From assembly GCA_021850985.1 (NCBI GenBank), contig JAJZJX010000003.1, positions 1-64,000 of the forward strand: a stretch of 64,000 bases of DNA. Reading direction: 5' to 3'. The notes beneath the pieces are model-generated. The model saw nothing but the letters and a program-made list of their open reading frames with translations, was not told where the DNA came from and searched no databases. Of this stretch, positions 1 to 64,000 are shown piece by piece. This DNA is from a bacterium (GTDB lineage Bacteria; SZUA-79; Acidulodesulfobacterales; Acidulodesulfobacteraceae). Made by a program: the position numbers and the translations under genes. Every line of letters begins with the position of its first letter. Within the stretch, counting starts at the first letter, position 1.

Positions 1-2
1 AT

Positions 3-350
3 AATAAAAGCACGGCAAACATGAAAAGTATAAGAAGTATAGAAAACATAAAAAAAAGGAAAGGAGGGGAACCGGCCGGAAATGCCGGCGGAAAAATAAA
101 AATTATAACTAAGATAGACTATACCAGAAATAACCCTAAATTTATAAAAATAGAATTCATCGACAACGGCTGCGGAATAAGCAAAAGCGATATGAACAAT
201 ATGTTCGTTCCGTTCTTTACTACAAAAGAAAAAGGAACGGGGCTCGGCCTTGCCGTAAGCCAGAAAATAATGCACGAACACGGCGGTTTTATAGATATAT
301 CCTCGGCAAAAAACCGCGGCACGACGGTTTCGGTGTATATTCCGATATAA
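3..350 (+). CDS. Sensor histidine kinase, C-terminal fragment (5' end outside window)
   Basis: The frame is open from the first complete codon of the window, so this is the 3' end of a longer gene. The visible part is the ATP-binding (HATPase_c) half of a histidine kinase: a G1 box (DNGCGI), an F box (FVPFFTTKEKG) and a G2 box (GTGLGLA), followed by the usual terminal strand that ends in a GTTVSVYIPI-like sequence. The N box, the phosphoacceptor helix and any sensor domain lie upstream and cannot be seen. A lysine/glycine-rich stretch just before the G1 box (residues about 7-32) looks like an insertion between the N and G1 boxes. The partner regulator is unknown; the PhoB-like gene at 6088 is too distant to assign. 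Confidence 0.85.
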   Translation, partial: NKSTANMKSIRSIENIKKRKGGEPAGNAGGKIKIITKIDYTRNNPKFIKIEFIDNGCGISKSDMNNMFVPFFTTKEKGTGLGLAVSQKIMHEHGGFIDISSAKNRGTTVSVYIPI

Positions 351-417
351 GATAATTAAGTGTTTATAACTGAGAGTCGCCTTTACCCAAGGTCTTTATC
401 CGGACTAAATTTTTGTG

Positions 418-647
418 TCATACCGCAAAATCGGGCTTAGCAGATAATGCCTTTAAATAAAACTTTTTATCTTCTTCCATTCTTCCGGTATCGTTAAAAA
501 GATTGCCTATACGGAAGTATCTACAAGAATCATATAGTTTTAAATGTTTCTTCTGCGCGGTATATTTTTTAAGCGTTTTTCCGTTTTACCCAATTTAGCA
601 AATTTTTTTGCGCTTTCTTCTATAGATATAAGAGCTTCAAGTCCCAT
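418..647 (-). pseudogene. Relic of a vapBC toxin-antitoxin module overlapping a TPR-like remnant
   Basis: On the minus strand, 647 to 540 encodes 35 residues that start MGLEALISIEESAKKFAKLG and end IPRRRNI. This matches the C-terminal half of a common VapB antitoxin type (..LGGTE..LKPIPRRR). Six bases later, at 533, an ATG opens MILVDTSV, the classic start of a VapC PIN-domain toxin, but a stop follows at once (507-509). A second frame (ending at 418) reads IGNLFNDTGRMEEDKKFYLKALSAKPDFAV, which resembles a TPR repeat. Both look like decayed fragments. They fill most of the 485-bp gap between the kinase and the helicase; no intact gene is visible there. The similarity is recognised by eye only. 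Confidence 0.55.
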
Positions 648-835
648 TTAAATTAAAAGGTGTTTGCATAAAATCTGTATATGTTGTATAATTACAAAAT
701 AAAATAATATTAAAAATATATTTATCGACATTGTTAAAGTTAAAAGCGCGGTATCCCTTTAAAGGCATCTCTTTAAATATTCCTCCAAAACTATTCGCAG
801 TGTTAATTTGTATAAAAACGGGAGGAATTTAAGAA

Positions 836-2353
836 ATGTTAAAAAAGTTAAAAACGATCGAAGAAATGAGTTTTAAAGATTTAAATTTATCGGAAAATTT
901 GATGAAGGCGATAGCCGATGCGGGTTACGAAAATCCGACGTCGGTGCAGGCGAAGGCTATACCGATAGTGCTTTCGGGAAAGGACCTTCTTGCGGGTGCG
1001 CAGACGGGAACGGGTAAGACTGCGGCTTTTACGCTTCCTATACTGCATATGCTTTCGGAGAAGGATTCGGCGGATAGGGCGGAGAGAAGGTCTGCGCCGA
1101 AGTCTAAGCCGAGATGCTTAGTGCTTGTTCCTACAAGAGAGCTTGCGGTGCAGGTCGAGGAATCGGTGAAAACATACGGAAAATACCTTCCGATTAAATC
1201 GACGTCGGTTTTCGGCGGGATGAGCATAGTTCCGCAGATAAAGGCGTTAAGGCGCAATGTAGATATATTAGTGGCAACACCTGGAAGACTTCTCGACCAT
1301 GCGGGACAAAGGACTGCGGATTTATCTGGAATAGAGATTTTGGTTCTTGATGAAGCGGACAGAATGCTGGACATGGGGTTTATAGTCGATATAAAAAAAA
1401 TTATAGCGCTTCTGCCGAAACAGAGACAAAATTTATTGTTTTCGGCGACTTTTTCTGAAAAAATCAAGTCGCTGTCGGAGTTTGTTCTGCGGAATCCGGC
1501 TTTCGTGCAGGGTGAAAAACAGAATTCGGCTTCGGAACTTGTAGATCAGAGCGTGCATATGGTTTCTCAGAAGATGAAAAGTCATTTGTTATCGCATCTC
1601 ATTAAACATCATAAATGGGAGCAGGTGCTGATTTTTACGCGCACTAAAAACGGGGCTAACAGGCTTGCGGATAAACTTGCGGCAGACGGAATTTCTGCGA
1701 CTGCCATACACGGAAACAAAAGCCAGCCCGCGAGAATTAAGGCGCTTAATCAGTTCAAGGAAGGTTCGGTGACGGCTTTGGTAGCTACGGATGTTGCGTC
1801 GAGAGGAATAGACATAGACCGCCTGCCGTACGTAGTCAATTTTGAACTGCCCAATGCAGCCGAAGATTACGTTCACCGCATAGGAAGGACGGGAAGAGCG
1901 GGGGTAAGCGGAAAAGCCGTTTCTTTGGTGGACAGGGAAGAAATGCGTTTTTTAAAAGAGATAGAAAGATTTATAAAGAGGGAGATACCGAGAGTTCTGT
2001 TCGACAGCTTTGTTCCTCCCGCAAATATTAATTTACCGGTTAAAGATGCACCGCGCGAATTTAACAATTTTAATCATGATACTTCAGAAAGGCAGTTTAG
2101 AGGCGGTACCGGGTCGAGAACTGCGCAGGCTCACCGCAAATCTTCCGATAGACAGGACAGGCAAAGCCGTTTTGGAGTGAGCGCTGCCGCAGACGGCTTT
2201 AAAGACAAAAATAAAGACAATTTTAAAGATAAAGATTCAAGAAATTTTGCCGGTTCAAAAAAATCCTTTAGTTCATCAAATTCATCGCGTTTTGGAAATT
2301 CAAAAAGGCAGAATTTTTCAAAAAATTCATTTTCCAAGCCGGCTAAGGGCTAA
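836..2353 (+). CDS. DEAD-box ATP-dependent RNA helicase (RhlE/DeaD type)
   Basis: A 505-residue cytoplasmic RNA helicase that unwinds RNA duplexes in ribosome assembly, RNA decay or cold adaptation. All core motifs are readable in order: Q motif (PTSVQAKAIP), motif I (AQTGTGKT), Ia (PTRELA), Ib (TPGRL), II (LDEADRMLDMGF), III (SAT), IV (IFTRTK), V (ATDVASRGIDI) and VI (HRIGRTGRAG). The last 120 or so residues form a basic, Ser/Asn/Lys/Arg-rich tail, a probable disordered RNA-binding extension as in RhlE proteins. The ATG start has a GGAGG-type Shine-Dalgarno at about 821-826. It stands alone between the relic region and aroB, so it is probably monocistronic. RhlE and DeaD cannot be told apart without an alignment. 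Confidence 0.93.
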   Translation: MLKKLKTIEEMSFKDLNLSENLMKAIADAGYENPTSVQAKAIPIVLSGKDLLAGAQTGTGKTAAFTLPILHMLSEKDSADRAERRSAPKSKPRCLVLVPTRELAVQVEESVKTYGKYLPIKSTSVFGGMSIVPQIKALRRNVDILVATPGRLLDHAGQRTADLSGIEILVLDEADRMLDMGFIVDIKKIIALLPKQRQNLLFSATFSEKIKSLSEFVLRNPAFVQGEKQNSASELVDQSVHMVSQKMKSHLLSHLIKHHKWEQVLIFTRTKNGANRLADKLAADGISATAIHGNKSQPARIKALNQFKEGSVTALVATDVASRGIDIDRLPYVVNFELPNAAEDYVHRIGRTGRAGVSGKAVSLVDREEMRFLKEIERFIKREIPRVLFDSFVPPANINLPVKDAPREFNNFNHDTSERQFRGGTGSRTAQAHRKSSDRQDRQSRFGVSAAADGFKDKNKDNFKDKDSRNFAGSKKSFSSSNSSRFGNSKRQNFSKNSFSKPAKG

Positions 2354-2420
2354 GGTTAAATAAGAGGAAGAAAAAGGTATTAAAAAATATTGGACAAAAT
2401 TTAATTTATAAAATAAAATA

Positions 2421-2527
2421 CCTTAAATCGCCGTTAGAAATTTATTTATCTGCATAAACGGCATGCGTTTATGCAGTATTTATTATATGTTGAAACAATT
2501 TTAATAGTTTCTAACGGTGATTTAAGG
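2421..2527. repeat. Nested inverted repeat / cruciform element downstream of the helicase
   Basis: Outer arms 2421-2440 and 2508-2527 are 20 bp with one mismatch (CCTTAAATCGCCGTTAGAAA against its complement). Inside lies a separate perfect hairpin with 11-bp arms (2450-2460 and 2466-2476) and a 5-nt loop. AT-rich flanks extend the outer pairing imperfectly. It fills the 226-bp gap between the helicase and aroB. There is no T tract directly after it, so it is not a simple terminator. It could be a MITE-like element or a structured RNA. Confidence 0.6.
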
Positions 2528-2579
2528 AAATATATAAATTATTTTTAAAGAATAAAAATTAATAATTAACGCCGACGTT

Positions 2580-3707
2580 ATGAAAATCAGGGTTGAACCG
2601 GAATCAAGCGGAAAAAAAGACGGCTACGACATTATTATCGACGCCGGAATTATAGGCGGAAACCCAGCCGGTAAAACGGTTTCGCTTTTAAATTCCGCCG
2701 GCATAAATTTAAAAGCAGGGTTTTTAGCCGTAACTACTAAAACCGTCCACGGTTTATACGGAGATAAATTTTCCGCTTTTCTTAAAAAATGCGGAATAGA
2801 AAATTTTGATTTTATAGTCCTTCCGGACGGAGAATCAACCAAGAGTCTTAAATATCTTTCCGATATTCACGACCGCCTAATAGATAAAAGGATGGAAAGA
2901 TCCGACTATATAATAGCTTTCGGAGGCGGAGTCATAGGCGACCTTGCTGGCTTTGCGGCGGCAACCTATCTCAGGGGAATAAATTTCATTCAGGTTCCTA
3001 CCACTTTGCTTGCCGACGTAGATTCAAGCGTAGGCGGGAAAACCGGCATAGACCATCCTAAAGGAAAAAATCTTATCGGCTCTTTTTACCAGCCGAAAGC
3101 AGTCCTTATAGACGTGGATATGCTTAAAACATTGGATAAAAGAGAGTTAGCCAACGGATTTGCGGAAGTAATAAAATACGGAGCGGCGTTAGACGCTGAT
3201 TTTTTTAAGTATCTCGAATCTAATTATAAAAAAATACTTACCTACGACGAAGAATCTTTAATTCATATAATAGAAAGGTCGTGTTCAATTAAGGCCGATA
3301 TCGTCAACAAAGACGAAAAAGAATCTGGACTGCGTTCCGTTTTGAATTTCGGACACAGTCTGGGGCATGCGGTCGAAACTTTATATAATTACGAAAATAT
3401 TAAGCACGGCGAAGCGATAGCCGTCGGAATGGTTTTTGCGGCAAAACTGTCTAAACATCTCGGATTGTGCGGCGAAGAAGACGTTAACAGGATTAAAAAT
3501 TTAATAATAAATTCGGGTCTGCCGGCCGATATTCCGGATTTCACCCCGGAACAGTATATAAACGCAATGAAATTGGACAAAAAAGTGGCGGATAAACAGA
3601 TAAAATTCGTGCTGATAAAAAGAATAGGAACGTTTGAATTTAAAATGCTGGATTTCGGTTTGATATACGATTACCTTACTAAGTTAACCAAGCTAAAAAC
3701 GCCGTAA
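2580..3707 (+). CDS. aroB: 3-dehydroquinate synthase
   Basis: Converts DAHP to 3-dehydroquinate, the second step of the shikimate pathway; cytoplasmic, NAD- and divalent-metal-dependent. The 375-residue length is normal. Diagnostic segments are GGGVIGDLAGF (NAD/substrate binding), the VPTTLLADVDSSVGGKTGID block, KADIVNKDE, and the metal-binding LNFGHSLGHAVE and HGEAIAVGM motifs. The ATG at 2580 fits the family N-terminus (MKIRVEP), although no strong ribosome site is visible. The next step, type I dehydroquinase (aroD), is about 24 kb away at 28060, so the pathway is dispersed. Confidence 0.96.
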   Translation: MKIRVEPESSGKKDGYDIIIDAGIIGGNPAGKTVSLLNSAGINLKAGFLAVTTKTVHGLYGDKFSAFLKKCGIENFDFIVLPDGESTKSLKYLSDIHDRLIDKRMERSDYIIAFGGGVIGDLAGFAAATYLRGINFIQVPTTLLADVDSSVGGKTGIDHPKGKNLIGSFYQPKAVLIDVDMLKTLDKRELANGFAEVIKYGAALDADFFKYLESNYKKILTYDEESLIHIIERSCSIKADIVNKDEKESGLRSVLNFGHSLGHAVETLYNYENIKHGEAIAVGMVFAAKLSKHLGLCGEEDVNRIKNLIINSGLPADIPDFTPEQYINAMKLDKKVADKQIKFVLIKRIGTFEFKMLDFGLIYDYLTKLTKLKTP

Positions 3708-3720
3708 AATTAATAATATA

Positions 3721-3743
3721 GCGCCGGAATTTTATCCGGGCGC
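3721..3743 (+). terminator. GC-rich hairpin after aroB
   Basis: GCGCCGGA pairs with TCCGGGCGC across a short A/T loop, with one bulge. It lies 13 bp after the aroB stop and before the recombinase gene. There is no T run, so it may act as a weak terminator or as an mRNA-stabilising hairpin. Confidence 0.4.
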
Positions 3744-3761
3744 CTTACGAAGCGAAAAAAT

Positions 3762-4817
3762 ATGAATGCCGGGCAGATTCGGATTAAAAAAGACGAACTT
3801 GAGGCTTTTATAGAAAACTATATATCTTTTCTTAAAATAGAAAGAGGTTTAAGCCCCAATACCGTTTCTTCGTATTATCTGGATTTAATGAAATTTCACG
3901 GCTACGTAACGGATAAAAATATTAATTTCAAAGAACTTTCGCCCCTTTTTTTTCAGGATTTCCTGTCTTATCTTTCCGAACTAAATTTAAGCGGAAAAAC
4001 AAGGGCAAGGTTTTACTCGTCTATTAAAGGATTTTATAAATTTTTATTTAAACGCGGCATTGTAACGGAATTTCCTTTTAAGGATATAGAATATCCTTTT
4101 ACGGCAAAGAAACTGCCCGATTTTCTTACGGAAGAAGAGATAAGAAAAATTTTATCGGTGGAATTTGCAGGGCAGGGGCATGGAAGAATACGAAAAAGAA
4201 AAGACCCGGATGCGGATAAATTTGAAAATCTTAGAAATAAAGCAATAATAGAATTTCTGTATTCAAGCGGGCTGAGAATTTCAGAACTTGCGGACATAAA
4301 GCTCGATAATTTTAACTTCGATTTGAATTTTGCAAGAGTAAGAGGCAAGGGGTCCAAGGAAAGAATAGTACCGTTCGGAATACCTTTTAAAGAGATGCTT
4401 AAAGTTTATCTGCCGCTTAGGCAAAAATACGCGGTTAAATCTAAAAATACCGGAAACGCAAATCTTTTTATTACGGCAAAAGGTCTGCCTTTAACAAGGC
4501 AGGGTCTATGGAAAATTATTAAAAAAGCGGCGCTTTTGGCTAAAATAGATAAAAATATAACCCCGCATATGTTAAGGCATACTTTCGCGACCCATCTTTT
4601 AGGGGGCGGGGCGGATTTAAGGTCGATTCAGCAGATGCTCGGCCATTCCAGTATTTCTACCACGGAAATTTATACGCATACCGATATATCTCATTTAAAG
4701 GAGCAGCATGCTAAATTTCATCCGAGAAATATGGAGCAGAGTTTAAAAATAGCCGGTTCAGGCCCTGCTGAAGAAGGCTATGGCGGCGGTAAAGACCGAA
4801 AGAATAAAATAGGTTAA
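3762..4817 (+). CDS. Tyrosine recombinase, XerC/XerD type
   Basis: A 351-residue site-specific recombinase. The N-terminal SAM-like domain (residues about 12-110) has ERGLSPNTVSSY. The catalytic domain carries R172 (SSGLRISEL), K196 (RGKGSKER), H269 and R272 (HMLRHTFATH), H295 (LGHSS) and nucleophile Y304 (EIYTHTD), so the catalytic set is complete. A short basic insertion, GRIRKRKDPDADK (141-153), and a glycine-rich tail are unusual. It probably acts in chromosome dimer resolution at dif, since it sits among housekeeping genes and has no prophage genes beside it. XerC, XerD and single-Xer types cannot be separated by eye. Confidence 0.9.
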   Translation: MNAGQIRIKKDELEAFIENYISFLKIERGLSPNTVSSYYLDLMKFHGYVTDKNINFKELSPLFFQDFLSYLSELNLSGKTRARFYSSIKGFYKFLFKRGIVTEFPFKDIEYPFTAKKLPDFLTEEEIRKILSVEFAGQGHGRIRKRKDPDADKFENLRNKAIIEFLYSSGLRISELADIKLDNFNFDLNFARVRGKGSKERIVPFGIPFKEMLKVYLPLRQKYAVKSKNTGNANLFITAKGLPLTRQGLWKIIKKAALLAKIDKNITPHMLRHTFATHLLGGGADLRSIQQMLGHSSISTTEIYTHTDISHLKEQHAKFHPRNMEQSLKIAGSGPAEEGYGGGKDRKNKIG

Positions 4818-4859
4818 CTGAAAAGCGGTTTAATGAATCGGTAAAAATTTGGAGGATTT

Positions 4860-6029
4860 ATGGGCAGGATAGACGATATTTTAACTAAAAATAAAATGAC
4901 AGAAAAGGGAGTTATGGGCATTTACAGTCTTTTTGCCCAAAACAATATAAGGCTTTTAAAAGACTTGACGCATTTTACTCGGAAAGATATAGACGGCATA
5001 GGTAAAATAAAGGGATGCATAGAAAATATTTCTTTAAAAATAGCTTCGGATTTTTACGACTATCTTCTTAATATCGAAGAAACCGCCAAAATTATTAATT
5101 CAAGACCAGACCTTTTAGAACAGCTAAAACTTACGCAATCGCACTATATAAAGCAGCTGTTCGGATTAACGTACGACGAAAATTATTTTATAAACAGGGT
5201 TATAGTCGGTTTTGCGCATTACGTTTATAAGATATCGCCTTCGGTTTACATAGGAAGCTACGGCTATTACAATACGCTTATAACGGATGCCGTTATGAAA
5301 TGCTGCAAGGAAAAAGGCATCGGCAGCGAAGAGTCTATATCTATACTTAATTCCGTACAGAAAATACTTTCCATAGATATAACGCTTGCCATAGAATCGT
5401 ATTATCAAAAATCTATAGACGACGTTTACAAGATGGAGCACGATTCTCTTAACAGGCTGATGGTTTTAGCGGAATACAGGGATGAAGACACCGGAAATCA
5501 TATTTCCAGAATGTCCCGTTATGCCGCCGTTATAGCGAAGGAACTTGGAATGGACGGCGTTTATCAGGAAAATATATTGAATTCCGCTCCTATGCACGAT
5601 ATAGGCAAGGTCGGAATACCCGATAATATTCTTTTGAAACCCGGACGTTTAGATAAAGACGAATTTGAAATTATGAAGTCGCACACTGTTATAGGATATA
5701 ATATTTTAAAGGATTCCGAATCAAATACTTTAAAGGAAGGAGCGGTTATAGCGCTGTCTCATCACGAAAACTACGATGGAAGCGGATATCCAAACGGATT
5801 AAAGGGGGATACCATACCTCTTTCCGGACGGATTACGAAGATCGCCGACGTTTTCGACGCGCTTATAAATAAACGTATATATAAACCGGCTTATACGCTT
5901 GAGGAAACTCTCAGGATAATGAAAGACGAAATGAAGCCGGGGGCAGCTTTCGACCCGTATTGTTTCGGCGCATTTTTAAAAGGTTTAGACGAGATACTGG
6001 AAGCAAGGCGGAAAATTGATACGGAATAA
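4860..6029 (+). CDS. Globin-coupled HD-GYP c-di-GMP phosphodiesterase
   Basis: 389 residues. Residues about 55-185 look like a protoglobin sensor: an all-helical segment with GFAHYVYKISPSVYIGSYGYY, where H120 is the candidate proximal haem ligand. Residues about 200-380 form an HD-GYP phosphodiesterase: DEDTGNHISRMSRY, the HD pair (H246-D247 in MHDIGKVGIPD), SHHENYDGSGYP with the GYP signature (309-311), and a late KIADVFDAL helix. The inferred role is haem-based sensing of O2 (or NO/CO) that controls c-di-GMP breakdown in the cytoplasm. The start has a strong GGAGG 5 nt before ATG. A PhoB-like regulator follows but has its own promoter. No transmembrane segment is visible. Confidence 0.8.
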   Translation: MGRIDDILTKNKMTEKGVMGIYSLFAQNNIRLLKDLTHFTRKDIDGIGKIKGCIENISLKIASDFYDYLLNIEETAKIINSRPDLLEQLKLTQSHYIKQLFGLTYDENYFINRVIVGFAHYVYKISPSVYIGSYGYYNTLITDAVMKCCKEKGIGSEESISILNSVQKILSIDITLAIESYYQKSIDDVYKMEHDSLNRLMVLAEYRDEDTGNHISRMSRYAAVIAKELGMDGVYQENILNSAPMHDIGKVGIPDNILLKPGRLDKDEFEIMKSHTVIGYNILKDSESNTLKEGAVIALSHHENYDGSGYPNGLKGDTIPLSGRITKIADVFDALINKRIYKPAYTLEETLRIMKDEMKPGAAFDPYCFGAFLKGLDEILEARRKIDTE

Positions 6030-6051
6030 AAATTTGTGCCGTATTTAGGTA

Positions 6052-6080
6052 TTGACACGAAACGTTTTTTATGTTGTATT
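6052..6080 (+). promoter_or_regulatory. Sigma70-like promoter that places the start site at the regulator's ATG
   Basis: A perfect -35 TTGACA (6052-6057), a 17-bp spacer and a TGTATT -10 (6075-6080; a shifted TATTAT is also possible) precede the regulator gene. The expected transcription start (about 6087-6090) coincides with the ATG at 6088, which would make the mRNA leaderless. It also shows that a TTG at 6052 is a -35 element and not a start codon. Confidence 0.5.
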
Positions 6081-6087
6081 ATTTAGT

Positions 6088-6810
6088 ATGTATAAAGCTA
6101 ACGTACTTATAATTGACGACGAACCGGATCTGGTAGAGCTTCTAAAATACAATCTTGCTAAAGAAGGTTATAAAGTAGAGTTTGCGTTTAACGGATTTGA
6201 CGGATTAAGGGCATCGGAAGTATTTAAGCCCGATCTTCTAATATTAGATATAATGCTTCCCGATATTAACGGCTACGAAGTGTGCAAAAGAATAAAAAGA
6301 ACGGCAAATTTTTCGGCGGTTCCCGTGATATTTCTTTCGGCAAAGCAGGAAGAGGTCGATAAGGTGCTGGGTTTTGAGTCCGGAGCGGAGGATTATATAA
6401 CCAAACCTTTTTCGGTTGCCGAACTTCTGGCGCGCGTAAGAACCATTTTAAAAAGGGTGCCGCCTGCAAACGTTATAGAAAATATTAAGGTTGAAAAAAT
6501 ATCCGACGGTTTCGGTTTTAAAAATATAACCATTAACGTTCTTAAACACAGCGTAATGGTAAAAGACGCCGAGATAAAACTCAGCCCTATAGAATTTAAA
6601 CTTCTTATTTTTTTGATGACTTACGCAGGGGACGTTTTTTCGCGCGAGAAACTTTTAGATAACGTATGGGGAAGCGATTCTTTCGTCGAACCGAGAACGG
6701 TTGACGTTCACATAAGGCGGCTCAGGTCGAATATCGAGATAGACGAATCTATTAAGTTTATTGAAACTATAAGAGGCGTAGGCTATAAATTTATAGATGA
6801 AAAAATATGA
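6088..6810 (+). CDS. OmpR/PhoB-family response regulator
   Basis: A 240-residue two-component transcription regulator. The receiver domain (1-120) has the acidic pair D10-D11, phosphoacceptor D54 (LILDIMLPD) and the conserved lysine in YITKPFS. The C-terminal winged-helix DNA-binding domain (about 145-240) has LSPIEFKLL, the recognition helix in RTVDVHIRRLR and the GVGYKF wing. I chose ATG 6088 over an upstream in-frame TTG because the family starts ..NVLIIDDEPD and the TTG lies in the predicted -35 box. No cognate kinase adjoins it. Its last 14 bp overlap the start of the TamB-like gene. The target genes are unknown. Confidence 0.92.
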   Translation: MYKANVLIIDDEPDLVELLKYNLAKEGYKVEFAFNGFDGLRASEVFKPDLLILDIMLPDINGYEVCKRIKRTANFSAVPVIFLSAKQEEVDKVLGFESGAEDYITKPFSVAELLARVRTILKRVPPANVIENIKVEKISDGFGFKNITINVLKHSVMVKDAEIKLSPIEFKLLIFLMTYAGDVFSREKLLDNVWGSDSFVEPRTVDVHIRRLRSNIEIDESIKFIETIRGVGYKFIDEKI

Positions 6811-9800
6811 CAAAAAGCTTAAAATTTATCTTGCAGTCCTGCTGTTTTTTATCATCGCAATTTCGGCAAGCGCAGTCTCTTTTTTAGACTCTTCCTATTT
6901 TGCCTATATAGCAAAAACATATATATCTTCTTACCTTTCCAAAAAACTTAAAAAAACGGTAACCTTAAAACGAATAAAATTTTCTGTTTTTTCTCCGCAA
7001 ATAAGTATTTACGGCTTAAAAGTTAAAAATTTTGCTAAAATTAAACAAATAGATATAAATATCGGACATATTAACATTTTCCGCAGAGAACTTAATATTT
7101 ATAAAATAAATATAATTAATCCAGACTTAAATGTTTTAATAAAAAATAATAAGTTTTATAACTATAAAAAAATAGCTTCGGTAATAAAAGAATTTTCCGT
7201 AAGGCGTCCAAACGGTTTAATTTCGCTGTCGTTCGATAAAATAAAAATATCCGGCGGCAGTTTTAACTTTAACGATATTGACAAAAATATACTTATTAAT
7301 CTTAAAAAAATAAATCTTACCGTTTATAAAAAGCCTTCTAAAACGCCGTTTATTTATAAAAACGCGGGCATATATTTTAAATACGATATTCCTTACATAT
7401 TTTTAAAATCCGGCAAATTAAAATACGGCGGAGTTTACAGTTCAAGCGCGGAAGAGCTGCATTATATAAAAGGTTTTGTATATTACCGAAAAGTAAGATT
7501 CGGGAATAAATATTTTAACGTTTCATCAGGCGGCATTTTGGAATTAAAGAAGAAAATTTTATTTCCGGAAATTATTAAAAAAATCAACGATACAACAGTG
7601 TTGAAAGTAAACGACCTTTCTTTTTTTTCCAAGCGTTTCAACGAACTTCCGGCTTTAAAAGGAAAACTGCGGGCAGACGTAAGCGTCGTAGGAGCGGTTT
7701 ACGGCAGGTTAAAGTCTAAAGCGGTAATCAGCTTAAAAGATACGGTTTTTTCAGGCGGCGATTTTAAAAGCGGGAAAATAATATGTACTTACGAACGAAA
7801 CGGAGCAAAAGACAAAAATAATACTATAAAATTCAAAAGAATTAACCTTAAAGTATTTAACGGTACGTTCAGTTCCAAAGGCAGTATAAATCTTAACGAA
7901 AAAGAAGGCAGGTTTAAATCAGTATTAAAAAAAATAGACGTCGGAAAACTGATAGAATTTTACGATACCGAAAAAATTCCGCAGTTAAAAGGCGGGGCTG
8001 ACGGCAGTATAACGACTTTTTTAAATTTCGGCAAGCATTTCTACGCTGCGAATATTGCAAAGATAAATTTATCTAAGCCGGTGGAGCAGCTTAAATTTAA
8101 AAACAAAAAAGGAGTAAATAAGATATACCGGATTAGTTACGGAAACTTAATTTCACTTAACGGAGCGGTTTTAGTAAACGATAAATACGTTATTATAAAA
8201 AATACAGGAATTTTATCGAGAAACATAAGAGGTGTTTTCGGCGGAAAAATAAATTACGTAAAAAAATATTTAAATTTTAATTTTCAAGCTTCTTATAATA
8301 GACTTCCTAAAATAGATCTGGTCGATGAATATAAAAGCCGTTATTTTAATCCGTCGGCTGACGGAACTTTAACGGGCAATATAGCAGGAAAATTTAAAGG
8401 CATATATTTTAATTTTAAAAACAGGTTTAACAGGCTTTTTATAAACGAATATACCGCTCCGTTTAGGGGGCGGGCCGATTTTAATATAACCGGAAGCGGC
8501 AGGGTTATAATAAAAAAAGTAAGGCTAAAAGAAACGGGTACGGACGGTGCGGGGAAGTTTAATTTTAACGGAGAAATTTATAAGGATAAGATTTCGGATA
8601 AAGAGCTGATTAACGGATATTTTAACGCAAAAAACCTTGCGGCGTCGCACGCCGGTTTTATTGCCGTTTTTAATTCGGGAGGAAATATTAAAGGGGAATT
8701 AAAAAATCCTCTTTTAACCGCGTTCGGAAATTCAAAAAAAGCGGTCATATACGGGCAAGACGTCGGCGAAGTTAATTTTAAATTTTCCGTTACGAAAAAA
8801 ATATTGAATTTATACGAACTTAAAGGTTTATACGGCGGGGCATATTTTAACGCATACGGCAGTTTGAATTTTAAAGGAACAGCTGAAAACGGCGCTAACG
8901 GACATAACGGCGGCGGCCGCGATAATTATAATATAAACATAGTTTCAAACGGCATTAACTTTTCAAATTTAAATTTTAATTTTTTTAAAAAATATTCGGT
9001 GAAGGGAATTGCCGATGCCGATCTGCATATAGGAGGCACTTTTAATCTGCCCGATATTTCGGGTTCGGTCTATGCCGAAAAAGTTTCGGTTAAGAATTAC
9101 CGTCTCGGCGGTATAAAAGCCGTAGTGAATTCTTCTAAAAGAAAAATGAAACTGCATTTATATGCGATGGATAATGCGATTGACGCGAAAGCTAAAATTT
9201 TGCTGGAAAAAGGTTATCCATATAATTTTATTACGAATATAAAGCTGTTAAGCGTTAATTACAGAAAAACTTTGTTCAGGCTGTCCGGCGGAATTTTCGG
9301 CAGCGGAAAACTTTCTAATTTTAAAAATTCGTATCTGTTTTCTAAATTGGATTATGTATATTTAAAACACGGTCCTTTTTTTCTGCAGAATACCAAAAAT
9401 ATTAAAATATCTTATATCGACAGAACGGTTGAATTCAGCGGTTTTAAGCTGAAAGGCGGCAATAACTATTTTCAGCTCAGAGGTTATATAACCCCACGAA
9501 AATACCATATAATATTAAACGACAGAACGGATTTATGGGTTATCGGAATTTTTACGAATAAGATAATAAATTCATCCGGATTTGCGACTGCTTCCGCCGT
9601 TATATTCGGACCTTTCGCGTCTCCGGAAATATACGGATTCGCTAATATTAAAAGAGGGCTGGTGGAACCGTCGGTTTACTCTTCTTTTACGGCTTCGAGA
9701 ATTTTTGCGAAGGTTACGTTTAATAAAAATATGATTTATATTAAAAAAGCAAGATTCAGGATGCTTAACGGCATTTTTTCGGCGCGGGGTATTATAAGGC

Positions 9801-10813
9801 TCCGCAATTTTTTGCCCTCTTATTATAGATTGGAAACTAATTTTAATTCCGCAGTTTACAGGGCGTCCGATTATTTTTACGCCGAAATGAGCGGACAATT
9901 AGGTTTTTCCGGCAGACCGGACAATCCGGTTCTATACGGCAGAATAAAAATTAAAAAAGCCCTGTACGATAAAAAAATAAATTTTTCGTCGTTCCTTTTA
10001 AGCTATAAAAAATATAGCGCGGTAACCCAGTCGCCCCCCGTAAGTTTAATTAATCCGAGGCTGAACGTAAAGGTCGTGTCGAAAAAGAAAATAGAGATAA
10101 AAAATAATATAATAAATACGAATTTCAGCGCCGACTTGAATATTCTCGGCACGCTCGACAATCCCGTGATTATAGGAACGGCTAATGCCGAAAAAGGCGA
10201 TATATTTTTCAGAGGGACGGAGCTGAAACTTTCATACGCAAATTTAGATTTTAATAACAGGTATAAAATAAATCCGACGTTCGACGTAGCGGCAAGAACT
10301 TATATAAACCAGTATATGATAAGAATGAACGCAAGCGGTTCGATGTTAAATTTTAACGTAAATCTTTCATCGACGCCCCCTCTTTCGGAGTTAAGCATCG
10401 TTTCGATGCTTGCGCTCGGCACTACTGCAAACTCGGTTTATGCTTCTTCGGCGGGAGGAATAGCCGCTTCTGAAGCCGCTTCGGCTATAGGCGGCGGCGT
10501 CGAACAGAGCGTAACGGGAACTATATCAAGCTATTTCGGTTTTAAAAATATGTCCGTAACGCCCGGCTATTCGGCTATAACCCACAGCGCCGCGCCGCAG
10601 GTAACGGTTTCTAAAAATTTAACTAAGCGGCTGTCGGTTTCTTACAGCGATATTGCGTCTTCCCAGTCCTCCCAGTCCGCTACTATTACTTATACGCTTA
10701 CTCCTCATATTTCGGTTATAGGCGTGTGGGAAAATAACGAGCTTGCGCCTAATAATTCCAACGTTTACAGCGAAGTGGGCGGCAATATAGTTTTTCATTT
10801 TAGGTTTTACTAA
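6797..10813 (+). CDS. TamB/AsmA-like envelope protein (DUF490 C-terminus)
   Basis: 1338 residues, with one N-terminal transmembrane anchor (about 8-27, LKIYLAVLLFFIIAISASAV). Then comes an AsmA-like start (YISSYLSKKLKKTVTLKRIKF), a very long region of repeated beta strands, and a terminal TamB-like domain (SELSIVSMLALGTT.. to VFHFRFY). Proteins of this type span the periplasm as beta-taco grooves and are linked to phospholipid transport to the outer membrane and to outer-membrane assembly. The next gene is an Omp85 barrel, the typical partner. It starts inside the end of the regulator gene, so the two may be translationally coupled. The sequence is notably Lys/Asn/Ile-rich. Confidence 0.82.
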   Translation: MKKYDKKLKIYLAVLLFFIIAISASAVSFLDSSYFAYIAKTYISSYLSKKLKKTVTLKRIKFSVFSPQISIYGLKVKNFAKIKQIDINIGHINIFRRELNIYKINIINPDLNVLIKNNKFYNYKKIASVIKEFSVRRPNGLISLSFDKIKISGGSFNFNDIDKNILINLKKINLTVYKKPSKTPFIYKNAGIYFKYDIPYIFLKSGKLKYGGVYSSSAEELHYIKGFVYYRKVRFGNKYFNVSSGGILELKKKILFPEIIKKINDTTVLKVNDLSFFSKRFNELPALKGKLRADVSVVGAVYGRLKSKAVISLKDTVFSGGDFKSGKIICTYERNGAKDKNNTIKFKRINLKVFNGTFSSKGSINLNEKEGRFKSVLKKIDVGKLIEFYDTEKIPQLKGGADGSITTFLNFGKHFYAANIAKINLSKPVEQLKFKNKKGVNKIYRISYGNLISLNGAVLVNDKYVIIKNTGILSRNIRGVFGGKINYVKKYLNFNFQASYNRLPKIDLVDEYKSRYFNPSADGTLTGNIAGKFKGIYFNFKNRFNRLFINEYTAPFRGRADFNITGSGRVIIKKVRLKETGTDGAGKFNFNGEIYKDKISDKELINGYFNAKNLAASHAGFIAVFNSGGNIKGELKNPLLTAFGNSKKAVIYGQDVGEVNFKFSVTKKILNLYELKGLYGGAYFNAYGSLNFKGTAENGANGHNGGGRDNYNINIVSNGINFSNLNFNFFKKYSVKGIADADLHIGGTFNLPDISGSVYAEKVSVKNYRLGGIKAVVNSSKRKMKLHLYAMDNAIDAKAKILLEKGYPYNFITNIKLLSVNYRKTLFRLSGGIFGSGKLSNFKNSYLFSKLDYVYLKHGPFFLQNTKNIKISYIDRTVEFSGFKLKGGNNYFQLRGYITPRKYHIILNDRTDLWVIGIFTNKIINSSGFATASAVIFGPFASPEIYGFANIKRGLVEPSVYSSFTASRIFAKVTFNKNMIYIKKARFRMLNGIFSARGIIRLRNFLPSYYRLETNFNSAVYRASDYFYAEMSGQLGFSGRPDNPVLYGRIKIKKALYDKKINFSSFLLSYKKYSAVTQSPPVSLINPRLNVKVVSKKKIEIKNNIINTNFSADLNILGTLDNPVIIGTANAEKGDIFFRGTELKLSYANLDFNNRYKINPTFDVAARTYINQYMIRMNASGSMLNFNVNLSSTPPLSELSIVSMLALGTTANSVYASSAGGIAASEAASAIGGGVEQSVTGTISSYFGFKNMSVTPGYSAITHSAAPQVTVSKNLTKRLSVSYSDIASSQSSQSATITYTLTPHISVIGVWENNELAPNNSNVYSEVGGNIVFHFRFY

Positions 10814-10832
10814 AATTTTAAAAATAAAAACA

Positions 10833-13640
10833 ATGAATATTGCAATAAAAATAAGAAAAATTATAATTTATTTACTGTTATTTGCATCGTTAAGCGCATG
10901 TTTTGCGTTAAAAGACGTTTTTGCCTTAAAAGCCGCAAATATTTACGGCATAAACGCCGGCATTTACACGGTAAAATCCATACATTACAAAGCGCCTTAC
11001 GGCATTCCCGCAAGCAATATAAAAAATCTTTTTTATATAAAAACCGGAAGAAAATTTTCCATGGTTTCTTTGGAAAAAACTATTAAAACTCTTTATGCTT
11101 CAGGCTATTTTTCAAATATTTCGGTTTTTGCGCATATAAATAAAAAATTAAAATTAATTTATTTAAAATTTGTTTTTTTTCCTAAAATTTACATTAAAGA
11201 GATTAATATAAAAGGGCTTAAAAATACGGGAATTTCGAGCAGACTGATAATAAAATCAATTCCTTTTAAAAAAGGCGGTTTAATTTATAAATATTATAAA
11301 ACTATAAGCATAAAAAAAATAAAAAAGATTATGAACAGGGGCGGTTATCCGTCTGCAAAAGTAAGTATCATTACGCCGGTTTTAAATGAAAAGCCGAAAG
11401 CTTACGCGGTAAATATAAAAATTATTCCCGGCAGTCCCGTTATAATATCTAATATATTTGTTAAATTTAAATTATATTATCCGGAAAAAAAAGTTGAAGT
11501 TTTAATTAAAAAACTTATAGGCAAGCCACTTAATTTAAATAAAATTAGGGAATTAAGAAAAAGCATATGGGATTTATATAAAAATAAAGGATATTTGAAC
11601 GCTATAATAACAAGTCCTAAAATAACTTTTATTTCTAAGCGAAAAGCCGTCATAACCCTTAATGCCCATCCCGGTTATAAAATATCGTTTCATTTTAAAG
11701 GGATAAAACCGTTAAGTAAAAATTTCGTTAAAACTTCAGTATTGCAAATGAAAAACGTATTGATATTCGACGGAGGCACTTTTTTATCTTTTCAAAAGGT
11801 TTTAAAAAAATACTATATGAAACAGGGCTATTTTTTTACGAAAGTTTTGTTTAAAGAAAATAAGGATAAAAAAGATAAGACGATAAACGTTTACTATTCC
11901 GTAAATAAAGGAAACAAAGTAAAAATAAGCAAAATATATATAACCGGCTACAAACCTTTTAAAAGAGAAACTATAACACACCTTATGAGAACGCGCGTTA
12001 CGTCTTTTTTTAACAAGGAATATTTCTGTAAAAACAGGCTTAAAAACGACGTTCAAAATATTAAAAACTATTACGACAATGAAGGCTATCTGTCTGCAGG
12101 CATTTCTTATAAATTAAAATTTTCGCCGGATAAAAAAAGCGTGGCGATAACCGTAAATATAAATTCGGGAACTCCAACGACCGTAAAAAAAGTTTATATT
12201 AATGGACTTCCCGCTATTTTTAAAAGCGATGCAGCCGTGACTAATTATTTTTTAAAAATGAAAGGAAAACCTTACCGTATAATTAAAGCCGAGAACGGAA
12301 AGGAACTGCTTTCAACTAAATTATCGGATTCGGGGTACGTTTTTTCAAGAGTTAAAATGAACGTAAAGTTTTTAAAAAATAAAAAAAATGCATATATCTA
12401 CTATAAAATAAAATCGGGACCGAGGGTCAGGATAAAACGGATTTTAATAACCGGCAATACCGTAACTAAAACCGGTTTTATCGAAAGCCTTCTGCTTTTC
12501 AAAAAAGGGCAGTTTTACGACCAGAAGAAAATACTGCAGACCCAAAACAGGCTTTATAAAAGAGGTATATTTAATTCTGTCGTTATTAAAATAGAAAATC
12601 CCGAAAACGAAGTTTCCGAAAAAACGGTAATCGTTAAGGTAAAAGATGCAAAACCTCTGGATTTAAGTTTTGGCGCAGGTTACGGAACATACACCAGATA
12701 TAAAGGATTTATTCAGATTGAAAACAACAATCTTTTCGGCACCGGAAAATCTCTTTCGTTAAGATTTTCCAAAAGCGCTATTTATACCAATCTTCTGTTA
12801 AATTATTACGACCCTGCGATATACGGATACAGGGGGCTGGCGTTTAACGCGAGCGGATTAGATACCGACGTAATAACGCTTAATTACACGATGCATAAAG
12901 AAGGAGCGGACCTTTCGCTTATAAGAAGATTCGACAGATATTTTAAAGGCTTGCTCTCGTACGGAATGTTTTACGATTTTCTTTCCGGATTAAACCCCGG
13001 CGCCGAAATTACGCCGCGCGACGACGGTTTTACCAGAATAAGCTCTGCTTCTCTTTCGTTTATATATAATACTAAAAATAATATTTTCAATCCGACTTCA
13101 GGAAATTTAACAGACTTGCGTTTTTCTTATTCTAATTTTCTGCTGGATTCCCAGATTAACTTTTTTAAAATCTATTTTCATTCGGAAGAGTATATTCCTT
13201 TCGTATATAATACGGATTTTCTTATAGGAGCAAGATTAGGCTATATAAGACCGCTGTCGCCGACCTCCCAGGTTCCTATAAACGAAAGGTTTTTTCTCGG
13301 CGGAAGAACGACAGTCAGAGGTTTCCCTCAGGATTCTATAGGACTCGTCAACTTAAATCCTTACGGTTACCCCATAGGCGGAGACGTTATGGAAAATTAC
13401 AATCTTCAGCTGAATATACCGGTTTATAAAAGTTTTAACTTTTTTGTTTTTCAGGATGGAGGCAACGTTTTTTTGGATACGTCGGACGTAAGGCCTTTAG
13501 CGCTTTATAAATCTGCCGGAGCCGGTATAATGTATCTTTCGCCTATAGGGCCGATAAGTTTTTCATACGGCTTTATTCTTACGAGGGAACCTTACTGGCC
13601 CGCGGGAGGAGTTAATTTTACGGTGGGGACTTCATTTTAA
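10833..13640 (+). CDS. Omp85-family outer-membrane protein with multiple POTRA domains (TamA/BamA-like)
   Basis: 935 residues. An N-terminal hydrophobic signal (IIIYLLLFASLSACFAL) is followed by about five POTRA-like repeats (residues about 40-610; beta-alpha-alpha-beta patterns ending in GYFSNISV, GYPSAKVS, GYLNAIIT, GYFFTKV and GYLSAGIS). The C-terminal 16-strand barrel is recognised by the LGGRTTVRGF motif (lid-lock VRGF) and a terminal aromatic residue (GTSF). It inserts or exports proteins or lipids at the outer membrane. Its place right after the TamB-like gene favours a TamA-like role, but a BamA role cannot be excluded without the rest of the genome. The stop overlaps the cbiD start (TAATG). 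Confidence 0.85.
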   Translation: MNIAIKIRKIIIYLLLFASLSACFALKDVFALKAANIYGINAGIYTVKSIHYKAPYGIPASNIKNLFYIKTGRKFSMVSLEKTIKTLYASGYFSNISVFAHINKKLKLIYLKFVFFPKIYIKEINIKGLKNTGISSRLIIKSIPFKKGGLIYKYYKTISIKKIKKIMNRGGYPSAKVSIITPVLNEKPKAYAVNIKIIPGSPVIISNIFVKFKLYYPEKKVEVLIKKLIGKPLNLNKIRELRKSIWDLYKNKGYLNAIITSPKITFISKRKAVITLNAHPGYKISFHFKGIKPLSKNFVKTSVLQMKNVLIFDGGTFLSFQKVLKKYYMKQGYFFTKVLFKENKDKKDKTINVYYSVNKGNKVKISKIYITGYKPFKRETITHLMRTRVTSFFNKEYFCKNRLKNDVQNIKNYYDNEGYLSAGISYKLKFSPDKKSVAITVNINSGTPTTVKKVYINGLPAIFKSDAAVTNYFLKMKGKPYRIIKAENGKELLSTKLSDSGYVFSRVKMNVKFLKNKKNAYIYYKIKSGPRVRIKRILITGNTVTKTGFIESLLLFKKGQFYDQKKILQTQNRLYKRGIFNSVVIKIENPENEVSEKTVIVKVKDAKPLDLSFGAGYGTYTRYKGFIQIENNNLFGTGKSLSLRFSKSAIYTNLLLNYYDPAIYGYRGLAFNASGLDTDVITLNYTMHKEGADLSLIRRFDRYFKGLLSYGMFYDFLSGLNPGAEITPRDDGFTRISSASLSFIYNTKNNIFNPTSGNLTDLRFSYSNFLLDSQINFFKIYFHSEEYIPFVYNTDFLIGARLGYIRPLSPTSQVPINERFFLGGRTTVRGFPQDSIGLVNLNPYGYPIGGDVMENYNLQLNIPVYKSFNFFVFQDGGNVFLDTSDVRPLALYKSAGAGIMYLSPIGPISFSYGFILTREPYWPAGGVNFTVGTSF

Positions 13641-15028
13641 TGGAAACGGCGGAAATATCGAATGTAAGATTCGGCGGCGGATCGGCGGCATCCGTGTCAG
13701 GACTGAGAAAAGGTTTTTCCACCGGAAGCACAAGCGCGGCGGCGGTAAAAGCGTCTATAAGGTACTATTTCGAAGGCGAAAAATTTGATTTAATAGAAAT
13801 AAAAATGCCGGGCGGCGAAAACGCTTCTTTAAAAGTTGCGTCTTTATCGAAATTTAATTTTAATTTAGAGCAGAAAGAAACGGAACCGTTTATTTCAAAA
13901 TCTGTTTTAATAAAGGATTCCGGCGACGATTTTGCGGACGTAACCGGAGGGATAGAAATTTGCGCCGATTTTACGGTTATAGATAAAAAAGATAAAAATG
14001 CCTTAAAAAATTTAAAAAAATATTATGAAAAATTTTTGGTTTATAATATAATAAAATGTCCTTTAGCCGAAGATTCGACGATAATTTTTGCATCGTCGAA
14101 AGGTATAGGAACGGTTAAAAGAAAGGGACTGCCGGTAAAAGCGGGTTATCCCGCAATAAATCCGGTTCCGTATAAAATGATAGAATCGGCCGCCGAAGAA
14201 GAATTAAAGCTAAAAATATTAAACGGGAAAATATTTTTTTCTATACTTTACGTGCCGGAAGGAGAAAAAATTGCGGAACGGACTTTAAATCCGAGGCTCG
14301 GCATCGAAGGAGGCATAAGCATACTCGGAACATCGGGATACGTCGTTCCTATATCTACAAAAGCATGGCTCGAAACCATTAAGGCGTGTTTAAGTTTTTT
14401 AGAAGCGAATAAAATAGACACCTGCGTTTTTACGCCGGGAAGATTCAGCGAAAAAGCGGCTTTAAAAATATTTAATAATCTTCGCAGGGAAAGTTTTATA
14501 GAAATAGGCGACTATGTCTCTTATTCTTTAAGGAAAGTTTGCAGGACGGGAATTAAAAATATTATATTCGTCGGACAATTTGGAAAAATTGTTAAAATTG
14601 CCCAAGGCGCAAGAAACACTAACGCTAAATACGCCGCTTTGGATTTAGGTTTTCTTGCCGAAACGGCAAAGGAAGCTGTCAAAAAGCGCAGCGAAAAAGA
14701 CGCCGAGCGTATTTACGGGCTTATAATCGGGTCTAATACTTCGAGGGAAGCTTTCGGATATATAACCTCGGACGATTTTAGTATTTATTCGGACGATATT
14801 TTTAGCAAATTATTAAAAAAAGCCGCCGAAAAATTGTATAATATCGCAAAAAACGCAGGAAACGCCGCAGAAATGGGTTTTAGAGCCGAAACCGAAACCG
14901 GAGTTAATGCAGTTAATGCTAATACTAATGCTGTTTCTAATGCTGCGGCTGAAGGCGGAAATTCGGCGGACATAGAAATAGTGCTTATCGATTACGGCGG
15001 AAACGAAATAAAAAGGGAGAGATTGTAA
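13640..15028 (+). CDS. cbiD: Cobalt-precorrin-5B C1-methyltransferase
   Basis: SAM-dependent methylation at C1 during anaerobic corrin-ring synthesis, with loss of the C20 fragment. The N-terminal signature GLRKGFSTGSTSAAAVKAS and the internal LNPRLGIEGGISILGTSGYV and ARNTNAKYAALDLGFLAE segments are typical of CbiD. At 462 residues it is longer than the usual 360-380. The excess is a Gly/Ala/Asn/Glu-rich stretch near the C-terminus (residues about 415-450), a trait shared with the next gene. It is the first gene of the cbi run and starts on the last base of the Omp85 stop codon. No cobalamin riboswitch precedes it. Confidence 0.92.
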   Translation: METAEISNVRFGGGSAASVSGLRKGFSTGSTSAAAVKASIRYYFEGEKFDLIEIKMPGGENASLKVASLSKFNFNLEQKETEPFISKSVLIKDSGDDFADVTGGIEICADFTVIDKKDKNALKNLKKYYEKFLVYNIIKCPLAEDSTIIFASSKGIGTVKRKGLPVKAGYPAINPVPYKMIESAAEEELKLKILNGKIFFSILYVPEGEKIAERTLNPRLGIEGGISILGTSGYVVPISTKAWLETIKACLSFLEANKIDTCVFTPGRFSEKAALKIFNNLRRESFIEIGDYVSYSLRKVCRTGIKNIIFVGQFGKIVKIAQGARNTNAKYAALDLGFLAETAKEAVKKRSEKDAERIYGLIIGSNTSREAFGYITSDDFSIYSDDIFSKLLKKAAEKLYNIAKNAGNAAEMGFRAETETGVNAVNANTNAVSNAAAEGGNSADIEIVLIDYGGNEIKRERL

Positions 15029-15031
15029 AAT

Positions 15032-17005
15032 ATGGCAAAAATGTCCAAAAAAGTTTACATAGCGGGAGTTTCTCCTTGCTATCAGGATATTGCAAAAAAG
15101 CAGATTTTAGAAATGTTTACCGATAAAAAAAATAGAATAGATGCCGTATTTGCAAAAAAAGAAGATTCGCCTCTTCTTATATGGGTCAGGGAGCAGATTT
15201 CGGCAGAAAAGAAAAGTTTGATTTTGGAAAACAACGGAAATATAACCCGCTTAAACAATGCGCAGATATTTTACGACGGAAAAGTAAAATTTATCGAAGA
15301 TTACGTTAAAGATAATCTGGGCAAAAAAAATATTTTAATACTGGCAAACGGAGATCCCAATTTTTTCGGTATCGGCGGCGCTATTCTTAGCGGATTGAAA
15401 GAAAACGAAAAAAGGTTTATAGAAATATATCCGGCAATAAGCTATATGCAGATAGGATTTTCAAAATTAAAAATTCCCATGACGCATGCTTATATATTAA
15501 GCCTGCACGGCAGGAATTTCGAGGATCTGTATCCCGTTCTTAATTCCGAGAAAAAAATAATAGGTATATATACCGACGAAATAAACACTCCGGATAAAAT
15601 ATACGGCGAACTTGAAGAAAAGGGCATTATAGAAAAGTTTGAATTTTATGTCCTTACGGAACTATGTTCCAAAAACGAAAAAATATATAAAAGCTTTACG
15701 AAAGGAATTTTGGAAGATATAAGCGGTAAAAAAAATATCGTAATATTAAAGGAAAAAAATCAAAAAAACAAAACGGAAACGCTGAAGGCAGGAAATCATG
15801 CGGATAATAAAAGAAGCGGGGAAAACGATAATTATAACAATAGCGCTAATTGCGCTGAAAAGGCTGCAAACTCAGAGAATACGGCTAATATAAATAATAT
15901 AAATAGGAATATCGTATTAGGCATAGAGGACGACAAATATATACATGCTTCGGGAGAACCTACGAAAAAAGAGATCAGGGCAGTCAGCCTCGGCATGATG
16001 GAAATTAAAGAAGATTCCGTCATAATAGACGCAGGCTGCGGAAGCGGAAGCATCAGCATAGAAGCGTCAGGGCTTGCTTTCAGGGGTAAAGTTTATTCTA
16101 TCGATAAAAATAAGCAGAAAATTGAAAATCTGAAAAGAAATATGAAAAAATTCGGAAGAAATAATATAGTGCCGATATTAGGCGAACTTCCGGATGCCAT
16201 GAAAAGCAGTTTAAATATAAAATTAAAAGGCGTTAATGCCGATTCGGTTTTTATAGGGGGCGGCGGAGCCGAAAACATAGACGGAATATTGAAAGAATCT
16301 TTAAATATACTGAAAGAAAACGGAGTAATCGCAGTTAACGCCGTTACGGTAGAAACTTTATATGCGGTAATTTCGTTTATTAAAAACGCGGGGCTTAAAT
16401 ACGAAATAGTTTCTTTAAACGTTTCAAGGCTCAAATCTATCGGCGAAACTTCATACTTTCAGGCTTTAAACCAGATTTACGTTATTAAAATAGTTAAAAA
16501 GTTTTTAAATCAAAACGCCTTGACTAAAGCAGAGGCTAAAGCCGAAACTAAAGCCGAAACTAAAGCCGAAACTAAAACTGAAACTAAAACAGAACTTAAA
16601 ACAGAACACAAAACCAAACCGAAACCGGAACAAGAAACTGCGGGCAAAAAAAGAAATATGACCTTTAAAATAGAAAATAGAGAGGATAAAAAAAACGAAG
16701 AATTAAATTCTAAAATGCCAAAAATAAAAGTAAGGAATAAAGCTATAGGAGCGCCTAAGTCCGATAAAGATAACGGCGGCAACGGCAATGACGAAAATAG
16801 CGGCGGCAATATGGGCAACACGGGCGGCATCGGCGGTAAAAATTATAACGGCGGTTATAACGAAAATACGGGCGGCAATTTAGAAGAATTAAACGGATTA
16901 AAAGAATCTAACGGATTAAACGAGTTAGACGTAAATGAGGAAACAGGAGTAAAAGATTCAAATAACGGTATTGAAAACGGCAGGAGCGGCGAAAATGAGC
17001 GGTAG
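15032..17005 (+). CDS. cbiET: Cobalt-precorrin-7 C5/C15-methyltransferase-decarboxylase fusion CbiET, with a long low-complexity tail
   Basis: Residues about 5-230 are the CbiE tetrapyrrole methylase (LANGDPNFFGIGGA, THAYILSLHGR). Residues about 300-490 are the CbiT Rossmann methyltransferase and decarboxylase (ASGEPTKKEIRA, IIDAGCGSGSISIEAS). Between them is an Asn/Lys/Glu-rich linker. After about residue 495 there is a 160-residue tail made of (A/T)ETK-type heptad-like repeats, then Gly-Gly-Asn repeats. The tail is not part of any CbiET fold I know and is probably disordered. The frame stays open and overlaps the cbiL start, so the tail is genuinely in frame. Fused CbiE-CbiT is common; this extension is not. 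Confidence 0.9.
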   Translation: MAKMSKKVYIAGVSPCYQDIAKKQILEMFTDKKNRIDAVFAKKEDSPLLIWVREQISAEKKSLILENNGNITRLNNAQIFYDGKVKFIEDYVKDNLGKKNILILANGDPNFFGIGGAILSGLKENEKRFIEIYPAISYMQIGFSKLKIPMTHAYILSLHGRNFEDLYPVLNSEKKIIGIYTDEINTPDKIYGELEEKGIIEKFEFYVLTELCSKNEKIYKSFTKGILEDISGKKNIVILKEKNQKNKTETLKAGNHADNKRSGENDNYNNSANCAEKAANSENTANINNINRNIVLGIEDDKYIHASGEPTKKEIRAVSLGMMEIKEDSVIIDAGCGSGSISIEASGLAFRGKVYSIDKNKQKIENLKRNMKKFGRNNIVPILGELPDAMKSSLNIKLKGVNADSVFIGGGGAENIDGILKESLNILKENGVIAVNAVTVETLYAVISFIKNAGLKYEIVSLNVSRLKSIGETSYFQALNQIYVIKIVKKFLNQNALTKAEAKAETKAETKAETKTETKTELKTEHKTKPKPEQETAGKKRNMTFKIENREDKKNEELNSKMPKIKVRNKAIGAPKSDKDNGGNGNDENSGGNMGNTGGIGGKNYNGGYNENTGGNLEELNGLKESNGLNELDVNEETGVKDSNNGIENGRSGENER

Positions 17006-17789
17006 CGAAAACCGGCAAAAAACGCTGTTCGTAGTAGGAGTAGGACCCGGAGATCCCGAGCTTATTACGGTAAAAGCAATAAACGCCGTGCTTAAAAGCG
17101 ATTATATATTTTATCCGGACGTTTGCGGAGGAAAGAACAAAACCGCTTACGATATTATTAAAAGCGCGGTAAAATTTGCCGGTTTGCAGGATATCGAGGA
17201 AAACAGGCTTATTCCTTTGCGGGTAGAAATGAAGCGTTCGACTGGCAAAAATAAAGATTTATACATGGAAAACGCCTTAAAAATTTATGAAAAATTAAAA
17301 AACGAAAGTGTTTCATGCGTTTCATACGTTACTCTTGGAGATCCGGCTTTTTACAGCACATATTTCGGGATTCACGCCGCCTTAAAAGAAATAGGGGATG
17401 AAAATATTGCCATAAATATTATTAACGGAGTTTCTTCTTTTTTGTATTCTTTCGGACTCCTTGAAGAACCTTACATAGCTAAAAATGCGAGCGTTTTAAT
17501 ATCCGTGCCGCTTAAAAAAAGTTTAAGCGAATTAAAATCGGAAATAAAGTTCATAGCCGATAAATCAAGGCTTTCGAGTCCGCAAATTATAGTTTTTATG
17601 AAAGCCGGAAGCTGCGTAAAAAATATTCTGGAAGCGTTTGAAGATGCTTCCGGCGGCGGATGCGCGGAGAATAAAAACGGCAAAATAAAACTGTATTTAA
17701 TAGAAAAATCGGCGGTCGTAAAAGATTTTACAAAGAAAACCGATTTGGATTTCGATTATTTTTCAATTTTAATAGGCGTGTTTTTGTGA
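16995..17789 (+). CDS. cbiL: Cobalt-precorrin-2 C20-methyltransferase
   Basis: A tetrapyrrole methylase of 264 residues that adds the C20 methyl to cobalt-sirohydrochlorin/precorrin-2. Visible motifs: the N-terminal VGVGPGDPELITVKA loop, YVTLGDPAFYSTYFG in the active-site cleft, and INGVSSFLY. The substitution pattern (SDYIFYPDVCGG..) matches CbiL rather than CbiF or CbiH. I chose ATG 16995, with AGGAG at 16982-16986, over an upstream in-frame TTG at 16971. It overlaps the end of cbiET by 11 bp, consistent with translational coupling. Confidence 0.9.
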   Translation: MSGSENRQKTLFVVGVGPGDPELITVKAINAVLKSDYIFYPDVCGGKNKTAYDIIKSAVKFAGLQDIEENRLIPLRVEMKRSTGKNKDLYMENALKIYEKLKNESVSCVSYVTLGDPAFYSTYFGIHAALKEIGDENIAINIINGVSSFLYSFGLLEEPYIAKNASVLISVPLKKSLSELKSEIKFIADKSRLSSPQIIVFMKAGSCVKNILEAFEDASGGGCAENKNGKIKLYLIEKSAVVKDFTKKTDLDFDYFSILIGVFL

Positions 17790-17798
17790 GGATACGGT

Positions 17799-18653
17799 AT
17801 GAATAATAATAAATTTTTAAAATCGAAAATATATTTTGTGTCCGCAGGACCGGGCGACCCTGAACTGCTGACCGTCAAAGCCGCAAAAATATTAAAAAAA
17901 TCGGATGCCGTTTTTTACGCAGGCTCTTTAATTAATCCTTTAATGCTTAAAATTATCAAAAAAGGCGCCGAATTGATAGATATTAAGAGCCTTAATTTTG
18001 AAGAAATAAAAACGAAAGTCGAAAATATTTTAAGTTTAAGCGAAAGCGATAACGGCAATGGAGGTTCGGTCTCGGCGAAATACGGGAAGCGCGGAATAAA
18101 GGTAATTTCGATACTGCATGCCGGAGACTCCTCTATATACTCCGCAATAAACGAGCAGATGGCTTATCTGGAAGAGATGGGAGCGGAATATGAAATTATA
18201 CCGGGCGTTACCGCCGCTTTTGCCGCAAGCGCCGCAAATAAATCCATTTTAACGCTGCCGGACGTTTCGCAAACCGTCATATTTTGCAGGGGCGAAGGAA
18301 GGACGGGCAGGATGCCGGAAGGACAGGATATAAAAAGCCTTGCAAAGCACAGAGCCACTATGGCTATATATTTAAGCTTCGGACTGATAAAGTCCGTAAC
18401 CGGCGATCTGCTCGAATATTATAATGAAAATACGCCCTGCCTTATAGCAAAGGACGTGTCTTTAAAAAGCCAGTTTTTGATAAACTGCAGATTAAAAGAC
18501 GTAGTTAAAAAAGCCGAAGAATTTTCGATAAAAAATATGGCGGTTTTGATAGTCGGAGAAGCTCTTAACGGAAAATATTTCAAAAATAATAAGTCGAAAC
18601 TTTATGACAAGAACTTTTATCACGGGTACAGGGATTCTTCTGCCGGTTTATAA
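17799..18653 (+). CDS. cbiF: Cobalt-precorrin-4 C11-methyltransferase
   Basis: A 284-residue tetrapyrrole methylase that methylates C11 in the anaerobic B12 pathway. Evidence: VSAGPGDPELLTVKAA, the family-specific VFYAGSLINP, HAGDSSIYSAINEQ and EIIPGVTAAFAASA. A short Gly/Asn-rich insertion (SESDNGNGGSVSAKYG) is at residues about 84-99. It lies 9 bp after cbiL, with a GAGGA ribosome site. Its 3' end overlaps the proposed cbiG start by 50 bp. Confidence 0.93.
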   Translation: MNNNKFLKSKIYFVSAGPGDPELLTVKAAKILKKSDAVFYAGSLINPLMLKIIKKGAELIDIKSLNFEEIKTKVENILSLSESDNGNGGSVSAKYGKRGIKVISILHAGDSSIYSAINEQMAYLEEMGAEYEIIPGVTAAFAASAANKSILTLPDVSQTVIFCRGEGRTGRMPEGQDIKSLAKHRATMAIYLSFGLIKSVTGDLLEYYNENTPCLIAKDVSLKSQFLINCRLKDVVKKAEEFSIKNMAVLIVGEALNGKYFKNNKSKLYDKNFYHGYRDSSAGL

Positions 18654-20025
18654 TAATCATGCGGAAGCAGGCGGCGCTTACGAAAACGGCAATGCAGATA
18701 TAAATATCAATATAAATATAAATATAGAAAAAGTAAATTTTATAGCATTAGTTATAATATCGGAAAATTCTCTGCATAATGCCGCTAAAATTTGCAGGGG
18801 ATTAATAAATAAAAAATCTTCCGAAGAATATTATAAAATAATTTTTTTCATAGAAGAAAATAAAGAAGGGTTAATTAAACAGGCATATGCATTAATAAAC
18901 GAATTAGACAGACTAAACGAATTAGAAAAATTTAAATTTAATAATTTTCAATTTACTAATATCGAATTTGAAATAAAAAAATACAAAAAACTTTCGGACG
19001 GCTCCGCGGTTAAATTTTTGCTGGAATCTTTCGATTATATAATATTTTTTCTTGCAGTCGGCGCGGTAGTAAGATTAATAGCGCCGTATCTGAAAAATAA
19101 GTATAAAGACCCGGGAATAATTACGGTGGACGAAGCCGGAAAATTTGCGGTAAGCCTGCTTTCGGGACATATAGGCGGAGCGAACAGGCTCGCCGAAGAA
19201 ATTTCCGGATATCTTAAAAATTCTATTCCGGTAATAACTACGGCAACCGATTCTAAAAATAAATTTTCGATAGACGCTTTTGCCGAAAAATTCGATTTTT
19301 ATATTGCTGATGCGAAGGAAAAAGTAAAGCATTATAATGAAGCGTCGCTTAACGGAGAAAGTTTTGAAATAATTTTGGAAGATAATTTTAAAGCGGGCGG
19401 CATAAAACATTACGTAAAAGGTTTTAATAACGCGGAAAGAATAAAAATAAAGGAGGCATTCGATTTTAAAAGTTTAAAATTAAATGCCGAAAATTTTAAC
19501 GGTAAGCATAAAACAATAATAGTTACTATAAAAAAAGATTTGAACGGTTTAGATAAGTCGAAAAACATTGCGGTTTTAAGACCTAAACGTTTAGTCGTGG
19601 GGATTGGGTGTAACAGAAACACCGGCGTAAACGAGATAGAAGATTTTGTTTCGGAAGTATTCGAAAAAAACGATATCGTTTTAAATTCCATAAGAAATAT
19701 AGCTTCTATAGACAATAAAAAAAACGAGCGCGGTCTTTTAGATTTCGGATTTAAATACGGAAGATTTATCGATTTCTATTCAAAAGACGAAATAAACGCT
19801 TTTATGGAATCGTTTGTTTTAAAAAATACGCCGGCATCGGCATCTGCGGTATATTTAAAATCTCCGAGTTTTAAATATACCGGAGCATATTCAGTCTGCG
19901 AACCTTGCGCTATGATTTCCGCAGGAAGTTATAATGCGGCGGCGATGCTTGTGCCTAAACAAAAAAAAGGCAATGTTACGGCGTCGGTTGCAGTTATTAA
20001 AGACATTAAAGTTAAATTTAGATAA
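18604..20025 (+). CDS. cbiG: Cobalt-precorrin-5A hydrolase
   Basis: 473 residues. CbiG opens the ring-contracted lactone and releases the C2 unit as acetaldehyde. Seen: the N-terminal VNFIALVIISENSLHNAAKI, the central LAVGAVVRLIAPYLKNKYKDPG and SLLSGHIGGANRLAEEI (CbiG N-domain signature), ITTATD, and the C-terminal LVVGIGCNRNTG. The only usable in-frame start, ATG 18604, lies inside cbiF and adds about 45 residues, including an Ile-Asn repeat from an AATATA microsatellite (about 18698-18727). The true start may therefore be non-standard. A Lys/Asn-rich insertion separates the middle and C-terminal domains. Confidence 0.88.
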   Translation: MTRTFITGTGILLPVYNNHAEAGGAYENGNADININININIEKVNFIALVIISENSLHNAAKICRGLINKKSSEEYYKIIFFIEENKEGLIKQAYALINELDRLNELEKFKFNNFQFTNIEFEIKKYKKLSDGSAVKFLLESFDYIIFFLAVGAVVRLIAPYLKNKYKDPGIITVDEAGKFAVSLLSGHIGGANRLAEEISGYLKNSIPVITTATDSKNKFSIDAFAEKFDFYIADAKEKVKHYNEASLNGESFEIILEDNFKAGGIKHYVKGFNNAERIKIKEAFDFKSLKLNAENFNGKHKTIIVTIKKDLNGLDKSKNIAVLRPKRLVVGIGCNRNTGVNEIEDFVSEVFEKNDIVLNSIRNIASIDNKKNERGLLDFGFKYGRFIDFYSKDEINAFMESFVLKNTPASASAVYLKSPSFKYTGAYSVCEPCAMISAGSYNAAAMLVPKQKKGNVTASVAVIKDIKVKFR

Positions 20026-20106
20026 AACATAACATAACATATTCTTATCATATGTTTTTTACGGATATTTTTAAAAATATTACATTTAATTTGGTATATC
20101 TCATAT

Positions 20107-20157
20107 GTGTCATTGCGGGCGTCAGCGGAAGAAGTCCAGCGGAGCTAACCAATCTCT
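20107..20157. repeat. Possible REP-like sequence in the cbiG-cbiH gap
   Basis: The segment reads TGTCATTGCGGGCGT and ends in AACCAATCTCTT. It resembles the dispersed TCATTGCGAGC...GCAATCT palindromic repeats known from many bacterial genomes, but with a disrupted middle. It interrupts an otherwise tight cbi operon with a 168-bp gap. Only one copy is in the window, so the repeat status is a guess from resemblance. Confidence 0.25.
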
Positions 20158-20193
20158 TAAAACATAATTTATTAAATTAAGGAAAATAAAAAA

Positions 20194-20988
20194 ATGAACT
20201 ATGGAAAAATAACGGTTATAGGAACAGGACCTGGAGATTTAGAGCATCTTAGCAAAAAAGCTTTAGACTCGATTCGGGAATCCGAAGTCGTAATAGGATA
20301 TTCTTCTTACTTAAAGCAGATAAGCTCTTTATTGAAAGACACGCAGGAAAAACTTCCTTTCAATATGAAAGACGAAATTAAGAGATGCGAAGCGGCTGTC
20401 AAAAAATCTTCAGAAGGAAAAACGACGGCTCTGGTTTCGGGAGGCGATGCCGGCATTTACGGCATGAGCGGTTTATTGCTGGAAATTTTAGACAAACAAT
20501 CCCTTACCGGAAAAGTTCCTGTAGAAATCGTTCCGGGTATTCCGGCTTTCTGCGCCGTTGCGGCGGCAGCCGGAGCGCCTATAACGAACGATTTCTGCGT
20601 TATTTCCCTGTCTAACCTTTTAACGCCTTGGCAGGACATAGAAAAAAGACTAAGGGCGGCGGCATCCGGAGATTTCGTAATAATAATTTATAATCCAAGG
20701 AGCATGAAAAGGAAAGACGAGCTTACTATTGCTAAAAATATTTTATTGGAAAAAATAGAAAAAGACAGGCCTGCGGTTATCGCAAAGGCGGTAACAAGAC
20801 CTGACGAAGAGATAGTTATAACGACGCTTGAAAATATCGACAAATTCGATATCGTAAGCATGAATTCCGCTATAATTATAGGCAACTCCAATACATATGC
20901 CAACGACTTATATATGATAACGAGGAGAGGCTACGGCAATAAATACGATTTAAGCGGAAACGGTTTAATTAAAAATACAACTGAATAA
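20194..20988 (+). CDS. cbiH: Cobalt-precorrin-3 C17-methyltransferase
   Basis: A 264-residue tetrapyrrole methylase that methylates C17 and contracts the ring. Evidence: VIGTGPGDLEHLSKKA, the CbiH/CobJ-specific VIGYSSYLKQI, ALVSGGDAGIYGMSGL, EIVPGIPAFCAVAA and IIYNPRSMKRKDE. The start has AAGGAAA about 10 nt upstream. It is the last recognisable cbi gene here. CbiA, CbiC, CbiJ, CbiK and CbiP are not in the window, so the pathway must be completed elsewhere. Confidence 0.93.
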   Translation: MNYGKITVIGTGPGDLEHLSKKALDSIRESEVVIGYSSYLKQISSLLKDTQEKLPFNMKDEIKRCEAAVKKSSEGKTTALVSGGDAGIYGMSGLLLEILDKQSLTGKVPVEIVPGIPAFCAVAAAAGAPITNDFCVISLSNLLTPWQDIEKRLRAAASGDFVIIIYNPRSMKRKDELTIAKNILLEKIEKDRPAVIAKAVTRPDEEIVITTLENIDKFDIVSMNSAIIIGNSNTYANDLYMITRRGYGNKYDLSGNGLIKNTTE

Positions 20989-21022
20989 ATATAAATATAA
21001 ATAAAAAAATATATAATAAAAA

Positions 21023-21053
21023 TTGACATAAAATTGATTTAGTTTAGTTTAAT
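21023..21053 (+). promoter_or_regulatory. Possible promoter for the UDP-glucuronate decarboxylase gene
   Basis: A perfect TTGACA (21023-21028) is followed, at a long 19-bp spacing, by TTTAAT (21048-21053) in a run of repeated AGTTT/AATTT units. The spacing is poor, so this is only a candidate. Confidence 0.3.
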
Positions 21054-21090
21054 TTAATTTTGATAAACATAAAGAGAGGATAATTAAATT

Positions 21091-22023
21091 ATGCGGATAC
21101 TCGTAACGGGCGGAGCGGGCTTTATAGGCTCAAACTTATGCGAAAGGCTTTTAAACGAAGGTCATGAAGTTTTATGCATGGATAATTTTTATACCGGGTC
21201 TAAAAATAATATAAAAGAGTTTATCGAAAATCCGGCATTTGAATTGATAAGATGGGATATAAGCCGGTCATTTAACATAGAAGCCGATTTTATTGTCAAC
21301 CTCGCCTGTCCTGCATCCGTCCCGCATTACCAGAGGGACCCTTTAAAAACTATGAAAGACAACGTTTTCGGAATATTTAACGTTATGGAAAACGCAAAAC
21401 GCCTTAAAATACCCGTTCTTCATACTTCGACTTCAGAAGTTTACGGCTCACCGTCGGTTCATCCTCAGCCCGAAAATTACAACGGCAGCGTCAATCCGGT
21501 TTCAATAAGGTCTTGCTACGACGAGGGAAAGAGGGCGGCGGAAACCATTATGTTCGATTATCACAGACAGTACGGAACGGATATAAAAGTAATAAGGGTA
21601 TTTAACACATACGGCCCTAAAATGCTCGAAAACGACGGCAGGGTAGTTTCCAACTTTATCGTTCAGGCTCTGAGAGGGGAGGATTTAACGGTTTACGGAG
21701 ACGGAAAACAGACCCGTTCTTTCTGCTACGTATCGGATTTAATAGACGGAATTATGCTGTTTATAGAAGATAGAAGCGGATTTACAGGACCCGTCAATAT
21801 GGGAAACAACTACGAATTCACAATATCGGATTTTGCGGATTTGGTTTTACGGCTCACCGGTTCTAAATCGAAGATTAAATTCGTCGAACTGCCCAAAGAC
21901 GACCCGATTCAGAGAAACCCCGATTTAACGCTCGCAAAAACGAAGCTCGGATACAACCCTAAAGTAGATATAGAAAGCGGAATTAAAAAAACCGTAGAAT
22001 ATTTTAAGAAAGTAATAAAATAA
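21091..22023 (+). CDS. NAD-dependent sugar-nucleotide SDR, probable UDP-glucuronate decarboxylase
   Basis: A 310-residue extended SDR. The Rossmann motif is TGGAGFIGSN at the N-terminus. STSEVYG carries the catalytic serine, and CYDEGKRAAE supplies the YxxxK pair. The combination VHPQPENYNGSVNP with SCYDEGKR is characteristic of UDP-glucuronate decarboxylase (UDP-xylose synthase) rather than GalE or RmlB. DNFYTGSKNNI also fits. The product would be UDP-xylose for surface polysaccharide or LPS. It is not within a polysaccharide cluster here, so the downstream use is unknown. Confidence 0.85.
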   Translation: MRILVTGGAGFIGSNLCERLLNEGHEVLCMDNFYTGSKNNIKEFIENPAFELIRWDISRSFNIEADFIVNLACPASVPHYQRDPLKTMKDNVFGIFNVMENAKRLKIPVLHTSTSEVYGSPSVHPQPENYNGSVNPVSIRSCYDEGKRAAETIMFDYHRQYGTDIKVIRVFNTYGPKMLENDGRVVSNFIVQALRGEDLTVYGDGKQTRSFCYVSDLIDGIMLFIEDRSGFTGPVNMGNNYEFTISDFADLVLRLTGSKSKIKFVELPKDDPIQRNPDLTLAKTKLGYNPKVDIESGIKKTVEYFKKVIK

Positions 22024-22097
22024 AAATAGAAAAATTTCGTAAAATAATATGCTTAATACAATATGACCGTATATAAATATATAAAAACTTTTCAACA

Positions 22098-22325
22098 ATG
22101 AATATAAATATCGACGCAGTTATTGTAGAATCCGCAATTTACATAATCGTTGCGTTTATTGCAGGTTTTTTACTGAGGGACGAAGAGTTAAAAAAAATTA
22201 AGCGCGTTATTTTGATTTTGTATTTAGTCGTCGGCATAGCAGTGCAGAGCATCTCGTATTTTCTTATACTCTCTGCAGGGGTTTTGCTGGCCGCGGTATT
22301 CGTATTAAAATATTTCAACGAGTAA
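22098..22325 (+). CDS. Small hydrophobic protein, two or three membrane segments, unknown function
   Basis: 75 residues with an N-terminal hydrophobic helix (IYIIVAFIAGFLL), a short charged loop (RDEELKKIKR) and a long hydrophobic C-terminal half (VILILYLVVGIAVQ..SYFLILSAGVLLAAVFVLKYF). It looks like an inner-membrane protein. There is no clear ribosome site before the ATG, and I recognise no family. It sits alone between the SDR gene and the tRNA-Asn promoter. The clean alternation of hydrophobic and charged segments favours a real gene. Confidence 0.45.
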   Translation: MNINIDAVIVESAIYIIVAFIAGFLLRDEELKKIKRVILILYLVVGIAVQSISYFLILSAGVLLAAVFVLKYFNE

Positions 22326-22354
22326 AATTAATATAGGCGGCCGCAACAAAAATA

Positions 22355-22383
22355 TTGACAAGAAGGCAATTTTTATTTATACT
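22355..22383 (+). promoter_or_regulatory. Sigma70-like promoter of tRNA-Asn
   Basis: TTGACA (22355-22360), a 17-bp spacer and TATACT (22378-22383) lie about 75 bp upstream of the mature tRNA 5' end, which leaves a leader for RNase P removal. Confidence 0.6.
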
Positions 22384-22457
22384 ATCTAACAGTTATGCAT
22401 ATTGCTCATAAAAACTTATGAGCGCAATTCATAACATTATTCATATTCATTCTATAT

Positions 22458-22533
22458 TCCCCGATAGCTCAGCCGGCAGAGCAAGTGACTGTTAATCACT
22501 GGGTCGATGGTTCGAATCCGTCTCGGGGAGCCA
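22458..22533 (+). tRNA. tRNA-Asn (GTT)
   Basis: A 76-nt cloverleaf. The acceptor TCCCCGA pairs with TCGGGGA (22523-22529), followed by discriminator G and an encoded CCA. The D arm has AGCTCAGCCGGCAGAGC, the anticodon loop is CTGTTAA with anticodon GTT, and the T arm is GATGGTTCGAATCCGTC. Its 3' half is duplicated 2.9 kb downstream, so it is the target of an accessory insertion. Confidence 0.96.
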
Positions 22534-22549
22534 CTAAAAAACAAGCTAT
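22487..22549 (+). repeat. Left copy of a 63-bp direct repeat (tRNA-Asn 3' half, putative att)
   Basis: The 63 bp from the anticodon stem through the CCA and 16 bp beyond recur at 25374-25436 with one mismatch. Homology continues loosely after both copies (GTTAAAAATATATT.. to ATTATGCAAAT). This is the usual footprint of integration into a tRNA 3' end, which regenerates an intact tRNA on one side. Confidence 0.8.
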
Positions 22550-22667
22550 GTTAAAAATATATTACCTTAAATATCAAAAAGTGATAAATTTATGTAAAAT
22601 TATGCAAATTTTACATATAAAAACACATATACTTTTTTATCGATATGAGATTATATAAACGAGGTAA

Positions 22668-23012
22668 TTAAATAATATCTAAATGTATTTTTATTGCTTT
22701 AACAATTTGCTCAAATAGAACTTCGGGCAGGCTTCCTATTCTTTCTTTAAGTCTTTTTTTATCTACTGTTCTAATTTGGTTTGCTTTTGCTTTTGAATCT
22801 TCTTTTAAATTGGCTGTATTTTTTTCTATAAACACTTCAAAGGGATAAATATTCTCGGTACTTGTTGTTAAAGGGACGATAGTAACGGTGTCCGCAAATT
22901 TATTGTTTATATCATTCGATACTATAACGGCAGGTCTTGTTTTCGCTATTTCCGAACCTTCTGCGGGATTAAGATTAATCCAATAAATATCACCTCTTTT
23001 AAATAATTCCAT
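22668..23012 (-). CDS. mazF: MazF/PemK-family toxin (endoribonuclease)
   Basis: 114 residues with the MazF beta-barrel hallmarks: KRGDIYWINLNPAEGSE at the N-terminus, KTRPAVIVSND (strand with the catalytic-region arginine), TVTIVPLTTS and KANQIRTVDKKRL. It cleaves single-stranded RNA when freed from its antitoxin. Its ATG overlaps the antitoxin stop region by 14 bp, so the pair is cotranscribed from the right. It is the first gene inside the tRNA-Asn island. Confidence 0.92.
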   Translation of the reverse strand: MELFKRGDIYWINLNPAEGSEIAKTRPAVIVSNDINNKFADTVTIVPLTTSTENIYPFEVFIEKNTANLKEDSKAKANQIRTVDKKRLKERIGSLPEVLFEQIVKAIKIHLDII

Positions 23013-23226
23013 CGTTAATTGTATGCTCCCATTCGGCAGTTATTTTCTTATCCTCTTTTTTTGTAGCGATATATCCTTCTTGAAGCAATTTTATAAGTTT
23101 TTGTTTTTTTTCTTTATCTGAATATTCTTTTATAGCATTAGTTATAAAAGCAGATTTATTTTTTATTCCCTTTATATCATTAGCTACATCTAACGGCAAA
23201 GTTATATTAAATCTTTTTGTATTCAT
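22999..23226 (-). CDS. Antitoxin of the MazF pair (ribbon-helix-helix type)
   Basis: 75 residues from the ATG at 23226, chosen because AGGAGG lies about 7 nt upstream; a longer frame from 23262 lacks this. The N-terminus MNTKRFNITLPLDVANDI is a typical RHH strand and helix; KSAFITNAIKEY is the second helix. The Lys/Glu-rich C-terminus should wrap the toxin. It neutralises MazF and probably autorepresses the operon. Confidence 0.85.
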   Translation of the reverse strand: MNTKRFNITLPLDVANDIKGIKNKSAFITNAIKEYSDKEKKQKLIKLLQEGYIATKKEDKKITAEWEHTINDGII

Positions 23227-23331
23227 AATACACCTCCTATAATGTATTAATAATACATTCATATTTAATATTTGTCAAATATTTTTGCAGAAAAGGCGGC
23301 AATCAAAAAATCCTAAAAAATAACCGTCACA

Positions 23332-23415
23332 AAAAACAGTACCTGCAAAAAACTTCAGATGAAATTTATTATGCGGAAACGCATATAAAATAAAAAACCT
23401 GCCGGAAGTAGTTGA
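23332..23415 (+). repeat. Left copy of an 84-bp direct repeat
   Basis: Matches 25542-25625 at 83 of 84 positions. It contains two small hairpin units (TTCA-GA-TGAA and ATGCG-GAAA-CGCAT) and the 5' arm of a larger hairpin, whose 3' arm is missing here because a 92-bp hairpin element begins at 23419. No TATAAT box precedes this copy, unlike the right copy. Confidence 0.85.
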
Positions 23416-23418
23416 AAA

Positions 23419-23510
23419 GAAAAAGGTGTCTGATTTTATTTTTTTTGCATACGAAACAAATCAAATTACATAAAATTTACTTGCAAAAAAATTAATCTGA
23501 CACCTTTTTC
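23419..23510. mobile_element. MITE/REP-like hairpin element, copy A
   Basis: A 92-bp element whose ends are inverted repeats (GAAAAAGGTGTC at 23419; its exact complement GACACCTTTTTC at 23499-23510), with a T-rich then GCA-containing inner arm on each side. Related elements lie at 27583-27673 and 40937-41025. It has no coding capacity. It truncates the 84-bp repeat on its left and abuts the broken gene on its right. Confidence 0.65.
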
Positions 23511-23526
23511 TCTATTGCAGGATTAA

Positions 23527-23958
23527 GGAAAAAGCATTATTAATGGATTAAAAGATTCTAAATCATCTAAAGCCGATATTTTATTAAATCCTTTTCTTGA
23601 CGAAATAAAGGAAATGCAAGACAAAAAAATAAGCATAAGCGCTCAATTAAAAGCTTTGTCTAAAATCGGCATTAATATAAGTTATAGAACTTATAAGAAT
23701 TTTATTGCCGGCATTGAAAACATAATCCCTTCATCTCCGGCTCAAGAAAAAGTTCCAGAAAACAAAGATAAGGAAACAGAAAATAAAAAAATAGTACAGC
23801 TTAACAATTCAGGCGAAGTGAAAACATTTGCCGTGAAAAATGAAATCAAAAAATTGGGTTTCACAAGGAACGAAAAATCTAAGGCATGGGAAACAGAAGA
23901 TACAGAAGAAATTATTAATAAAATTAAGGAACTTAAAGTAGGGTATGGTATAATATAA
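23527..23958 (+). pseudogene. 5'-truncated accessory (plasmid-like) gene
   Basis: The frame is open from 23527, just after a stop, with no usable start until an internal ATG at 23614, which has a badly spaced ribosome site. The N-terminal part (SAQLKALSKIGINISYRTYKNFI) resembles a short helix-turn-helix seen in plasmid mobilisation or partition proteins. The C-terminal part (VKTFAVKNEIKKLGFTRNEKSKAWE) resembles a small DUF5710-like motif. Both resemblances are weak. The hairpin element immediately upstream probably removed the beginning. If translated from 23614 it would give 114 residues. Confidence 0.45.
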
Positions 23959-23962
23959 AATT

Positions 23963-24274
23963 ATGGAAAAGATAATAGATAAAAACAATGAAGTATTATA
24001 TAGGCTAAAAGATTTACCAATAAGCAAAGGGGCTTTCTGGCACTGTGATACTAATAAATCTTATTTTCCATTGTCTAAAATATTGCATCAAGTTTTGGAA
24101 AATAGCGATTTGGGTAGTATTTTAAAATTAGTTTCCATGTTTAATTATGATGAAATAGAAGCCGCTTATAAAAAAATAAAGCCCGAGTTTTATAAAAAAC
24201 AGGAAATTGGTTATATTGCTTTAATGGAACTATTAGGAATTATTATTGATATTAAAAAAGAGGATAAAATATGA
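23963..24274 (+). CDS. Small partner protein of the AbiEii-like nucleotidyltransferase (DUF6922-like)
   Basis: 103 residues. The pattern FWHCDTNKSYFPLSKILHQVLE..DLGSILKLV resembles short proteins (DUF6922-like, starting FWD..D) that often precede AbiEii-type nucleotidyltransferases. The stop overlaps the next start (ATGA), so the two are co-translated. By position it would be the antitoxin, but it is much shorter than canonical AbiEi and shows no obvious winged-helix DNA-binding domain. The function is therefore inferred from the pairing alone. Confidence 0.6.
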   Translation: MEKIIDKNNEVLYRLKDLPISKGAFWHCDTNKSYFPLSKILHQVLENSDLGSILKLVSMFNYDEIEAAYKKIKPEFYKKQEIGYIALMELLGIIIDIKKEDKI

Positions 24275-24996
24275 AATCTTTGATATGGTCTGAAGGTACT
24301 GAGAGAGTGCTGGATTCATTATCTAAAGAACCTTTAATTAAAAATTACGTCTTTGTAGGCGGCAGCGCTTTAAGCTATCATATTAAGCATAGATTATCCG
24401 AAGATATAGATTTATTCAGCCCGTCATCTGCTTTAAATAACGAAGAAGTTAATAATATAATTAACAATATGGCTAAAAGAGGTTATTATGTCGAAGATAT
24501 CGGGGTTCCTTTCAGCGAGACCCACAGAAAATTCCATATAATAGGAATTAAAGTAGAATTCGTAGCGTCGGGAAGAGATTTTTTAAATAACGAACATACT
24601 AATTTAAGAAATAACCTTAAGGTTGCAAATCTTAATACGGTTGCTGGAATGAAAGCTTTTACCGTAACGCAGAGAAAAGAAATAAGGGATTATTACGACA
24701 ATTATGTTTTATCGGAAAAATTCGGTATAGATTTTCTTATTAAACAAGCTAAAGAGCTTTACGGCGGTCAATTCAGCGAAAAAGCTTTTTTATCCGCGCT
24801 TATAACTGGAGACAAAGTTTTTAAAGAAAATTATATAGAGGAAAGGCTTTTTCCTTCGTTCAAAATTTCAAAGGAAGAAATGAGCTCTTTTTTTAAAATA
24901 AAAGTCAAAGAATATTTAAAAGATTTTCTTTCTAACGAACAAACGCTTCAGCAAGACGCCTTTACCAAAGACTTAATAATATTTCGCAAAAATTAA
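24271..24996 (+). CDS. AbiEii/AbiGii-family nucleotidyltransferase (toxin-like)
   Basis: 241 residues. The DNA polymerase beta-type nucleotidyltransferase core is visible: VFVGGSALSYHIKHRLSEDIDLF (GGS at 30-32; metal-binding D45 and D47), and the later KAFTVTQRKEIRDYYDNYVL helix typical of the AbiEii fold. Members are type IV-like toxins or phage-abortive factors that act by adding nucleotides to tRNA or other targets. The partner is the overlapping 103-residue protein. The island location supports a defence or maintenance role. Confidence 0.85.
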   Translation: MKSLIWSEGTERVLDSLSKEPLIKNYVFVGGSALSYHIKHRLSEDIDLFSPSSALNNEEVNNIINNMAKRGYYVEDIGVPFSETHRKFHIIGIKVEFVASGRDFLNNEHTNLRNNLKVANLNTVAGMKAFTVTQRKEIRDYYDNYVLSEKFGIDFLIKQAKELYGGQFSEKAFLSALITGDKVFKENYIEERLFPSFKISKEEMSSFFKIKVKEYLKDFLSNEQTLQQDAFTKDLIIFRKN

Positions 24997-25373
24997 TGCC
25001 CGGAGCGGAATTATTTTTTTAATTGTGATTTTAAATCACAACTTGTTATCTTAAATCATAGTTTCAGTTTTTTCTTTCCAACAAGCCAACAAGAATTTTT
25101 AAGGTATTTGGTTTTTGGTAGTCGGTTTATTGTTTAAAAAAACGAACGGAATCGCCTTTATTTTTTGTTTTATTTTATTTTGGTATTTTTTTTTATATTG
25201 CACTGAAATAAAAAACGCCTTAAAACGCCTGTTAGATACCTTAAATAAAGTATTCCTTATTTTATGCTGGTTTGCAGTGTATAAAAAAGCTGTAAAAATA
25301 CAAAAACGCATACATAAAAACAAAATAGTTTATATAATTTAATAATATCAATAAGTTATAAGCTAAGCAATAG
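24997..25373. other. AT-rich spacer without a supported gene
   Basis: 377 bp between the nucleotidyltransferase and the tRNA remnant. Open frames on both strands (about 74-75 codons) overlap each other and are dominated by Phe/Leu/Lys from A/T runs, so I do not call them. A short TTTTAATTGTGATTTTAAATCAC.. palindromic stretch is near 25018-25045. Confidence 0.5.
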
Positions 25374-25436
25374 GACTGTTAATCACTGGGTCGATGGTTC
25401 GAATCCGTCTCGGGGAGCCACTCAAAAACAAGCTAT
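25374..25436 (+). repeat. Right copy of the 63-bp repeat: non-functional tRNA-Asn 3' half
   Basis: 62 of 63 bases match 22487-22549, starting at the anticodon stem and including the encoded CCA. The D arm and 5' acceptor are absent, so it cannot make a tRNA. It marks the right boundary (att-like scar) of the island. Confidence 0.85.
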
Positions 25437-25532
25437 TTTAAGACTTTTAAGCCTATTTCACCGTTAAAAAATATATTGCCTAAAATGTCAAAAAATGATA
25501 AATTTATCTAAAATTATGCAAATAAAATATGC

Positions 25533-25538
25533 TATAAT
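25533..25538 (+). promoter_or_regulatory. Extended -10 box upstream of the right 84-bp repeat
   Basis: TGCTATAAT is a perfect TATAAT with a TG extension. The expected start, about 25545, falls at the very beginning of the 84-bp repeat. No good -35 is visible. Confidence 0.45.
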
Positions 25539-25541
25539 TCT

Positions 25542-25695
25542 AAAAACAGTACCTGCAAAAAACTTCAGATGAAATTTATTACGCGGAAACGCATATAAAA
25601 TAAAAAACCTGCCGGAAGTAGTTGATAACCGGCAGGTTAGGAGGACATTACATCGAGGAGTTAAGATGAAAGAAATAAAACCTCTGATAAGTTAA
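25542..25695 (+). ncRNA. Candidate structured leader RNA with a 9-residue ORF
   Basis: The complete (right) copy of the 84-bp repeat continues into a full hairpin: AACCTGCCGG (25606-25615) pairs perfectly with CCGGCAGGTT (25629-25638). Two smaller stems precede it. After the hairpin come AGGAGG and GAGGAG ribosome-like sites and the tiny ORF MKEIKPLIS (25666-25695). It runs convergent to the chemoreceptor gene, so it does not lead that gene. It may be an orphan 5' leader or an sRNA. It matches no riboswitch I recognise. Confidence 0.35.
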
Positions 25696-25742
25696 TTATA
25701 AAACATAAAATTCAAAAAATCAAATTTTTTTTAAAAAAAAAT

Positions 25743-27437
25743 TTACGCCGTTTTAAACATTCTTACCATACTTGATAAATCCACCGCCATTTTAGCAAGC
25801 TCTTCCGAAGAAGCTATGACCTGCCTCGAACCCGCCTGGGCGCTGTCCTGGGCTTTGATTATTTCTTCGGAGGAAAGAGATATCTCTTCGCTGACCTGGG
25901 ACTGCTCTTCGGAGGCCGCGGCAATCTGCGTTATCATCTCTTTGAGTTTTATCATCAAAGAGTTTATGTTGGATATGGCTTCGGCGGACTTTCCGGCAAT
26001 CTCCGCTCCTTTTGAGACTTCTTCTTTTCCTTTCTGCATAGAAACGACGGCATCCTGCGTGTTTCTCTGGATGCTGAGTATCATAGATTCTATCTCTTTT
26101 GTAGCTTTTGTGGTTCTTTCGGCTAATTTTCTTACTTCGTCCGCGACTACGGCAAACCCTCTTCCCTGTTCTCCTGCTCTGGCGGCTTCTATGGCGGCGT
26201 TTAAGGCAAGAAGGTTGGTCTGGTCGGCTATGTCGTTTATTACGCCTATGATTTCCCCGATTTTTTCCGAAGAAGAACCCAGTTCGGTAATGGTCACGGA
26301 AACGGCGGATACGGTCTTTTCTATGTTTTTCATCTCGCGCGCAACGTCCTGAACGGACTTCGTGCCGTAATCGACGACTTTTTCGGTTTCCTGTGCCTTC
26401 TGGGCGGAAGAGGAAGAGTTCTTGGCTACTTCTATGATAGCTATCGACATCTGTTTAATGGATTCTATTATGCGGGACGCTTTTTCCCTCATCTGTTCTA
26501 TTGTTTTTTCGAACTCTCTGGAAGAGGAATTCAGCTGTTCGGACTGAGAGCTTAAAGAGTTGGAAGTGTTGACTATGCCTTTTACGTTGCCGGATAAAGA
26601 ATCTACCAAGCTGTTGACCTGCTCTATGAGGACGCCTATTTCGCTTTCTTTATGGACGCCGGATATTTTGATTTTGGAGGTTAGGTCGCCGGCGGCTATC
26701 TGTTTGATTTTTGCATCGACTAAGTTCAAAACCCTGATGACGGAATTTTTAAAATATAAAATTACTATCAACGCTCCAATTAAAAATACGATAGGAAATG
26801 CTATGAATATATAATCCAACAATTTTACCTTTTTATAATATGATTTTTTTACGATGGCGTTAATCTGGGAAATCTGTGAAACCATAGGATCAAGCTGGCT
26901 TTCAAAATACTTCGTGCTCATCGCTCCGCCGAGAAGAAGAGGGTATTTCAGCAGTCTTCCGACTATCGGGCGGAATATATAAAATTTATTTTTAAGGCTT
27001 TTTAACAGCAATGCGGTTTTTTGCGACGAAAATCGGCTGAGTTTCGATTTTTGCGCGCCGAAGACCGCCTTTGATTTAACTTTTGCGAATCCCATCGTGT
27101 ATCCCGTAAGAGCGTTATTTATGTTTGAAAATAACGGTTTAGAACCTTCGGCTAATTTTAATATTTTTGCGTCGTAGGATTTTTCTATCCGCACTTTTGC
27201 TTTTTTAGATTTTACCGCACTCATTTTAAGCATTTTTATGTGGGATAAAAAAATTATCTGAAGGAGGTTTCCTTTTAAAATTTTGATGCCCGTCTGCGTA
27301 TTTGAAATTATGTCGGAGTTAACGGTTTCGGTTTTTAAACCGTTTGAATAATAGATTAAAAACAGGTTGACTACCAAGATAAAAATAAAGCCGGCAACTG
27401 CAACGAAATAAAGCTTTGATTTTAAAGTTTTAAACAT
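25743..27437 (-). CDS. Methyl-accepting chemotaxis protein
   Basis: A 564-residue inner-membrane chemoreceptor. TM1 is at residues about 8-29 ([21 protein letters not shown]), followed by a periplasmic ligand domain of about 170 residues, TM2 (about 207-228), HAMP (about 230-282) and a long cytoplasmic coiled coil. The signalling tip is intact ([35 protein letters not shown]). The ligand domain is Lys-rich and unlike a known class that I can name. No CheR-binding pentapeptide is at the C-terminus. GAGGAGGGG lies about 7 nt before the ATG. It is a lone gene with no che genes nearby. Confidence 0.93.
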
Positions 27438-27473
27438 AAATCTTCCCCTCCTCTATGTTCAGGTTCAAGTTGT

Positions 27474-27504
27474 GACAGTGCCGGAATTAAATTCCGGCAC
27501 TGTC
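27474..27504. repeat. 31-bp perfect palindrome, family copy 1
   Basis: GACAGTGCCGGAATT, a central A, then its exact complement. Related palindromes with an AATT-x-AATT centre occur at 27715, 40424, 45035 and 53248. It sits upstream of the chemoreceptor start, so it is not that gene's terminator. Confidence 0.7.
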
Positions 27505-27582
27505 GTATAATAGTTTTGCAAATTTTTATTTCTTCTTTATACAATCGGCATTATATAAAAAAACTATAACGGCTGACCGATC

Positions 27583-27673
27583 GGAAAAGGTGTCAGATTA
27601 ATTTTTTTTGGAAACATTTTCTCGATAATTTAACTATTTTATATGCAAAAAAATAAGATCTGACGTCTTTTCC
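27583..27673. mobile_element. MITE/REP-like hairpin element, copy B
   Basis: A 91-bp element with ends GGAAAAGGTGTCAGA and TCTGACGTCTTTTCC as imperfect inverted repeats. Its reverse complement is very close to copy C (40937-41025), including the inner GCATATAAAATAGTTAAATT. It is flanked by direct copies of CAATCGGCATTATATAAA (from 27542 and from 27677). Confidence 0.7.
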
Positions 27674-27714
27674 TCTCAATCGGCATTATATAAAATAAAA
27701 AAACTATAGTTGTT

Positions 27715-27743
27715 ACGGGGACAGAATTGAATTCCGTCCCCGT
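27715..27743. repeat. 29-bp palindrome, family copy 2
   Basis: ACGGGGACAGAATT-G-AATTCCGTCCCCGT; one mismatch in 14-bp arms. Confidence 0.65.
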
Positions 27744-27761
27744 AATTAAATAAATAAGCCG

Positions 27762-27790
27762 TTGTTTAAAAATATTATTTTTGTTATAAT
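27762..27790 (+). promoter_or_regulatory. Promoter of the tautomerase-aroD-pilC run
   Basis: TTGTTT (27762-27767), a 17-bp spacer and an extended perfect -10, TGTTATAAT (TATAAT at 27785-27790). It is located 55 bp before the tautomerase ATG. Confidence 0.6.
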
Positions 27791-27844
27791 TTTTTAAGCA
27801 AAATTATATATAACTATTGCAAATAAGTAAAGGAGGAAAAAATT

Positions 27845-28063
27845 ATGCCTTTCGTATCCGTTAAGATGCTCGAAGGAAGAACTAAAGAGCAGAAAAAAAA
27901 ATTAATTAAGTCTATTACCAAAAGCGTTTCGGAAAGTTTAAATATAGACGAAAATAACGTATGGGTGGTAGTGGAAGAGTTTCCTTCGGACGAATGGGGA
28001 CTGGGCGGAGAACTAGCCTGCGATAAAATAAAAGCAGGAAAGAAAAAGGAAGAAAGCAAATGA
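27845..28063 (+). CDS. 4-oxalocrotonate tautomerase-family protein
   Basis: A 72-residue member of the tautomerase superfamily, with the catalytic N-terminal proline right after the initiator Met (M-PFVSVKMLEGRTKEQKKKL) and the usual ITKSVSESLNIDENNVWVVVEE pattern. These hexameric enzymes use Pro1 as a general base; the physiological substrate is often unknown. AAGGAGG precedes the start. It overlaps aroD by ATGA, so the two are translationally coupled, which is an unexpected partnership. Confidence 0.9.
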   Translation: MPFVSVKMLEGRTKEQKKKLIKSITKSVSESLNIDENNVWVVVEEFPSDEWGLGGELACDKIKAGKKKEESK

Positions 28064-28962
28064 AACCGAGAGTCTGCATGTCGATAGGCAATACGGCATT
28101 AAAAGAAACATACGGCGCTATAGACTATGCTAAAAGCAAAGACGTCGAATTTATCGAACTTAGGTTCGATACGATTGTCGAAACTTCGCGCTTAAACTGT
28201 CCGGACGGTAAAAGCGGAGATAATTCGGACGAAGAAAGCGTTCTTACGGAAATTAAAAAAATAATTCTATACGCTAAGGATAAAGGAATTAAAACTATAG
28301 GAACAAACAGGGACGCTTTTTACGAATCAAACAGGCGGGTTTCGTTTTTGGAAAAGCAAAAATTTGCAAAACGGCGTAACGATGCAGAAATCGAAGAGAA
28401 CGGCGGTAAAAGCACTCTTAATGCAGTTAATAACATTAATGGTGCGGCGTCACAACATGAACCGGAAAGAATTAAATTTTTAAAATCGGCTATAGAAGCC
28501 GGCATTGACATATGCGATATCGAATTAGATATTTTGGAGAGGAAGACTATAAAAGATTTTATAGAATTCGCACATTCAAAAACAACGCAGGTTATTTTAT
28601 CCGTCCACGATTTTAACGGACATATAGGCCTGCTTGATGCCGTCAAATATTATTTGGATTCAAGCTATTTCGAAGCCGATTATTTTAAGCTTTCCGATAC
28701 GGTAATATCCGACGAAGACGTTTTGTCGGTTTCGGAAAAAAATATAAAAATACGCTCTATAAAATCGACGGACGAAAAAGTTTTTCCGGAATTTATAATT
28801 TTCGGAATGGGCAAAAAAGGGGCGGTTACCAGAGCGTCTTCTTTGATTAACGGCTCATATCTTGCATACTGTTCTTCTCCTTTCGGAATTACGGCTCCGG
28901 GGCAGATCGAGCCGGACGATTTATATGAAACGGTAAAATTTTTAAGCAAAACGGCGCAATAA
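28060..28962 (+). CDS. aroD: 3-dehydroquinate dehydratase, type I
   Basis: Dehydrates 3-dehydroquinate to 3-dehydroshikimate by a Schiff-base mechanism. A 300-residue TIM barrel with VEFIELRFDTI near the N-terminus, VILSVHDFNG (catalytic His), DYFKLSDTV (Schiff-base Lys) and the C-terminal GKKGAVTRASSLINGSYLAYCS and APGQIEPDDL. An insertion of about 50 residues (about 90-140, Arg/Asn/Glu-rich) makes it longer than the usual 220-250. Coupled to the tautomerase gene; aroB is at 2580. Confidence 0.92.
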   Translation: MKPRVCMSIGNTALKETYGAIDYAKSKDVEFIELRFDTIVETSRLNCPDGKSGDNSDEESVLTEIKKIILYAKDKGIKTIGTNRDAFYESNRRVSFLEKQKFAKRRNDAEIEENGGKSTLNAVNNINGAASQHEPERIKFLKSAIEAGIDICDIELDILERKTIKDFIEFAHSKTTQVILSVHDFNGHIGLLDAVKYYLDSSYFEADYFKLSDTVISDEDVLSVSEKNIKIRSIKSTDEKVFPEFIIFGMGKKGAVTRASSLINGSYLAYCSSPFGITAPGQIEPDDLYETVKFLSKTAQ

Positions 28963-28991
28963 AACTATCTAAAAAGAATATAATATTCATT

Positions 28992-30206
28992 ATGGCTATT
29001 TATAATTACAGGGCAAAAGATAGGCATGGCGAATTCGTTACCGGCAAGATAGAATCTTCTACTTTGGTTTTAGCGGAAAAGCAGATAGAGGAATTGAAGC
29101 TGATACCTATATCTATAGAAGAAGCTTCAAGTTTTTATCTTAAAGATTTTTTTCCGGCATTTTACGATGTTACCAAAAAAGACGTAGTAGTTTTTTCGAG
29201 ACAGCTTGCCGTTCTTTACCAGTCGGGCGTGCCCATAAGCAAAAGCCTCGGATTGTTAATAGAATTTACGAGAAACAGAAAATTTAAAGAAGTTCTGGGC
29301 GGGGTTAAGTTTGACGTAGAAAACGGAATGACTTTATCTAAAAGTTTAGCCAAGCATCCTAAAATTTTTTCGGAAATTTACGTCGATATGGTTGAAATCG
29401 GGGAATCGAGCGGTCTTTTATACGATACGCTGGTAAAATTAGCTCTTTTGACTGAAAAAGAAATAACCGTAAAGACTAAAGTCAAAAGAGCCGCGTTTTA
29501 TCCGAAGATAGTCGTTTCCTTAATCGTAATAGCGTTAATAATTTTTTTAGGTTTTATAATGCCCAGATTTACGTCTTTTTATAATAAATTTAACGTAAAA
29601 CTTCCTATAGAAACTAAAGTCCTTGTGGATTTATCAAATTTTACGGTAAACGAATGGATGCCGTTATTTATTGCGGCTGTTATACTTATTTCAGCCGCGG
29701 CAATTTATTTAAATTCCTCTTACGGAAGACCGCTGTGGGATAAATGCAAACTTAAGATGCCGATATTCGGGACGATTTTTTATAAATCGGCGATGAGCAG
29801 ATTCGTCAGAATATTCGGACTTTTATATAAAAGCGGACTGCCCGTCAATAAAGTTTTTGAATTAGTAAAAAACGAGACCGGCAACAAATTTATTTTAAAT
29901 AAAATAGACGATATTCAAACAGATGTTTCAAAAGGTAAATCCATAACGGAGAGTTTTAAAAATTCCGAAATATTTTCCGGTATAATTATACAGATGTTAA
30001 GCATAGGAGAAGAAACGGGACAGATAGACGAAATGCTTGCCAGAGTAGCAGACTATTTCGACGAAGAGTTAGACCACCGCATAAGCATGCTCCATGCCAG
30101 CATAGAGCCCGTCTTTCTTACCGTAATTTTCGGCACCGTTTTATTTATTATACTCGCTATATACCTGCCGGCTTTCGATATTATAAATTTTGCAAAAAAA
30201 GGTTGA
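28992..30206 (+). CDS. Type IV pilus / type II secretion inner-membrane platform protein
   Basis: 404 residues with two T2SF domains (about 65-190 and 270-390). The N-terminus IYNYRAKDRHGEFVTGKIE is the PilC/GspF signature, SRQLAVLYQSGVPISKSL opens the first domain and SMLHASIEPVFLTVIFGTVLFIILAIYLPAFDI ends the last. Three hydrophobic segments are visible. It anchors the assembly ATPase and pilin polymerisation. No other pil or gsp genes are beside it, so PilC and GspF cannot be separated. Confidence 0.92.
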   Translation: MAIYNYRAKDRHGEFVTGKIESSTLVLAEKQIEELKLIPISIEEASSFYLKDFFPAFYDVTKKDVVVFSRQLAVLYQSGVPISKSLGLLIEFTRNRKFKEVLGGVKFDVENGMTLSKSLAKHPKIFSEIYVDMVEIGESSGLLYDTLVKLALLTEKEITVKTKVKRAAFYPKIVVSLIVIALIIFLGFIMPRFTSFYNKFNVKLPIETKVLVDLSNFTVNEWMPLFIAAVILISAAAIYLNSSYGRPLWDKCKLKMPIFGTIFYKSAMSRFVRIFGLLYKSGLPVNKVFELVKNETGNKFILNKIDDIQTDVSKGKSITESFKNSEIFSGIIIQMLSIGEETGQIDEMLARVADYFDEELDHRISMLHASIEPVFLTVIFGTVLFIILAIYLPAFDIINFAKKG

Positions 30207-30347
30207 TATTTAATATACAAAAATGATAATATTATTATATATTGATATTCATATATATGATATTATATATTATTTAACATACAACAAATAACCTAACCGA
30301 TATAAATTTCAGAATTGCGAAAATAAGATATTAAAGGGGTGCAGTCG

Positions 30348-31424
30348 ATGAGAAAAAAAAGAATATTTTACGGTATTTTAACTACGGCTTTTATAATGGC
30401 GGTTTTGTCATTATCGTTAAGCGGATGCTCGGAAAAATCCGCTTATAAAGAAAAAGCCGAAAATAAAATATCCGCCGCCGCTTATAAAACCGAATATACT
30501 TCAATGCCTAATTTCCTTAAATCTCCGGGCAATACGGATTCTTTAAACAATACGGCTATTTCCGCGCATATAATGGGTTACGTTGTCATGGAAGACGTTC
30601 ATCAGGGCCAGCCGGTTAGCAGGGGAGAACTTTTGTTGAAATTAAGCGCGCCTGAAATCGCTTCAAAATATTACGCCGCTAAAGCAGGATTTGTCGATGC
30701 AAAAAAAACTTTTGACAGAATTAAAAGATTATACGCCGAAAATTCGGTTTCGCGCCAGACATACGACAATACGCTTATGCAGTATAACGTTGCGAAGGCA
30801 GATTTAAACGAAGCCGGAAGTTATTTGAATTATAAAAACATATATTCTCCTATAAACGGAATTATCGTTAAAAAGAACATTTCAATGGGCGACCTTGTTG
30901 CGCCGGGGCAGATGCTTCTTATGATACAGGGAGTTAAAAATTTAGAATTCAAGACTTCCGTGAACGTGAAATATTACGATAAAATTAAAAACGGCGGCGG
31001 CGTAAATCTGAAATTTTCGTCTATAAATAAGACTATAAAAGGAAAAATAACATCCGTCGTCCGCTCTGCAAGTCCTTACTCCCACTCGGTTTTAATAAGG
31101 ATTTCCATATCAAAATCAGATATGGACGGGCTGATGCCGGGAATGTACGGGGTGGCTTATTTTAAAATAGGCATGGAAAAAGCTTTGATAGTCCCTAAAG
31201 ACGCCGTAGTCAGAAGGCTCGGCATAACCGGCGTGTATATCGAGGGCAAATCCGGACGGGTTATGTTTCAGCCGGTAAATAAAGGACCTGTTTATAAGAA
31301 AAAATTCATCGTAATTTTAAACGGATTAAATCCTGGAATGACCGTTATAACCGGTAAATTAAATAAAATAGATATAGGCGATTACGTAAGTCCAGACTTT
31401 GCGGCTGCTTCAGGAAATAAATAA
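30348..31424 (+). CDS. RND efflux periplasmic adaptor (membrane fusion lipoprotein)
   Basis: 358 residues from ATG 30348, with AAAGGGG 8 nt upstream; an in-frame GTG at 30339 lies within that site. The signal peptide ends in a lipobox-like LSGC, so it is probably a lipoprotein. Then come the biotinyl-lipoyl half (SAHIMGYVVMEDVHQGQPV), an alpha-hairpin (about 100-150), the second lipoyl half (YSPINGIIVKKNISMGDLVAPG) and beta-barrel regions. It links the RND permease to an outer-membrane channel. It is followed by the permease; no TolC-like gene is adjacent. Confidence 0.9.
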   Translation: MRKKRIFYGILTTAFIMAVLSLSLSGCSEKSAYKEKAENKISAAAYKTEYTSMPNFLKSPGNTDSLNNTAISAHIMGYVVMEDVHQGQPVSRGELLLKLSAPEIASKYYAAKAGFVDAKKTFDRIKRLYAENSVSRQTYDNTLMQYNVAKADLNEAGSYLNYKNIYSPINGIIVKKNISMGDLVAPGQMLLMIQGVKNLEFKTSVNVKYYDKIKNGGGVNLKFSSINKTIKGKITSVVRSASPYSHSVLIRISISKSDMDGLMPGMYGVAYFKIGMEKALIVPKDAVVRRLGITGVYIEGKSGRVMFQPVNKGPVYKKKFIVILNGLNPGMTVITGKLNKIDIGDYVSPDFAAASGNK

Positions 31425-31526
31425 TTTAACTCATAAAAAATTTAACCGGCAAATAAACCGGCAGCCTGAAGATAAACGGCATTGACTTAAAAGAAATAAA
31501 AGAAACATAAGGAGTTTTATAAATAG

Positions 31527-34500
31527 ATGAATAAAAATTTCAACGCTAAAATTACCGAATATTTCATAGAAAATAAAATCACGTTACTTCTTATATTATT
31601 CATAATCGGTTTCGGAATAATAGCGGTTATGTTGACTCCGAGGCAGTATAATCCCCAGATTATAGTTCCCGCCGCCAACGTAATAGTCAGGTTTCCCGGG
31701 GCAAGCGCCGAGCAGGTTAAGAATTTGGTCACAAAGCCTTTAGAAAGAAAAATGTGGCAGATTCCGGGCGTAAAGCATGTTTATTCCATATCTATGAATT
31801 CCGAGTCTATAGTTACCGTGCAGTTTCACGTAAATGCAAGCCGCGACAAAAGCCTAGTCGATATTTATAATAAAGTCTTTTCAAACTTGGATGAAATTCC
31901 GAAAGGAGTAATGCGTCCGCTTATAAAACCGATTGACGTAAATCACGTTCCTATTCTCGACATTACGTTATGGAGCAAAAAATACGATGCGGGGTATCTG
32001 ACGACTATTGCAAACAGAATATTGTTCAAATTAGATTCCGTTAAAGGAACCGGCGTTACATTTTTAAACGGGGCGAGATACAAACAGCTTAATGTATATC
32101 TAAATCCTGTAAAAATGGCAGCATACAACGTTTCTCCGCTTATGATAGCGCAGGAACTTAAAAACACTAACGTTAATATGCCTGCAGGTTTTTTAAGGAA
32201 CGACAATAAGAAAACATTTATTGCCGCCGGCGGATATTTCCATCACGCAAGGTCGGTTAAAAACTTTATAATATCGGTTTATAACGGAAAACCGGTTTAT
32301 TTAAAAGACGTCGCAAAGGTCAAAGCTTCATATAAACCTTTAAATTTTTTATCGGAAATAGGATTCGGCAGTCATTACAGGAAAATTAACGCAAACGACA
32401 GAATAATAAAAGGTGCTAAGGGCGTTTATCCTGCGGTTACTATAGCCGTCGCTAAAAGAAGGGGCAAAAATGCTGTTACCGTCGTCGATAACGTTGTTGC
32501 CAAGTTCCGCAGAATAGCCGAAACAAGCCTGCCCGCGGGAGTTCATTATACTATAACCAGAAACGACGGCAAAAAGGCGAACAATGCCGTAAATAAACTG
32601 CTGTTTCATTTAATTATAAGCATAATCATTGTAATAGTCCTGCTTCTGCTTATACTGGGCTGGAGAGAAGCTTTTATAGTAGCTTTTACGATTCCGCTTA
32701 TGCTTTTTTTAACCCTCGGCATTGCATATGTTTTTCATCAGACGCTGAACAGAATTACGCTGTTTGCGCTTATCCTTTCTTTAGGACTTTTAGTCGATAA
32801 CGCGATCGTCGTAATAGACAACATAGAGAGGGTTTTTTCGAGGGAAAGAAACGTTCTGCCGACATATGCCGTGGATGCGGTAAACGAAATAGGAAATCCT
32901 AATTTTTTTGCGACCCTTGCGGTTATATCTTCTTTTATTCCTATGCTTTTTGTCGGAGGCATGATGGGTCCGTATATGAGGCCTATTCCTTTTAACGTGC
33001 CTATAGCAATGCTGGTTTCTTTATTTGTGGCTCTTACGGTAGTTCCCTGGTTTTATCTTAAATTAATGGCAAACGAAAAGGGAATGGCTCTTTTAAGGAA
33101 AAAAGAATTAAAAGAAGAAGGAAAAGACGTTAATTCCGGATTATATGCAAGAATATTAAAACCCCTGCTGTCAAGCAAAAAGAAAAGATATATTTTTATG
33201 TCGGTCATTATAATTTTATTTATTTTGGCAATGTCGCTTCCCGTTTTAAAAATTGTTAAATTTAAAATGCTTCCGGTAGCCAATACAAACACTTTTTTAA
33301 TTACGGTCAATAAACGTCCGGGTTCCACCTTTGAATCTACAAATATCGCTACGATGCACATAGTTAATTATTTAAAACGCATAAAACAGGTAAAAAATTA
33401 CGTAATTACGGTAGGCACGCCTTCCGTAATAGATTTTTCCGGTCTTTTGAGGGGAGCAAATTTTAGGAACGCAAGCTGGTATTCGGAAATAAGGGTTAAT
33501 TTAATAAATAAAGACAAAAGAAGCACTTCGTCGCATCAGCTTGTATTAAATATACTTCCTGAAGTTCATAAAATAGGAAAAGAATATAATGCCGACGTAA
33601 AAGTATTGGAAAGTCCGCCGGGACCTCCCGTAAAATCGACTATAGTCGCCGAAATATACGGCAATAATTATAAAGAGCAGGAAAAGCTTTCTAAAATAGT
33701 GGAAGCGAGGATGAAAAGAACGAGGGGCGTTACCGACGTAAATTCTTCTTATAAAAAGCGGATTAGAAAAATAATGCTTATAGTCAGAAGAAGAAAAGCG
33801 GCTCTTATGGGAATAACTACTCAAATGATAGCTCAGTCGCTTTATATTTTAAACAACGGCATGAGCGTAGGAACGATACACAAGAAAGAGCATTTGCATC
33901 AGGAAGATATATTTTTGAGAATGCCGGACGATTTCAGGACGGACGCAAATGCGTTGTCTTCGGTGTGGATTTATGCGCCGTATGCCGGAAGATTAGTGCC
34001 TTTAAATTCCGTAGTAAAAATAAAACGCGGCTATCTGCATAATATGATATATCAGAGAGATTTAAAATCCGTCGTCTATGTTTACGGAAAAGTAGTCAAA
34101 AGAAGCCCTATGTATGCAAATTTGGACCTTTTCCTGCATTTTCTAAAGCATCCGCTTCCGACAGGCTATAGAATACGCTGGGGAGGCGAATGGCACCTGA
34201 CGCTTAAAGTTTTTGCCCAGTTAGGCGCGGCTATGGGAATCGCAATTTTGCTTATTTATATATTGCTTGTCGGTTATACCGGTTCTTTTATAATACCGTT
34301 AATACTTATGGGCGCTATACCTCTTGAAATGATAGGAATAATGCCCGGTTTCGGCTTAATAGGGGTTTATTTTACGGCTACTTCCATGATAGGCGCTATT
34401 GCTCTGTCCGGCATAGTCATAAGAAATTCGCTGCTTTTGCTTGAATTTATCAACGACAAAAAAAAAGAAGGGTATAATATAATAGATTCTCTGGTAGCGG

Positions 34501-34718
34501 CGGGATCAATGAGGGCAAGACCTATTATTATAACGGCTCTTGCAGTAGTATTCGGTTCGGCTATATTAGTAACCGACCCTGTTTGGAACGGTCTGGCATG
34601 GGCTCTTATTTTCGGAATGATAGCTTCCACGACGCTTACGCTTATCGTTATTCCCGTGCTGTATTATATGATAGAAGGTAGAAGGTGGCATAAAGAAGAT
34701 ATTCACGAGAATTTGTAA
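31527..34718 (+). CDS. RND efflux permease (AcrB-like, HAE1 type)
   Basis: A 1063-residue inner-membrane proton antiporter with 12 transmembrane segments and two large periplasmic loops. Seen: TM1 (ITLLLILFIIGFGIIAVML), the porter signature FPGASAEQVKNLVTKPLE, the TM4 motif LGLLVDNAIVVIDNIERVF (the proton-relay Asp followed by Asn rather than the common Asp-Asp), and C-terminal TM11-12 (RPIIITALAVVFGSAILV..). It lacks the DFGIIVDGAVV pattern of heavy-metal CzcA pumps. The substrate is unknown. It is paired with the adaptor 100 bp upstream. Confidence 0.92.
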   Translation: MNKNFNAKITEYFIENKITLLLILFIIGFGIIAVMLTPRQYNPQIIVPAANVIVRFPGASAEQVKNLVTKPLERKMWQIPGVKHVYSISMNSESIVTVQFHVNASRDKSLVDIYNKVFSNLDEIPKGVMRPLIKPIDVNHVPILDITLWSKKYDAGYLTTIANRILFKLDSVKGTGVTFLNGARYKQLNVYLNPVKMAAYNVSPLMIAQELKNTNVNMPAGFLRNDNKKTFIAAGGYFHHARSVKNFIISVYNGKPVYLKDVAKVKASYKPLNFLSEIGFGSHYRKINANDRIIKGAKGVYPAVTIAVAKRRGKNAVTVVDNVVAKFRRIAETSLPAGVHYTITRNDGKKANNAVNKLLFHLIISIIIVIVLLLLILGWREAFIVAFTIPLMLFLTLGIAYVFHQTLNRITLFALILSLGLLVDNAIVVIDNIERVFSRERNVLPTYAVDAVNEIGNPNFFATLAVISSFIPMLFVGGMMGPYMRPIPFNVPIAMLVSLFVALTVVPWFYLKLMANEKGMALLRKKELKEEGKDVNSGLYARILKPLLSSKKKRYIFMSVIIILFILAMSLPVLKIVKFKMLPVANTNTFLITVNKRPGSTFESTNIATMHIVNYLKRIKQVKNYVITVGTPSVIDFSGLLRGANFRNASWYSEIRVNLINKDKRSTSSHQLVLNILPEVHKIGKEYNADVKVLESPPGPPVKSTIVAEIYGNNYKEQEKLSKIVEARMKRTRGVTDVNSSYKKRIRKIMLIVRRRKAALMGITTQMIAQSLYILNNGMSVGTIHKKEHLHQEDIFLRMPDDFRTDANALSSVWIYAPYAGRLVPLNSVVKIKRGYLHNMIYQRDLKSVVYVYGKVVKRSPMYANLDLFLHFLKHPLPTGYRIRWGGEWHLTLKVFAQLGAAMGIAILLIYILLVGYTGSFIIPLILMGAIPLEMIGIMPGFGLIGVYFTATSMIGAIALSGIVIRNSLLLLEFINDKKKEGYNIIDSLVAAGSMRARPIIITALAVVFGSAILVTDPVWNGLAWALIFGMIASTTLTLIVIPVLYYMIEGRRWHKEDIHENL

Positions 34719-34793
34719 AAAGAAAGGAAGATATAATTAATACAATACAATATAATATAATATATTTTTAATATAAATATCGAGGTTATTATT

Positions 34794-35555
34794 ATGCCTG
34801 TAAAATTTAATTGCGCAAACAGCTGTATTGCAGAGATAAATTTGGATTTAGACGGTAAAAGTTCGTTTAATATTACCGAAATAAACGAACTTATAAAAAT
34901 ATTCGAATCTAATTTAGAAAAAGAAATCGATTTAAAAGCTGTCGTAATTAAAAGTACAAACCCCGATTATTTCGCTACAGGACCTGAAATTAAAGAAATA
35001 GCCGGATTGGACAGGGAAGGCGCAAGATATTACGTGACCCTTCTTAACGTATTGACTAAGCATATTTCCGAATCGTCCGTGCCTGTTGTATGCATTATAA
35101 ACGGCGCCGTCAGCGGTATAGGGCTTGATATAGTTTCTTCGTGCGATTTCAGGCTTGCCGGACCGAAGGCGTCGTTCGCCGATTTGTCTTCCAAATACGG
35201 AATATTGTATCCCTCCCATATTATTTTAAGACTGTCTTTTTTAATAGGAGTGCAGAAAACTAAAGAAATTTTGTTAAGTTCTAAAATATATACCGCAGAG
35301 GAAATGTACGGAATTAATTTCTTAGCAGATTATTTTAACGGGGAAAATTTCGAAAAAGGAGTTAACGGATTTATTGAAAATTTTAAAAGTCTTTCCATTG
35401 ATTCATTACGGCTTAAGAAAAAATTATTTATAGATTTATGGAAAAACTATCTTAAAAACAATCAGCTTCCTGCAGAAGAGATTTTTTCGGAAATTTTAAA
35501 AGAAGGTAAAGACTGGAAAAAATCGGTAAAAGATTTTTACGGCGATTCCCTCTAA
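34794..35555 (+). CDS. Enoyl-CoA hydratase/isomerase-family (crotonase-fold) protein
   Basis: 253 residues. A crotonase core is visible: AVVIKSTNPDYFATGPEIKEI in place of the canonical FxAGxD oxyanion segment, and CIINGAVSGIGLDIVSSCDFRLAGPKASFADLSSKYG for the second oxyanion strand. The acidic catalytic residues of enoyl-CoA hydratases are not clear, so the reaction (hydration, isomerisation or thioester chemistry) is open. It sits 103 bp before the lipoyl-carrier genes on the same strand. A promoter lies between, so co-function is an inference. Confidence 0.8.
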   Translation: MPVKFNCANSCIAEINLDLDGKSSFNITEINELIKIFESNLEKEIDLKAVVIKSTNPDYFATGPEIKEIAGLDREGARYYVTLLNVLTKHISESSVPVVCIINGAVSGIGLDIVSSCDFRLAGPKASFADLSSKYGILYPSHIILRLSFLIGVQKTKEILLSSKIYTAEEMYGINFLADYFNGENFEKGVNGFIENFKSLSIDSLRLKKKLFIDLWKNYLKNNQLPAEEIFSEILKEGKDWKKSVKDFYGDSL

Positions 35556-35581
35556 TTATTTTTGAATTTTTTGCGATATAC

Positions 35582-35610
35582 TTGAGAATAAGAAAAAATT
35601 ATAGTATTAT
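35582..35610 (+). promoter_or_regulatory. Promoter of the lipoyl-carrier operon
   Basis: TTGAGA (35582-35587), a 17-bp spacer and TATTAT (35605-35610); the expected start is about 40 nt before the first lipoyl-carrier ATG, which has its own AAGGAGG. Confidence 0.55.
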
Positions 35611-35657
35611 ATAACTAATTCAATTCAATTTAATATAAAATTAAGGAGGAATTTATT

Positions 35658-36098
35658 ATGTCGTCCAAGATTAACGGATGCGATATTCCGGAGGATTTAT
35701 ACTACAGCGTAGAAAAACACGTGTGGGGAAAATTAGGCGACGACGGAATAGTGACCGTCGGAATGACGAGCGTAGCTCAAAGCTTAGCCGGTAAACTTTT
35801 ATATCTTACTCCTAAAAAAGTCGGACAAAAGATAGCCCAGCTTAAATCCGTAGCAACTGTAGAAAGCGGAAAATACGTCGGTCCCGTCCCCGCTCCGTTT
35901 TCCGGAGAAATAACGGCGGTAAACGAAGATGCCGTTAAAAACGTATCCTTAATAAATTCAGACCCTTACGGCAAAGGATGGGTTTGTAAAATTAAACCGG
36001 ACAATGCAGAAGCGGATAAAAAAAATCTGCTTACCGGAAAAGAAGCGGTAGAAGCCTATAAGAAAAAGATTGAAGCCGACGGAATTAAATGCGAATAA
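35658..36098 (+). CDS. lbpA: GcvH-like lipoate-binding protein, LbpA type (copy 1)
   Basis: A 146-residue lipoyl carrier. The lipoyl lysine is K72 in VESGKYVGPVPAP; true glycine-cleavage H proteins have ESVKA here. An ESGK-x-VGP context is, to my knowledge, a mark of LbpA proteins, which carry the lipoate used by the sHdr sulfur-oxidation complex. The start DIPEDLYYSVEKHVWGKL and GMTSVAQSLAGKL fit the H-protein fold. No gcvT or gcvP lies nearby; instead a second copy and lipoate-assembly enzymes follow. The ribosome site AAGGAGG is strong. Confidence 0.8.
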   Translation: MSSKINGCDIPEDLYYSVEKHVWGKLGDDGIVTVGMTSVAQSLAGKLLYLTPKKVGQKIAQLKSVATVESGKYVGPVPAPFSGEITAVNEDAVKNVSLINSDPYGKGWVCKIKPDNAEADKKNLLTGKEAVEAYKKKIEADGIKCE

Positions 36099-36146
36099 AA
36101 TAAATAAAACTGCAAAATATAAATTTGTAAAAATTTGGAGATATAA

Positions 36147-36593
36147 ATGCCTATTTTTAATGAATGCAATCTGCCGGAAGACCTTTATTACGATATCGAA
36201 AATCAGGTTTGGGGCAGAAAAAACGGCGACGGAACTTTTACTTTCGGCATGACGGATCCGGCTCAGTCTTTAGCCGGCAAGATTCTTTACGCAGACGTTA
36301 AACCGGTCGGCAAAATTATTAAAAAAGGGAAAAGCGCCGCTACAATAGAAAGCGGAAAATACGTCGGTCCTTTTCCGATGCCTTTTGCCGGCGAAGTAGT
36401 AGAGGTAAACAAAGAACTTGAAAATGATTCTCATATTATAAATACCGACCCGTACGGAAAAGGCTGGATTGTAAAATTAAAGCCTCTTCCGGAGTCCGTT
36501 TCGGACGTAAATTCCCTTCCTTTCGGCGAAGAAGCCGTAAAAGCCTATGTTAAAAAGCTTGAGAAGGAAGATATAATCTGCAAAAAGAGATAA
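36147..36593 (+). CDS. lbpA: GcvH-like lipoate-binding protein, LbpA type (copy 2)
   Basis: 148 residues, clearly a paralogue of the preceding protein: LPEDLYYDIENQVWG, GMTDPAQSLAGKI and IESGKYVGPFPMP with lipoyl K71. The two differ most at the N-terminus and in the 50-63 surface. It lies 48 bp after copy 1, with TTGGAG upstream, and 2 bp before the radical SAM gene, so it is surely in the same operon. Two tandem carriers suggest separate client complexes or a dosage effect. Confidence 0.8.
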   Translation: MPIFNECNLPEDLYYDIENQVWGRKNGDGTFTFGMTDPAQSLAGKILYADVKPVGKIIKKGKSAATIESGKYVGPFPMPFAGEVVEVNKELENDSHIINTDPYGKGWIVKLKPLPESVSDVNSLPFGEEAVKAYVKKLEKEDIICKKR

Positions 36594-36595
36594 AT

Positions 36596-37597
36596 ATGAG
36601 TTTTTATGAATATAACGAAAATATCGGCGAAGAATATGCAGAAGGTTTTGAAATCAGAAAAAATTATTTTGATTCTGAAATAAATTTTTACGCTCCAAGT
36701 ATAAAATCTTACGAAACGGAAGATTTTAAAAATACTAAGTCCGATTCCTTCCCTCCTTTTTCTATTACGGGCGGTTCATGCTCTTTAAAATGCGAACACT
36801 GCAATGCGGAAATTTTAAAATCTATGGCTCCGGCTTTAACTCCGGACGAACTGTTTGAAAGAGCCGATGTTATTCATAAGTCCGGAGGGCTGGGTTTTCT
36901 TCTTAGCGGCGGTTCTAACAGCAAAGGAATAGTTGATATTCTGCCGTATATAAAAACTATCAAAAAGATAAAATCGGAATTAAACCTTAAGGTAATAGTG
37001 CATTGCGGGCTAATTACGGAAGAGATAGCCGACGGGCTTTTAGAAGCCGGCGTGGACTCCGCCATGCTGGATATTATCGGCGAAGAAGATACGATACGTA
37101 AAATTTATCATCTTAACGCAGAAGTTAAAGACTATGAAAATTCCTTAAAATATTTATCCGACAGAAAAATTCCCTGCTCGCCGCACGTAGTAATAGGGCT
37201 GAAACACGGCGTAATAGCCGGAGAATTTAACGCAATAGATATTATATCCGATTACGATATATCGTCGCTTGTATTGGTCGGTTTTATGCCTATGCATAAT
37301 ACAAAAATGGAAAATATAATTCCGCCTGCCGCAGAAGAGATAGGGAAGGTTTTTTTATATGCGCGGAAAAAATTTATTAAAACTCCGGTTCTTTTAGGCT
37401 GCGAAAGGCCGTACGGATTGAGCAAGTTTAAAATAGAAGAACTTGCCGTAAAAGCAGGTTTAAACGGAATAGCATATCCGTCGGAAGGAATAATTCCTTT
37501 CAGCGTAAAATTAGGTTTAAAGCCTAAATTTTCAGAGGTATGCTGTTCTTTAATTTTTTCCGAATCGGCTTTGCAGGTAATAGAAACCGGCAATTAA
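36596..37597 (+). CDS. Radical SAM protein, probable lipoyl synthase partner (LipS1/LipS2 type)
   Basis: 333 residues with a radical SAM cluster motif CSLKCEHC (C62, C66, C69) and a GGSNSKG segment that may serve as the SAM-binding strand. Cysteines near the C-terminus (LLGCERPYGL; EVCCSLIF) could bind a second, auxiliary iron-sulfur cluster that donates sulfur, as lipoyl synthases require. In archaea and in sHdr bacteria two radical SAM proteins, LipS1 and LipS2, insert the two sulfurs into octanoyl-LbpA. The context (LbpA upstream, ligase and a second radical SAM gene downstream) supports that role. I cannot say which of the two it is. Confidence 0.7.
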   Translation: MSFYEYNENIGEEYAEGFEIRKNYFDSEINFYAPSIKSYETEDFKNTKSDSFPPFSITGGSCSLKCEHCNAEILKSMAPALTPDELFERADVIHKSGGLGFLLSGGSNSKGIVDILPYIKTIKKIKSELNLKVIVHCGLITEEIADGLLEAGVDSAMLDIIGEEDTIRKIYHLNAEVKDYENSLKYLSDRKIPCSPHVVIGLKHGVIAGEFNAIDIISDYDISSLVLVGFMPMHNTKMENIIPPAAEEIGKVFLYARKKFIKTPVLLGCERPYGLSKFKIEELAVKAGLNGIAYPSEGIIPFSVKLGLKPKFSEVCCSLIFSESALQVIETGN

Positions 37598-37670
37598 ATT
37601 AGCTCAAAATCCGATAATTTTTCTAATATAATTATAATAAATAGTTATTATATATAAATATTTATTGCGC

Positions 37671-39218
37671 ATGTTTAGAGTTATAGACACCGGCTTAAAA
37701 GATTTCTCTTATAATATATGCATGGATAAGGCCCTGATAAAATTAAGAAAAGAAGGGTTGATAGAAGACACTTTCCGGTTTTTAAGATTCGAACCCTGCG
37801 TTTTGACCGGTTACCATCAGTCCGTATCCAGCGAAATAAGATTAGATTACTGCAAAGAAAAAAATATAGCCGTCGGCAGAAGAATTACCGGAGGCGGAGC
37901 TATATATTTCGACGAAGCCCAGCTTGGCTGGGAGCTTGTTTTTTCGGCTAAAAGCATTAAAATTAAGAATTTGGACGATTTGACCGAAAATATATGCACG
38001 GCTTTTGCCAAAGGAATGAAAAAGCTCGGAATAAATGCCGAATTCAGGCCGAGAAACGATATAGAAGTCGAAGGGCGAAAAATATCGGGCACAGGCGGAA
38101 CTTACGAATCTTCGGTTTATTTTTTTCAGGGCACGCTGCTTTTGGATTTCAATCCTGAAAATATGGTAAAATCCTTAAAAATACCTATAGAAAAGCTGAC
38201 CGCTAAGAATTTTGACTCTATTTTATCGAGGGTTACTTCGGTGAAAAGTATTCTGGGGAATATACCAGATTTAGATTCTATAAAATCTGCCGTTTTAGGC
38301 GGATTCAGGGAACATTTAAATTTAGATTTTTACGAATCGGAAATCTCAAAGGAAGAGGAAAATTTTTTAAATAAAAACCGTTCTTTTTATTCGTCTAAAG
38401 AATGGATTTACTCAAAAGATTTCGATCCGGCGGAAACAAAAATAATTTCCGAAATTTATAAATGCGGAGGAGGAGTTTTTAAAACCTTCGCAAAAGTTGA
38501 CGAAAAAAGAAATTTATTAAAATATATATATTTTACGGGAGATTTTTTCGTTTCGCCTGCAAGGACGGTCAACGATTTAGAAAGCTGCCTTAAAGACGTT
38601 CCGCTGGATGAAGCGGTATTTAAAATAGACGGTTATTTTGAAAAATTTAAGCCTGAGTTCCGCAACGTAAAAAAAGAAGATTTTTTTAACATAATCGTTC
38701 AAATAATAAATAAAGTTCGGTTTCTTAAAAACGCGGGCGTAAAAGAAGAAGATTTATCGAGATTTACATTTGTAAACGGAATGAATGCGGAAGATATTTC
38801 TTCGGCGGAATATATTTTGCTTCCTTACTGCGCAAAAAAACCGGACTGCGAGTTTAGAAACAAAGATAAATGCATTGCCTGCGGAGAATGCGAAACGGGT
38901 ATAGCATATAAATTTGCGGAAAAATACGGAATTGTTCCAAAAACCGTTATAAGCTACGAAAATTTAATAGAAACCCTAAAAGAGCTGAAAATAAAAGGGA
39001 TTAAATCTTACATAGGCTTCTGCTGTAAAGAATTTTATATAAAAAGAAACGAAGCGTTTAAAAACAGCGGCATAAAAGCTCTTTTAATCGATATTTCTTC
39101 TCCGTTATGCTATAAATATAAAAAAGAAAACGATGCTTACGACGGCAGATTTGACGGAGAAACTGCGCTCGGTGCACGCGTTTTATTTAAAATTTTTAAA
39201 AATAATTCCTTATTATAA
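37671..39218 (+). CDS. Lipoate-protein ligase (sLpl(AB)-like) fused to a DUF116-like domain
   Basis: 515 residues from ATG 37671. Residues about 1-230 are an LplA-type ligase: RRITGGGAIYFDEAQLGW and GRKISGTGG with the catalytic K137. Residues about 240-335 match the ligase accessory (LplB-like) domain (YKCGGGVFKTFAKVD..). Residues about 380-500 form a cysteine-rich DUF116-like domain (LLPYCAKKPDC, C401-x2-C404-x2-C407, a CC pair at 451-452 and C480) that could bind a metal or an Fe-S cluster. The ligase would attach lipoate or octanoate to LbpA. The ligase-DUF116 fusion is unusual. Confidence 0.75.
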   Translation: MFRVIDTGLKDFSYNICMDKALIKLRKEGLIEDTFRFLRFEPCVLTGYHQSVSSEIRLDYCKEKNIAVGRRITGGGAIYFDEAQLGWELVFSAKSIKIKNLDDLTENICTAFAKGMKKLGINAEFRPRNDIEVEGRKISGTGGTYESSVYFFQGTLLLDFNPENMVKSLKIPIEKLTAKNFDSILSRVTSVKSILGNIPDLDSIKSAVLGGFREHLNLDFYESEISKEEENFLNKNRSFYSSKEWIYSKDFDPAETKIISEIYKCGGGVFKTFAKVDEKRNLLKYIYFTGDFFVSPARTVNDLESCLKDVPLDEAVFKIDGYFEKFKPEFRNVKKEDFFNIIVQIINKVRFLKNAGVKEEDLSRFTFVNGMNAEDISSAEYILLPYCAKKPDCEFRNKDKCIACGECETGIAYKFAEKYGIVPKTVISYENLIETLKELKIKGIKSYIGFCCKEFYIKRNEAFKNSGIKALLIDISSPLCYKYKKENDAYDGRFDGETALGARVLFKIFKNNSLL

Positions 39219-39243
39219 AAATAAAAATGGAGGATGTAAAAAT

Positions 39244-40338
39244 ATGAACGGACTAACGGGGCATGCGGCGGCTGAGTCGGCAAAAAATTTTGATAAAAAA
39301 AATGCGGATATTTCCGGAAGTTCTCCCGAATATTTAAAGGTGAGTCTTGCGGCTGCGATGACTATGGATTTCGTGCCGGGTATTTTTTACCGCAGCGCCT
39401 GTCTCCATTGCATAAACGTTCTTTTGACTTATGAAGAAGGGTGCAGGGCAAATTGCGCTTATTGCGGGCTTCAAAAATCTCGGGAAGGCGGATATAACGA
39501 TAAGAGTTTTATAAGGGTCGATTGGCCGGCGTATAGAACCGACGATATAATAGCATCGACTTTAAAAAAGAAAAAAATAGTGGACAGGATTTGTATTTCT
39601 ATGATAACGCACGAAAAGGCTAAAGAAGACACTTTTACTATTTTAAAAAGATTTTCCGGCGAACTCCACTGTCCCGTTTCTATACTTATGACTCCGACTA
39701 TATTAAAACATAAAGATATAGATGCATTTAAAGAATACGGAGCCGATATGGTGACCGTAGCGCTCGACGCCGCAACGCCGGAACTGTTCGACGAATACAG
39801 GGGCATAGGAGTGGGAGGCCCGCACAGATGGGAAAAATATATCGATACGCTGGAATATTCCGTTTCCGTTTTCGGCAAAAATAAAGTCGGATGCCACCTT
39901 GTCGTAGGACTCGGAGAAACGGAGAAAGAAATGTCCGAAAGAATGCAGGCGGTAAGGGATAAAGGGGCAAGATCGCATCTTTTTTCTTTTTATAGGGAAA
40001 AAGGTTCTAAATTAGAAAACCATCCTCAATGTCCTGCCGGCCAATACAGAAGAATTCAGGTTGCAAGGCATATAATAGACTACGATATGGGAAGAGCGGA
40101 AGATATGAAATTTGACGAAAACGGAAAAATAACGGATTTCGGAATACCGTTTAAAAACGTAGCGGAAATAGTAGAAAGAGGCACCGCTTTTCAGACTACC
40201 GGCTGTCCGGGCAGAACCGAAATTTCCGCTTGCAATAGGCCGTTCGGCGACTCTTCTCCTAAAAATATCAGAAGTTTTCCTTTTGAACTTAACGCCGCCG
40301 ACGTAAACAGGGTGAGAAAGGAACTGCTTGAATATTAA
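39244..40338 (+). CDS. Radical SAM protein, second lipoyl synthase partner (LipS1/LipS2 type)
   Basis: 364 residues from ATG 39244, chosen for the GGAGG at 39229-39233; the frame extends further upstream into the ligase gene. The cluster motif is CRANCAYC (C67, C71, C74), preceded by YRSACLHCINVLLTYEEG, with upstream C53 and C56. FIRVDWPAYRTDDII follows. More cysteines (CHLVVGLG, NHPQCPAGQ, TTGCPGRTEISACNRPFG) could hold an auxiliary cluster. It looks biotin-synthase-like but lacks partner bio genes, and the operon context points to lipoate sulfur insertion on LbpA. Confidence 0.7.
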   Translation: MNGLTGHAAAESAKNFDKKNADISGSSPEYLKVSLAAAMTMDFVPGIFYRSACLHCINVLLTYEEGCRANCAYCGLQKSREGGYNDKSFIRVDWPAYRTDDIIASTLKKKKIVDRICISMITHEKAKEDTFTILKRFSGELHCPVSILMTPTILKHKDIDAFKEYGADMVTVALDAATPELFDEYRGIGVGGPHRWEKYIDTLEYSVSVFGKNKVGCHLVVGLGETEKEMSERMQAVRDKGARSHLFSFYREKGSKLENHPQCPAGQYRRIQVARHIIDYDMGRAEDMKFDENGKITDFGIPFKNVAEIVERGTAFQTTGCPGRTEISACNRPFGDSSPKNIRSFPFELNAADVNRVRKELLEY

Positions 40339-40345
40339 ATAATGC

Positions 40346-40384
40346 AAACCGCCCCGTCAGGCTTCGCCTGACGGGGCGGTTTTG
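40346..40384 (+). terminator. Strong intrinsic terminator closing the lipoate locus
   Basis: A perfect 15-bp GC-rich stem (ACCGCCCCGTCAGGC / GCCTGACGGGGCGGT) with a TTC loop, extended by A/T pairs and followed by TTTTG. It begins 8 bp after the second radical SAM gene. Confidence 0.85.
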
Positions 40385-40423
40385 TAAGCAAATCTATTTA
40401 GAGGTAAAAAATTAAAATTTGAA

Positions 40424-40450
40424 CAGTGCTGAAATTTAATTCCGGCACTG
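40424..40450. repeat. Degenerate palindrome, family copy 3
   Basis: CAGTGCTGAAATT-T-AATTCCGGCACTG; two mismatches in 13-bp arms. It lies between the terminator and the OsmC-like gene. Confidence 0.55.
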
Positions 40451-40475
40451 CCGTAATTTGAAAGGAGAACAAGAA

Positions 40476-40934
40476 TTGGACGAAGCGGAGTTAGTCAATG
40501 TCAAAGTTAAGCATTTACATAATTTGCAAAATCAGATTATTACGGAAAAACATACGATAATCACGGACGAGCCGGAGGCTTCCGGAGGCGACGAACTTGC
40601 TATTAATCCTATCGAGCTTGTGCTTGGAGGGGAAGGTTCGTGCACTATTTCCGTGCTTATGATGTTTGCAAAAAGAATGAAGTACGACCTGCAGGGCGTC
40701 GAAATAAATCTCACGCACAAAAGGGTCAGGGTCGAAGAACTAAAAGAATCGGGGATTGAAATAGACGACGAAAGGGGTTACGTCCATAAAATAGAAAAAA
40801 AGATAAAATTTATAGGAAATTTAGACGACGACCAGATAGAAGAGCTTCAGAGGGTTTCGCAGAGATGTCCCGTGCATACTATGATAGAAAAACGGACATA
40901 TTTTGAAATTTCATTCGATAATGCGGAAAAATAG
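40476..40934 (+). CDS. OsmC/Ohr-family protein
   Basis: 152 residues from TTG 40476, chosen because AAAGGAG ends 8 nt upstream; an earlier in-frame TTG at 40458 has no such site. The OsmC fold signature is present: NPIELVLGGEGSCTISVLMMFAKR (first redox cysteine) and VSQRCPVHTMIEKRT (second cysteine). The family either reduces organic peroxides or binds or transfers sulfur-type substrates. A two-Cys active site fits peroxide detoxification, but its place next to a putative sulfur-oxidation-linked locus makes a thiol role possible. The terminator upstream shows separate transcription. Confidence 0.85.
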   Translation: MDEAELVNVKVKHLHNLQNQIITEKHTIITDEPEASGGDELAINPIELVLGGEGSCTISVLMMFAKRMKYDLQGVEINLTHKRVRVEELKESGIEIDDERGYVHKIEKKIKFIGNLDDDQIEELQRVSQRCPVHTMIEKRTYFEISFDNAEK

Positions 40935-40936
40935 CC

Positions 40937-41025
40937 GGAAAAGTTGTCAGTTCTTATTTTTTGCATATAAAATAGTTAAATTATCGAGAAAATGTTTGCA
41001 AATAAATTAATCTGACGCCTTTTCC
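40937..41025. mobile_element. MITE/REP-like hairpin element, copy C
   Basis: An 89-bp element with ends GGAAAAGTTGTCAG and TCTGACGCCTTTTCC, in the opposite orientation to copy B and almost identical inside (GCATATAAAATAGTTAAATT, ATCGAGAAAATGTTT). It starts 3 bp after the OsmC-like stop. Confidence 0.7.
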
Positions 41026-41036
41026 GAGTAGATAAA

Positions 41037-41167
41037 TTTCTATTGCAGGATTAAGGTAAAAAAAGGTAAAAAAAAAGATTGAAATTTTTTGGAATAACGT
41101 ATAAAATTTAAATATATACATTTAATTATTTAAACTTATATATAATATCTTAATCCTGCAATAGAAA
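41037..41167. repeat. Long inverted repeat with 19-bp perfect arms
   Basis: TTTCTATTGCAGGATTAAG (41037-41055) and its exact complement (41149-41167) enclose 93 bp of AT-rich sequence. The core CTATTGCAGGATTAAGG also directly follows hairpin element A (about 23513-23529), so the arm sequence travels with this element family. A transcript of this region could fold into a long hairpin in the leader of the 52-residue ORF. Confidence 0.65.
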
Positions 41168-41256
41168 ATATTTATGCATTTCTTTGCTCGGCTAAGCAAA
41201 ATATATAAGGATTAAGATAATATTTAAATCATTAAAAAATAGAAGGAGGTTTGGTT

Positions 41257-41415
41257 ATGGCAGTTACCGGCATTACTTCTACGCCTACCAGTACCATAGA
41301 TACTAATTACCAGCAGATTATTCAAAATGCTCCGCCCATAAAAATAGAACTGCCGAATGCTCCGTCTTCCGTTACGGTTCAGCAGTCAAACGGCAATATA
41401 AATATCCACGTTTGA
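41257..41415 (+). CDS. Small 52-residue protein, unknown function
   Basis: An ATG with a very strong ribosome site (AGAAGGAGG, 7 nt before) opens a 52-codon frame: it starts MAVTGITSTPTSTIDTNYQQ, has IKIELPNAPSSVTV in the middle and ends NGNINIHV. It is Thr/Ser/Pro/Asn/Gln-rich with no transmembrane or cysteine residues. No family is recognised. It is the only open frame between the OsmC-like gene and tilS. Codon use looks like the neighbours. The spacing and the ribosome site argue that it is translated. Confidence 0.6.
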   Translation: MAVTGITSTPTSTIDTNYQQIIQNAPPIKIELPNAPSSVTVQQSNGNINIHV

Positions 41416-41456
41416 CGGATAATTATAGTATATAGTAATCATAATAAATTTATAAA

Positions 41457-43007
41457 TTGGATAAAATCAGTTCTTCTTTCCTCGATAAATTAATTAAAAC
41501 CGTAAAAAGTTTTAACCTTCTTGCTTGGGGAGAAAGAGTCGTAGTTGCGGTAAGCGGCGGGGTAGATTCGTCCGTTCTGCTTTTTTCGCTATACGAATTA
41601 AGGCATTATTTTGGAATATCGGCCGCCTGCGCTTCATTCGACCATAAAATAAGACCGGATTCCGGACAAGACGTAATATTCGTCAAAGATTTATGTAAAA
41701 ATCTTTCCATACCTTTTTATTCCGAAAGCGGCGACGTAAAATTATACGCAAAAGAAAATAAATTAAATCTTGAAGAAGCTGCGAGAATTTTACGGTATAA
41801 TTTTCTATTAAAAACCGCGCGCGATTTTAATGCCGAAAAAATTGCCGTTGCTCACCATTCAGACGATTTTGCCGAAAATGTACTTATGAGGCTTATTACC
41901 GGAGCGGGAGCCGGAGCTATATCCGGTTTTCAAGCCAAATCCGGACAGGTTATAAGGCCGCTTATAAACCATTCAAAATCCGAGATATTGGAATTTGCCG
42001 ATAAAAATTCGATAAAATTCACCGAAGATTGCACTAACAAAGATACGAAAATTTTAAGAAATTTCGTCAGATTAAACATTCTGCCCTCTTTTAAAGCCGT
42101 TAATCCTTCGTTCTTAAATACGGTTAGAAATACGGCTGAAATATTAAAAAAAGACGACGATTTTATCGAAAAAATCTCGCTTAAAATTTTTAAAGACATA
42201 GCCAAACCTATAAATAACGGAAAAATTTATTTTAAAAAAAAAGATTTATCGGAATTAGACGAACCGGTGCTTTATCGGATATTAAAGTTTTCCGTTTTAG
42301 AAATATATAAAAGTGTTCAGGAAAATAAAAATAGCTTTTTTATAAAAAAACCGATAATTTATTATAATAATTTTAAAGCATTTGTTGAACTTATAAAATC
42401 AGAAAAACCTAACGCTTTTTTTTACATCGGCAGATACATAGAGATCGGAAACGAGTACGGCAAGATTTTTATCGGATATGCCGCATCGGCAGACTCTTTA
42501 AGTTTTAAATCGGTCGAATTTAATCCCGTCGAATCTGTTAAAAACAGGGAATTAGGCGCCGCTTCGCGTTATAATAAATATGAATATATAATCGATAAAA
42601 AGCCGTCCTCTTCAAAAACCGTTTTAAAAATTAAAGAGATAAACAAGACGTTTTATATTGAAAACGTCAATGCGTCCCGCGGCGCCGAAATAATAAATAA
42701 GCTTATAAATAAAGATAAAAAACTTAATTTTGAACCGGATTCGGTTTATTTCGATTACGATAAGATAAGTTTTCCCGTTACTATAAGAAACTTCAAAGAA
42801 GGCGACAGGTTCGTTCCGCTCGGAATGAAAGGCGCTAAAAAATTGAAGGAATATTTTATAGACAAAAAAGTTCCCGTTAAAATAAGAAAAATAATCCCGA
42901 TAGTTTTATTCGGCGGCGAAATAGCATGGGTTTCTTTAAACGAGATAAGCGACCATATTAAAATAACGGAGTTTACAAAAAATGTCGGAGTTATGCGGAT
43001 AGGATAA
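41457..43007 (+). CDS. tilS: tRNA(Ile)-lysidine synthase
   Basis: 516 residues with a TTG start. The PP-loop AVSGGVDSSVLLF near the N-terminus binds ATP; AHHSDDFAENVLMRL and TEDCTNKDTKILRNFVR are TilS motifs. The C-terminal TilS_C domain (TIRNFKEGDRFVPLGMKG, KKLKEYFIDKKVP, AWVSLNEISDHIKIT) binds the tRNA acceptor region. It converts C34 of tRNA-Ile(CAU) to lysidine, so AUA is read correctly; this matters in an AT-rich genome full of ATA codons. Followed by ftsH, a common bacterial pairing. Confidence 0.94.
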   Translation: MDKISSSFLDKLIKTVKSFNLLAWGERVVVAVSGGVDSSVLLFSLYELRHYFGISAACASFDHKIRPDSGQDVIFVKDLCKNLSIPFYSESGDVKLYAKENKLNLEEAARILRYNFLLKTARDFNAEKIAVAHHSDDFAENVLMRLITGAGAGAISGFQAKSGQVIRPLINHSKSEILEFADKNSIKFTEDCTNKDTKILRNFVRLNILPSFKAVNPSFLNTVRNTAEILKKDDDFIEKISLKIFKDIAKPINNGKIYFKKKDLSELDEPVLYRILKFSVLEIYKSVQENKNSFFIKKPIIYYNNFKAFVELIKSEKPNAFFYIGRYIEIGNEYGKIFIGYAASADSLSFKSVEFNPVESVKNRELGAASRYNKYEYIIDKKPSSSKTVLKIKEINKTFYIENVNASRGAEIINKLINKDKKLNFEPDSVYFDYDKISFPVTIRNFKEGDRFVPLGMKGAKKLKEYFIDKKVPVKIRKIIPIVLFGGEIAWVSLNEISDHIKITEFTKNVGVMRIG

Positions 43008-43129
43008 AAAGCGGATAAATAGTTATTGAAAAAAATATATAAATATGACATATTTAATATATGGCGGTATTAATAAATAAAATCAAAATTAAAATTTAAA
43101 CCAAAAAACCGTAAGGGGGTTAATATAAT

Positions 43130-45019
43130 TTGAATTCGAGAATAAAAAATCTTTTGTTGTGGATATTTATAATTTTTTTGATGATTTTTATCTTTACGAT
43201 GTTTAATCATCACCCCCCCAAAATTCAAAAAATAATTTTTTCTAATTTAATTAAAAACGTAAAGTCCGGAAAGGTTAAGAGCGTTACGTTAGAATCCCAC
43301 GATATATTGGGCGTTTTTAAGAACGGAAAGAAATTTAAGGCTTACGCGCCTACTTATCCGGGTCTTGTGCCTCTGCTAGAAAAACATAATGTCGCCATAG
43401 ACGCAAAACCTAAGCCGGGTTCGCCCTGGTATTTAAGTTTTCTTATCGACTGGCTGCCGATGATAATAATCCTGTTTGCATTCTGGTATTTTTTCTGGAG
43501 GCAGATGCAGGGAGGCGCCGGAAAGGCTATGTCTTTCGGAAAATCTAAAGCGAAACTGCTGAACGACGGAACAAACAAAGTTACATTTAAAGACGTAGCC
43601 GGAATAGAAGAATCTAAACAAGAGCTTGAAGAAATAGTCGATTTTTTAAAAGACCCGAAAAAGTTTACCAAACTTGGCGGCAGAATACCGCACGGCGTTC
43701 TTCTGGTAGGCCCTCCGGGAACCGGTAAAACTCTTCTTGCAAAAGCTATAGCCGGAGAGGCGGGCGTCCCGTTCTTCAGCATAAGCGGTTCGGATTTTGT
43801 AGAAATGTTCGTGGGCGTGGGAGCATCGAGAGTCAGAGACCTTTTCGCCCAGGGTAAGAAAAGCGCTCCGTGTATAATTTTTATAGATGAAATAGATGCC
43901 GTCGGAAGACACAGAGGCGCAGGTTTGGGAGGCGGACACGATGAAAGGGAGCAGACGCTTAATCAGCTTCTCGTCGAAATGGACGGTTTCGAGCCTAACG
44001 AAGGCGTTATTTTAATTGCGGCAACCAACAGGCCGGACGTTTTAGATCCCGCTCTTTTAAGGCCGGGAAGATTCGACAGGCAGGTTGTAGTTCCAAAGCC
44101 CGATATAAAAGGCAGGGAAGAAATATTAAAGGTTCATATTAAAGACGTGCCTATAAGCCAGGACGTAAATTTAAAAGTAATAGCAAGGGGAACACCCGGA
44201 TTTTCGGGCGCAGATCTTGCCAATATGATTAACGAAGCGGCCCTTTTAGCCGCAAGAAAAAACGAAACTTCGGTCAGCATGGCAGACCTTGAAGAAGCCA
44301 AAGATAAGGTTATGATGGGAACGGAAAGAAGGAGCATGGTAATTACCGAAAAAGAAAAGAAAATTACCGCTTACCATGAAGCCGGACACACCCTTGTGGC
44401 AAAACTTCTGCCGGATACCGACCCTATCCACAAGGTTACGATAATTCCGAGAGGCATGGCTATGGGTCTTACCCAGCAGCTGCCGATAGACGAAAAACAT
44501 AATTACGACAAAGAATACCTTCTTAACGAAATAGCTATTTTACTCGGAGGAAGAACGGCCGAAGAGATAATATTCAACCAGATGAGCACCGGAGCTTCAA
44601 ACGATATAGAAAGAGCTACGGATATTGCGAGAAAGATGATTTGCGAATGGGGTATGAGCGAAAAACTCGGACCTATGACTTTCGGTAAAAAGGAAGAGCA
44701 GATATTTTTGGGCAGGGAATTTGCCCAGCATAAGGATTATTCCGAATCTACGGCAGTCGCTATTGACCAGGAAGTCAAAGAAATTATTACATCAAACCAT
44801 GAAAGAGCAAAGGAATTATTAACCGAAAACATAGATATCCTTAAAGACCTTTCGTTAAAGTTAATAGAAAAGGAATCTTTAAGCGGAAAAGAAATAGACG
44901 AGATTATTATCGCACATAAACCGGATTACAAAACCAACGAGTCCGAGGACGAAAAAACCGATCAGGCGGAAGGCGGTAAAGACGGGGAAAACAATGAAGG
45001 AATAGATATAGAAGACTAA
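43130..45019 (+). CDS. ftsH: ATP-dependent zinc metalloprotease FtsH
   Basis: 629 residues. Two membrane helices (about 5-22 and 107-126) flank a small periplasmic domain. The AAA core has Walker A GPPGTGKT, Walker [13 protein letters not shown], the pore FVGVG and the second region of homology [21 protein letters not shown]. The protease domain has HEAGH. The tail is acidic. The TTG start at 43130 has AAGGGGG 10 nt upstream. It degrades misassembled membrane and regulatory proteins. The 3' end is followed by palindrome copy 4. Confidence 0.97.
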
Positions 45020-45034
45020 ATTTCCAAGTTGCGG

Positions 45035-45061
45035 CAGGGACGGAATTGAATTCCGTCCCTG
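45035..45061. repeat. 27-bp perfect palindrome, family copy 4
   Basis: CAGGGACGGAATT-G-AATTCCGTCCCTG, perfect 13-bp arms, between ftsH and folP. It could attenuate read-through, but no T tract follows. Confidence 0.7.
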
Positions 45062-45085
45062 TAATAAAAACAAGGTTTATATTTT

Positions 45086-46309
45086 ATGAAAGCTTATCTT
45101 GTCGATATTTTAGACAGCCATATTGCCGGCAGCGAATTATTGCGCATCGGCGTGTCCGCTACCGGCAGAATGATTATGGGGGAAAAATTAAAATATATAA
45201 TCATAAAACTGAAAAACATAAATGCAACCGCGCTCAATATCCTTAAGCAGGAAGCCCTCGGCATAGGCGCCGAAGTCGCAAACCACAAAGACGTTATAAC
45301 CGGTAAAATTCCGGTTTCAGATTCCATTTTATTCGGAACGCCGGTTCAACTAAGAATTATAGTAAAAAAAATTAAATTACAGCAGTTCGGTTTAAACGAA
45401 CTCTCCAACGAACTTGAAAATATATTAATCGAGTGCGACAGGTCTTTCAAAAAAAACAATCCGAGGAAAATTAAAACAAAATCGACGGATAAAGATATAG
45501 TTTTTAACGGCAAAACCTATATAATGGGTATTTTAAACGTTACCCCCGACTCTTTTTCGGACGGAGGAAAATTTTACGATTATAAAGATGCCGTAAAAAG
45601 AGGTATAGAAATAGAAAAAGAAGGCGGCGATATTATAGACGTAGGCGGGGAATCGACCAAGCCTTATTCCGAAGAAGTAGATATACGGACTGAAATAGAC
45701 AGAGTCTGCCCTGTAGTAGAGGAACTATCTAAAACCGTTTCGATACCTATTTCCGTCGATACCAGAAAGCCGGAAGTCGCAAGGGAAGCGTTAAAAGCAG
45801 GGGCTTCTATAATAAACGACGTTTCAGGATTGTCTTACGATGCGGAAAATATGGCTAAAGTATTATTGGATTTCGATGCCCCTTACATAATGATGCATTC
45901 TAGAGAAAAAAAACCGGAAGATATGCAGAAAAATATAGAGCCTTACGACGATATTTTTTTTGAAATACTGATTTATTTTAAAAAAAAATTGGAATATTTA
46001 GAGCTTAAAGGCTATAATACGGACAACGTTATAATAGATCCGGGATTCGGTTTCGCAAAAACCTTAGACGATAATTATAACCTTTTATCGGGCATTATTT
46101 CTTTTAAATCTCTGGGCAAACCATTATTAGCGGGCGTTTCAAGAAAATCTTTCGTAAAAAATATAGCTAAAAACGATAAAAATTCTATTTTAAGCGGCAG
46201 CGTGGCGCTCGCTTCTTATCTTAAAATTAAAGGCGCGGACATCGTAAGGGTGCACGACGTTAAACAGACCTTTTCGGCTTTATCTTTGCTGGAAAAGATA
46301 AATTTATAA
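45086..46309 (+). CDS. folP: Dihydropteroate synthase with N-terminal extension
   Basis: 407 residues. The C-terminal 280 or so residues are the DHPS TIM barrel: MGILNVTPDSFSDGG, IDVGGESTKPYSEEV, SVDTRKPEVA, NDVSG, DPGFGFAKT and RVHDV. It condenses the pterin pyrophosphate with p-aminobenzoate. The first 125 or so residues (GRMIMGEKLKYIIIKL, ALNILKQEALGIGAEVANHKD) form an extra domain also seen in other deltaproteobacterial and clostridial FolP proteins; its role is unknown. Downstream is the c-di-AMP cyclase gene. Confidence 0.94.
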   Translation: MKAYLVDILDSHIAGSELLRIGVSATGRMIMGEKLKYIIIKLKNINATALNILKQEALGIGAEVANHKDVITGKIPVSDSILFGTPVQLRIIVKKIKLQQFGLNELSNELENILIECDRSFKKNNPRKIKTKSTDKDIVFNGKTYIMGILNVTPDSFSDGGKFYDYKDAVKRGIEIEKEGGDIIDVGGESTKPYSEEVDIRTEIDRVCPVVEELSKTVSIPISVDTRKPEVAREALKAGASIINDVSGLSYDAENMAKVLLDFDAPYIMMHSREKKPEDMQKNIEPYDDIFFEILIYFKKKLEYLELKGYNTDNVIIDPGFGFAKTLDDNYNLLSGIISFKSLGKPLLAGVSRKSFVKNIAKNDKNSILSGSVALASYLKIKGADIVRVHDVKQTFSALSLLEKINL

Positions 46310-46358
46310 ATAAAATATAAATAAAAATAAACAATATATTATATAGATAAAAGTAAAT

Positions 46359-47180
46359 ATGTTTTCTCTCCTCAATAACTTCGGATGGCGCGACGTATTA
46401 GACATAATTATAGTCGCCTTTATAATTTACAGGGTTATTACCCTTATTAAAGGCACCGGAGCATTTCAGGTATTAATAGGGCTTATTATAGTTTTTGCAA
46501 TTTTTTTGTTTGCGGTAATATTTAAACTTTATGCCACCGAGTATATTTTCGGCAATTTTTTAAGTTCTATTATAATAGTCATAATAGTTCTTTTCAGGAA
46601 CGAGATAAGGCGGGCGCTTATAGAAGTAGGGAAAAATCCTTTTGCGATCGCACAGAATAAATTAGAAAGAGTAAACTTAGTGGAAGAAACCTCCAAAGCC
46701 GTTTTCGAACTTGCTTCAAAAAAAATAGGGGCGATTATAGTTTTTGAAAGAAACGTATTTCTGGGAGATTATTTAAAAATAGGAGTTAAATTAGATTCTA
46801 TCGTATCTAAAGAGCTTCTTATAAGCATATTTACTCCGCCTTCTCCTCTTCACGACGGCGCCGTTATAATTCAAAAAGGCAGGATTGCGGCCGCTTCCTG
46901 CTACCTGCCGCTTTCTACGGAAGACAATATAAGCAAAAAGCTTGGAACGAGACACAGGGCGGCTATAGGTTTGTCGGAACTGACCGATGCGTTTTCCGTA
47001 GTAGTTTCCGAAGAAACGGGAAAGGTTTCTATTATCCGATCCAAAAAAATATCGGGAGTCGAGACCATAGAAGATTTAAGAAACGGGCTTTTAAAGCATT
47101 TAAAGTATTATGAAGATCACGGACATGTTTTTATAAAGTCAATTTCCGATCTGCTGTTAGGAAAATCGGCGGATAAGTAA
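46359..47180 (+). CDS. cdaA: Diadenylate cyclase CdaA (DacA)
   Basis: 273 residues. Three N-terminal membrane helices (residues about 10-75), then the DAC domain with the LHDGAVII (DGA) and GTRHRAAIGLSE (RHR) catalytic motifs. It makes c-di-AMP from two ATP. It is followed by cdaR and glmM, the classic cdaA-cdaR-glmM arrangement in which CdaR and GlmM modulate the cyclase. C-di-AMP would govern potassium and osmotic homeostasis. Confidence 0.95.
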   Translation: MFSLLNNFGWRDVLDIIIVAFIIYRVITLIKGTGAFQVLIGLIIVFAIFLFAVIFKLYATEYIFGNFLSSIIIVIIVLFRNEIRRALIEVGKNPFAIAQNKLERVNLVEETSKAVFELASKKIGAIIVFERNVFLGDYLKIGVKLDSIVSKELLISIFTPPSPLHDGAVIIQKGRIAAASCYLPLSTEDNISKKLGTRHRAAIGLSELTDAFSVVVSEETGKVSIIRSKKISGVETIEDLRNGLLKHLKYYEDHGHVFIKSISDLLLGKSADK

Positions 47181-47217
47181 ACTGAAGTAAAATAAAATTT
47201 ATATTGCAAGATTAAAA

Positions 47218-47880
47218 ATGAACAGATATATAGAGAACCTTATTAAAAAAAATTTTTGGCTGAAGATTTTTTCCTTAATTTTCGCCGTAATAATCTGGGC
47301 TTACGTAGTAGGCGGAACAAAGCAGGACGAGGTTATGACAGCAGGATTAATTATAAAAAATCTTCCCAAGGGTTATGCCGTCAGCAACGTTATGCCGGAA
47401 AAGATTCACGTAAAGCTGAGAGGTTCGAGAATGGACCTTATGAAAATAAATAAAAAAATTTTTTTTCAAATTAACGGCTATTCTCTGCTCGCAAAAAAAA
47501 ATACCATAGTTCTCGGCAGATCTTATTTAAATCTTCCCAACGGAATTAAAATTATTAAAATAAGTCCTAGAATTATTCCGGTTATAATAAGCAGAATTAC
47601 GACAAAATATATAAAGGTTTTGCCGATAACTTCGGGATTGCCGCAAAAAGGCTATGTTTTAAGGCATATAAGCGTTTTGCCTCAATACGTGCGAGTCAGA
47701 GGTCCGCGCGATATAGTTAATCATCTTTCGGTGATTACTACAATGAAAATAAATATCGATAATATAGATAAAAATAAAACGCTGTCTGTTTCTTTAAGAA
47801 AACCGACAAATTTGTTAAAAATTTTGTATAATAAAAAGATTAACGTTAATTTAACGGTAACGAAAAGTTTAAAAAAATAA
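47218..47880 (+). CDS. cdaR: CdaR-like YbbR-domain protein
   Basis: 220 residues, with one N-terminal transmembrane helix (FSLIFAVIIWAYVVGG) and two or so YbbR repeats outside the membrane (TAGLIIKNLPKGYAVSNVMPEK; PQKGYVLRHISVLPQYVRVRGP). It binds and modulates the diadenylate cyclase. It is 38 bp after cdaA and 17 bp before glmM. Shorter than Gram-positive CdaR. Confidence 0.88.
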   Translation: MNRYIENLIKKNFWLKIFSLIFAVIIWAYVVGGTKQDEVMTAGLIIKNLPKGYAVSNVMPEKIHVKLRGSRMDLMKINKKIFFQINGYSLLAKKNTIVLGRSYLNLPNGIKIIKISPRIIPVIISRITTKYIKVLPITSGLPQKGYVLRHISVLPQYVRVRGPRDIVNHLSVITTMKINIDNIDKNKTLSVSLRKPTNLLKILYNKKINVNLTVTKSLKK

Positions 47881-47896
47881 AGGGGGAACAGATATT

Positions 47897-49291
47897 TTGG
47901 GCGGCAGAAAGCTATTCGGTACGGACGGAGTCAGAGGGCAGGCGAACAGATATCCGCTTACGTCGGAAGTTGCTTTAAAATTAGGCAAAGCATTGGTTAA
48001 AGTGTTAAAACCGAACGGAAAAGGATTGAAAATAGTAATAGGAAAAGATACCAGAATTTCCGGATATATGTTAGAAACGGCTCTTTCTTCCGGCATATGT
48101 TCTATGGGGGCAGACGTTTATCTTGTAGGGCCGCTTGCGACTCCCGGAGTCGCGTTCATAACGTCGAGCATGAGGGCGGATGCAGGCGTGGTTATTTCGG
48201 CTTCGCATAACCCTTTTTACGATAACGGAATTAAATTTTTTGACGGCAGCGGATTTAAATTCGACGATGAAGTAGAAAAAAAAATAGAGGATTTATTTTT
48301 TAATTTTAATTTCGACGACAAAGGTCCGACCGGCATTCATATAGGAAAAGCGCACAGGATAGACGACGCCGCCGGAAGATACGTTATTTTCGCAAAACTT
48401 TCCTTTCCTAAAAATTTGAATTTGAACGGATTAAAAATAGTTATAGACTGCGCAAACGGGGCTAATTATAAAGCGGCTCCGGAGGTCTTTGCGGAGCTTG
48501 GAGCCGAAGTTATACTCGAAGGCGTAAGTCCCGACGGCGTAAATATCAACGACGGCTGCGGTTCAATGCATCCGGAAAAATTAAGCGGTTCTGTTAAAAA
48601 ACACGGGGCAGACGTCGGACTGGCTTTCGACGGCGACGGCGACAGGGTGATTTTTTGCGACGAAAACGGGAAAACTTTGCAGGGCGATGAATTCTTAGCA
48701 ATTTGCGCATTGCAGATGAAAAAAGAAGGATGCCTCAAAAACGAAGGTGTAGTTACCACTCCTATGTCTAACGTAGCTCTCGAGATATTATTTAAAAAGC
48801 ACGGAATAAAAACAATTTATGCAGACGTGGGTGACAGGTATATTATGGAAAAAATGCTTAAAGAAGGCTATAACCTCGGCGGCGAACAATCCGGGCATAT
48901 AATTTTTTTAGACGATATTAATACCGGGGACGGCATAATTTCGGCATTAAAACTTCTTTCGGTTATGGTTAAAACGGATATGCCGCTTTCCGAATTAAGA
49001 AAAGTCATAAATCCTTATCCGCAGGCGCTATTTAACGTCGATGTGCCTTATAAGAAAAATTTGGACGAACTGCCGGAGGTTTCAAAAAAAATTGCTTATT
49101 TCGACGAAATTTTGAAAGACAGAGGAAGAATATACGTGCGTTATTCCGGAACCCAGAATTACTTGAGAGTGCTTGTAGAAGGGGAAGACGCATGCGAAAT
49201 AAACAACATAGGCGAAGAAATAAAAGAAGAAATAGAAAAAGGTTTCGGCATAGAAAAATCAGGGTATAACAAAATAGATAATATTTATTAA
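47897..49291 (+). CDS. glmM: Phosphoglucosamine mutase
   Basis: 464 residues. It isomerises glucosamine-6-P to glucosamine-1-P for peptidoglycan and LPS. Seen: RKLFGTDGVRGQAN at the N-terminus, the phosphoserine loop ISASHNPFYDNG, the metal loop DGDGDRV, the sugar loop GGEQSGH and the phosphate site RYSGTQNYLRV. The TTG start at 47897 has AGGGGG 10 nt upstream. It is third in the cdaA-cdaR-glmM operon and is followed by a hairpin terminator. Confidence 0.96.
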   Translation: MGGRKLFGTDGVRGQANRYPLTSEVALKLGKALVKVLKPNGKGLKIVIGKDTRISGYMLETALSSGICSMGADVYLVGPLATPGVAFITSSMRADAGVVISASHNPFYDNGIKFFDGSGFKFDDEVEKKIEDLFFNFNFDDKGPTGIHIGKAHRIDDAAGRYVIFAKLSFPKNLNLNGLKIVIDCANGANYKAAPEVFAELGAEVILEGVSPDGVNINDGCGSMHPEKLSGSVKKHGADVGLAFDGDGDRVIFCDENGKTLQGDEFLAICALQMKKEGCLKNEGVVTTPMSNVALEILFKKHGIKTIYADVGDRYIMEKMLKEGYNLGGEQSGHIIFLDDINTGDGIISALKLLSVMVKTDMPLSELRKVINPYPQALFNVDVPYKKNLDELPEVSKKIAYFDEILKDRGRIYVRYSGTQNYLRVLVEGEDACEINNIGEEIKEEIEKGFGIEKSGYNKIDNIY

Positions 49292-49297
49292 CCACCC

Positions 49298-49345
49298 CGG
49301 CAGGCTGACGCCTGCCGCCCCTCCTTAAAAAGGAGGGGAGTTTTT
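49298..49345 (+). terminator. Double hairpin and T tract after glmM
   Basis: CGGCAGGC/GCCTGCCG (49298-49317) is followed directly by CCCCTCCTT/AAGGAGGGG (49318-49338) and AGTTTTT. The second hairpin plus T tract is a good intrinsic terminator. The whole motif (ACCACCC, GGCAGG hairpin, CCCCTCC hairpin) recurs inverted after the Yip1 gene at about 58290-58345, so it may be a dispersed repeat used as a terminator. Confidence 0.7.
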
Positions 49346-49399
49346 ACAAATCACCCCTTAATAATTAAAAGAGGGGAGTTTTAGGAGGGAGAATAAAAT

Positions 49400-50149
49400 A
49401 TGAAATTGGGCGTTAATATTGACCATATCGCAACGCTGAGAAATGCAAGGGGGGAAAATTTTCCCTCTCCGGTACATGCCGCTTTCGCAGTTCTGGAAGC
49501 CGGCGCTTCAAACGTTACGTGTCATTTAAGGGAAGACAGAAGGCACATAAGGGATAACGACGTAAGAATCATATCCGAATTGACTAAAAGATTAAACTTA
49601 GAAATGTCGGCGGACGACAAAATTGTTAAAATAGCCCTGGATATTATGCCCAGAAGCATTACTATAGTTCCCGAAAAAAGAAAAGAGTTGACGACGGAGG
49701 GCGGACTCGACGTTGCAGGCGACGTAAAACGCTTCAGGGATATAACGGAATCTTTTAAGCTTAAACCTGAGGAGAGTGTTACTTCGGCATTTATAGAGCC
49801 CGACGTAAAGCAGGCGGAAGCGGCTAAGGAAGCCGGATTCGATTTTATAGAAATACATACCGGAAGATATGCGGGCGCCGTAACGGAATCCGAAAGGATG
49901 AAAGAATTAAAAAGAATAAAAGAAGCCGTCGGATATGCTTTGAAGATAGGTCTTAAGGTTAATGCGGGACACGGACTCGACTATAAAAATATATACGATA
50001 TTGCATTGATAGACGGGTTTGAAGAGTTTAATATAGGATTTTCAATAGTATCGAAGGCAGTCTTTGAAGGACTAGGGCGTGCGGTAGAGAAAATGCTCGG
50101 CATAATAAAAGCGGCGGATTTAGCCAAATTTGAAAAATCAAAAAATTAA
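49400..50149 (+). CDS. pdxJ: Pyridoxine 5'-phosphate synthase
   Basis: A 249-residue TIM barrel. KLGVNIDHIATLRNARGE, CHLREDRRHIRDNDV, EMSADDKIVKIALDI and NAGHGLDYKNI are PdxJ signatures. It condenses 1-deoxyxylulose-5-P with aminoacetone-P to pyridoxine phosphate. GGAGGGAG lies 8 or so nt before the ATG. It precedes acpS, an order shared with many proteobacteria. Confidence 0.96.
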   Translation: MKLGVNIDHIATLRNARGENFPSPVHAAFAVLEAGASNVTCHLREDRRHIRDNDVRIISELTKRLNLEMSADDKIVKIALDIMPRSITIVPEKRKELTTEGGLDVAGDVKRFRDITESFKLKPEESVTSAFIEPDVKQAEAAKEAGFDFIEIHTGRYAGAVTESERMKELKRIKEAVGYALKIGLKVNAGHGLDYKNIYDIALIDGFEEFNIGFSIVSKAVFEGLGRAVEKMLGIIKAADLAKFEKSKN

Positions 50150-50208
50150 ACCGCCGGCTTTTATAAAAATTAAATGAAATGTAAAGGCATCGGATTAATA
50201 ATACAAAA

Positions 50209-50580
50209 ATGATTAACGGAATAGGCATAGATTTAATATCTATAGATAAAATTAAAAAAGCGATAGAAATGCGCGGCGAAAAATTTTATGTACGGGTTTT
50301 TTCAGAATCCGAATCGGATATAATAGAAAAAATAAAAAGCAGAAACGAGAAGAGGGCATTTGAAAAAGCCGCCGGATATTTTGCCGCCAAAGAAGCTTTT
50401 TTAAAGGCTTTAGGCAAAGGACTTTTCTCTATTCCCTTGAATAAAATTAAAATTTCAAACGACGAAAGCGGACGGCCTTATATAAATTTAGATTCCGTTT
50501 CGGAGGCTAATATTTCGGCTAAATTAAGCATAACCCACGATAAAGGTTTTGCGTGCGCAGTAGTAATAATCAATTTGTGA
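50209..50580 (+). CDS. acpS: Holo-[acyl-carrier-protein] synthase
   Basis: 123 residues. GIGIDLISIDKI at the N-terminus and EKAAGYFAAKEAFLKALGKGL carry the metal-binding Asp and Glu. LSITHDKGFACAVV is the closing motif. It transfers phosphopantetheine from CoA to ACP. Its stop is 3 bp before the nnrDE ATG. Confidence 0.93.
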   Translation: MINGIGIDLISIDKIKKAIEMRGEKFYVRVFSESESDIIEKIKSRNEKRAFEKAAGYFAAKEAFLKALGKGLFSIPLNKIKISNDESGRPYINLDSVSEANISAKLSITHDKGFACAVVIINL

Positions 50581-50583
50581 TAT

Positions 50584-52242
50584 ATGGAACTTTATTTTTC
50601 AGACAATTTAAAAAAAATAGACGAAGAAAGCTATTCGGTTTTCGGATATTCCGAAAATATTTTAATGGAAAATGCCGGAGGCGGATGCTATAGGGAATTT
50701 TTGAAACTGTACGATAAAAACTTCCTAAAAAAAGCCTCTATCGCCGTAATTTGCGGCAAAGGCAATAACGGCGGAGACGGGTTCGTATTTTCAAGGTATC
50801 TTTTAAACTCCGGCTTTAACGTAAATATTGCCGTTCTTGCTGAAAAAGCGTCTTATAAGGGAATTGCTGGAATAAATTTAGATATATTGGTAAAACTGGG
50901 GGCGGTTATAACGGAGATACCGTCGGAAGATAAAATTACGGATTTAGAAAATATATTGGAAAAGGCGGACGTCGTCGTCGATGCCATATTCGGCGTCGGT
51001 TTAAACAGGGAATTAACCGGATTTTTTAAAAAGGTCATAGAGATTATTAACGAAAAAAGTTATTCCGGCGGAAATCGGGAATGTTTAAAAAAATTTGAAA
51101 GCGGATACGATATTATATGCATCGACGTTCCGAGCGGTTTAAACGCCGATACCGGCGAAATTATGAATGCCGCAATCACTGAAAATATTAAAAAAATTTT
51201 TACGTTAGGCGGTTTAAAAGTTGGATTTTACATAAATTACGGTGAAAAGCTGCTTCTCAACGAAAAAACAGTATTAATCGACATAAATCAGCCGCGGCAA
51301 CTGTTAAAAAAATATGGGCAGGGTATAGAAATTATTACGGAAAAAGAGATATCCCGCTGTTTTAAAGAAAGAAAACAAACCGCCACCAAATTCGATTACG
51401 GACATCTTCTCGTAGCAGCGGGAAGTTCAGGTAAAACGGGAGCTGCTTTTATGTCTTCGCTCGCTGGTTTTAAAAGCGGCGCAGGTTTAGTTACTGCGGC
51501 GGTACCCGGGAAACTAAACGATATTATGGAAGCAAAAACGGACGAAGTTATGACTTATCCCGTGGACGACGGCGGCAAAGGTTTTTTTATCGAAAAAGGG
51601 GCAGAAATTATTCAAAACAATTTGCTTAAAGGAAAAAATGCGGCGGTTATAGGTCCCGGCATAGGACTTAAAGAAGAAACTAAGGCTTTTTTGCGCAAGC
51701 TTTTGTCCGAAATAAATATTCCGGCGGTTTTGGATGCAGACGCCTTAAACATTTTGTCGGAAGATACCGATATATTAAAACAAACGGCAAAAAAAACCGA
51801 TTTAATCTTGACGCCGCATTTTAAAGAAATGGAGCGGCTTTCGGGTATAGACCGCCATATTATAGAGAAAGACCCTATAAACTTAGGAAAAAAATTCGTT
51901 AAAGAATTCGGAGTATATTTGGTGCTGAAAAGTTCAAGCATGTTTATATTCGACAAAAACGGCGAACATGTTTCTATACAGTGCGGACACAGTTCATTGC
52001 TTGCAAGCGGCGGAAGCGGAGACGTCCTCAGCGGTTTAATAGGAGGTTTTATATCGGGGGGGATGAGTTTATATATGAGCATGAAATGCGCCGCTTTTAT
52101 TTTAGTTTATTCGGCAAAAAATCTGGAAAAAAAATACGGATATTTCGGCGCCGGCGCGGTAAAAATTGTCGAAAATATACCTTTTTCGCTTAATTTAATG
52201 CTGTCCGAAACAAAACAAAAGAACAAAACAGACGACTTATAA
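50584..52242 (+). CDS. nnrDE: Bifunctional NAD(P)HX epimerase / ADP-dependent dehydratase
   Basis: 552 residues that repair hydrated NAD(P)H. The N-terminal epimerase (YjeF_N; about 1-225) has ENILMENAGGG, VICGKGNNGGDGFVFSRYL and CIDVPSGLNADTG. The C-terminal dehydratase (about 255-540) has GSSGKTGAAFMSSLAGFKSGAGLV, VIGPGIG, LDADALN, LTPHFKEMERL and GGSGDVLSGLIGG. Between acpS and the CBS gene, as in related genomes. Confidence 0.95.
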   Translation: MELYFSDNLKKIDEESYSVFGYSENILMENAGGGCYREFLKLYDKNFLKKASIAVICGKGNNGGDGFVFSRYLLNSGFNVNIAVLAEKASYKGIAGINLDILVKLGAVITEIPSEDKITDLENILEKADVVVDAIFGVGLNRELTGFFKKVIEIINEKSYSGGNRECLKKFESGYDIICIDVPSGLNADTGEIMNAAITENIKKIFTLGGLKVGFYINYGEKLLLNEKTVLIDINQPRQLLKKYGQGIEIITEKEISRCFKERKQTATKFDYGHLLVAAGSSGKTGAAFMSSLAGFKSGAGLVTAAVPGKLNDIMEAKTDEVMTYPVDDGGKGFFIEKGAEIIQNNLLKGKNAAVIGPGIGLKEETKAFLRKLLSEINIPAVLDADALNILSEDTDILKQTAKKTDLILTPHFKEMERLSGIDRHIIEKDPINLGKKFVKEFGVYLVLKSSSMFIFDKNGEHVSIQCGHSSLLASGGSGDVLSGLIGGFISGGMSLYMSMKCAAFILVYSAKNLEKKYGYFGAGAVKIVENIPFSLNLMLSETKQKNKTDDL

Positions 52243-52287
52243 ATATTAAAAATAATAAAATAAAAAACGATAAAAAAGGAGTTATTA

Positions 52288-52767
52288 ATGATTACTGCCG
52301 GCGATATTATGACAAAGGACGTTATAGTTTTAAACGAAGAAGACGATATTAAGAAAGCGTCCGATATTTTCCTTAAATATAAAATAAACGCGATTCCGGT
52401 GGTAAATTCCGGTAAAAAATTATGCGGAATAGTATCGGAAACCGATTTGGTGTATCAGGAATCAAATCTTCATATTCCTACGCTTTTTACGATTTTCGAC
52501 AGCATATTTTATCTTGGATCTTCGAAGCATTTCAAAGAAGACGTAAATAAAATAACGGCGACTAAGATTAAAGATATTATGAACAAAGACGTTTTTTACG
52601 CTAAAAAAACTGAAGATATTTACGATATTGCAACGGTAATGGCGGATAAAAAATTTTATTCCATTCCTATCGTAAACGACGATAAAGAAATTATCGGCGT
52701 AGTTTCAAGATATGATATAATTAAAGCTATGTCTCGGTCAACGCAAAATCCGGCAAATAAAAAATAA
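52288..52767 (+). CDS. CBS-domain pair protein
   Basis: 159 residues made of two CBS domains (about 1-60 and 88-150) with little else. GDIMTKDVIVLNEEDDIKKAS and VVNSGKKLCGIVSETDLV form the first; IKDIMNKDVFYAKKTEDIYDIATVMAD and IVNDDKEIIGVVSRYDII form the second. Such modules bind adenine nucleotides as energy or c-di-AMP sensors. The partner is unknown. AAGGAG precedes the start. Confidence 0.88.
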   Translation: MITAGDIMTKDVIVLNEEDDIKKASDIFLKYKINAIPVVNSGKKLCGIVSETDLVYQESNLHIPTLFTIFDSIFYLGSSKHFKEDVNKITATKIKDIMNKDVFYAKKTEDIYDIATVMADKKFYSIPIVNDDKEIIGVVSRYDIIKAMSRSTQNPANKK

Positions 52768-52776
52768 TAACCTAAA

Positions 52777-53238
52777 ATGCGGAATATTCAATCTTTCGAG
52801 TCTGATTCTCCAGAAGGTACGGAACTGATTGCGGCTGAATTTGCAAAAAAATTAAAACCCTTCGATTTTATAGCTTTAAACGGACGGCTTGGAGCGGGAA
52901 AAACTAAATTTACGTCGGGAATAGTCGGATTTTTATGCGGAAATCCAGCTGTTGCCGCCGTCAGTCCGACATATTCGATTATGAATAAATATTCGTGCGG
53001 CGGAGCGGTAATAAACCATTTTGATTTTTACAGGCTTAAAAGCGCTTATGATTTAGAAAGCTGCGGTTTTTTCGATTCTTTAGACGGCAAAAATTTGACT
53101 ATAGCGGAATGGACCGATACCGTTAAAATCGATTATAAAAAATATGCAAACGGAAACTATTATTCGGTCAATATCAAAATAAAAGAAGGCGAAAAAAATA
53201 AAGAAAAACGATATATAGACATAGAAAAAATTTTATAA
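52777..53238 (+). CDS. tsaE: tRNA threonylcarbamoyladenosine synthesis ATPase TsaE
   Basis: 153 residues. The Walker A loop is GRLGAGKTKF; SPTYSIMNKY and HFDFYRLKS are TsaE motifs, and LTIAEWTDTV ends the core. With TsaB, TsaC and TsaD it makes t6A37 in ANN-decoding tRNAs. The glycine-rich LGAGKT replaces the usual GDLGAGKT with GRLGAGKT, a minor change. It follows the CBS gene by 9 bp. Confidence 0.92.
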   Translation: MRNIQSFESDSPEGTELIAAEFAKKLKPFDFIALNGRLGAGKTKFTSGIVGFLCGNPAVAAVSPTYSIMNKYSCGGAVINHFDFYRLKSAYDLESCGFFDSLDGKNLTIAEWTDTVKIDYKKYANGNYYSVNIKIKEGEKNKEKRYIDIEKIL

Positions 53239-53247
53239 ATTTGTGAC

Positions 53248-53272
53248 TGGGACAGAATTGAATTCTGTCCCA
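53248..53272. repeat. 25-bp perfect palindrome, family copy 5
   Basis: TGGGACAGAATT-G-AATTCTGTCCCA, perfect 12-bp arms, 9 bp after tsaE. It is the closest copy to the consensus. Confidence 0.7.
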
Positions 53273-53298
53273 ATATTTAAGAGAACGGAGGTGCGTTT

Positions 53299-54720
53299 TT
53301 GGAAAAATTCGACGTTTGTATTATAGGAGGCGGTCCCGCAGGTTACGTGAGCGCATTGAAATGCGCTATTAACGGTTTGTCGGCGGCGATAATAGAAAAA
53401 GAACGGTTCGGCGGAACATGTTTAAACAGAGGCTGTATTCCGACTAAGGTTCTTTATTCAAAAGCAAAATTTTTAAAAAAATTAAAAAGTCCCGAAAGGG
53501 GATTTACCGTTAACGGATTTAATTTTAATTATAAAGAAATCATAAAATATAAAGACGAAGTCGTTTTAGCATTGACAAGCGGAGTAGAAAAATTATTGAA
53601 AGCCAGAAAGGTAAATATTTTTTACGGCTCAGGGAAAATTACGGGAAAAAACGGCGAAAAAGGATTTGCGATAGGCATCGAAGGCAGAGACGGTTCAAAA
53701 GCTGAAATTTCGGCCGATAACGTTATAGCGGCTACCGGTTCGTCGCCTTTTATGATACCCGCTTTTAATATAGACCATAAAAACATTATAACGTCGGACG
53801 AAGCTCTTTCTTTGAACGAAATACCCGACTCTTTGATTATCATAGGAGCCGGAGTTATAGGATGCGAATTTGCGAATATTTTTTCGGAATTCGGATGTTC
53901 AGTTAAAATGATAGAACTTTTGCCTTCTATTTTATCCACCGAAGACAAAGAAATTTCAAGATTTATAGATAAAAACTTTAAGTCCAGAAATATCGAAATT
54001 AAAACGGGCGCGGAAGTTAAAAGCATTAAATCTGCCGGCTTCGGCGCGGAAGTAGAACTTGCGGACGGCGAAAAATTTTCCGCCGAAAAAGTCCTTGTTT
54101 CCATAGGCAGAAAATTAAATACTTCCGGTTTGGGGCTTGAAGAAATAGGCGTAGCGATGGACAAAAGAGGGAAAATAGAAACCGATATTCATAACGAAAC
54201 TAATATAAAAGGAATTTATGCCTGCGGCGATATAACCGACGGACCTATGCTTGCCCATAAAGCGTCGTACGACGGAATAACAGCCGCAGATAATATTGCG
54301 GGAATAATTAAAGAAAAAGATTACGGCGTACTTCCGTGGTCGGTTTATACAAATCCTGCAATAGGAACGGTAGGATTGAGGGAAGGCGATCCGGGTCTTT
54401 CGGAAATAAAATATTCGGTAGGACGTTTTTCGTATGCCGCAAGCGGTATGGCGCTGGCAATGGAAGAGCCTGAAGGATTTTTAAAAGTAGTGGTAGAACC
54501 GGAAACTAAAAAAATACTCGGCGCCACAGGAATAGGAGCCGATATTCCAGAACTTATCGCCGAAATTGCTTCGTATATGCATTTCGGAGGAACGGTTTTG
54601 GATATCGAGTCGACGATTCATTCCCATCCTACGCTGTCTGAAATAGTGCCGGAAGCGGCTTTGGATTCCATAGGAGAAGCTATACATAAATTTAATCCGA
54701 GAACTGCAAAAAAAGCATAG
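53299..54720 (+). CDS. lpd: Dihydrolipoyl dehydrogenase (Lpd)
   Basis: 473 residues with a TTG start (GGAGGTG upstream). FAD loop GGGPAGYVSALKCA, redox disulfide GGTCLNRGCIPTK, NAD loop IIGAGVIGCEFANIF, ACGDITDGPMLAHKA and the catalytic HSHPTLSEIV are all present. It reoxidises dihydrolipoamide of 2-oxoacid dehydrogenases or glycine cleavage. It could also serve the LbpA carriers at 35.7-36.6 kb, but nothing links them besides chemistry. Confidence 0.94.
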   Translation: MEKFDVCIIGGGPAGYVSALKCAINGLSAAIIEKERFGGTCLNRGCIPTKVLYSKAKFLKKLKSPERGFTVNGFNFNYKEIIKYKDEVVLALTSGVEKLLKARKVNIFYGSGKITGKNGEKGFAIGIEGRDGSKAEISADNVIAATGSSPFMIPAFNIDHKNIITSDEALSLNEIPDSLIIIGAGVIGCEFANIFSEFGCSVKMIELLPSILSTEDKEISRFIDKNFKSRNIEIKTGAEVKSIKSAGFGAEVELADGEKFSAEKVLVSIGRKLNTSGLGLEEIGVAMDKRGKIETDIHNETNIKGIYACGDITDGPMLAHKASYDGITAADNIAGIIKEKDYGVLPWSVYTNPAIGTVGLREGDPGLSEIKYSVGRFSYAASGMALAMEEPEGFLKVVVEPETKKILGATGIGADIPELIAEIASYMHFGGTVLDIESTIHSHPTLSEIVPEAALDSIGEAIHKFNPRTAKKA

Positions 54721-54753
54721 TAAATAATATAAAATAAAAGGAAAACATAATTT

Positions 54754-55980
54754 ATGGCACTTATAGTTCAAAAATTCGGCGGAACTTCGATGGGAAGCAT
54801 TGAAAGAATAAAGCAGGTCGCCGGACGGGTAATAAAGGAAAAAAATGAAGGCAGCGACGTAGTCGTAGTCGTCAGCGCTATGAGCGGCGAAACTAACAGG
54901 CTTTTAGACCTTGCCGTTAAAATGGGCGGAAAGCAGGACGATATGGAAACCGACCTTATAATATCGAGCGGCGAACAGATAAGTTCAGGACTTTTATCTC
55001 TTGCTTTGAAAAACGAAGGTTACGACGCAGTCCCGATGCTTGGTCATCAGGTAAGAATAACTACCGATGAATCTTACGGAAAAGCAAGAATATCTTCGAT
55101 AGATTCCGAAAATATACGAAGGATGTTAAAAAGCGGAAAGATAGTGGTAATAGCAGGTTTTCAAGGAATAGATTCCAACGGATTTATAACGACGCTGGGA
55201 AGGGGAGGGTCGGATACTACCGCCGTTGCGGTAGCCGCCGCAGTTAAAGCCGACAGATGTGACATATATACCGACGTGGACGGAGTTTATACCGCCGATC
55301 CTAATATCGTTCCCGATGCGAGGCGGTTAGACGTCGTTTATTTCGACGAAATGATTGAAATGTCCAGCCTCGGCGCAAAAGTTCTCCAGATAAGGTCGGT
55401 GGAATTTGCCATGAAATACGGGGTTAATCTTTTTGTCAAATCCACGTTCGTAGATGGAAACGGCACTCAAATAAAATTTATAGGAGAAGAAGAAAGTATG
55501 GAAGAATTACAGGTTTCAAGCGTCGCATGCGATAAAGACGAAGCTAAAATTTCTATAAGGGGAATTCCTGACAAGCCGGGCATAGCCGCAAGGATATTTT
55601 CTAAAATTTCGGCGGCCAATATAGTAGTGGACATGATTATTCAGAATATATCTATCGAAGGACATACTGATTTAACATTTACGGTGTCCAAAAAAGATTT
55701 AAAAAAAGCTTTGGAAATTACCGAAGAACTTGCTAAAGAACTTGATGCAAAAGAAGTTTTAAGCGACGATAAGATTGCAAAAGTTTCGGTAATAGGGGTC
55801 GGCATGAGAAATCATTACGGAACGGCTTCCACTATGTTCGACGTTCTTGCCAAGGAAAATATCAATATTATGATGATTTCAACGTCGGAAATTAAAATAT
55901 CATGCGTCATAGATGCAAAATATGCCGAACTTGCCGCCAGAATTCTTCACGATGCATTTAATCTGGGCAGGCAGAATTAA
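54754..55980 (+). CDS. lysC: Aspartate kinase
   Basis: 408 residues. Kinase core: VQKFGGTSMGSIERI, ISSGEQISSGLL, LGRGGSDTTAVAVAAAV and CDIYTDVDGVYTADP. Two C-terminal ACT domains (about 268-340 and 345-405) sense lysine and threonine. It is the first step of the Asp-family amino acids. It precedes cimA, which feeds isoleucine synthesis; an lysC-cimA pair is typical of the deltaproteobacterial arrangement. Confidence 0.96.
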   Translation: MALIVQKFGGTSMGSIERIKQVAGRVIKEKNEGSDVVVVVSAMSGETNRLLDLAVKMGGKQDDMETDLIISSGEQISSGLLSLALKNEGYDAVPMLGHQVRITTDESYGKARISSIDSENIRRMLKSGKIVVIAGFQGIDSNGFITTLGRGGSDTTAVAVAAAVKADRCDIYTDVDGVYTADPNIVPDARRLDVVYFDEMIEMSSLGAKVLQIRSVEFAMKYGVNLFVKSTFVDGNGTQIKFIGEEESMEELQVSSVACDKDEAKISIRGIPDKPGIAARIFSKISAANIVVDMIIQNISIEGHTDLTFTVSKKDLKKALEITEELAKELDAKEVLSDDKIAKVSVIGVGMRNHYGTASTMFDVLAKENINIMMISTSEIKISCVIDAKYAELAARILHDAFNLGRQN

Positions 55981-56001
55981 CGATATAGTAATTTTATAAA
56001 T

Positions 56002-57618
56002 ATGAATAATGTTTTAGAGCAAAAAAAAATTGAGATTTACGATACTACTTTGAGGGACGGCACCCAGGGAGAAGGTTTTTCCTTATCTATAGACGATAAA
56101 TTAATGATAACGGACATTCTCGACGAACTGGGTATAGATTTTATCGAAGGAGGGTTTCCGGCTTCAAATCCTAAAGATAAAAAATTTTTTGAATCGGCTT
56201 CTAAAAAGAAATTAAAGCACTCTAAATTAGCCGCTTTCGGAAGTACAAGAAAAAAAAACGTCAGGGCAAAGGATGACGCCGGATTAATAGTTCTTAGCGA
56301 AACCGATGCTAACTATGTCACCATCTTCGGCAAGTCTTGGGACCTGCATGTGGACAGCGTTCTAAAAATATCTTTAGAAGAAAATTTAGATATAATATCC
56401 GATTCGGTAGAATTTTTAAAATCATGCGGAAAAAAAGTTTTTTTCGATGCGGAACATTTTTTCGACGGATTCAAAAACAATGAAGATTATGCCGTTAAAA
56501 CCCTGAACGCCGCAATTTCGCTCGGGGCCGACAAAGCTGTTTTATGCGACACTAACGGCGGCTGTCTGCCGGATGATATAAGTAAAATAATAAATAAGCT
56601 TAAAATTAAATATAAAATAGATATCGGCAGACTCGGCATACATACTCATAACGATACGGATTGCGCCGTAGCAAATTCTATAGCCGCAGTTCTGGAAGGA
56701 ATAAAACACGTTCAGGGAACTATAAACGGCTACGGCGAAAGGACGGGAAACGCCAATTTATCTTCTATTATTCCTAACCTTGAATTGAAAGCCGGATTTA
56801 ATGCCATAGGCAAAGAAAAACTTAAAAATCTTCTTAAGGTAAGCAGGTTAATAGATGAAATTTCAAACAATACTTCGGCTAAAAATATGCCTTATGTAGG
56901 GGAAAGCGCATTTGCCCATAAAGCCGGACTTCACGCAAACGCCGTTCTTAAAAATCCTTCTTCATACGAACATGTAGATCCGTCATTTGTCGGAAATGCC
57001 AGAAGATTTTTAATTTCCGATTTATCCGGCAAAAGCAATATAACCGCAAAAGCAAAAGAACTCGGCATAGATATCGGCAATTTATCGGAATCGCAGGAAT
57101 CGGAACTTTTAAACAAAATTAAAGAATTAGAAAATTTAGGCTTTAATTTTGAAAGCGCGGACGGTTCATTTAAAATCCTTTTAAATAAATATTCTTCCAA
57201 AGATTACGGGAATGAAGAATATTTTAAACTTTTATCTTTCAGGGTCAACATAGAAAAAACTTCCGATAAAAATATTTTCAGCGAAGCGGTAGTAATGATA
57301 GAAGTAAAGGGTAAGACCGAACATACCGTAGCGGTAGGGGACGGCCCCGTAAACGCGTTGGATAACGCATTAAGAAAAGCTCTCGTTAAATTTTATCCCG
57401 TTCTCGACGAAATGAAACTTACCGATTTTAAAGTCAGGGTTATAAGCGGCAAAACAAAAACCGGAACGGCTTCATTGGTAAGGGTTCTTATAGAATCTTC
57501 CGACAAAGAGGAAAAATGGACGACGATCGGGGTATCGGAAAACATTATAGAGGCTTCTTATATCGCTCTTGCAGACGGCATAATATACAAACTCGATAAA
57601 GATAAAGGCGGAAAATAA
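56002..57618 (+). CDS. cimA: (R)-citramalate synthase
   Basis: 538 residues. DTTLRDGTQGEGFSLSIDDKL (HMGL-like barrel with the catalytic Arg-Asp), FIEGGFPASNPKD, HTHNDTDCAVANSIAAVLEG and GYGERTGNANL are typical of the CimA/LeuA-like class. The C-terminal regulatory domain is about 400-535. It condenses pyruvate and acetyl-CoA to citramalate, the threonine-independent route to isoleucine. The LeuA-versus-CimA choice rests on the sequence start and overall length. Confidence 0.9.
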   Translation: MNNVLEQKKIEIYDTTLRDGTQGEGFSLSIDDKLMITDILDELGIDFIEGGFPASNPKDKKFFESASKKKLKHSKLAAFGSTRKKNVRAKDDAGLIVLSETDANYVTIFGKSWDLHVDSVLKISLEENLDIISDSVEFLKSCGKKVFFDAEHFFDGFKNNEDYAVKTLNAAISLGADKAVLCDTNGGCLPDDISKIINKLKIKYKIDIGRLGIHTHNDTDCAVANSIAAVLEGIKHVQGTINGYGERTGNANLSSIIPNLELKAGFNAIGKEKLKNLLKVSRLIDEISNNTSAKNMPYVGESAFAHKAGLHANAVLKNPSSYEHVDPSFVGNARRFLISDLSGKSNITAKAKELGIDIGNLSESQESELLNKIKELENLGFNFESADGSFKILLNKYSSKDYGNEEYFKLLSFRVNIEKTSDKNIFSEAVVMIEVKGKTEHTVAVGDGPVNALDNALRKALVKFYPVLDEMKLTDFKVRVISGKTKTGTASLVRVLIESSDKEEKWTTIGVSENIIEASYIALADGIIYKLDKDKGGK

Positions 57619-58262
57619 TGGCAGATTTTGATAACGTAAAAGAAGCCGGTTTTTTTAAGGCTTTATATTTAACATGGAAAAAATCTCTTTTCAGTCCGGA
57701 AATATTTTACGAAGAGTTAAATAATACCGGCGGACAAGAAGAAAAAAGTTTGTCCAAACCTTATTTTTATGCCCTTTTATTTACGTATATAAATTTGGTT
57801 TTTTCTTTCTTCTGGGAAGTTATTTTTTTTAAGGTAGGATTTTACAGAAATTATGCCTTTTTGCCTAAAATACCGCTTTTTTTTGAGAACAGAAGCTTTA
57901 TAGATATGTATATAATTTTAGGCGTTATATTTCTTCTGCTGATTCTTGGAATTTTATATACGGTTTTTCTGGTAATTCTAACTATAGTCGTTCATGGATT
58001 CGTTATGCTTATGGGCGGCAAACAGGGCATAAGGAATACTTTCAGGATAATAGGCTATGCTTCGGGCGTGGGAGTTTTTTCCGTATTTCCGATATTCGGA
58101 TACAATATATCCGCCGCATGGTTCGCCGCGCTTTTAATTATAGGCATCAAAAAAACTAACGGCTTATCGACGTCAAGGTCGATAATGACGCTTTTACTGC
58201 CGTTTATTTTCCTCTCTTTAATATTAACGGTCTTTTTAATAAAAATATTAGCGGCAAGATAA
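57618..58262 (+). CDS. Yip1-family membrane protein
   Basis: 214 residues. An N-terminal cytoplasmic stretch (FFKALYLTWKKSLFSPEIFYEEL) is followed by about five transmembrane segments, a Yip1/DUF1282-like arrangement. The function is unknown. The start overlaps the cimA stop (TAATG). FHGF-type membrane loops such as VVHGFVMLMGGKQGIRNTFRIIGYAS match the family. Confidence 0.75.
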   Translation: MADFDNVKEAGFFKALYLTWKKSLFSPEIFYEELNNTGGQEEKSLSKPYFYALLFTYINLVFSFFWEVIFFKVGFYRNYAFLPKIPLFFENRSFIDMYIILGVIFLLLILGILYTVFLVILTIVVHGFVMLMGGKQGIRNTFRIIGYASGVGVFSVFPIFGYNISAAWFAALLIIGIKKTNGLSTSRSIMTLLLPFIFLSLILTVFLIKILAAR

Positions 58263-58290
58263 GAACTGGTGATATAATAACACTAATAAC

Positions 58291-58345
58291 CCCCGCCCCT
58301 CTTTTTTTAAAGGAGGGGCGGCAGCCTTTTGCTGCAGGGTGGTTT
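58291..58345. terminator. Hairpin pair between convergent Yip1 and fba genes
   Basis: CGCCCCTCTTTT..AAAGGAGGGGCG is followed by GCAGC-CTTTT-GCTGC and AGGGTGGTTT. Read on the minus strand it is the same compound motif as after glmM (ACCACCC, small hairpin, CCCCTCC hairpin). It probably serves as a bidirectional terminator. Confidence 0.6.
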
Positions 58346-58386
58346 GCAAAATTTGCGACGGTGCCGTATATGAGGGTAGTTAAGGG

Positions 58387-59313
58387 TTAAGCTCTGCCGG
58401 AAGAGCCGAGGACTTTCATTCTTTCGGTAATTACTTCAACTACGTAATCTCTTGCCGGACCGAAAATCTTTCTCGGATCTATCTGGGATTTATCGTTTAC
58501 CATGCTTTCCCTGACTTTTGCAAGAAATGCAATACGCAGATCGGTGTCGGTATTAACTTTGTTTATGCCGAATTTTACCGCTTCTTTAAGTACGTCGAAC
58601 GGAACGCCTTTTGCGCCTTTTAAGTCTCCGCCGAATTCTTCGAATTTTTTCGACGCTGTTTCGGGAACAGACGATGCGCCGTGCAGTACCAGAGGAATAC
58701 CCGTTAATTCTTTGACTTTTTTCAGCCTTTCAAAATCGAGCTTTGCTTCTCCTTTAAACTTAAATGCTCCGTGTGAAGTGCCTATAGCGGGTGCAAGAAA
58801 ATCTATGCCTGACGCTTCTACGAAATCGCGCGCTTCATCCGGATTTACAAGCACGGCATCTCTTTCCGCGACGGAAACGTTGTCTTCTACGCCTTGAAGC
58901 CTTCCAAGCTCGGCTTCTACGGAAATTCCGACAGGATGGCATATGCCTGTTATCTGTTTCGTCAATTTAAGATTTTCTTCGTATGGAAAATGCGAAGCAT
59001 CTATCATAACCGAGGTAAATCCTGCTTTTACCGCAGTCATTACGGCTTTTATATTAGAGCCGTGATCAAGATGCAGAGCAACCGGTATATAAGGAAATTC
59101 ATCTGAAAGGGTTTTGACCATAGAATGCATCATTTTTGCGCCGGCGTATTTCATGGCTCCTTCGCTTGCGGCAATTATAATCGGCGATTTTTCGGAATCG
59201 GCGGCGGAAAATATTGCCTGTAAAAATTCCATATTATTGGCATTAAAAGCCCCTACTGCATAACCTTTCTTATTTGCGTCGTCAAGAATTTCTTTTGCGG
59301 ATACTAACGGCAT
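58387..59313 (-). CDS. fba: Fructose-bisphosphate aldolase, class II
   Basis: A 308-residue zinc-dependent aldolase. GYAVGAFNANNMEFLQAI, PVALHLDHGS (zinc and catalytic Asp-His), MIDASHFPYEEN, VEAELGRLQGVEDN, IGTSHGAFK, LVLHGASSVP and GINKVNTDTDLRIAF are classic. It serves glycolysis or gluconeogenesis. AGGAGGT lies 7 or so nt before the ATG. It is alone on its strand between convergent cimA/yip1 and the tRNA-Sec gene upstream. Confidence 0.96.
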   Translation of the reverse strand: MPLVSAKEILDDANKKGYAVGAFNANNMEFLQAIFSAADSEKSPIIIAASEGAMKYAGAKMMHSMVKTLSDEFPYIPVALHLDHGSNIKAVMTAVKAGFTSVMIDASHFPYEENLKLTKQITGICHPVGISVEAELGRLQGVEDNVSVAERDAVLVNPDEARDFVEASGIDFLAPAIGTSHGAFKFKGEAKLDFERLKKVKELTGIPLVLHGASSVPETASKKFEEFGGDLKGAKGVPFDVLKEAVKFGINKVNTDTDLRIAFLAKVRESMVNDKSQIDPRKIFGPARDYVVEVITERMKVLGSSGRA

Positions 59314-59355
59314 TTCGTACCTCCTTATCGCATTATTTAATATTTAAGTTATTTT

Positions 59356-59450
59356 TGGCGGAAGCGTACGGGAATCGAACCCGCCTTGCCCTTTTGGGGA
59401 CAACTGTTGATTTGAAGTCAAAGGGGAGCACCAGCCCTCCAATCGCTTCC
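59356..59450 (-). tRNA. selC: Selenocysteine tRNA (tRNA-Sec, anticodon TCA)
   Basis: A 95-nt minus-strand gene starting GGAAGCGATTGG with the anticodon loop CTTCAAA (anticodon TCA), a long variable arm (TTGTCCCCAAAAGGGCAAG), the T loop GGTTCGATTCC and an encoded CCA. The acceptor GGAAGCG pairs with CGCTTCC. The eighth pair, which bacterial tRNA-Sec usually has, is an A-A opposition here. It implies SelA/SelB/SelD and selenoproteins elsewhere. No selenoprotein gene is evident in this window. Confidence 0.92.
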
Positions 59451-59540
59451 ATATTAATTATATCAATAAAATTAGATTATGCAAATAAAATTCCTCAATC
59501 TCAATAAGCAAACACAGTCGGCAGTAAGAGAATAAATAAA

Positions 59541-59573
59541 TCCGGCACCTTTTAAATGACACCTTTAAAAAAT
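59541..59573. repeat. Possible fragment of the hairpin element family
   Basis: GGCACCTTTT followed by GACACCTTT recalls the CACCTTTTTC ends of elements A-C, but only these short tails are present. It may be a decayed remnant between the tRNA-Sec and tRNA-Ser genes. Confidence 0.3.
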
Positions 59574-59620
59574 AATCTTTGAATATATTTTAAAATAATG
59601 ATAAATTATATATATGTAAA

Positions 59621-59710
59621 GGAGAGATGTCCGAGAGGCCGAAGGAGCATGACTGGAAATCATGTATAGATGCAAGTCTATCGAGGGTTCGAATCCCTCT
59701 CTCTCCGCCA
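59621..59710 (+). tRNA. tRNA-Ser (GGA)
   Basis: A 90-nt class II tRNA: GGAGAGA acceptor, D arm with CCGAGAGGCC, anticodon loop CTGGAAA (anticodon GGA), long variable arm, T arm GAGGGTTCGAATCCCTC and encoded CCA. Copies of its 3' end follow it in the downstream tandem array. Confidence 0.94.
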
Positions 59711-60098
59711 TACGTTCTTAATGTTTTGCATTATATAATTTATTCAAATATTGATTAAGGCACATAGAGAGGGGTTCGAACCCTCGAAGCGCGAAGCGCG
59801 TAAGAGGGTTTGCAAGTATTTAAACTTTTCGAAGAAAAGTTCATCCCTCTCTCTCCGCCATACGTTCTTAATGTTTTGCATTATATAATTTATTCAAATA
59901 TTGATTAAGGCACATAGAGAGGGGTTCGAACCCTCGAAGCGCGAAGCGCGTAAGAGGGTTTGCAAGTATTTAAACTTTTCGAAGAAAAGTTCATCCCTCT
60001 CTCTCCGCCATATGTTCTTAATGTTTTGCATTATATAATTTATTCAAATATTGATTAAGGCACATAGAGAGGGGTTCGAACCCTCGAAGCGCGAAGCA
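59711..60098 (+). repeat. 150-bp tandem array of tRNA-Ser 3'-end units
   Basis: Units 59711-59860 and 59861-60010 are identical over 150 bp; a third, partial unit matches from 60011 to about 60098 with one early difference and then diverges. Each full unit ends with the last 18 nt of tRNA-Ser (ATCCCTCTCTCTCCGCCA). Each also contains an inverted T-arm-like segment (GAGAGGGGTTCGAACCCTCGA) and a 7-bp hairpin near TTTTCGAAGAAAAG. In the third copy that hairpin becomes GTCTTT..AAAGAC, with both arms changed together. The array abuts tatA. Confidence 0.8.
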
Positions 60099-60142
60099 GA
60101 TATTTAATTAAGTCTTTCGAAGAAAAGACGGAGGTGGGCAAT

Positions 60143-60439
60143 ATGTTTGGTTTAGGCATTCCAGAACTTTTAATTATTTTAGTAGTCGTTTTTTTAATTT
60201 TCGGAGCCGGCAAACTTCCCCAAATAGGAAGCGGTTTAGGAAAAGCTTTGAGAAATTTTAAAAACAGCGTTTCGGGAAAGGACGAAATAGACGTTACGCC
60301 GCAAAATTCTCAAAACGAAGATGAAATAGCGGCTAAACCGAAAAGACGGCAGATAGCGGCTAAAACTGCTGAGAAAACAAGTTCTAATTACGTTAAGCCG
60401 GCCGTTTCTAAGAGAAAAAAGACGGTTAAAAAAGCATAA
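60143..60439 (+). CDS. tatA: Sec-independent protein translocase TatA/TatE
   Basis: 98 residues from ATG 60143 (GGAGG at 60130-60134; an in-frame GTG at 60134 is part of that site). One N-terminal transmembrane helix with [29 protein letters not shown], the amphipathic helix and a basic disordered tail. It forms the pore of twin-arginine export. tatB and tatC are not adjacent. The last part of the tandem array forms its leader. Confidence 0.93.
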
Positions 60440-60450
60440 TTACGGTTTGA

Positions 60451-61155
60451 TTACTTTGTTATTCTGTAAAAGTGGCTTATTGTAATAGAATAGTTTTTTG
60501 AATTTGGATTAATGTCGAAAAATACCGCCATAAATTTTACCGGATGATTGGGCAGAATTTCTACATCGGACATGTCGTCGCCGTCTTTATTTTGCAGCGC
60601 CATATTTATAGACACGTTGGACATCTTTTTAAGTTTGTTTAAATTTATAAAATTTCCCGCAAATACGTGTTTTGTCAGCAGAACAATATTTTTTGTGCTG
60701 TAAAGTTTGCACGTCAGCTTAACATAGCTTACGGGGAACTTATTTTTATTTATCAGATAGCCGGTAATCAATAAATTATTTTCGGGAAGCGCTTCAGATT
60801 TATAAACCAATGTTTTTAAGCCGTATAATTTTATATCGGTATTGTTCCCCGGAAATATAGTTTTAAATAAGTAGTATGCAGATATTAATGCAGCTATAAA
60901 AACTATAATATAAAATATCTTTTTAAATCCGCCCTTAGCATCGCTTCTTTCGTATTTACCGTAATTTTCTTCGGAATTTGTTTTGTTTTCTTTCTTCGGA
61001 ACGGCTTTTTTTTTCGTGCTGCCGGGCTGGTTTTCTTCAAGAAAAAAGTCGGATAAATCTTCTTTGTCTATTTTTCCAAGCGAAAACGGTTTATGAGATT
61101 CGTCGTCTTTATGAAAAAGTTCGTCGTCGTCCCCGCCCAATTTCCATTTATCCAT
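60451..61155 (-). CDS. DUF3426-like membrane protein
   Basis: 234 residues. An acidic, charged N-terminus (GGDDDELFHKDDESHKP) with no zinc-ribbon cysteines, one transmembrane helix at about 80-102 (FYIIVFIAALISAYYLFKTIF), then an extracytoplasmic beta-domain (LLITGYLINKNKFPVSYVKL, VEILPNHPVKFMAVFFDI) that matches the DUF3426 pattern. The function is unknown. It converges on tatA (stop codons 11 bp apart) and is divergent from the rfaE2 region. Confidence 0.65.
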   Translation of the reverse strand: MDKWKLGGDDDELFHKDDESHKPFSLGKIDKEDLSDFFLEENQPGSTKKKAVPKKENKTNSEENYGKYERSDAKGGFKKIFYIIVFIAALISAYYLFKTIFPGNNTDIKLYGLKTLVYKSEALPENNLLITGYLINKNKFPVSYVKLTCKLYSTKNIVLLTKHVFAGNFINLNKLKKMSNVSINMALQNKDGDDMSDVEILPNHPVKFMAVFFDINPNSKNYSITISHFYRITK

Positions 61156-61265
61156 ATTATTTTAAATTCGACCTCTAATTTATGTTTGCCATATTAAAAT
61201 TTATTTTATATTTTATCATATAAACATTATATTTAAAATACAAAATACTCCTTATAATTTTTCTA

Positions 61266-61295
61266 TTGACATAATAATATAAATTTTGCTAAAAT
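61266..61295 (+). promoter_or_regulatory. Promoter of a short transcript
   Basis: TTGACA (61266-61271), an 18-bp spacer and TAAAAT (61290-61295). The start is expected at about 61302, only about 58 nt ahead of a strong terminator. Confidence 0.6.
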
Positions 61296-61301
61296 AAAAA
61301 C

Positions 61302-61360
61302 AGTAATTCTTTTCTCCATTTTTCCCCCTGATGTATGCCGAATATGTCAGGGGGTTTTTT
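61302..61360 (+). ncRNA. Candidate short RNA (or attenuated leader)
   Basis: The promoter is followed by about 22 nt of pyrimidine-rich sequence (TTCTTTTCTCCATTTTT) and then the terminator hairpin CCCCCTGA (61324-61331) / TCAGGGGG (61347-61354) with six Ts. The next gene (61443) has its own extended -10 after the terminator, so this looks like a free-standing RNA of about 58 nt. No known family matches. It could be an sRNA with a CU-rich seed region. Confidence 0.45.
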
Positions 61361-61412
61361 ATTTATATTTAACATACAATCTGTTTGATTAATAAAAGCC
61401 GAATTTTTTTGG

Positions 61413-61418
61413 TATAAT
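61413..61418 (+). promoter_or_regulatory. Extended -10 for the rfaE2 gene
   Basis: TGGTATAAT: a perfect TATAAT with a TG extension, 25 bp before the ATG at 61443. The TTGATT at 61385 is too far away for a standard -35. Confidence 0.5.
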
Positions 61419-61442
61419 TTAACATTTTGTATTAAGAAATAT

Positions 61443-61916
61443 ATGAAATCTAAAAATATAATAACGAAGAAGGATATAAAATCAAAATTTTCGAGGCTTA
61501 AAGCCGAATCAAAAAAAATTATATTTACGAACGGGTGTTTCGACATTATACATTCGGGACATATCAGCTATTTAAATAAGGCAAAAGCTCTCGGCGACGT
61601 ATTGATAGTAGGATTAAACAGCGACGAATCGGTAAAGCGCTTAAAAGGCAAGGACAGACCTATAGTAAACGAACGGGACAGGGCATACGTCCTTGCAAAT
61701 TTAAAACCTGTGGATTACGTAGTTTTGTTCGACGAAGATACGCCTTGCGAACTTATAAAAGAGATAAAGCCGGACGTGCTTGTAAAAGGCGCGGACTATG
61801 AAGGGAAAAGCATCGCCGGAAGCGATATAGTCGAAGCCGCCGGCGGAAAAACGGTTTTGATAAATTTCGTAAAAGGCAAATCTACAAGCGAAATAATAAA
61901 GAAAATAAAATCCTGA
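61443..61916 (+). CDS. rfaE2: Heptose 1-phosphate adenylyltransferase (HldE C-domain type)
   Basis: A 157-residue cytidylyltransferase-fold enzyme. [19 protein letters not shown] has the HxGH site, [26 protein letters not shown] and [13 protein letters not shown] are hallmarks of RfaE2. It adenylates heptose-1-P to ADP-heptose for the LPS core. It is a stand-alone protein; in many proteobacteria it is fused to the kinase (HldE). Confidence 0.94.
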
Positions 61917-61985
61917 CCGATATTTATAATAAACGTTAGAATAAAAAATAATTAAAAATAAAAACTGCAAATCGTCGAAAGAACT

Positions 61986-62792
61986 ATGAAAGATTATTAC
62001 GACATTTTAGGCTTGGACGAGAATGCAGGAGAAACTTTAATTAAAAGCAGTTACAGACAGCTTGCCTCTATATATCATCCCGATAAAAATCCTGAAAATC
62101 AAGATAAATTCATAGAAATAAACGAAGCTTATAAAACTCTTTCCGACGACGTTTTGAGAAGCGCATACGACAAAGAGCTAAAAGATTATAAAGCTTTTAA
62201 GGCATCGCAATCGGAAAATAAAATAAAGCCGTACAGGACGAGGCTCAGAGACGGAGCAAACGTTAATTTAATTTTGGATTTTACTTCCGATATAGAACAA
62301 AAATTTCAGGAGAACAAAAATATAAAAGAAGATTTAGAAAGGCGGGAATATTTCATAGATAAAATTATAGACGCAGAACGCTATATAAAATGTCCCTCCT
62401 GCAGCGGTGAAGGCAAAGAAAGCGGAACTCTGGGCATGCCTTGTCCTGAATGCCGCGGAACAGGAAATATTAAAAATAAAAGTTCTGGAATAATGGAATT
62501 ATGCAGAAACTGCGACGGATACGGCGATATATTCTTGTATAAATGTAAAACGTGCAAAGGTATGGCACGGATAAAAACTTCCGAAAAGATAAAATTGGGC
62601 TTTTCTTTAAACAATCTTTTGAACGGCGGCGATAAAAATATAGTAATTTTTGAAAATATGGGAGACGCCGGAGTATTCGGAGGAAAAAACGGCAACCTCA
62701 ATATTACGGTTAAAATAGACGAGAAAATCTTAAACAAAATTAATAAAACAGGCAGCAGTTTTTTAAGTAAATTTTCGTTTCTTAAAAAATAA
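61986..62792 (+). CDS. DnaJ-like co-chaperone (short form)
   Basis: 268 residues. The N-terminal J domain (KDYYDILGLDENAGETLIKSSYR; HPD in YHPDKNPENQ) stimulates DnaK. A central zinc-finger region has CPSCSGEG, CPECRGTG, CRNCDGYG and CKTCKGMA (the last a variant of CxGxG). The C-terminal part is a single truncated substrate-binding domain (VKIDEKILNKINK). DnaJ normally has about 375 residues, with a second domain and a G/F-rich linker; here the G/F region is replaced by a charged linker. No dnaK or grpE is adjacent. It may be a specialised J protein rather than the main DnaJ. Confidence 0.85.
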   Translation: MKDYYDILGLDENAGETLIKSSYRQLASIYHPDKNPENQDKFIEINEAYKTLSDDVLRSAYDKELKDYKAFKASQSENKIKPYRTRLRDGANVNLILDFTSDIEQKFQENKNIKEDLERREYFIDKIIDAERYIKCPSCSGEGKESGTLGMPCPECRGTGNIKNKSSGIMELCRNCDGYGDIFLYKCKTCKGMARIKTSEKIKLGFSLNNLLNGGDKNIVIFENMGDAGVFGGKNGNLNITVKIDEKILNKINKTGSSFLSKFSFLKK

Positions 62793-62835
62793 AATAACAA
62801 CTTTATAATGCGGGATTAAGTAATAAAAATATTCC

Positions 62836-62864
62836 TTGACAATTCATAGTATTTTTCATAAAAT
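62836..62864 (+). promoter_or_regulatory. Promoter of the GGDEF gene
   Basis: TTGACA (62836-62841), a 17-bp spacer and TAAAAT (62859-62864), about 70 bp before the gene. Confidence 0.6.
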
Positions 62865-62932
62865 TCAAATAAATAAATTGTTATTATAATATATTATTTT
62901 TTTGTTTAGTTTAATATTAGAGGAGAGATTTT

Positions 62933-63928
62933 ATGGTCGGAGCAGAATTTCAAGACAAAAATTTTGAAATAGAACGAGATATACTTAAAAACGTCGAGAT
63001 TAAAAATCTTCTTAATTCTTTAGAAGAAGGAGCGTTTGTAGTCGATAAAGAAGAAAATCTTGTTTTTTATAACGATGCCGCTCCGATTATACTAAAAATA
63101 AATTTAAATGAATTTTTATATAAAAATATAAAACATATTTATTATTTTGAAAATCTTTCTAAAAATCAGTCTATTCCGGAATATATCAGAAATCTTGCTT
63201 CGGGATGCAAAATATGCAATATATGTTATTTGGAAGGCAAAGACCATTATTTTGAAAACGAAAAAATTGACTTGTTTAACGAGTCGGGAGAAATAAAAGG
63301 CGCTTTATATTTAGTCAGGGATATAACTAAGGAAATACAGCTTGAACTGTCTTTATCTAACGAAGTCAAAACCGATAATCTTTCAGGACTATACAATTCA
63401 AGGTTTTTTCGCGAAGAATTAGATAAAGAAATATCGAGATGCTCCAGATACGGACATGATTTATCCGTCTTATTTTTAGATATAAATAATTTTAAATACT
63501 TCAACGACACTCTTGGGCATCTTGCCGGCGACGAAATTATAAGATTTACCGGAGAATCTTTAAAAAATGCTATAAGAAAAAACGTAGATACCGCTTTTAG
63601 ATACGGAGGCGACGAATTTACGGTTATATTGCCGAATACGCCCGCAAAAAGATCTACTATAGTAGCAAATAGAATTTTATTTAATTTTAACAACGGTTTT
63701 AACGAAAAGTTAAAAATGCTTATGTCGGATGAAAATTTTAACGAAAAATTAGATAATTTTACTTTAAATAATAATGACGGAAAATCAAAAAAGATAGGTC
63801 TGTCTATAGGTGTATCCGGATTTAAAAAAGGTAAAAATGCCGACGAAATAATAGAAGAAGCGGATATGGCAATGTATAAGGCAAAACGTGGAAACGGAAA
63901 TCAAGTTTTTATTTACGAAGAACAATAA
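62933..63928 (+). CDS. PAS-GGDEF diguanylate cyclase
   Basis: 331 residues. Residues about 20-135 are a PAS-like sensor (NSLEEGAFVVDKEENLVFYNDAAP, then GALYLVRDITKEI at its end). Residues about 150-325 are GGDEF: DNLSGLYNSRFF, LFLDINNFKYFNDTLGHLAGDEII and FRYGGDEFTVIL, an intact active site. The inhibitory RxxD site has Lys at the Arg position (KNVD), so product inhibition may be weak. No transmembrane helix. AGAGGAGAG precedes the ATG. It makes c-di-GMP, the opposite of the HD-GYP protein at 4860. Confidence 0.93.
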   Translation: MVGAEFQDKNFEIERDILKNVEIKNLLNSLEEGAFVVDKEENLVFYNDAAPIILKINLNEFLYKNIKHIYYFENLSKNQSIPEYIRNLASGCKICNICYLEGKDHYFENEKIDLFNESGEIKGALYLVRDITKEIQLELSLSNEVKTDNLSGLYNSRFFREELDKEISRCSRYGHDLSVLFLDINNFKYFNDTLGHLAGDEIIRFTGESLKNAIRKNVDTAFRYGGDEFTVILPNTPAKRSTIVANRILFNFNNGFNEKLKMLMSDENFNEKLDNFTLNNNDGKSKKIGLSIGVSGFKKGKNADEIIEEADMAMYKAKRGNGNQVFIYEEQ

Positions 63929-64000
63929 AAACAAAACAGATATTGCAATACCGATATAAAATATTATGTATGGAATACGATCATCAGCAGCGCCGCAGTA
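63929..64000. other. End of window, possible start of another gene
   Basis: After the GGDEF stop the sequence is AT-rich until about 63965, then ATG TAT GGA ATA CGA.. opens a frame that runs off the window. It is too short to call. Confidence 0.3.

Follow-up and report, generated by a model that had tools for sequence, protein, structure and literature searches.

Organization of the lbpA-lip Locus

The window, by which we mean the whole 64-kb stretch of DNA analyzed, belongs to a 1.9-Mb metagenome-assembled genome (MAG) of an acid-mine bacterium, in 84 contigs and 81% complete, whose best relatives are metagenome bins, one of them isolate SZUA-79; on taxonomy and shared gene content we take this SZUA-79 order to be the Ca. 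Acidulodesulfobacterales of Tan 2019. The plus strand carries, in the order lbpA-lbpA-lipS1-sLpl::DUF116-lipS2 followed by a hairpin, a compact group of genes whose features are:

35556–35574, no strand: junction, closed in the window, where relatives carry arsR plus the beta genes shdrC1-B1-A-C2-B2
35582–35610, plus strand: probable sigma-70-type promoter of the lbpA-lip operon (TTGAGA-17-TATTAT)
35658–36098, plus strand: LbpA carrier 1 (PF01597, 1.8e-36; lipoyl lysine K72; C8 and C145; LbpA clade)
36147–36593, plus strand: LbpA carrier 2 (PF01597, 1.3e-36; lipoyl lysine K71; C7 and C145; LbpA clade)
36596–37597, plus strand: LipS1, radical SAM lipoyl synthase subunit (NF053742, E 1.5e-65)
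37665–39218, plus strand: putative sLpl(AB)-type lipoate:protein ligase (PF21948, 4.9e-45) with a C-terminal DUF116 (PF01976, 2.3e-07)
38799–39113, plus strand: DUF116 domain (PF01976) inside the ligase
39244–40338, plus strand: LipS2, radical SAM lipoyl synthase subunit (NF053743, E 1.8e-64; start re-read, with GGAGG upstream)
40346–40382, plus strand: strong hairpin of 17 pairs, probable operon terminator

A preliminary description of this DNA had reported two carriers with the motif ESGKYVGP, two radical SAM proteins with CxxxCxxC sites and further cysteines, a lipoate-protein ligase, and a strong terminator at the end of the locus, all of which we recovered: all five ORFs are present at the positions and on the strand above, both carriers contain the motif, and the radical SAM proteins read CSLKCEHC at residues 62–69 of LipS1 and CRANCAYC at residues 68–75 of LipS2 (numbered, in LipS2, from one residue ahead of the start Met), with additional cysteines that include CC316-317 in the former and CxxC54-57 in the latter. 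Upstream of lbpA on the same strand lie an RND pump gene (31527–34718) and then a crotonase gene (34794–35555), the latter having been placed by that description in front of the carriers; the gene is real, but it is a syntenic neighbor outside the unit, and we discarded it as a part of the system because in relatives arsR and five shdr genes separate it from lbpA. An OsmC-family gene (40458–40934), which is found beside lipS2 in most relatives and is absent in G028 and G029, directly follows the terminator; elsewhere, the window also encodes an AbiEii-type nucleotidyltransferase (24271–24996; PF08843) and a protein in which Protoglobin and HD domains are joined (4860–6029).

The promoter hexamers match the consensus at 10 of 12 positions, although the number of such matches in the region does not by itself exceed chance. 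The promoter core TTGAGAATAA..TAGTATTATA, of which TTGAGAATAA occurs once in the 64-kb window, is conserved ahead of lbpA1 in the majority of relatives, both with and without beta, and is weak or absent in G027, G028, G029, and the genus that we designate g2.

The Carriers and Their Maturation Proteins

In a tree of 87 proteins, LbpA1, LbpA2, and the product of a third lbpA grouped with the LbpAs of sulfur oxidizers, apart from GcvH, with support of 100/96, the long branch to GcvH making their exact position within LbpA less sure. LbpA is distinguished by a pair of conserved cysteines, one close to each terminus, that GcvH lacks (Cao 2018, PMC6067878); carrier 1 has both (C8/C145), as does carrier 2 (C7/C145), and the genome's own GcvH has neither. 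LbpA1 is 55% identical to LbpA2 of Acidihalobacter. The third lbpA (contig C44, L009:9498–9947), 51% identical to the first, is situated near small DsrE-like proteins, away from the shdr and lip genes, and is present in most relatives.

The profile search of the radical SAM proteins gave LipS1 and LipS2 as the best families, with scores that were under the NCBIfam curated cut-offs (221.5 bits versus 230 for LipS1, 218 bits versus 270 for LipS2) though in each instance far above any rival family. The identities with the proteins of an Acidihalobacter shdr-lip cluster were 40% for LipS1 and 49% for LipS2, and the ligase was 40% identical to the Acidihalobacter sLpl. Within the ligase of the window the LplA/B catalytic domain is clear and the LplB-like part weak (NF053749, 5.2e-07), and the full-length model (m9805ed32c9cd) matched, among solved structures, LplA-type ligases and their kin only.

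With regard to other routes to lipoate, LipA is encoded separately in this genome, on contig C68 (L031:717–1652), just past a pyrophosphatase gene and beside the sat-apr-qmo genes; and a LipM-like protein adjoins the true GcvH in most relatives, in which arrangement (e.g., L162:9089–10613) the pair lies downstream of an acetyl-CoA carboxylase-type gene. We did not find such a pair in this genome, for which the incompleteness of the bin may be the reason. Since a LipA is thus at hand, and a LipM-like protein stands beside GcvH in the relatives, the LipS1/LipS2 operon probably works for LbpA alone, like its counterparts in other sulfur oxidizers. No lipT is located inside the operon, and a LipT-like protein on contig C18 was rejected as LipT, its 34% identity being too weak.

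The DUF116 Extension of the Ligase

We found the ligase in 27 of the order's 30 species, and every one of the 24 full-length ligases compared possesses the DUF116, over which set eight cysteines of the domain and its flanks are invariant (C389, C395, C403, C406, C409, C453, C454, and C482). Since the remaining LbpA-linked ligases that we saw lack the fusion, it is specific to this clade among the loci compared, which comparison was drawn from LbpA-linked loci only, with crude ORF calling in the GC-rich ones and a phylum-level search that yielded no genomes beyond the order's 30; we count this fusion among the newest points of the present work. The predicted fold of the DUF116 is alpha/beta, and the domain alone gave no match with E ≤ 0.001 against PDB structures and no match of note against PDB sequences, while a single paper of the literature searched names it. 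Our guess, suggested by the cysteines and encouraged by the absence of lipT from the operon, is that the DUF116 may carry an iron-sulfur cluster that would aid the LipS1/LipS2 step by providing electrons or clusters.

The sHdr Genes Elsewhere in the Genome

The preliminary description had noted the lack of shdr genes, which statement holds for the window but not for the genome, since a search for shdrC1B1AHC2B2 disclosed a complete six-gene cluster on another contig. This cluster, which we call alpha, has the canonical order shdrC1-B1-A-H-C2-B2 on the minus strand of contig C8 (L030:9566–15457), where no lbpA was found; and its C1, B1, A, H, C2, and B2 subunits are, respectively, 50, 57, 39, 27, 33, and 36% identical to those of the Acidihalobacter cluster. 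In G002, the best assembled relative (5 contigs), alpha and the lbpA-lip locus occupy one contig at a distance of about 160 kb. The earlier suggestion that a lipoylation system of the sHdr type is used here is thus sustained by the LipS1/LipS2 matches, by the placement of the carriers in the LbpA clade, and by the presence of the sHdr cluster. Alpha B1 was found in 28 of the 30 species, so that the sHdr-LbpA system is near-universal in an order described as sulfate reducers, a result that we also count among the newest points.

The genome also contains dsrAB (contig C38) together with sat, aprA, the qmo genes, and dsrK (contig C68), for which reason sHdr is not the sole candidate sulfur route. 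The genus g2 (G002, G003, G004, G005, and G006) includes five species with alpha, four of them also with beta, in which no match to dsrA was obtained; because those five keep the alpha sHdr, the system is independent of Dsr in the group.

A Second sHdr Cluster at the Junction in Relatives

Whereas no shdr genes adjoin lbpA in this genome, they do so at the same locus in at least 10 relatives, where the interval between the crotonase gene and lbpA holds arsR together with another cluster, deeply diverged from alpha, that we call beta (shdrC1-B1-A-C2-B2; e.g., in G001, G002, G008, G013, L037, L041, L043, L044, and L046). In every case in which the contig extends far enough, beta immediately precedes lbpA. 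Beta occurs in about 15 of the 30 species, B1 having been found in 14 (in one as a fragment) and G010 showing C2-B2 at a contig edge. The junction lacks beta in 10 genomes, namely that of the window, G012, G015, G016, G017, G019, G022, G027, G028, and G029, with arsR retained at the site in G028 and G029; five further genomes, in which the contig stops short or sequence is missing, were left out of this count. No beta B1 was detected in the present 81%-complete MAG, nor did the closed junctions give any significant match to relics of arsR or of beta genes. The crotonase stop codon is at 35555, and from about 35574 the similarity to the B2-lbpA spacer of the beta-bearing relatives resumes and continues on to lbpA, the promoter included. 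The spacer before lbpA contains repeated TCTGACACCTTTTTC-type inverted repeats in some relatives (L034:9664–10000; L165) and none in the window.

No H was present between A and C2 of beta in the relatives, and this H-less cluster is likewise among the newest points. Beta B1, 45% identical to alpha B1, falls in the tree on a long branch outside all the sampled sHdrB1 proteins, and keeps a complete second CCG motif of the form C-CC-CxxC (residues 224, 263-264, 302, and 305), which the Acidihalobacter sHdrB1 does not have.

When plotted on the ligase tree, the presence of beta requires five changes, at least three of them forced by well-supported branches, a count resting on one gene and on MAGs. 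The identity at fourfold sites between genera was 0.32–0.41 for beta, 0.34–0.38 for lbpA and the lip genes, and 0.36 for the RND gene. Because the divergence of beta at those sites equals that of its flanks, the cluster is as old as the locus; beta was thus probably ancestral at the junction and was lost several times.

Proposed Function and Alternative Explanations

We propose, with a probability of roughly 0.85, that the lbpA-lip genes constitute a carrier and maturation operon of the sHdr-LbpA system, with a promoter of its own, which was orphaned by the loss of beta and would now serve the alpha sHdr. By analogy with the characterized homologs, the ligase would attach octanoate or lipoate to K72 and K71 of the two LbpAs, after which LipS1 and LipS2 together would insert the two sulfur atoms; the loaded carriers would then serve the six-subunit alpha complex, whose genes are present on the other contig and which is predicted to oxidize sulfane sulfur to sulfite. 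The second and older beta cluster, along with its ArsR regulator, would have disappeared, in the lineage of the window as well as in several others, from the gap between the crotonase gene and lbpA, to which loss we attribute the orphaned look of the locus; a promoter of its own would have enabled the operon to outlast that event. With a MAG of 84 contigs and 81% completeness, a beta copy might still lie elsewhere in the genome.

The carriers match PF01597 (GCV_H) and general GcvH models, and might on that account be regarded as extra GcvH proteins that act in glycine cleavage or in some similar one-carbon process, for which LipS1/LipS2 would be an alternative lipoyl synthase. A search of the genome for gcvP and gcvT, however, revealed on contig C73 a gcvT-gcvH-gcvPA-gcvPB operon with an ordinary GcvH, so that glycine cleavage does not require the two carriers; and as these place in the LbpA clade with both of its cysteines, and LipA is encoded separately, we ruled out the glycine-cleavage role and give the wider explanation hardly any credence. 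A question of more substance is whether in predicted sulfate reducers the LbpAs serve some process other than sulfur oxidation, such as sulfur disproportionation or a reductive sHdr, as the dsrAB, sat, aprA, qmo, and dsrK genes might suggest together with the occurrence of lipS1/S2 in bacteria devoid of sHdr (Tanabe 2023, PMC10332631). We consider this unlikely, in view of the fact that alpha matches the clusters of proven sulfur oxidizers both in its genes and in their order, that the five g2 species without a dsrA match keep alpha and in four instances beta as well, and that sqr and sox have been reported for the group (PMC6776010).

As to the history of the junction, the patchy presence of beta, with its five changes on the ligase tree, and the far greater likeness of the beta proteins between genera (86–94% identity versus 67% for the ligase) could also be explained if beta had been gained there several times by horizontal transfer, the window then displaying the ancestral state. 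The alpha subunits, however, are similarly conserved in protein (80–90%), and the fourfold sites, where beta is as diverged as its flanks, lend no support to a recent spread by transfer; the site and gene order of beta are, moreover, always identical, and two beta-less genomes retain the arsR associated with it, all of which renders repeated gain decidedly improbable. Returning to the loss of an ancestral beta, we would go one step further only tentatively, with more doubt than conviction: beta may encode a distinct, older, H-less sHdr-like complex with an HdrB-like B1 whose cysteine motif is complete, one LbpA pool may serve both beta and alpha, those lineages that lost beta keeping their carriers, and the DUF116 may act in lipoate assembly as an iron-sulfur partner of a new kind, built into the ligase. 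The probable losses of beta form a natural series with which one might establish the sHdr complex that is served by the LbpA carriers.

Relation to Known Systems

The locus resembles the sHdr-LbpA systems with LipS1/LipS2/sLpl(AB) of Hyphomicrobium, Thioalkalivibrio, and others (PMC6067878, PMC10332631) in the carriers with both terminal cysteines, the two radical SAM proteins, probably the ligase family, and the six shdr genes in the genome; it differs in that the carriers and maturation genes are unlinked to shdr, that the operon has no lipT, and that the ligase is fused to a DUF116. According to Cao 2018 (PMC6067878), hdr genes invariably occur together with one or more lbpA genes, whereas here the contig of the alpha cluster has none. 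With the arrangement groups I–III of those authors the genome shares the possession of two or three lbpA genes and dedicated maturation genes, but represents a further arrangement, with shdr alone, lbpA-lbpA-lip, and the third lbpA on three contigs. The preliminary description had called the layout unfamiliar, which judgment applies to the extra domain of the ligase and to the carriers without adjoining shdr, but not to the two carriers, since two per locus are ordinary (Cao 2018, PMC6067878); and the missing shdr neighbors would be accounted for by the loss of the second sHdr cluster from the gap between crotonase and lbpA. In the archaeal lipS2-lplA-lplB-lipS1 clusters (Tanabe 2023, PMC10332631) LipS1/LipS2 also adjoin an LplA-type ligase, but here a single chain combines that ligase with an LplB-like part and the DUF116, and the LbpAs are adjacent. 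The canonical LipM/LipB plus LipA route, of which the group likewise has components (LipA in this genome, the LipM-like protein in relatives), differs in consisting of separate genes outside the lbpA-lip operon, with probably separate targets.

According to our results, almost all species of this group, whose members have been described as acidophilic sulfate reducers, encode a complete sHdr-LbpA sulfur-oxidation pathway together with a dedicated means of assembling lipoate. We found no paper linking the Ca. Acidulodesulfobacterales with sHdr in the literature searched, which comprised few articles from subscription journals. Tan 2019 (PMC6776010) discussed dsr, sqr, and sox for these organisms, described there as acidophilic sulfate reducers, the main text being without a heterodisulfide reductase in sulfur oxidation. 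The most strongly transcribed genes in that study include hdrB2, hdrC2, and gcvH, which were filed under methane and glyoxylate metabolism; those transcripts may correspond to the sHdr and lbpA genes described here, although contig C65 of this genome carries a further Hdr-like cluster that is also a candidate.
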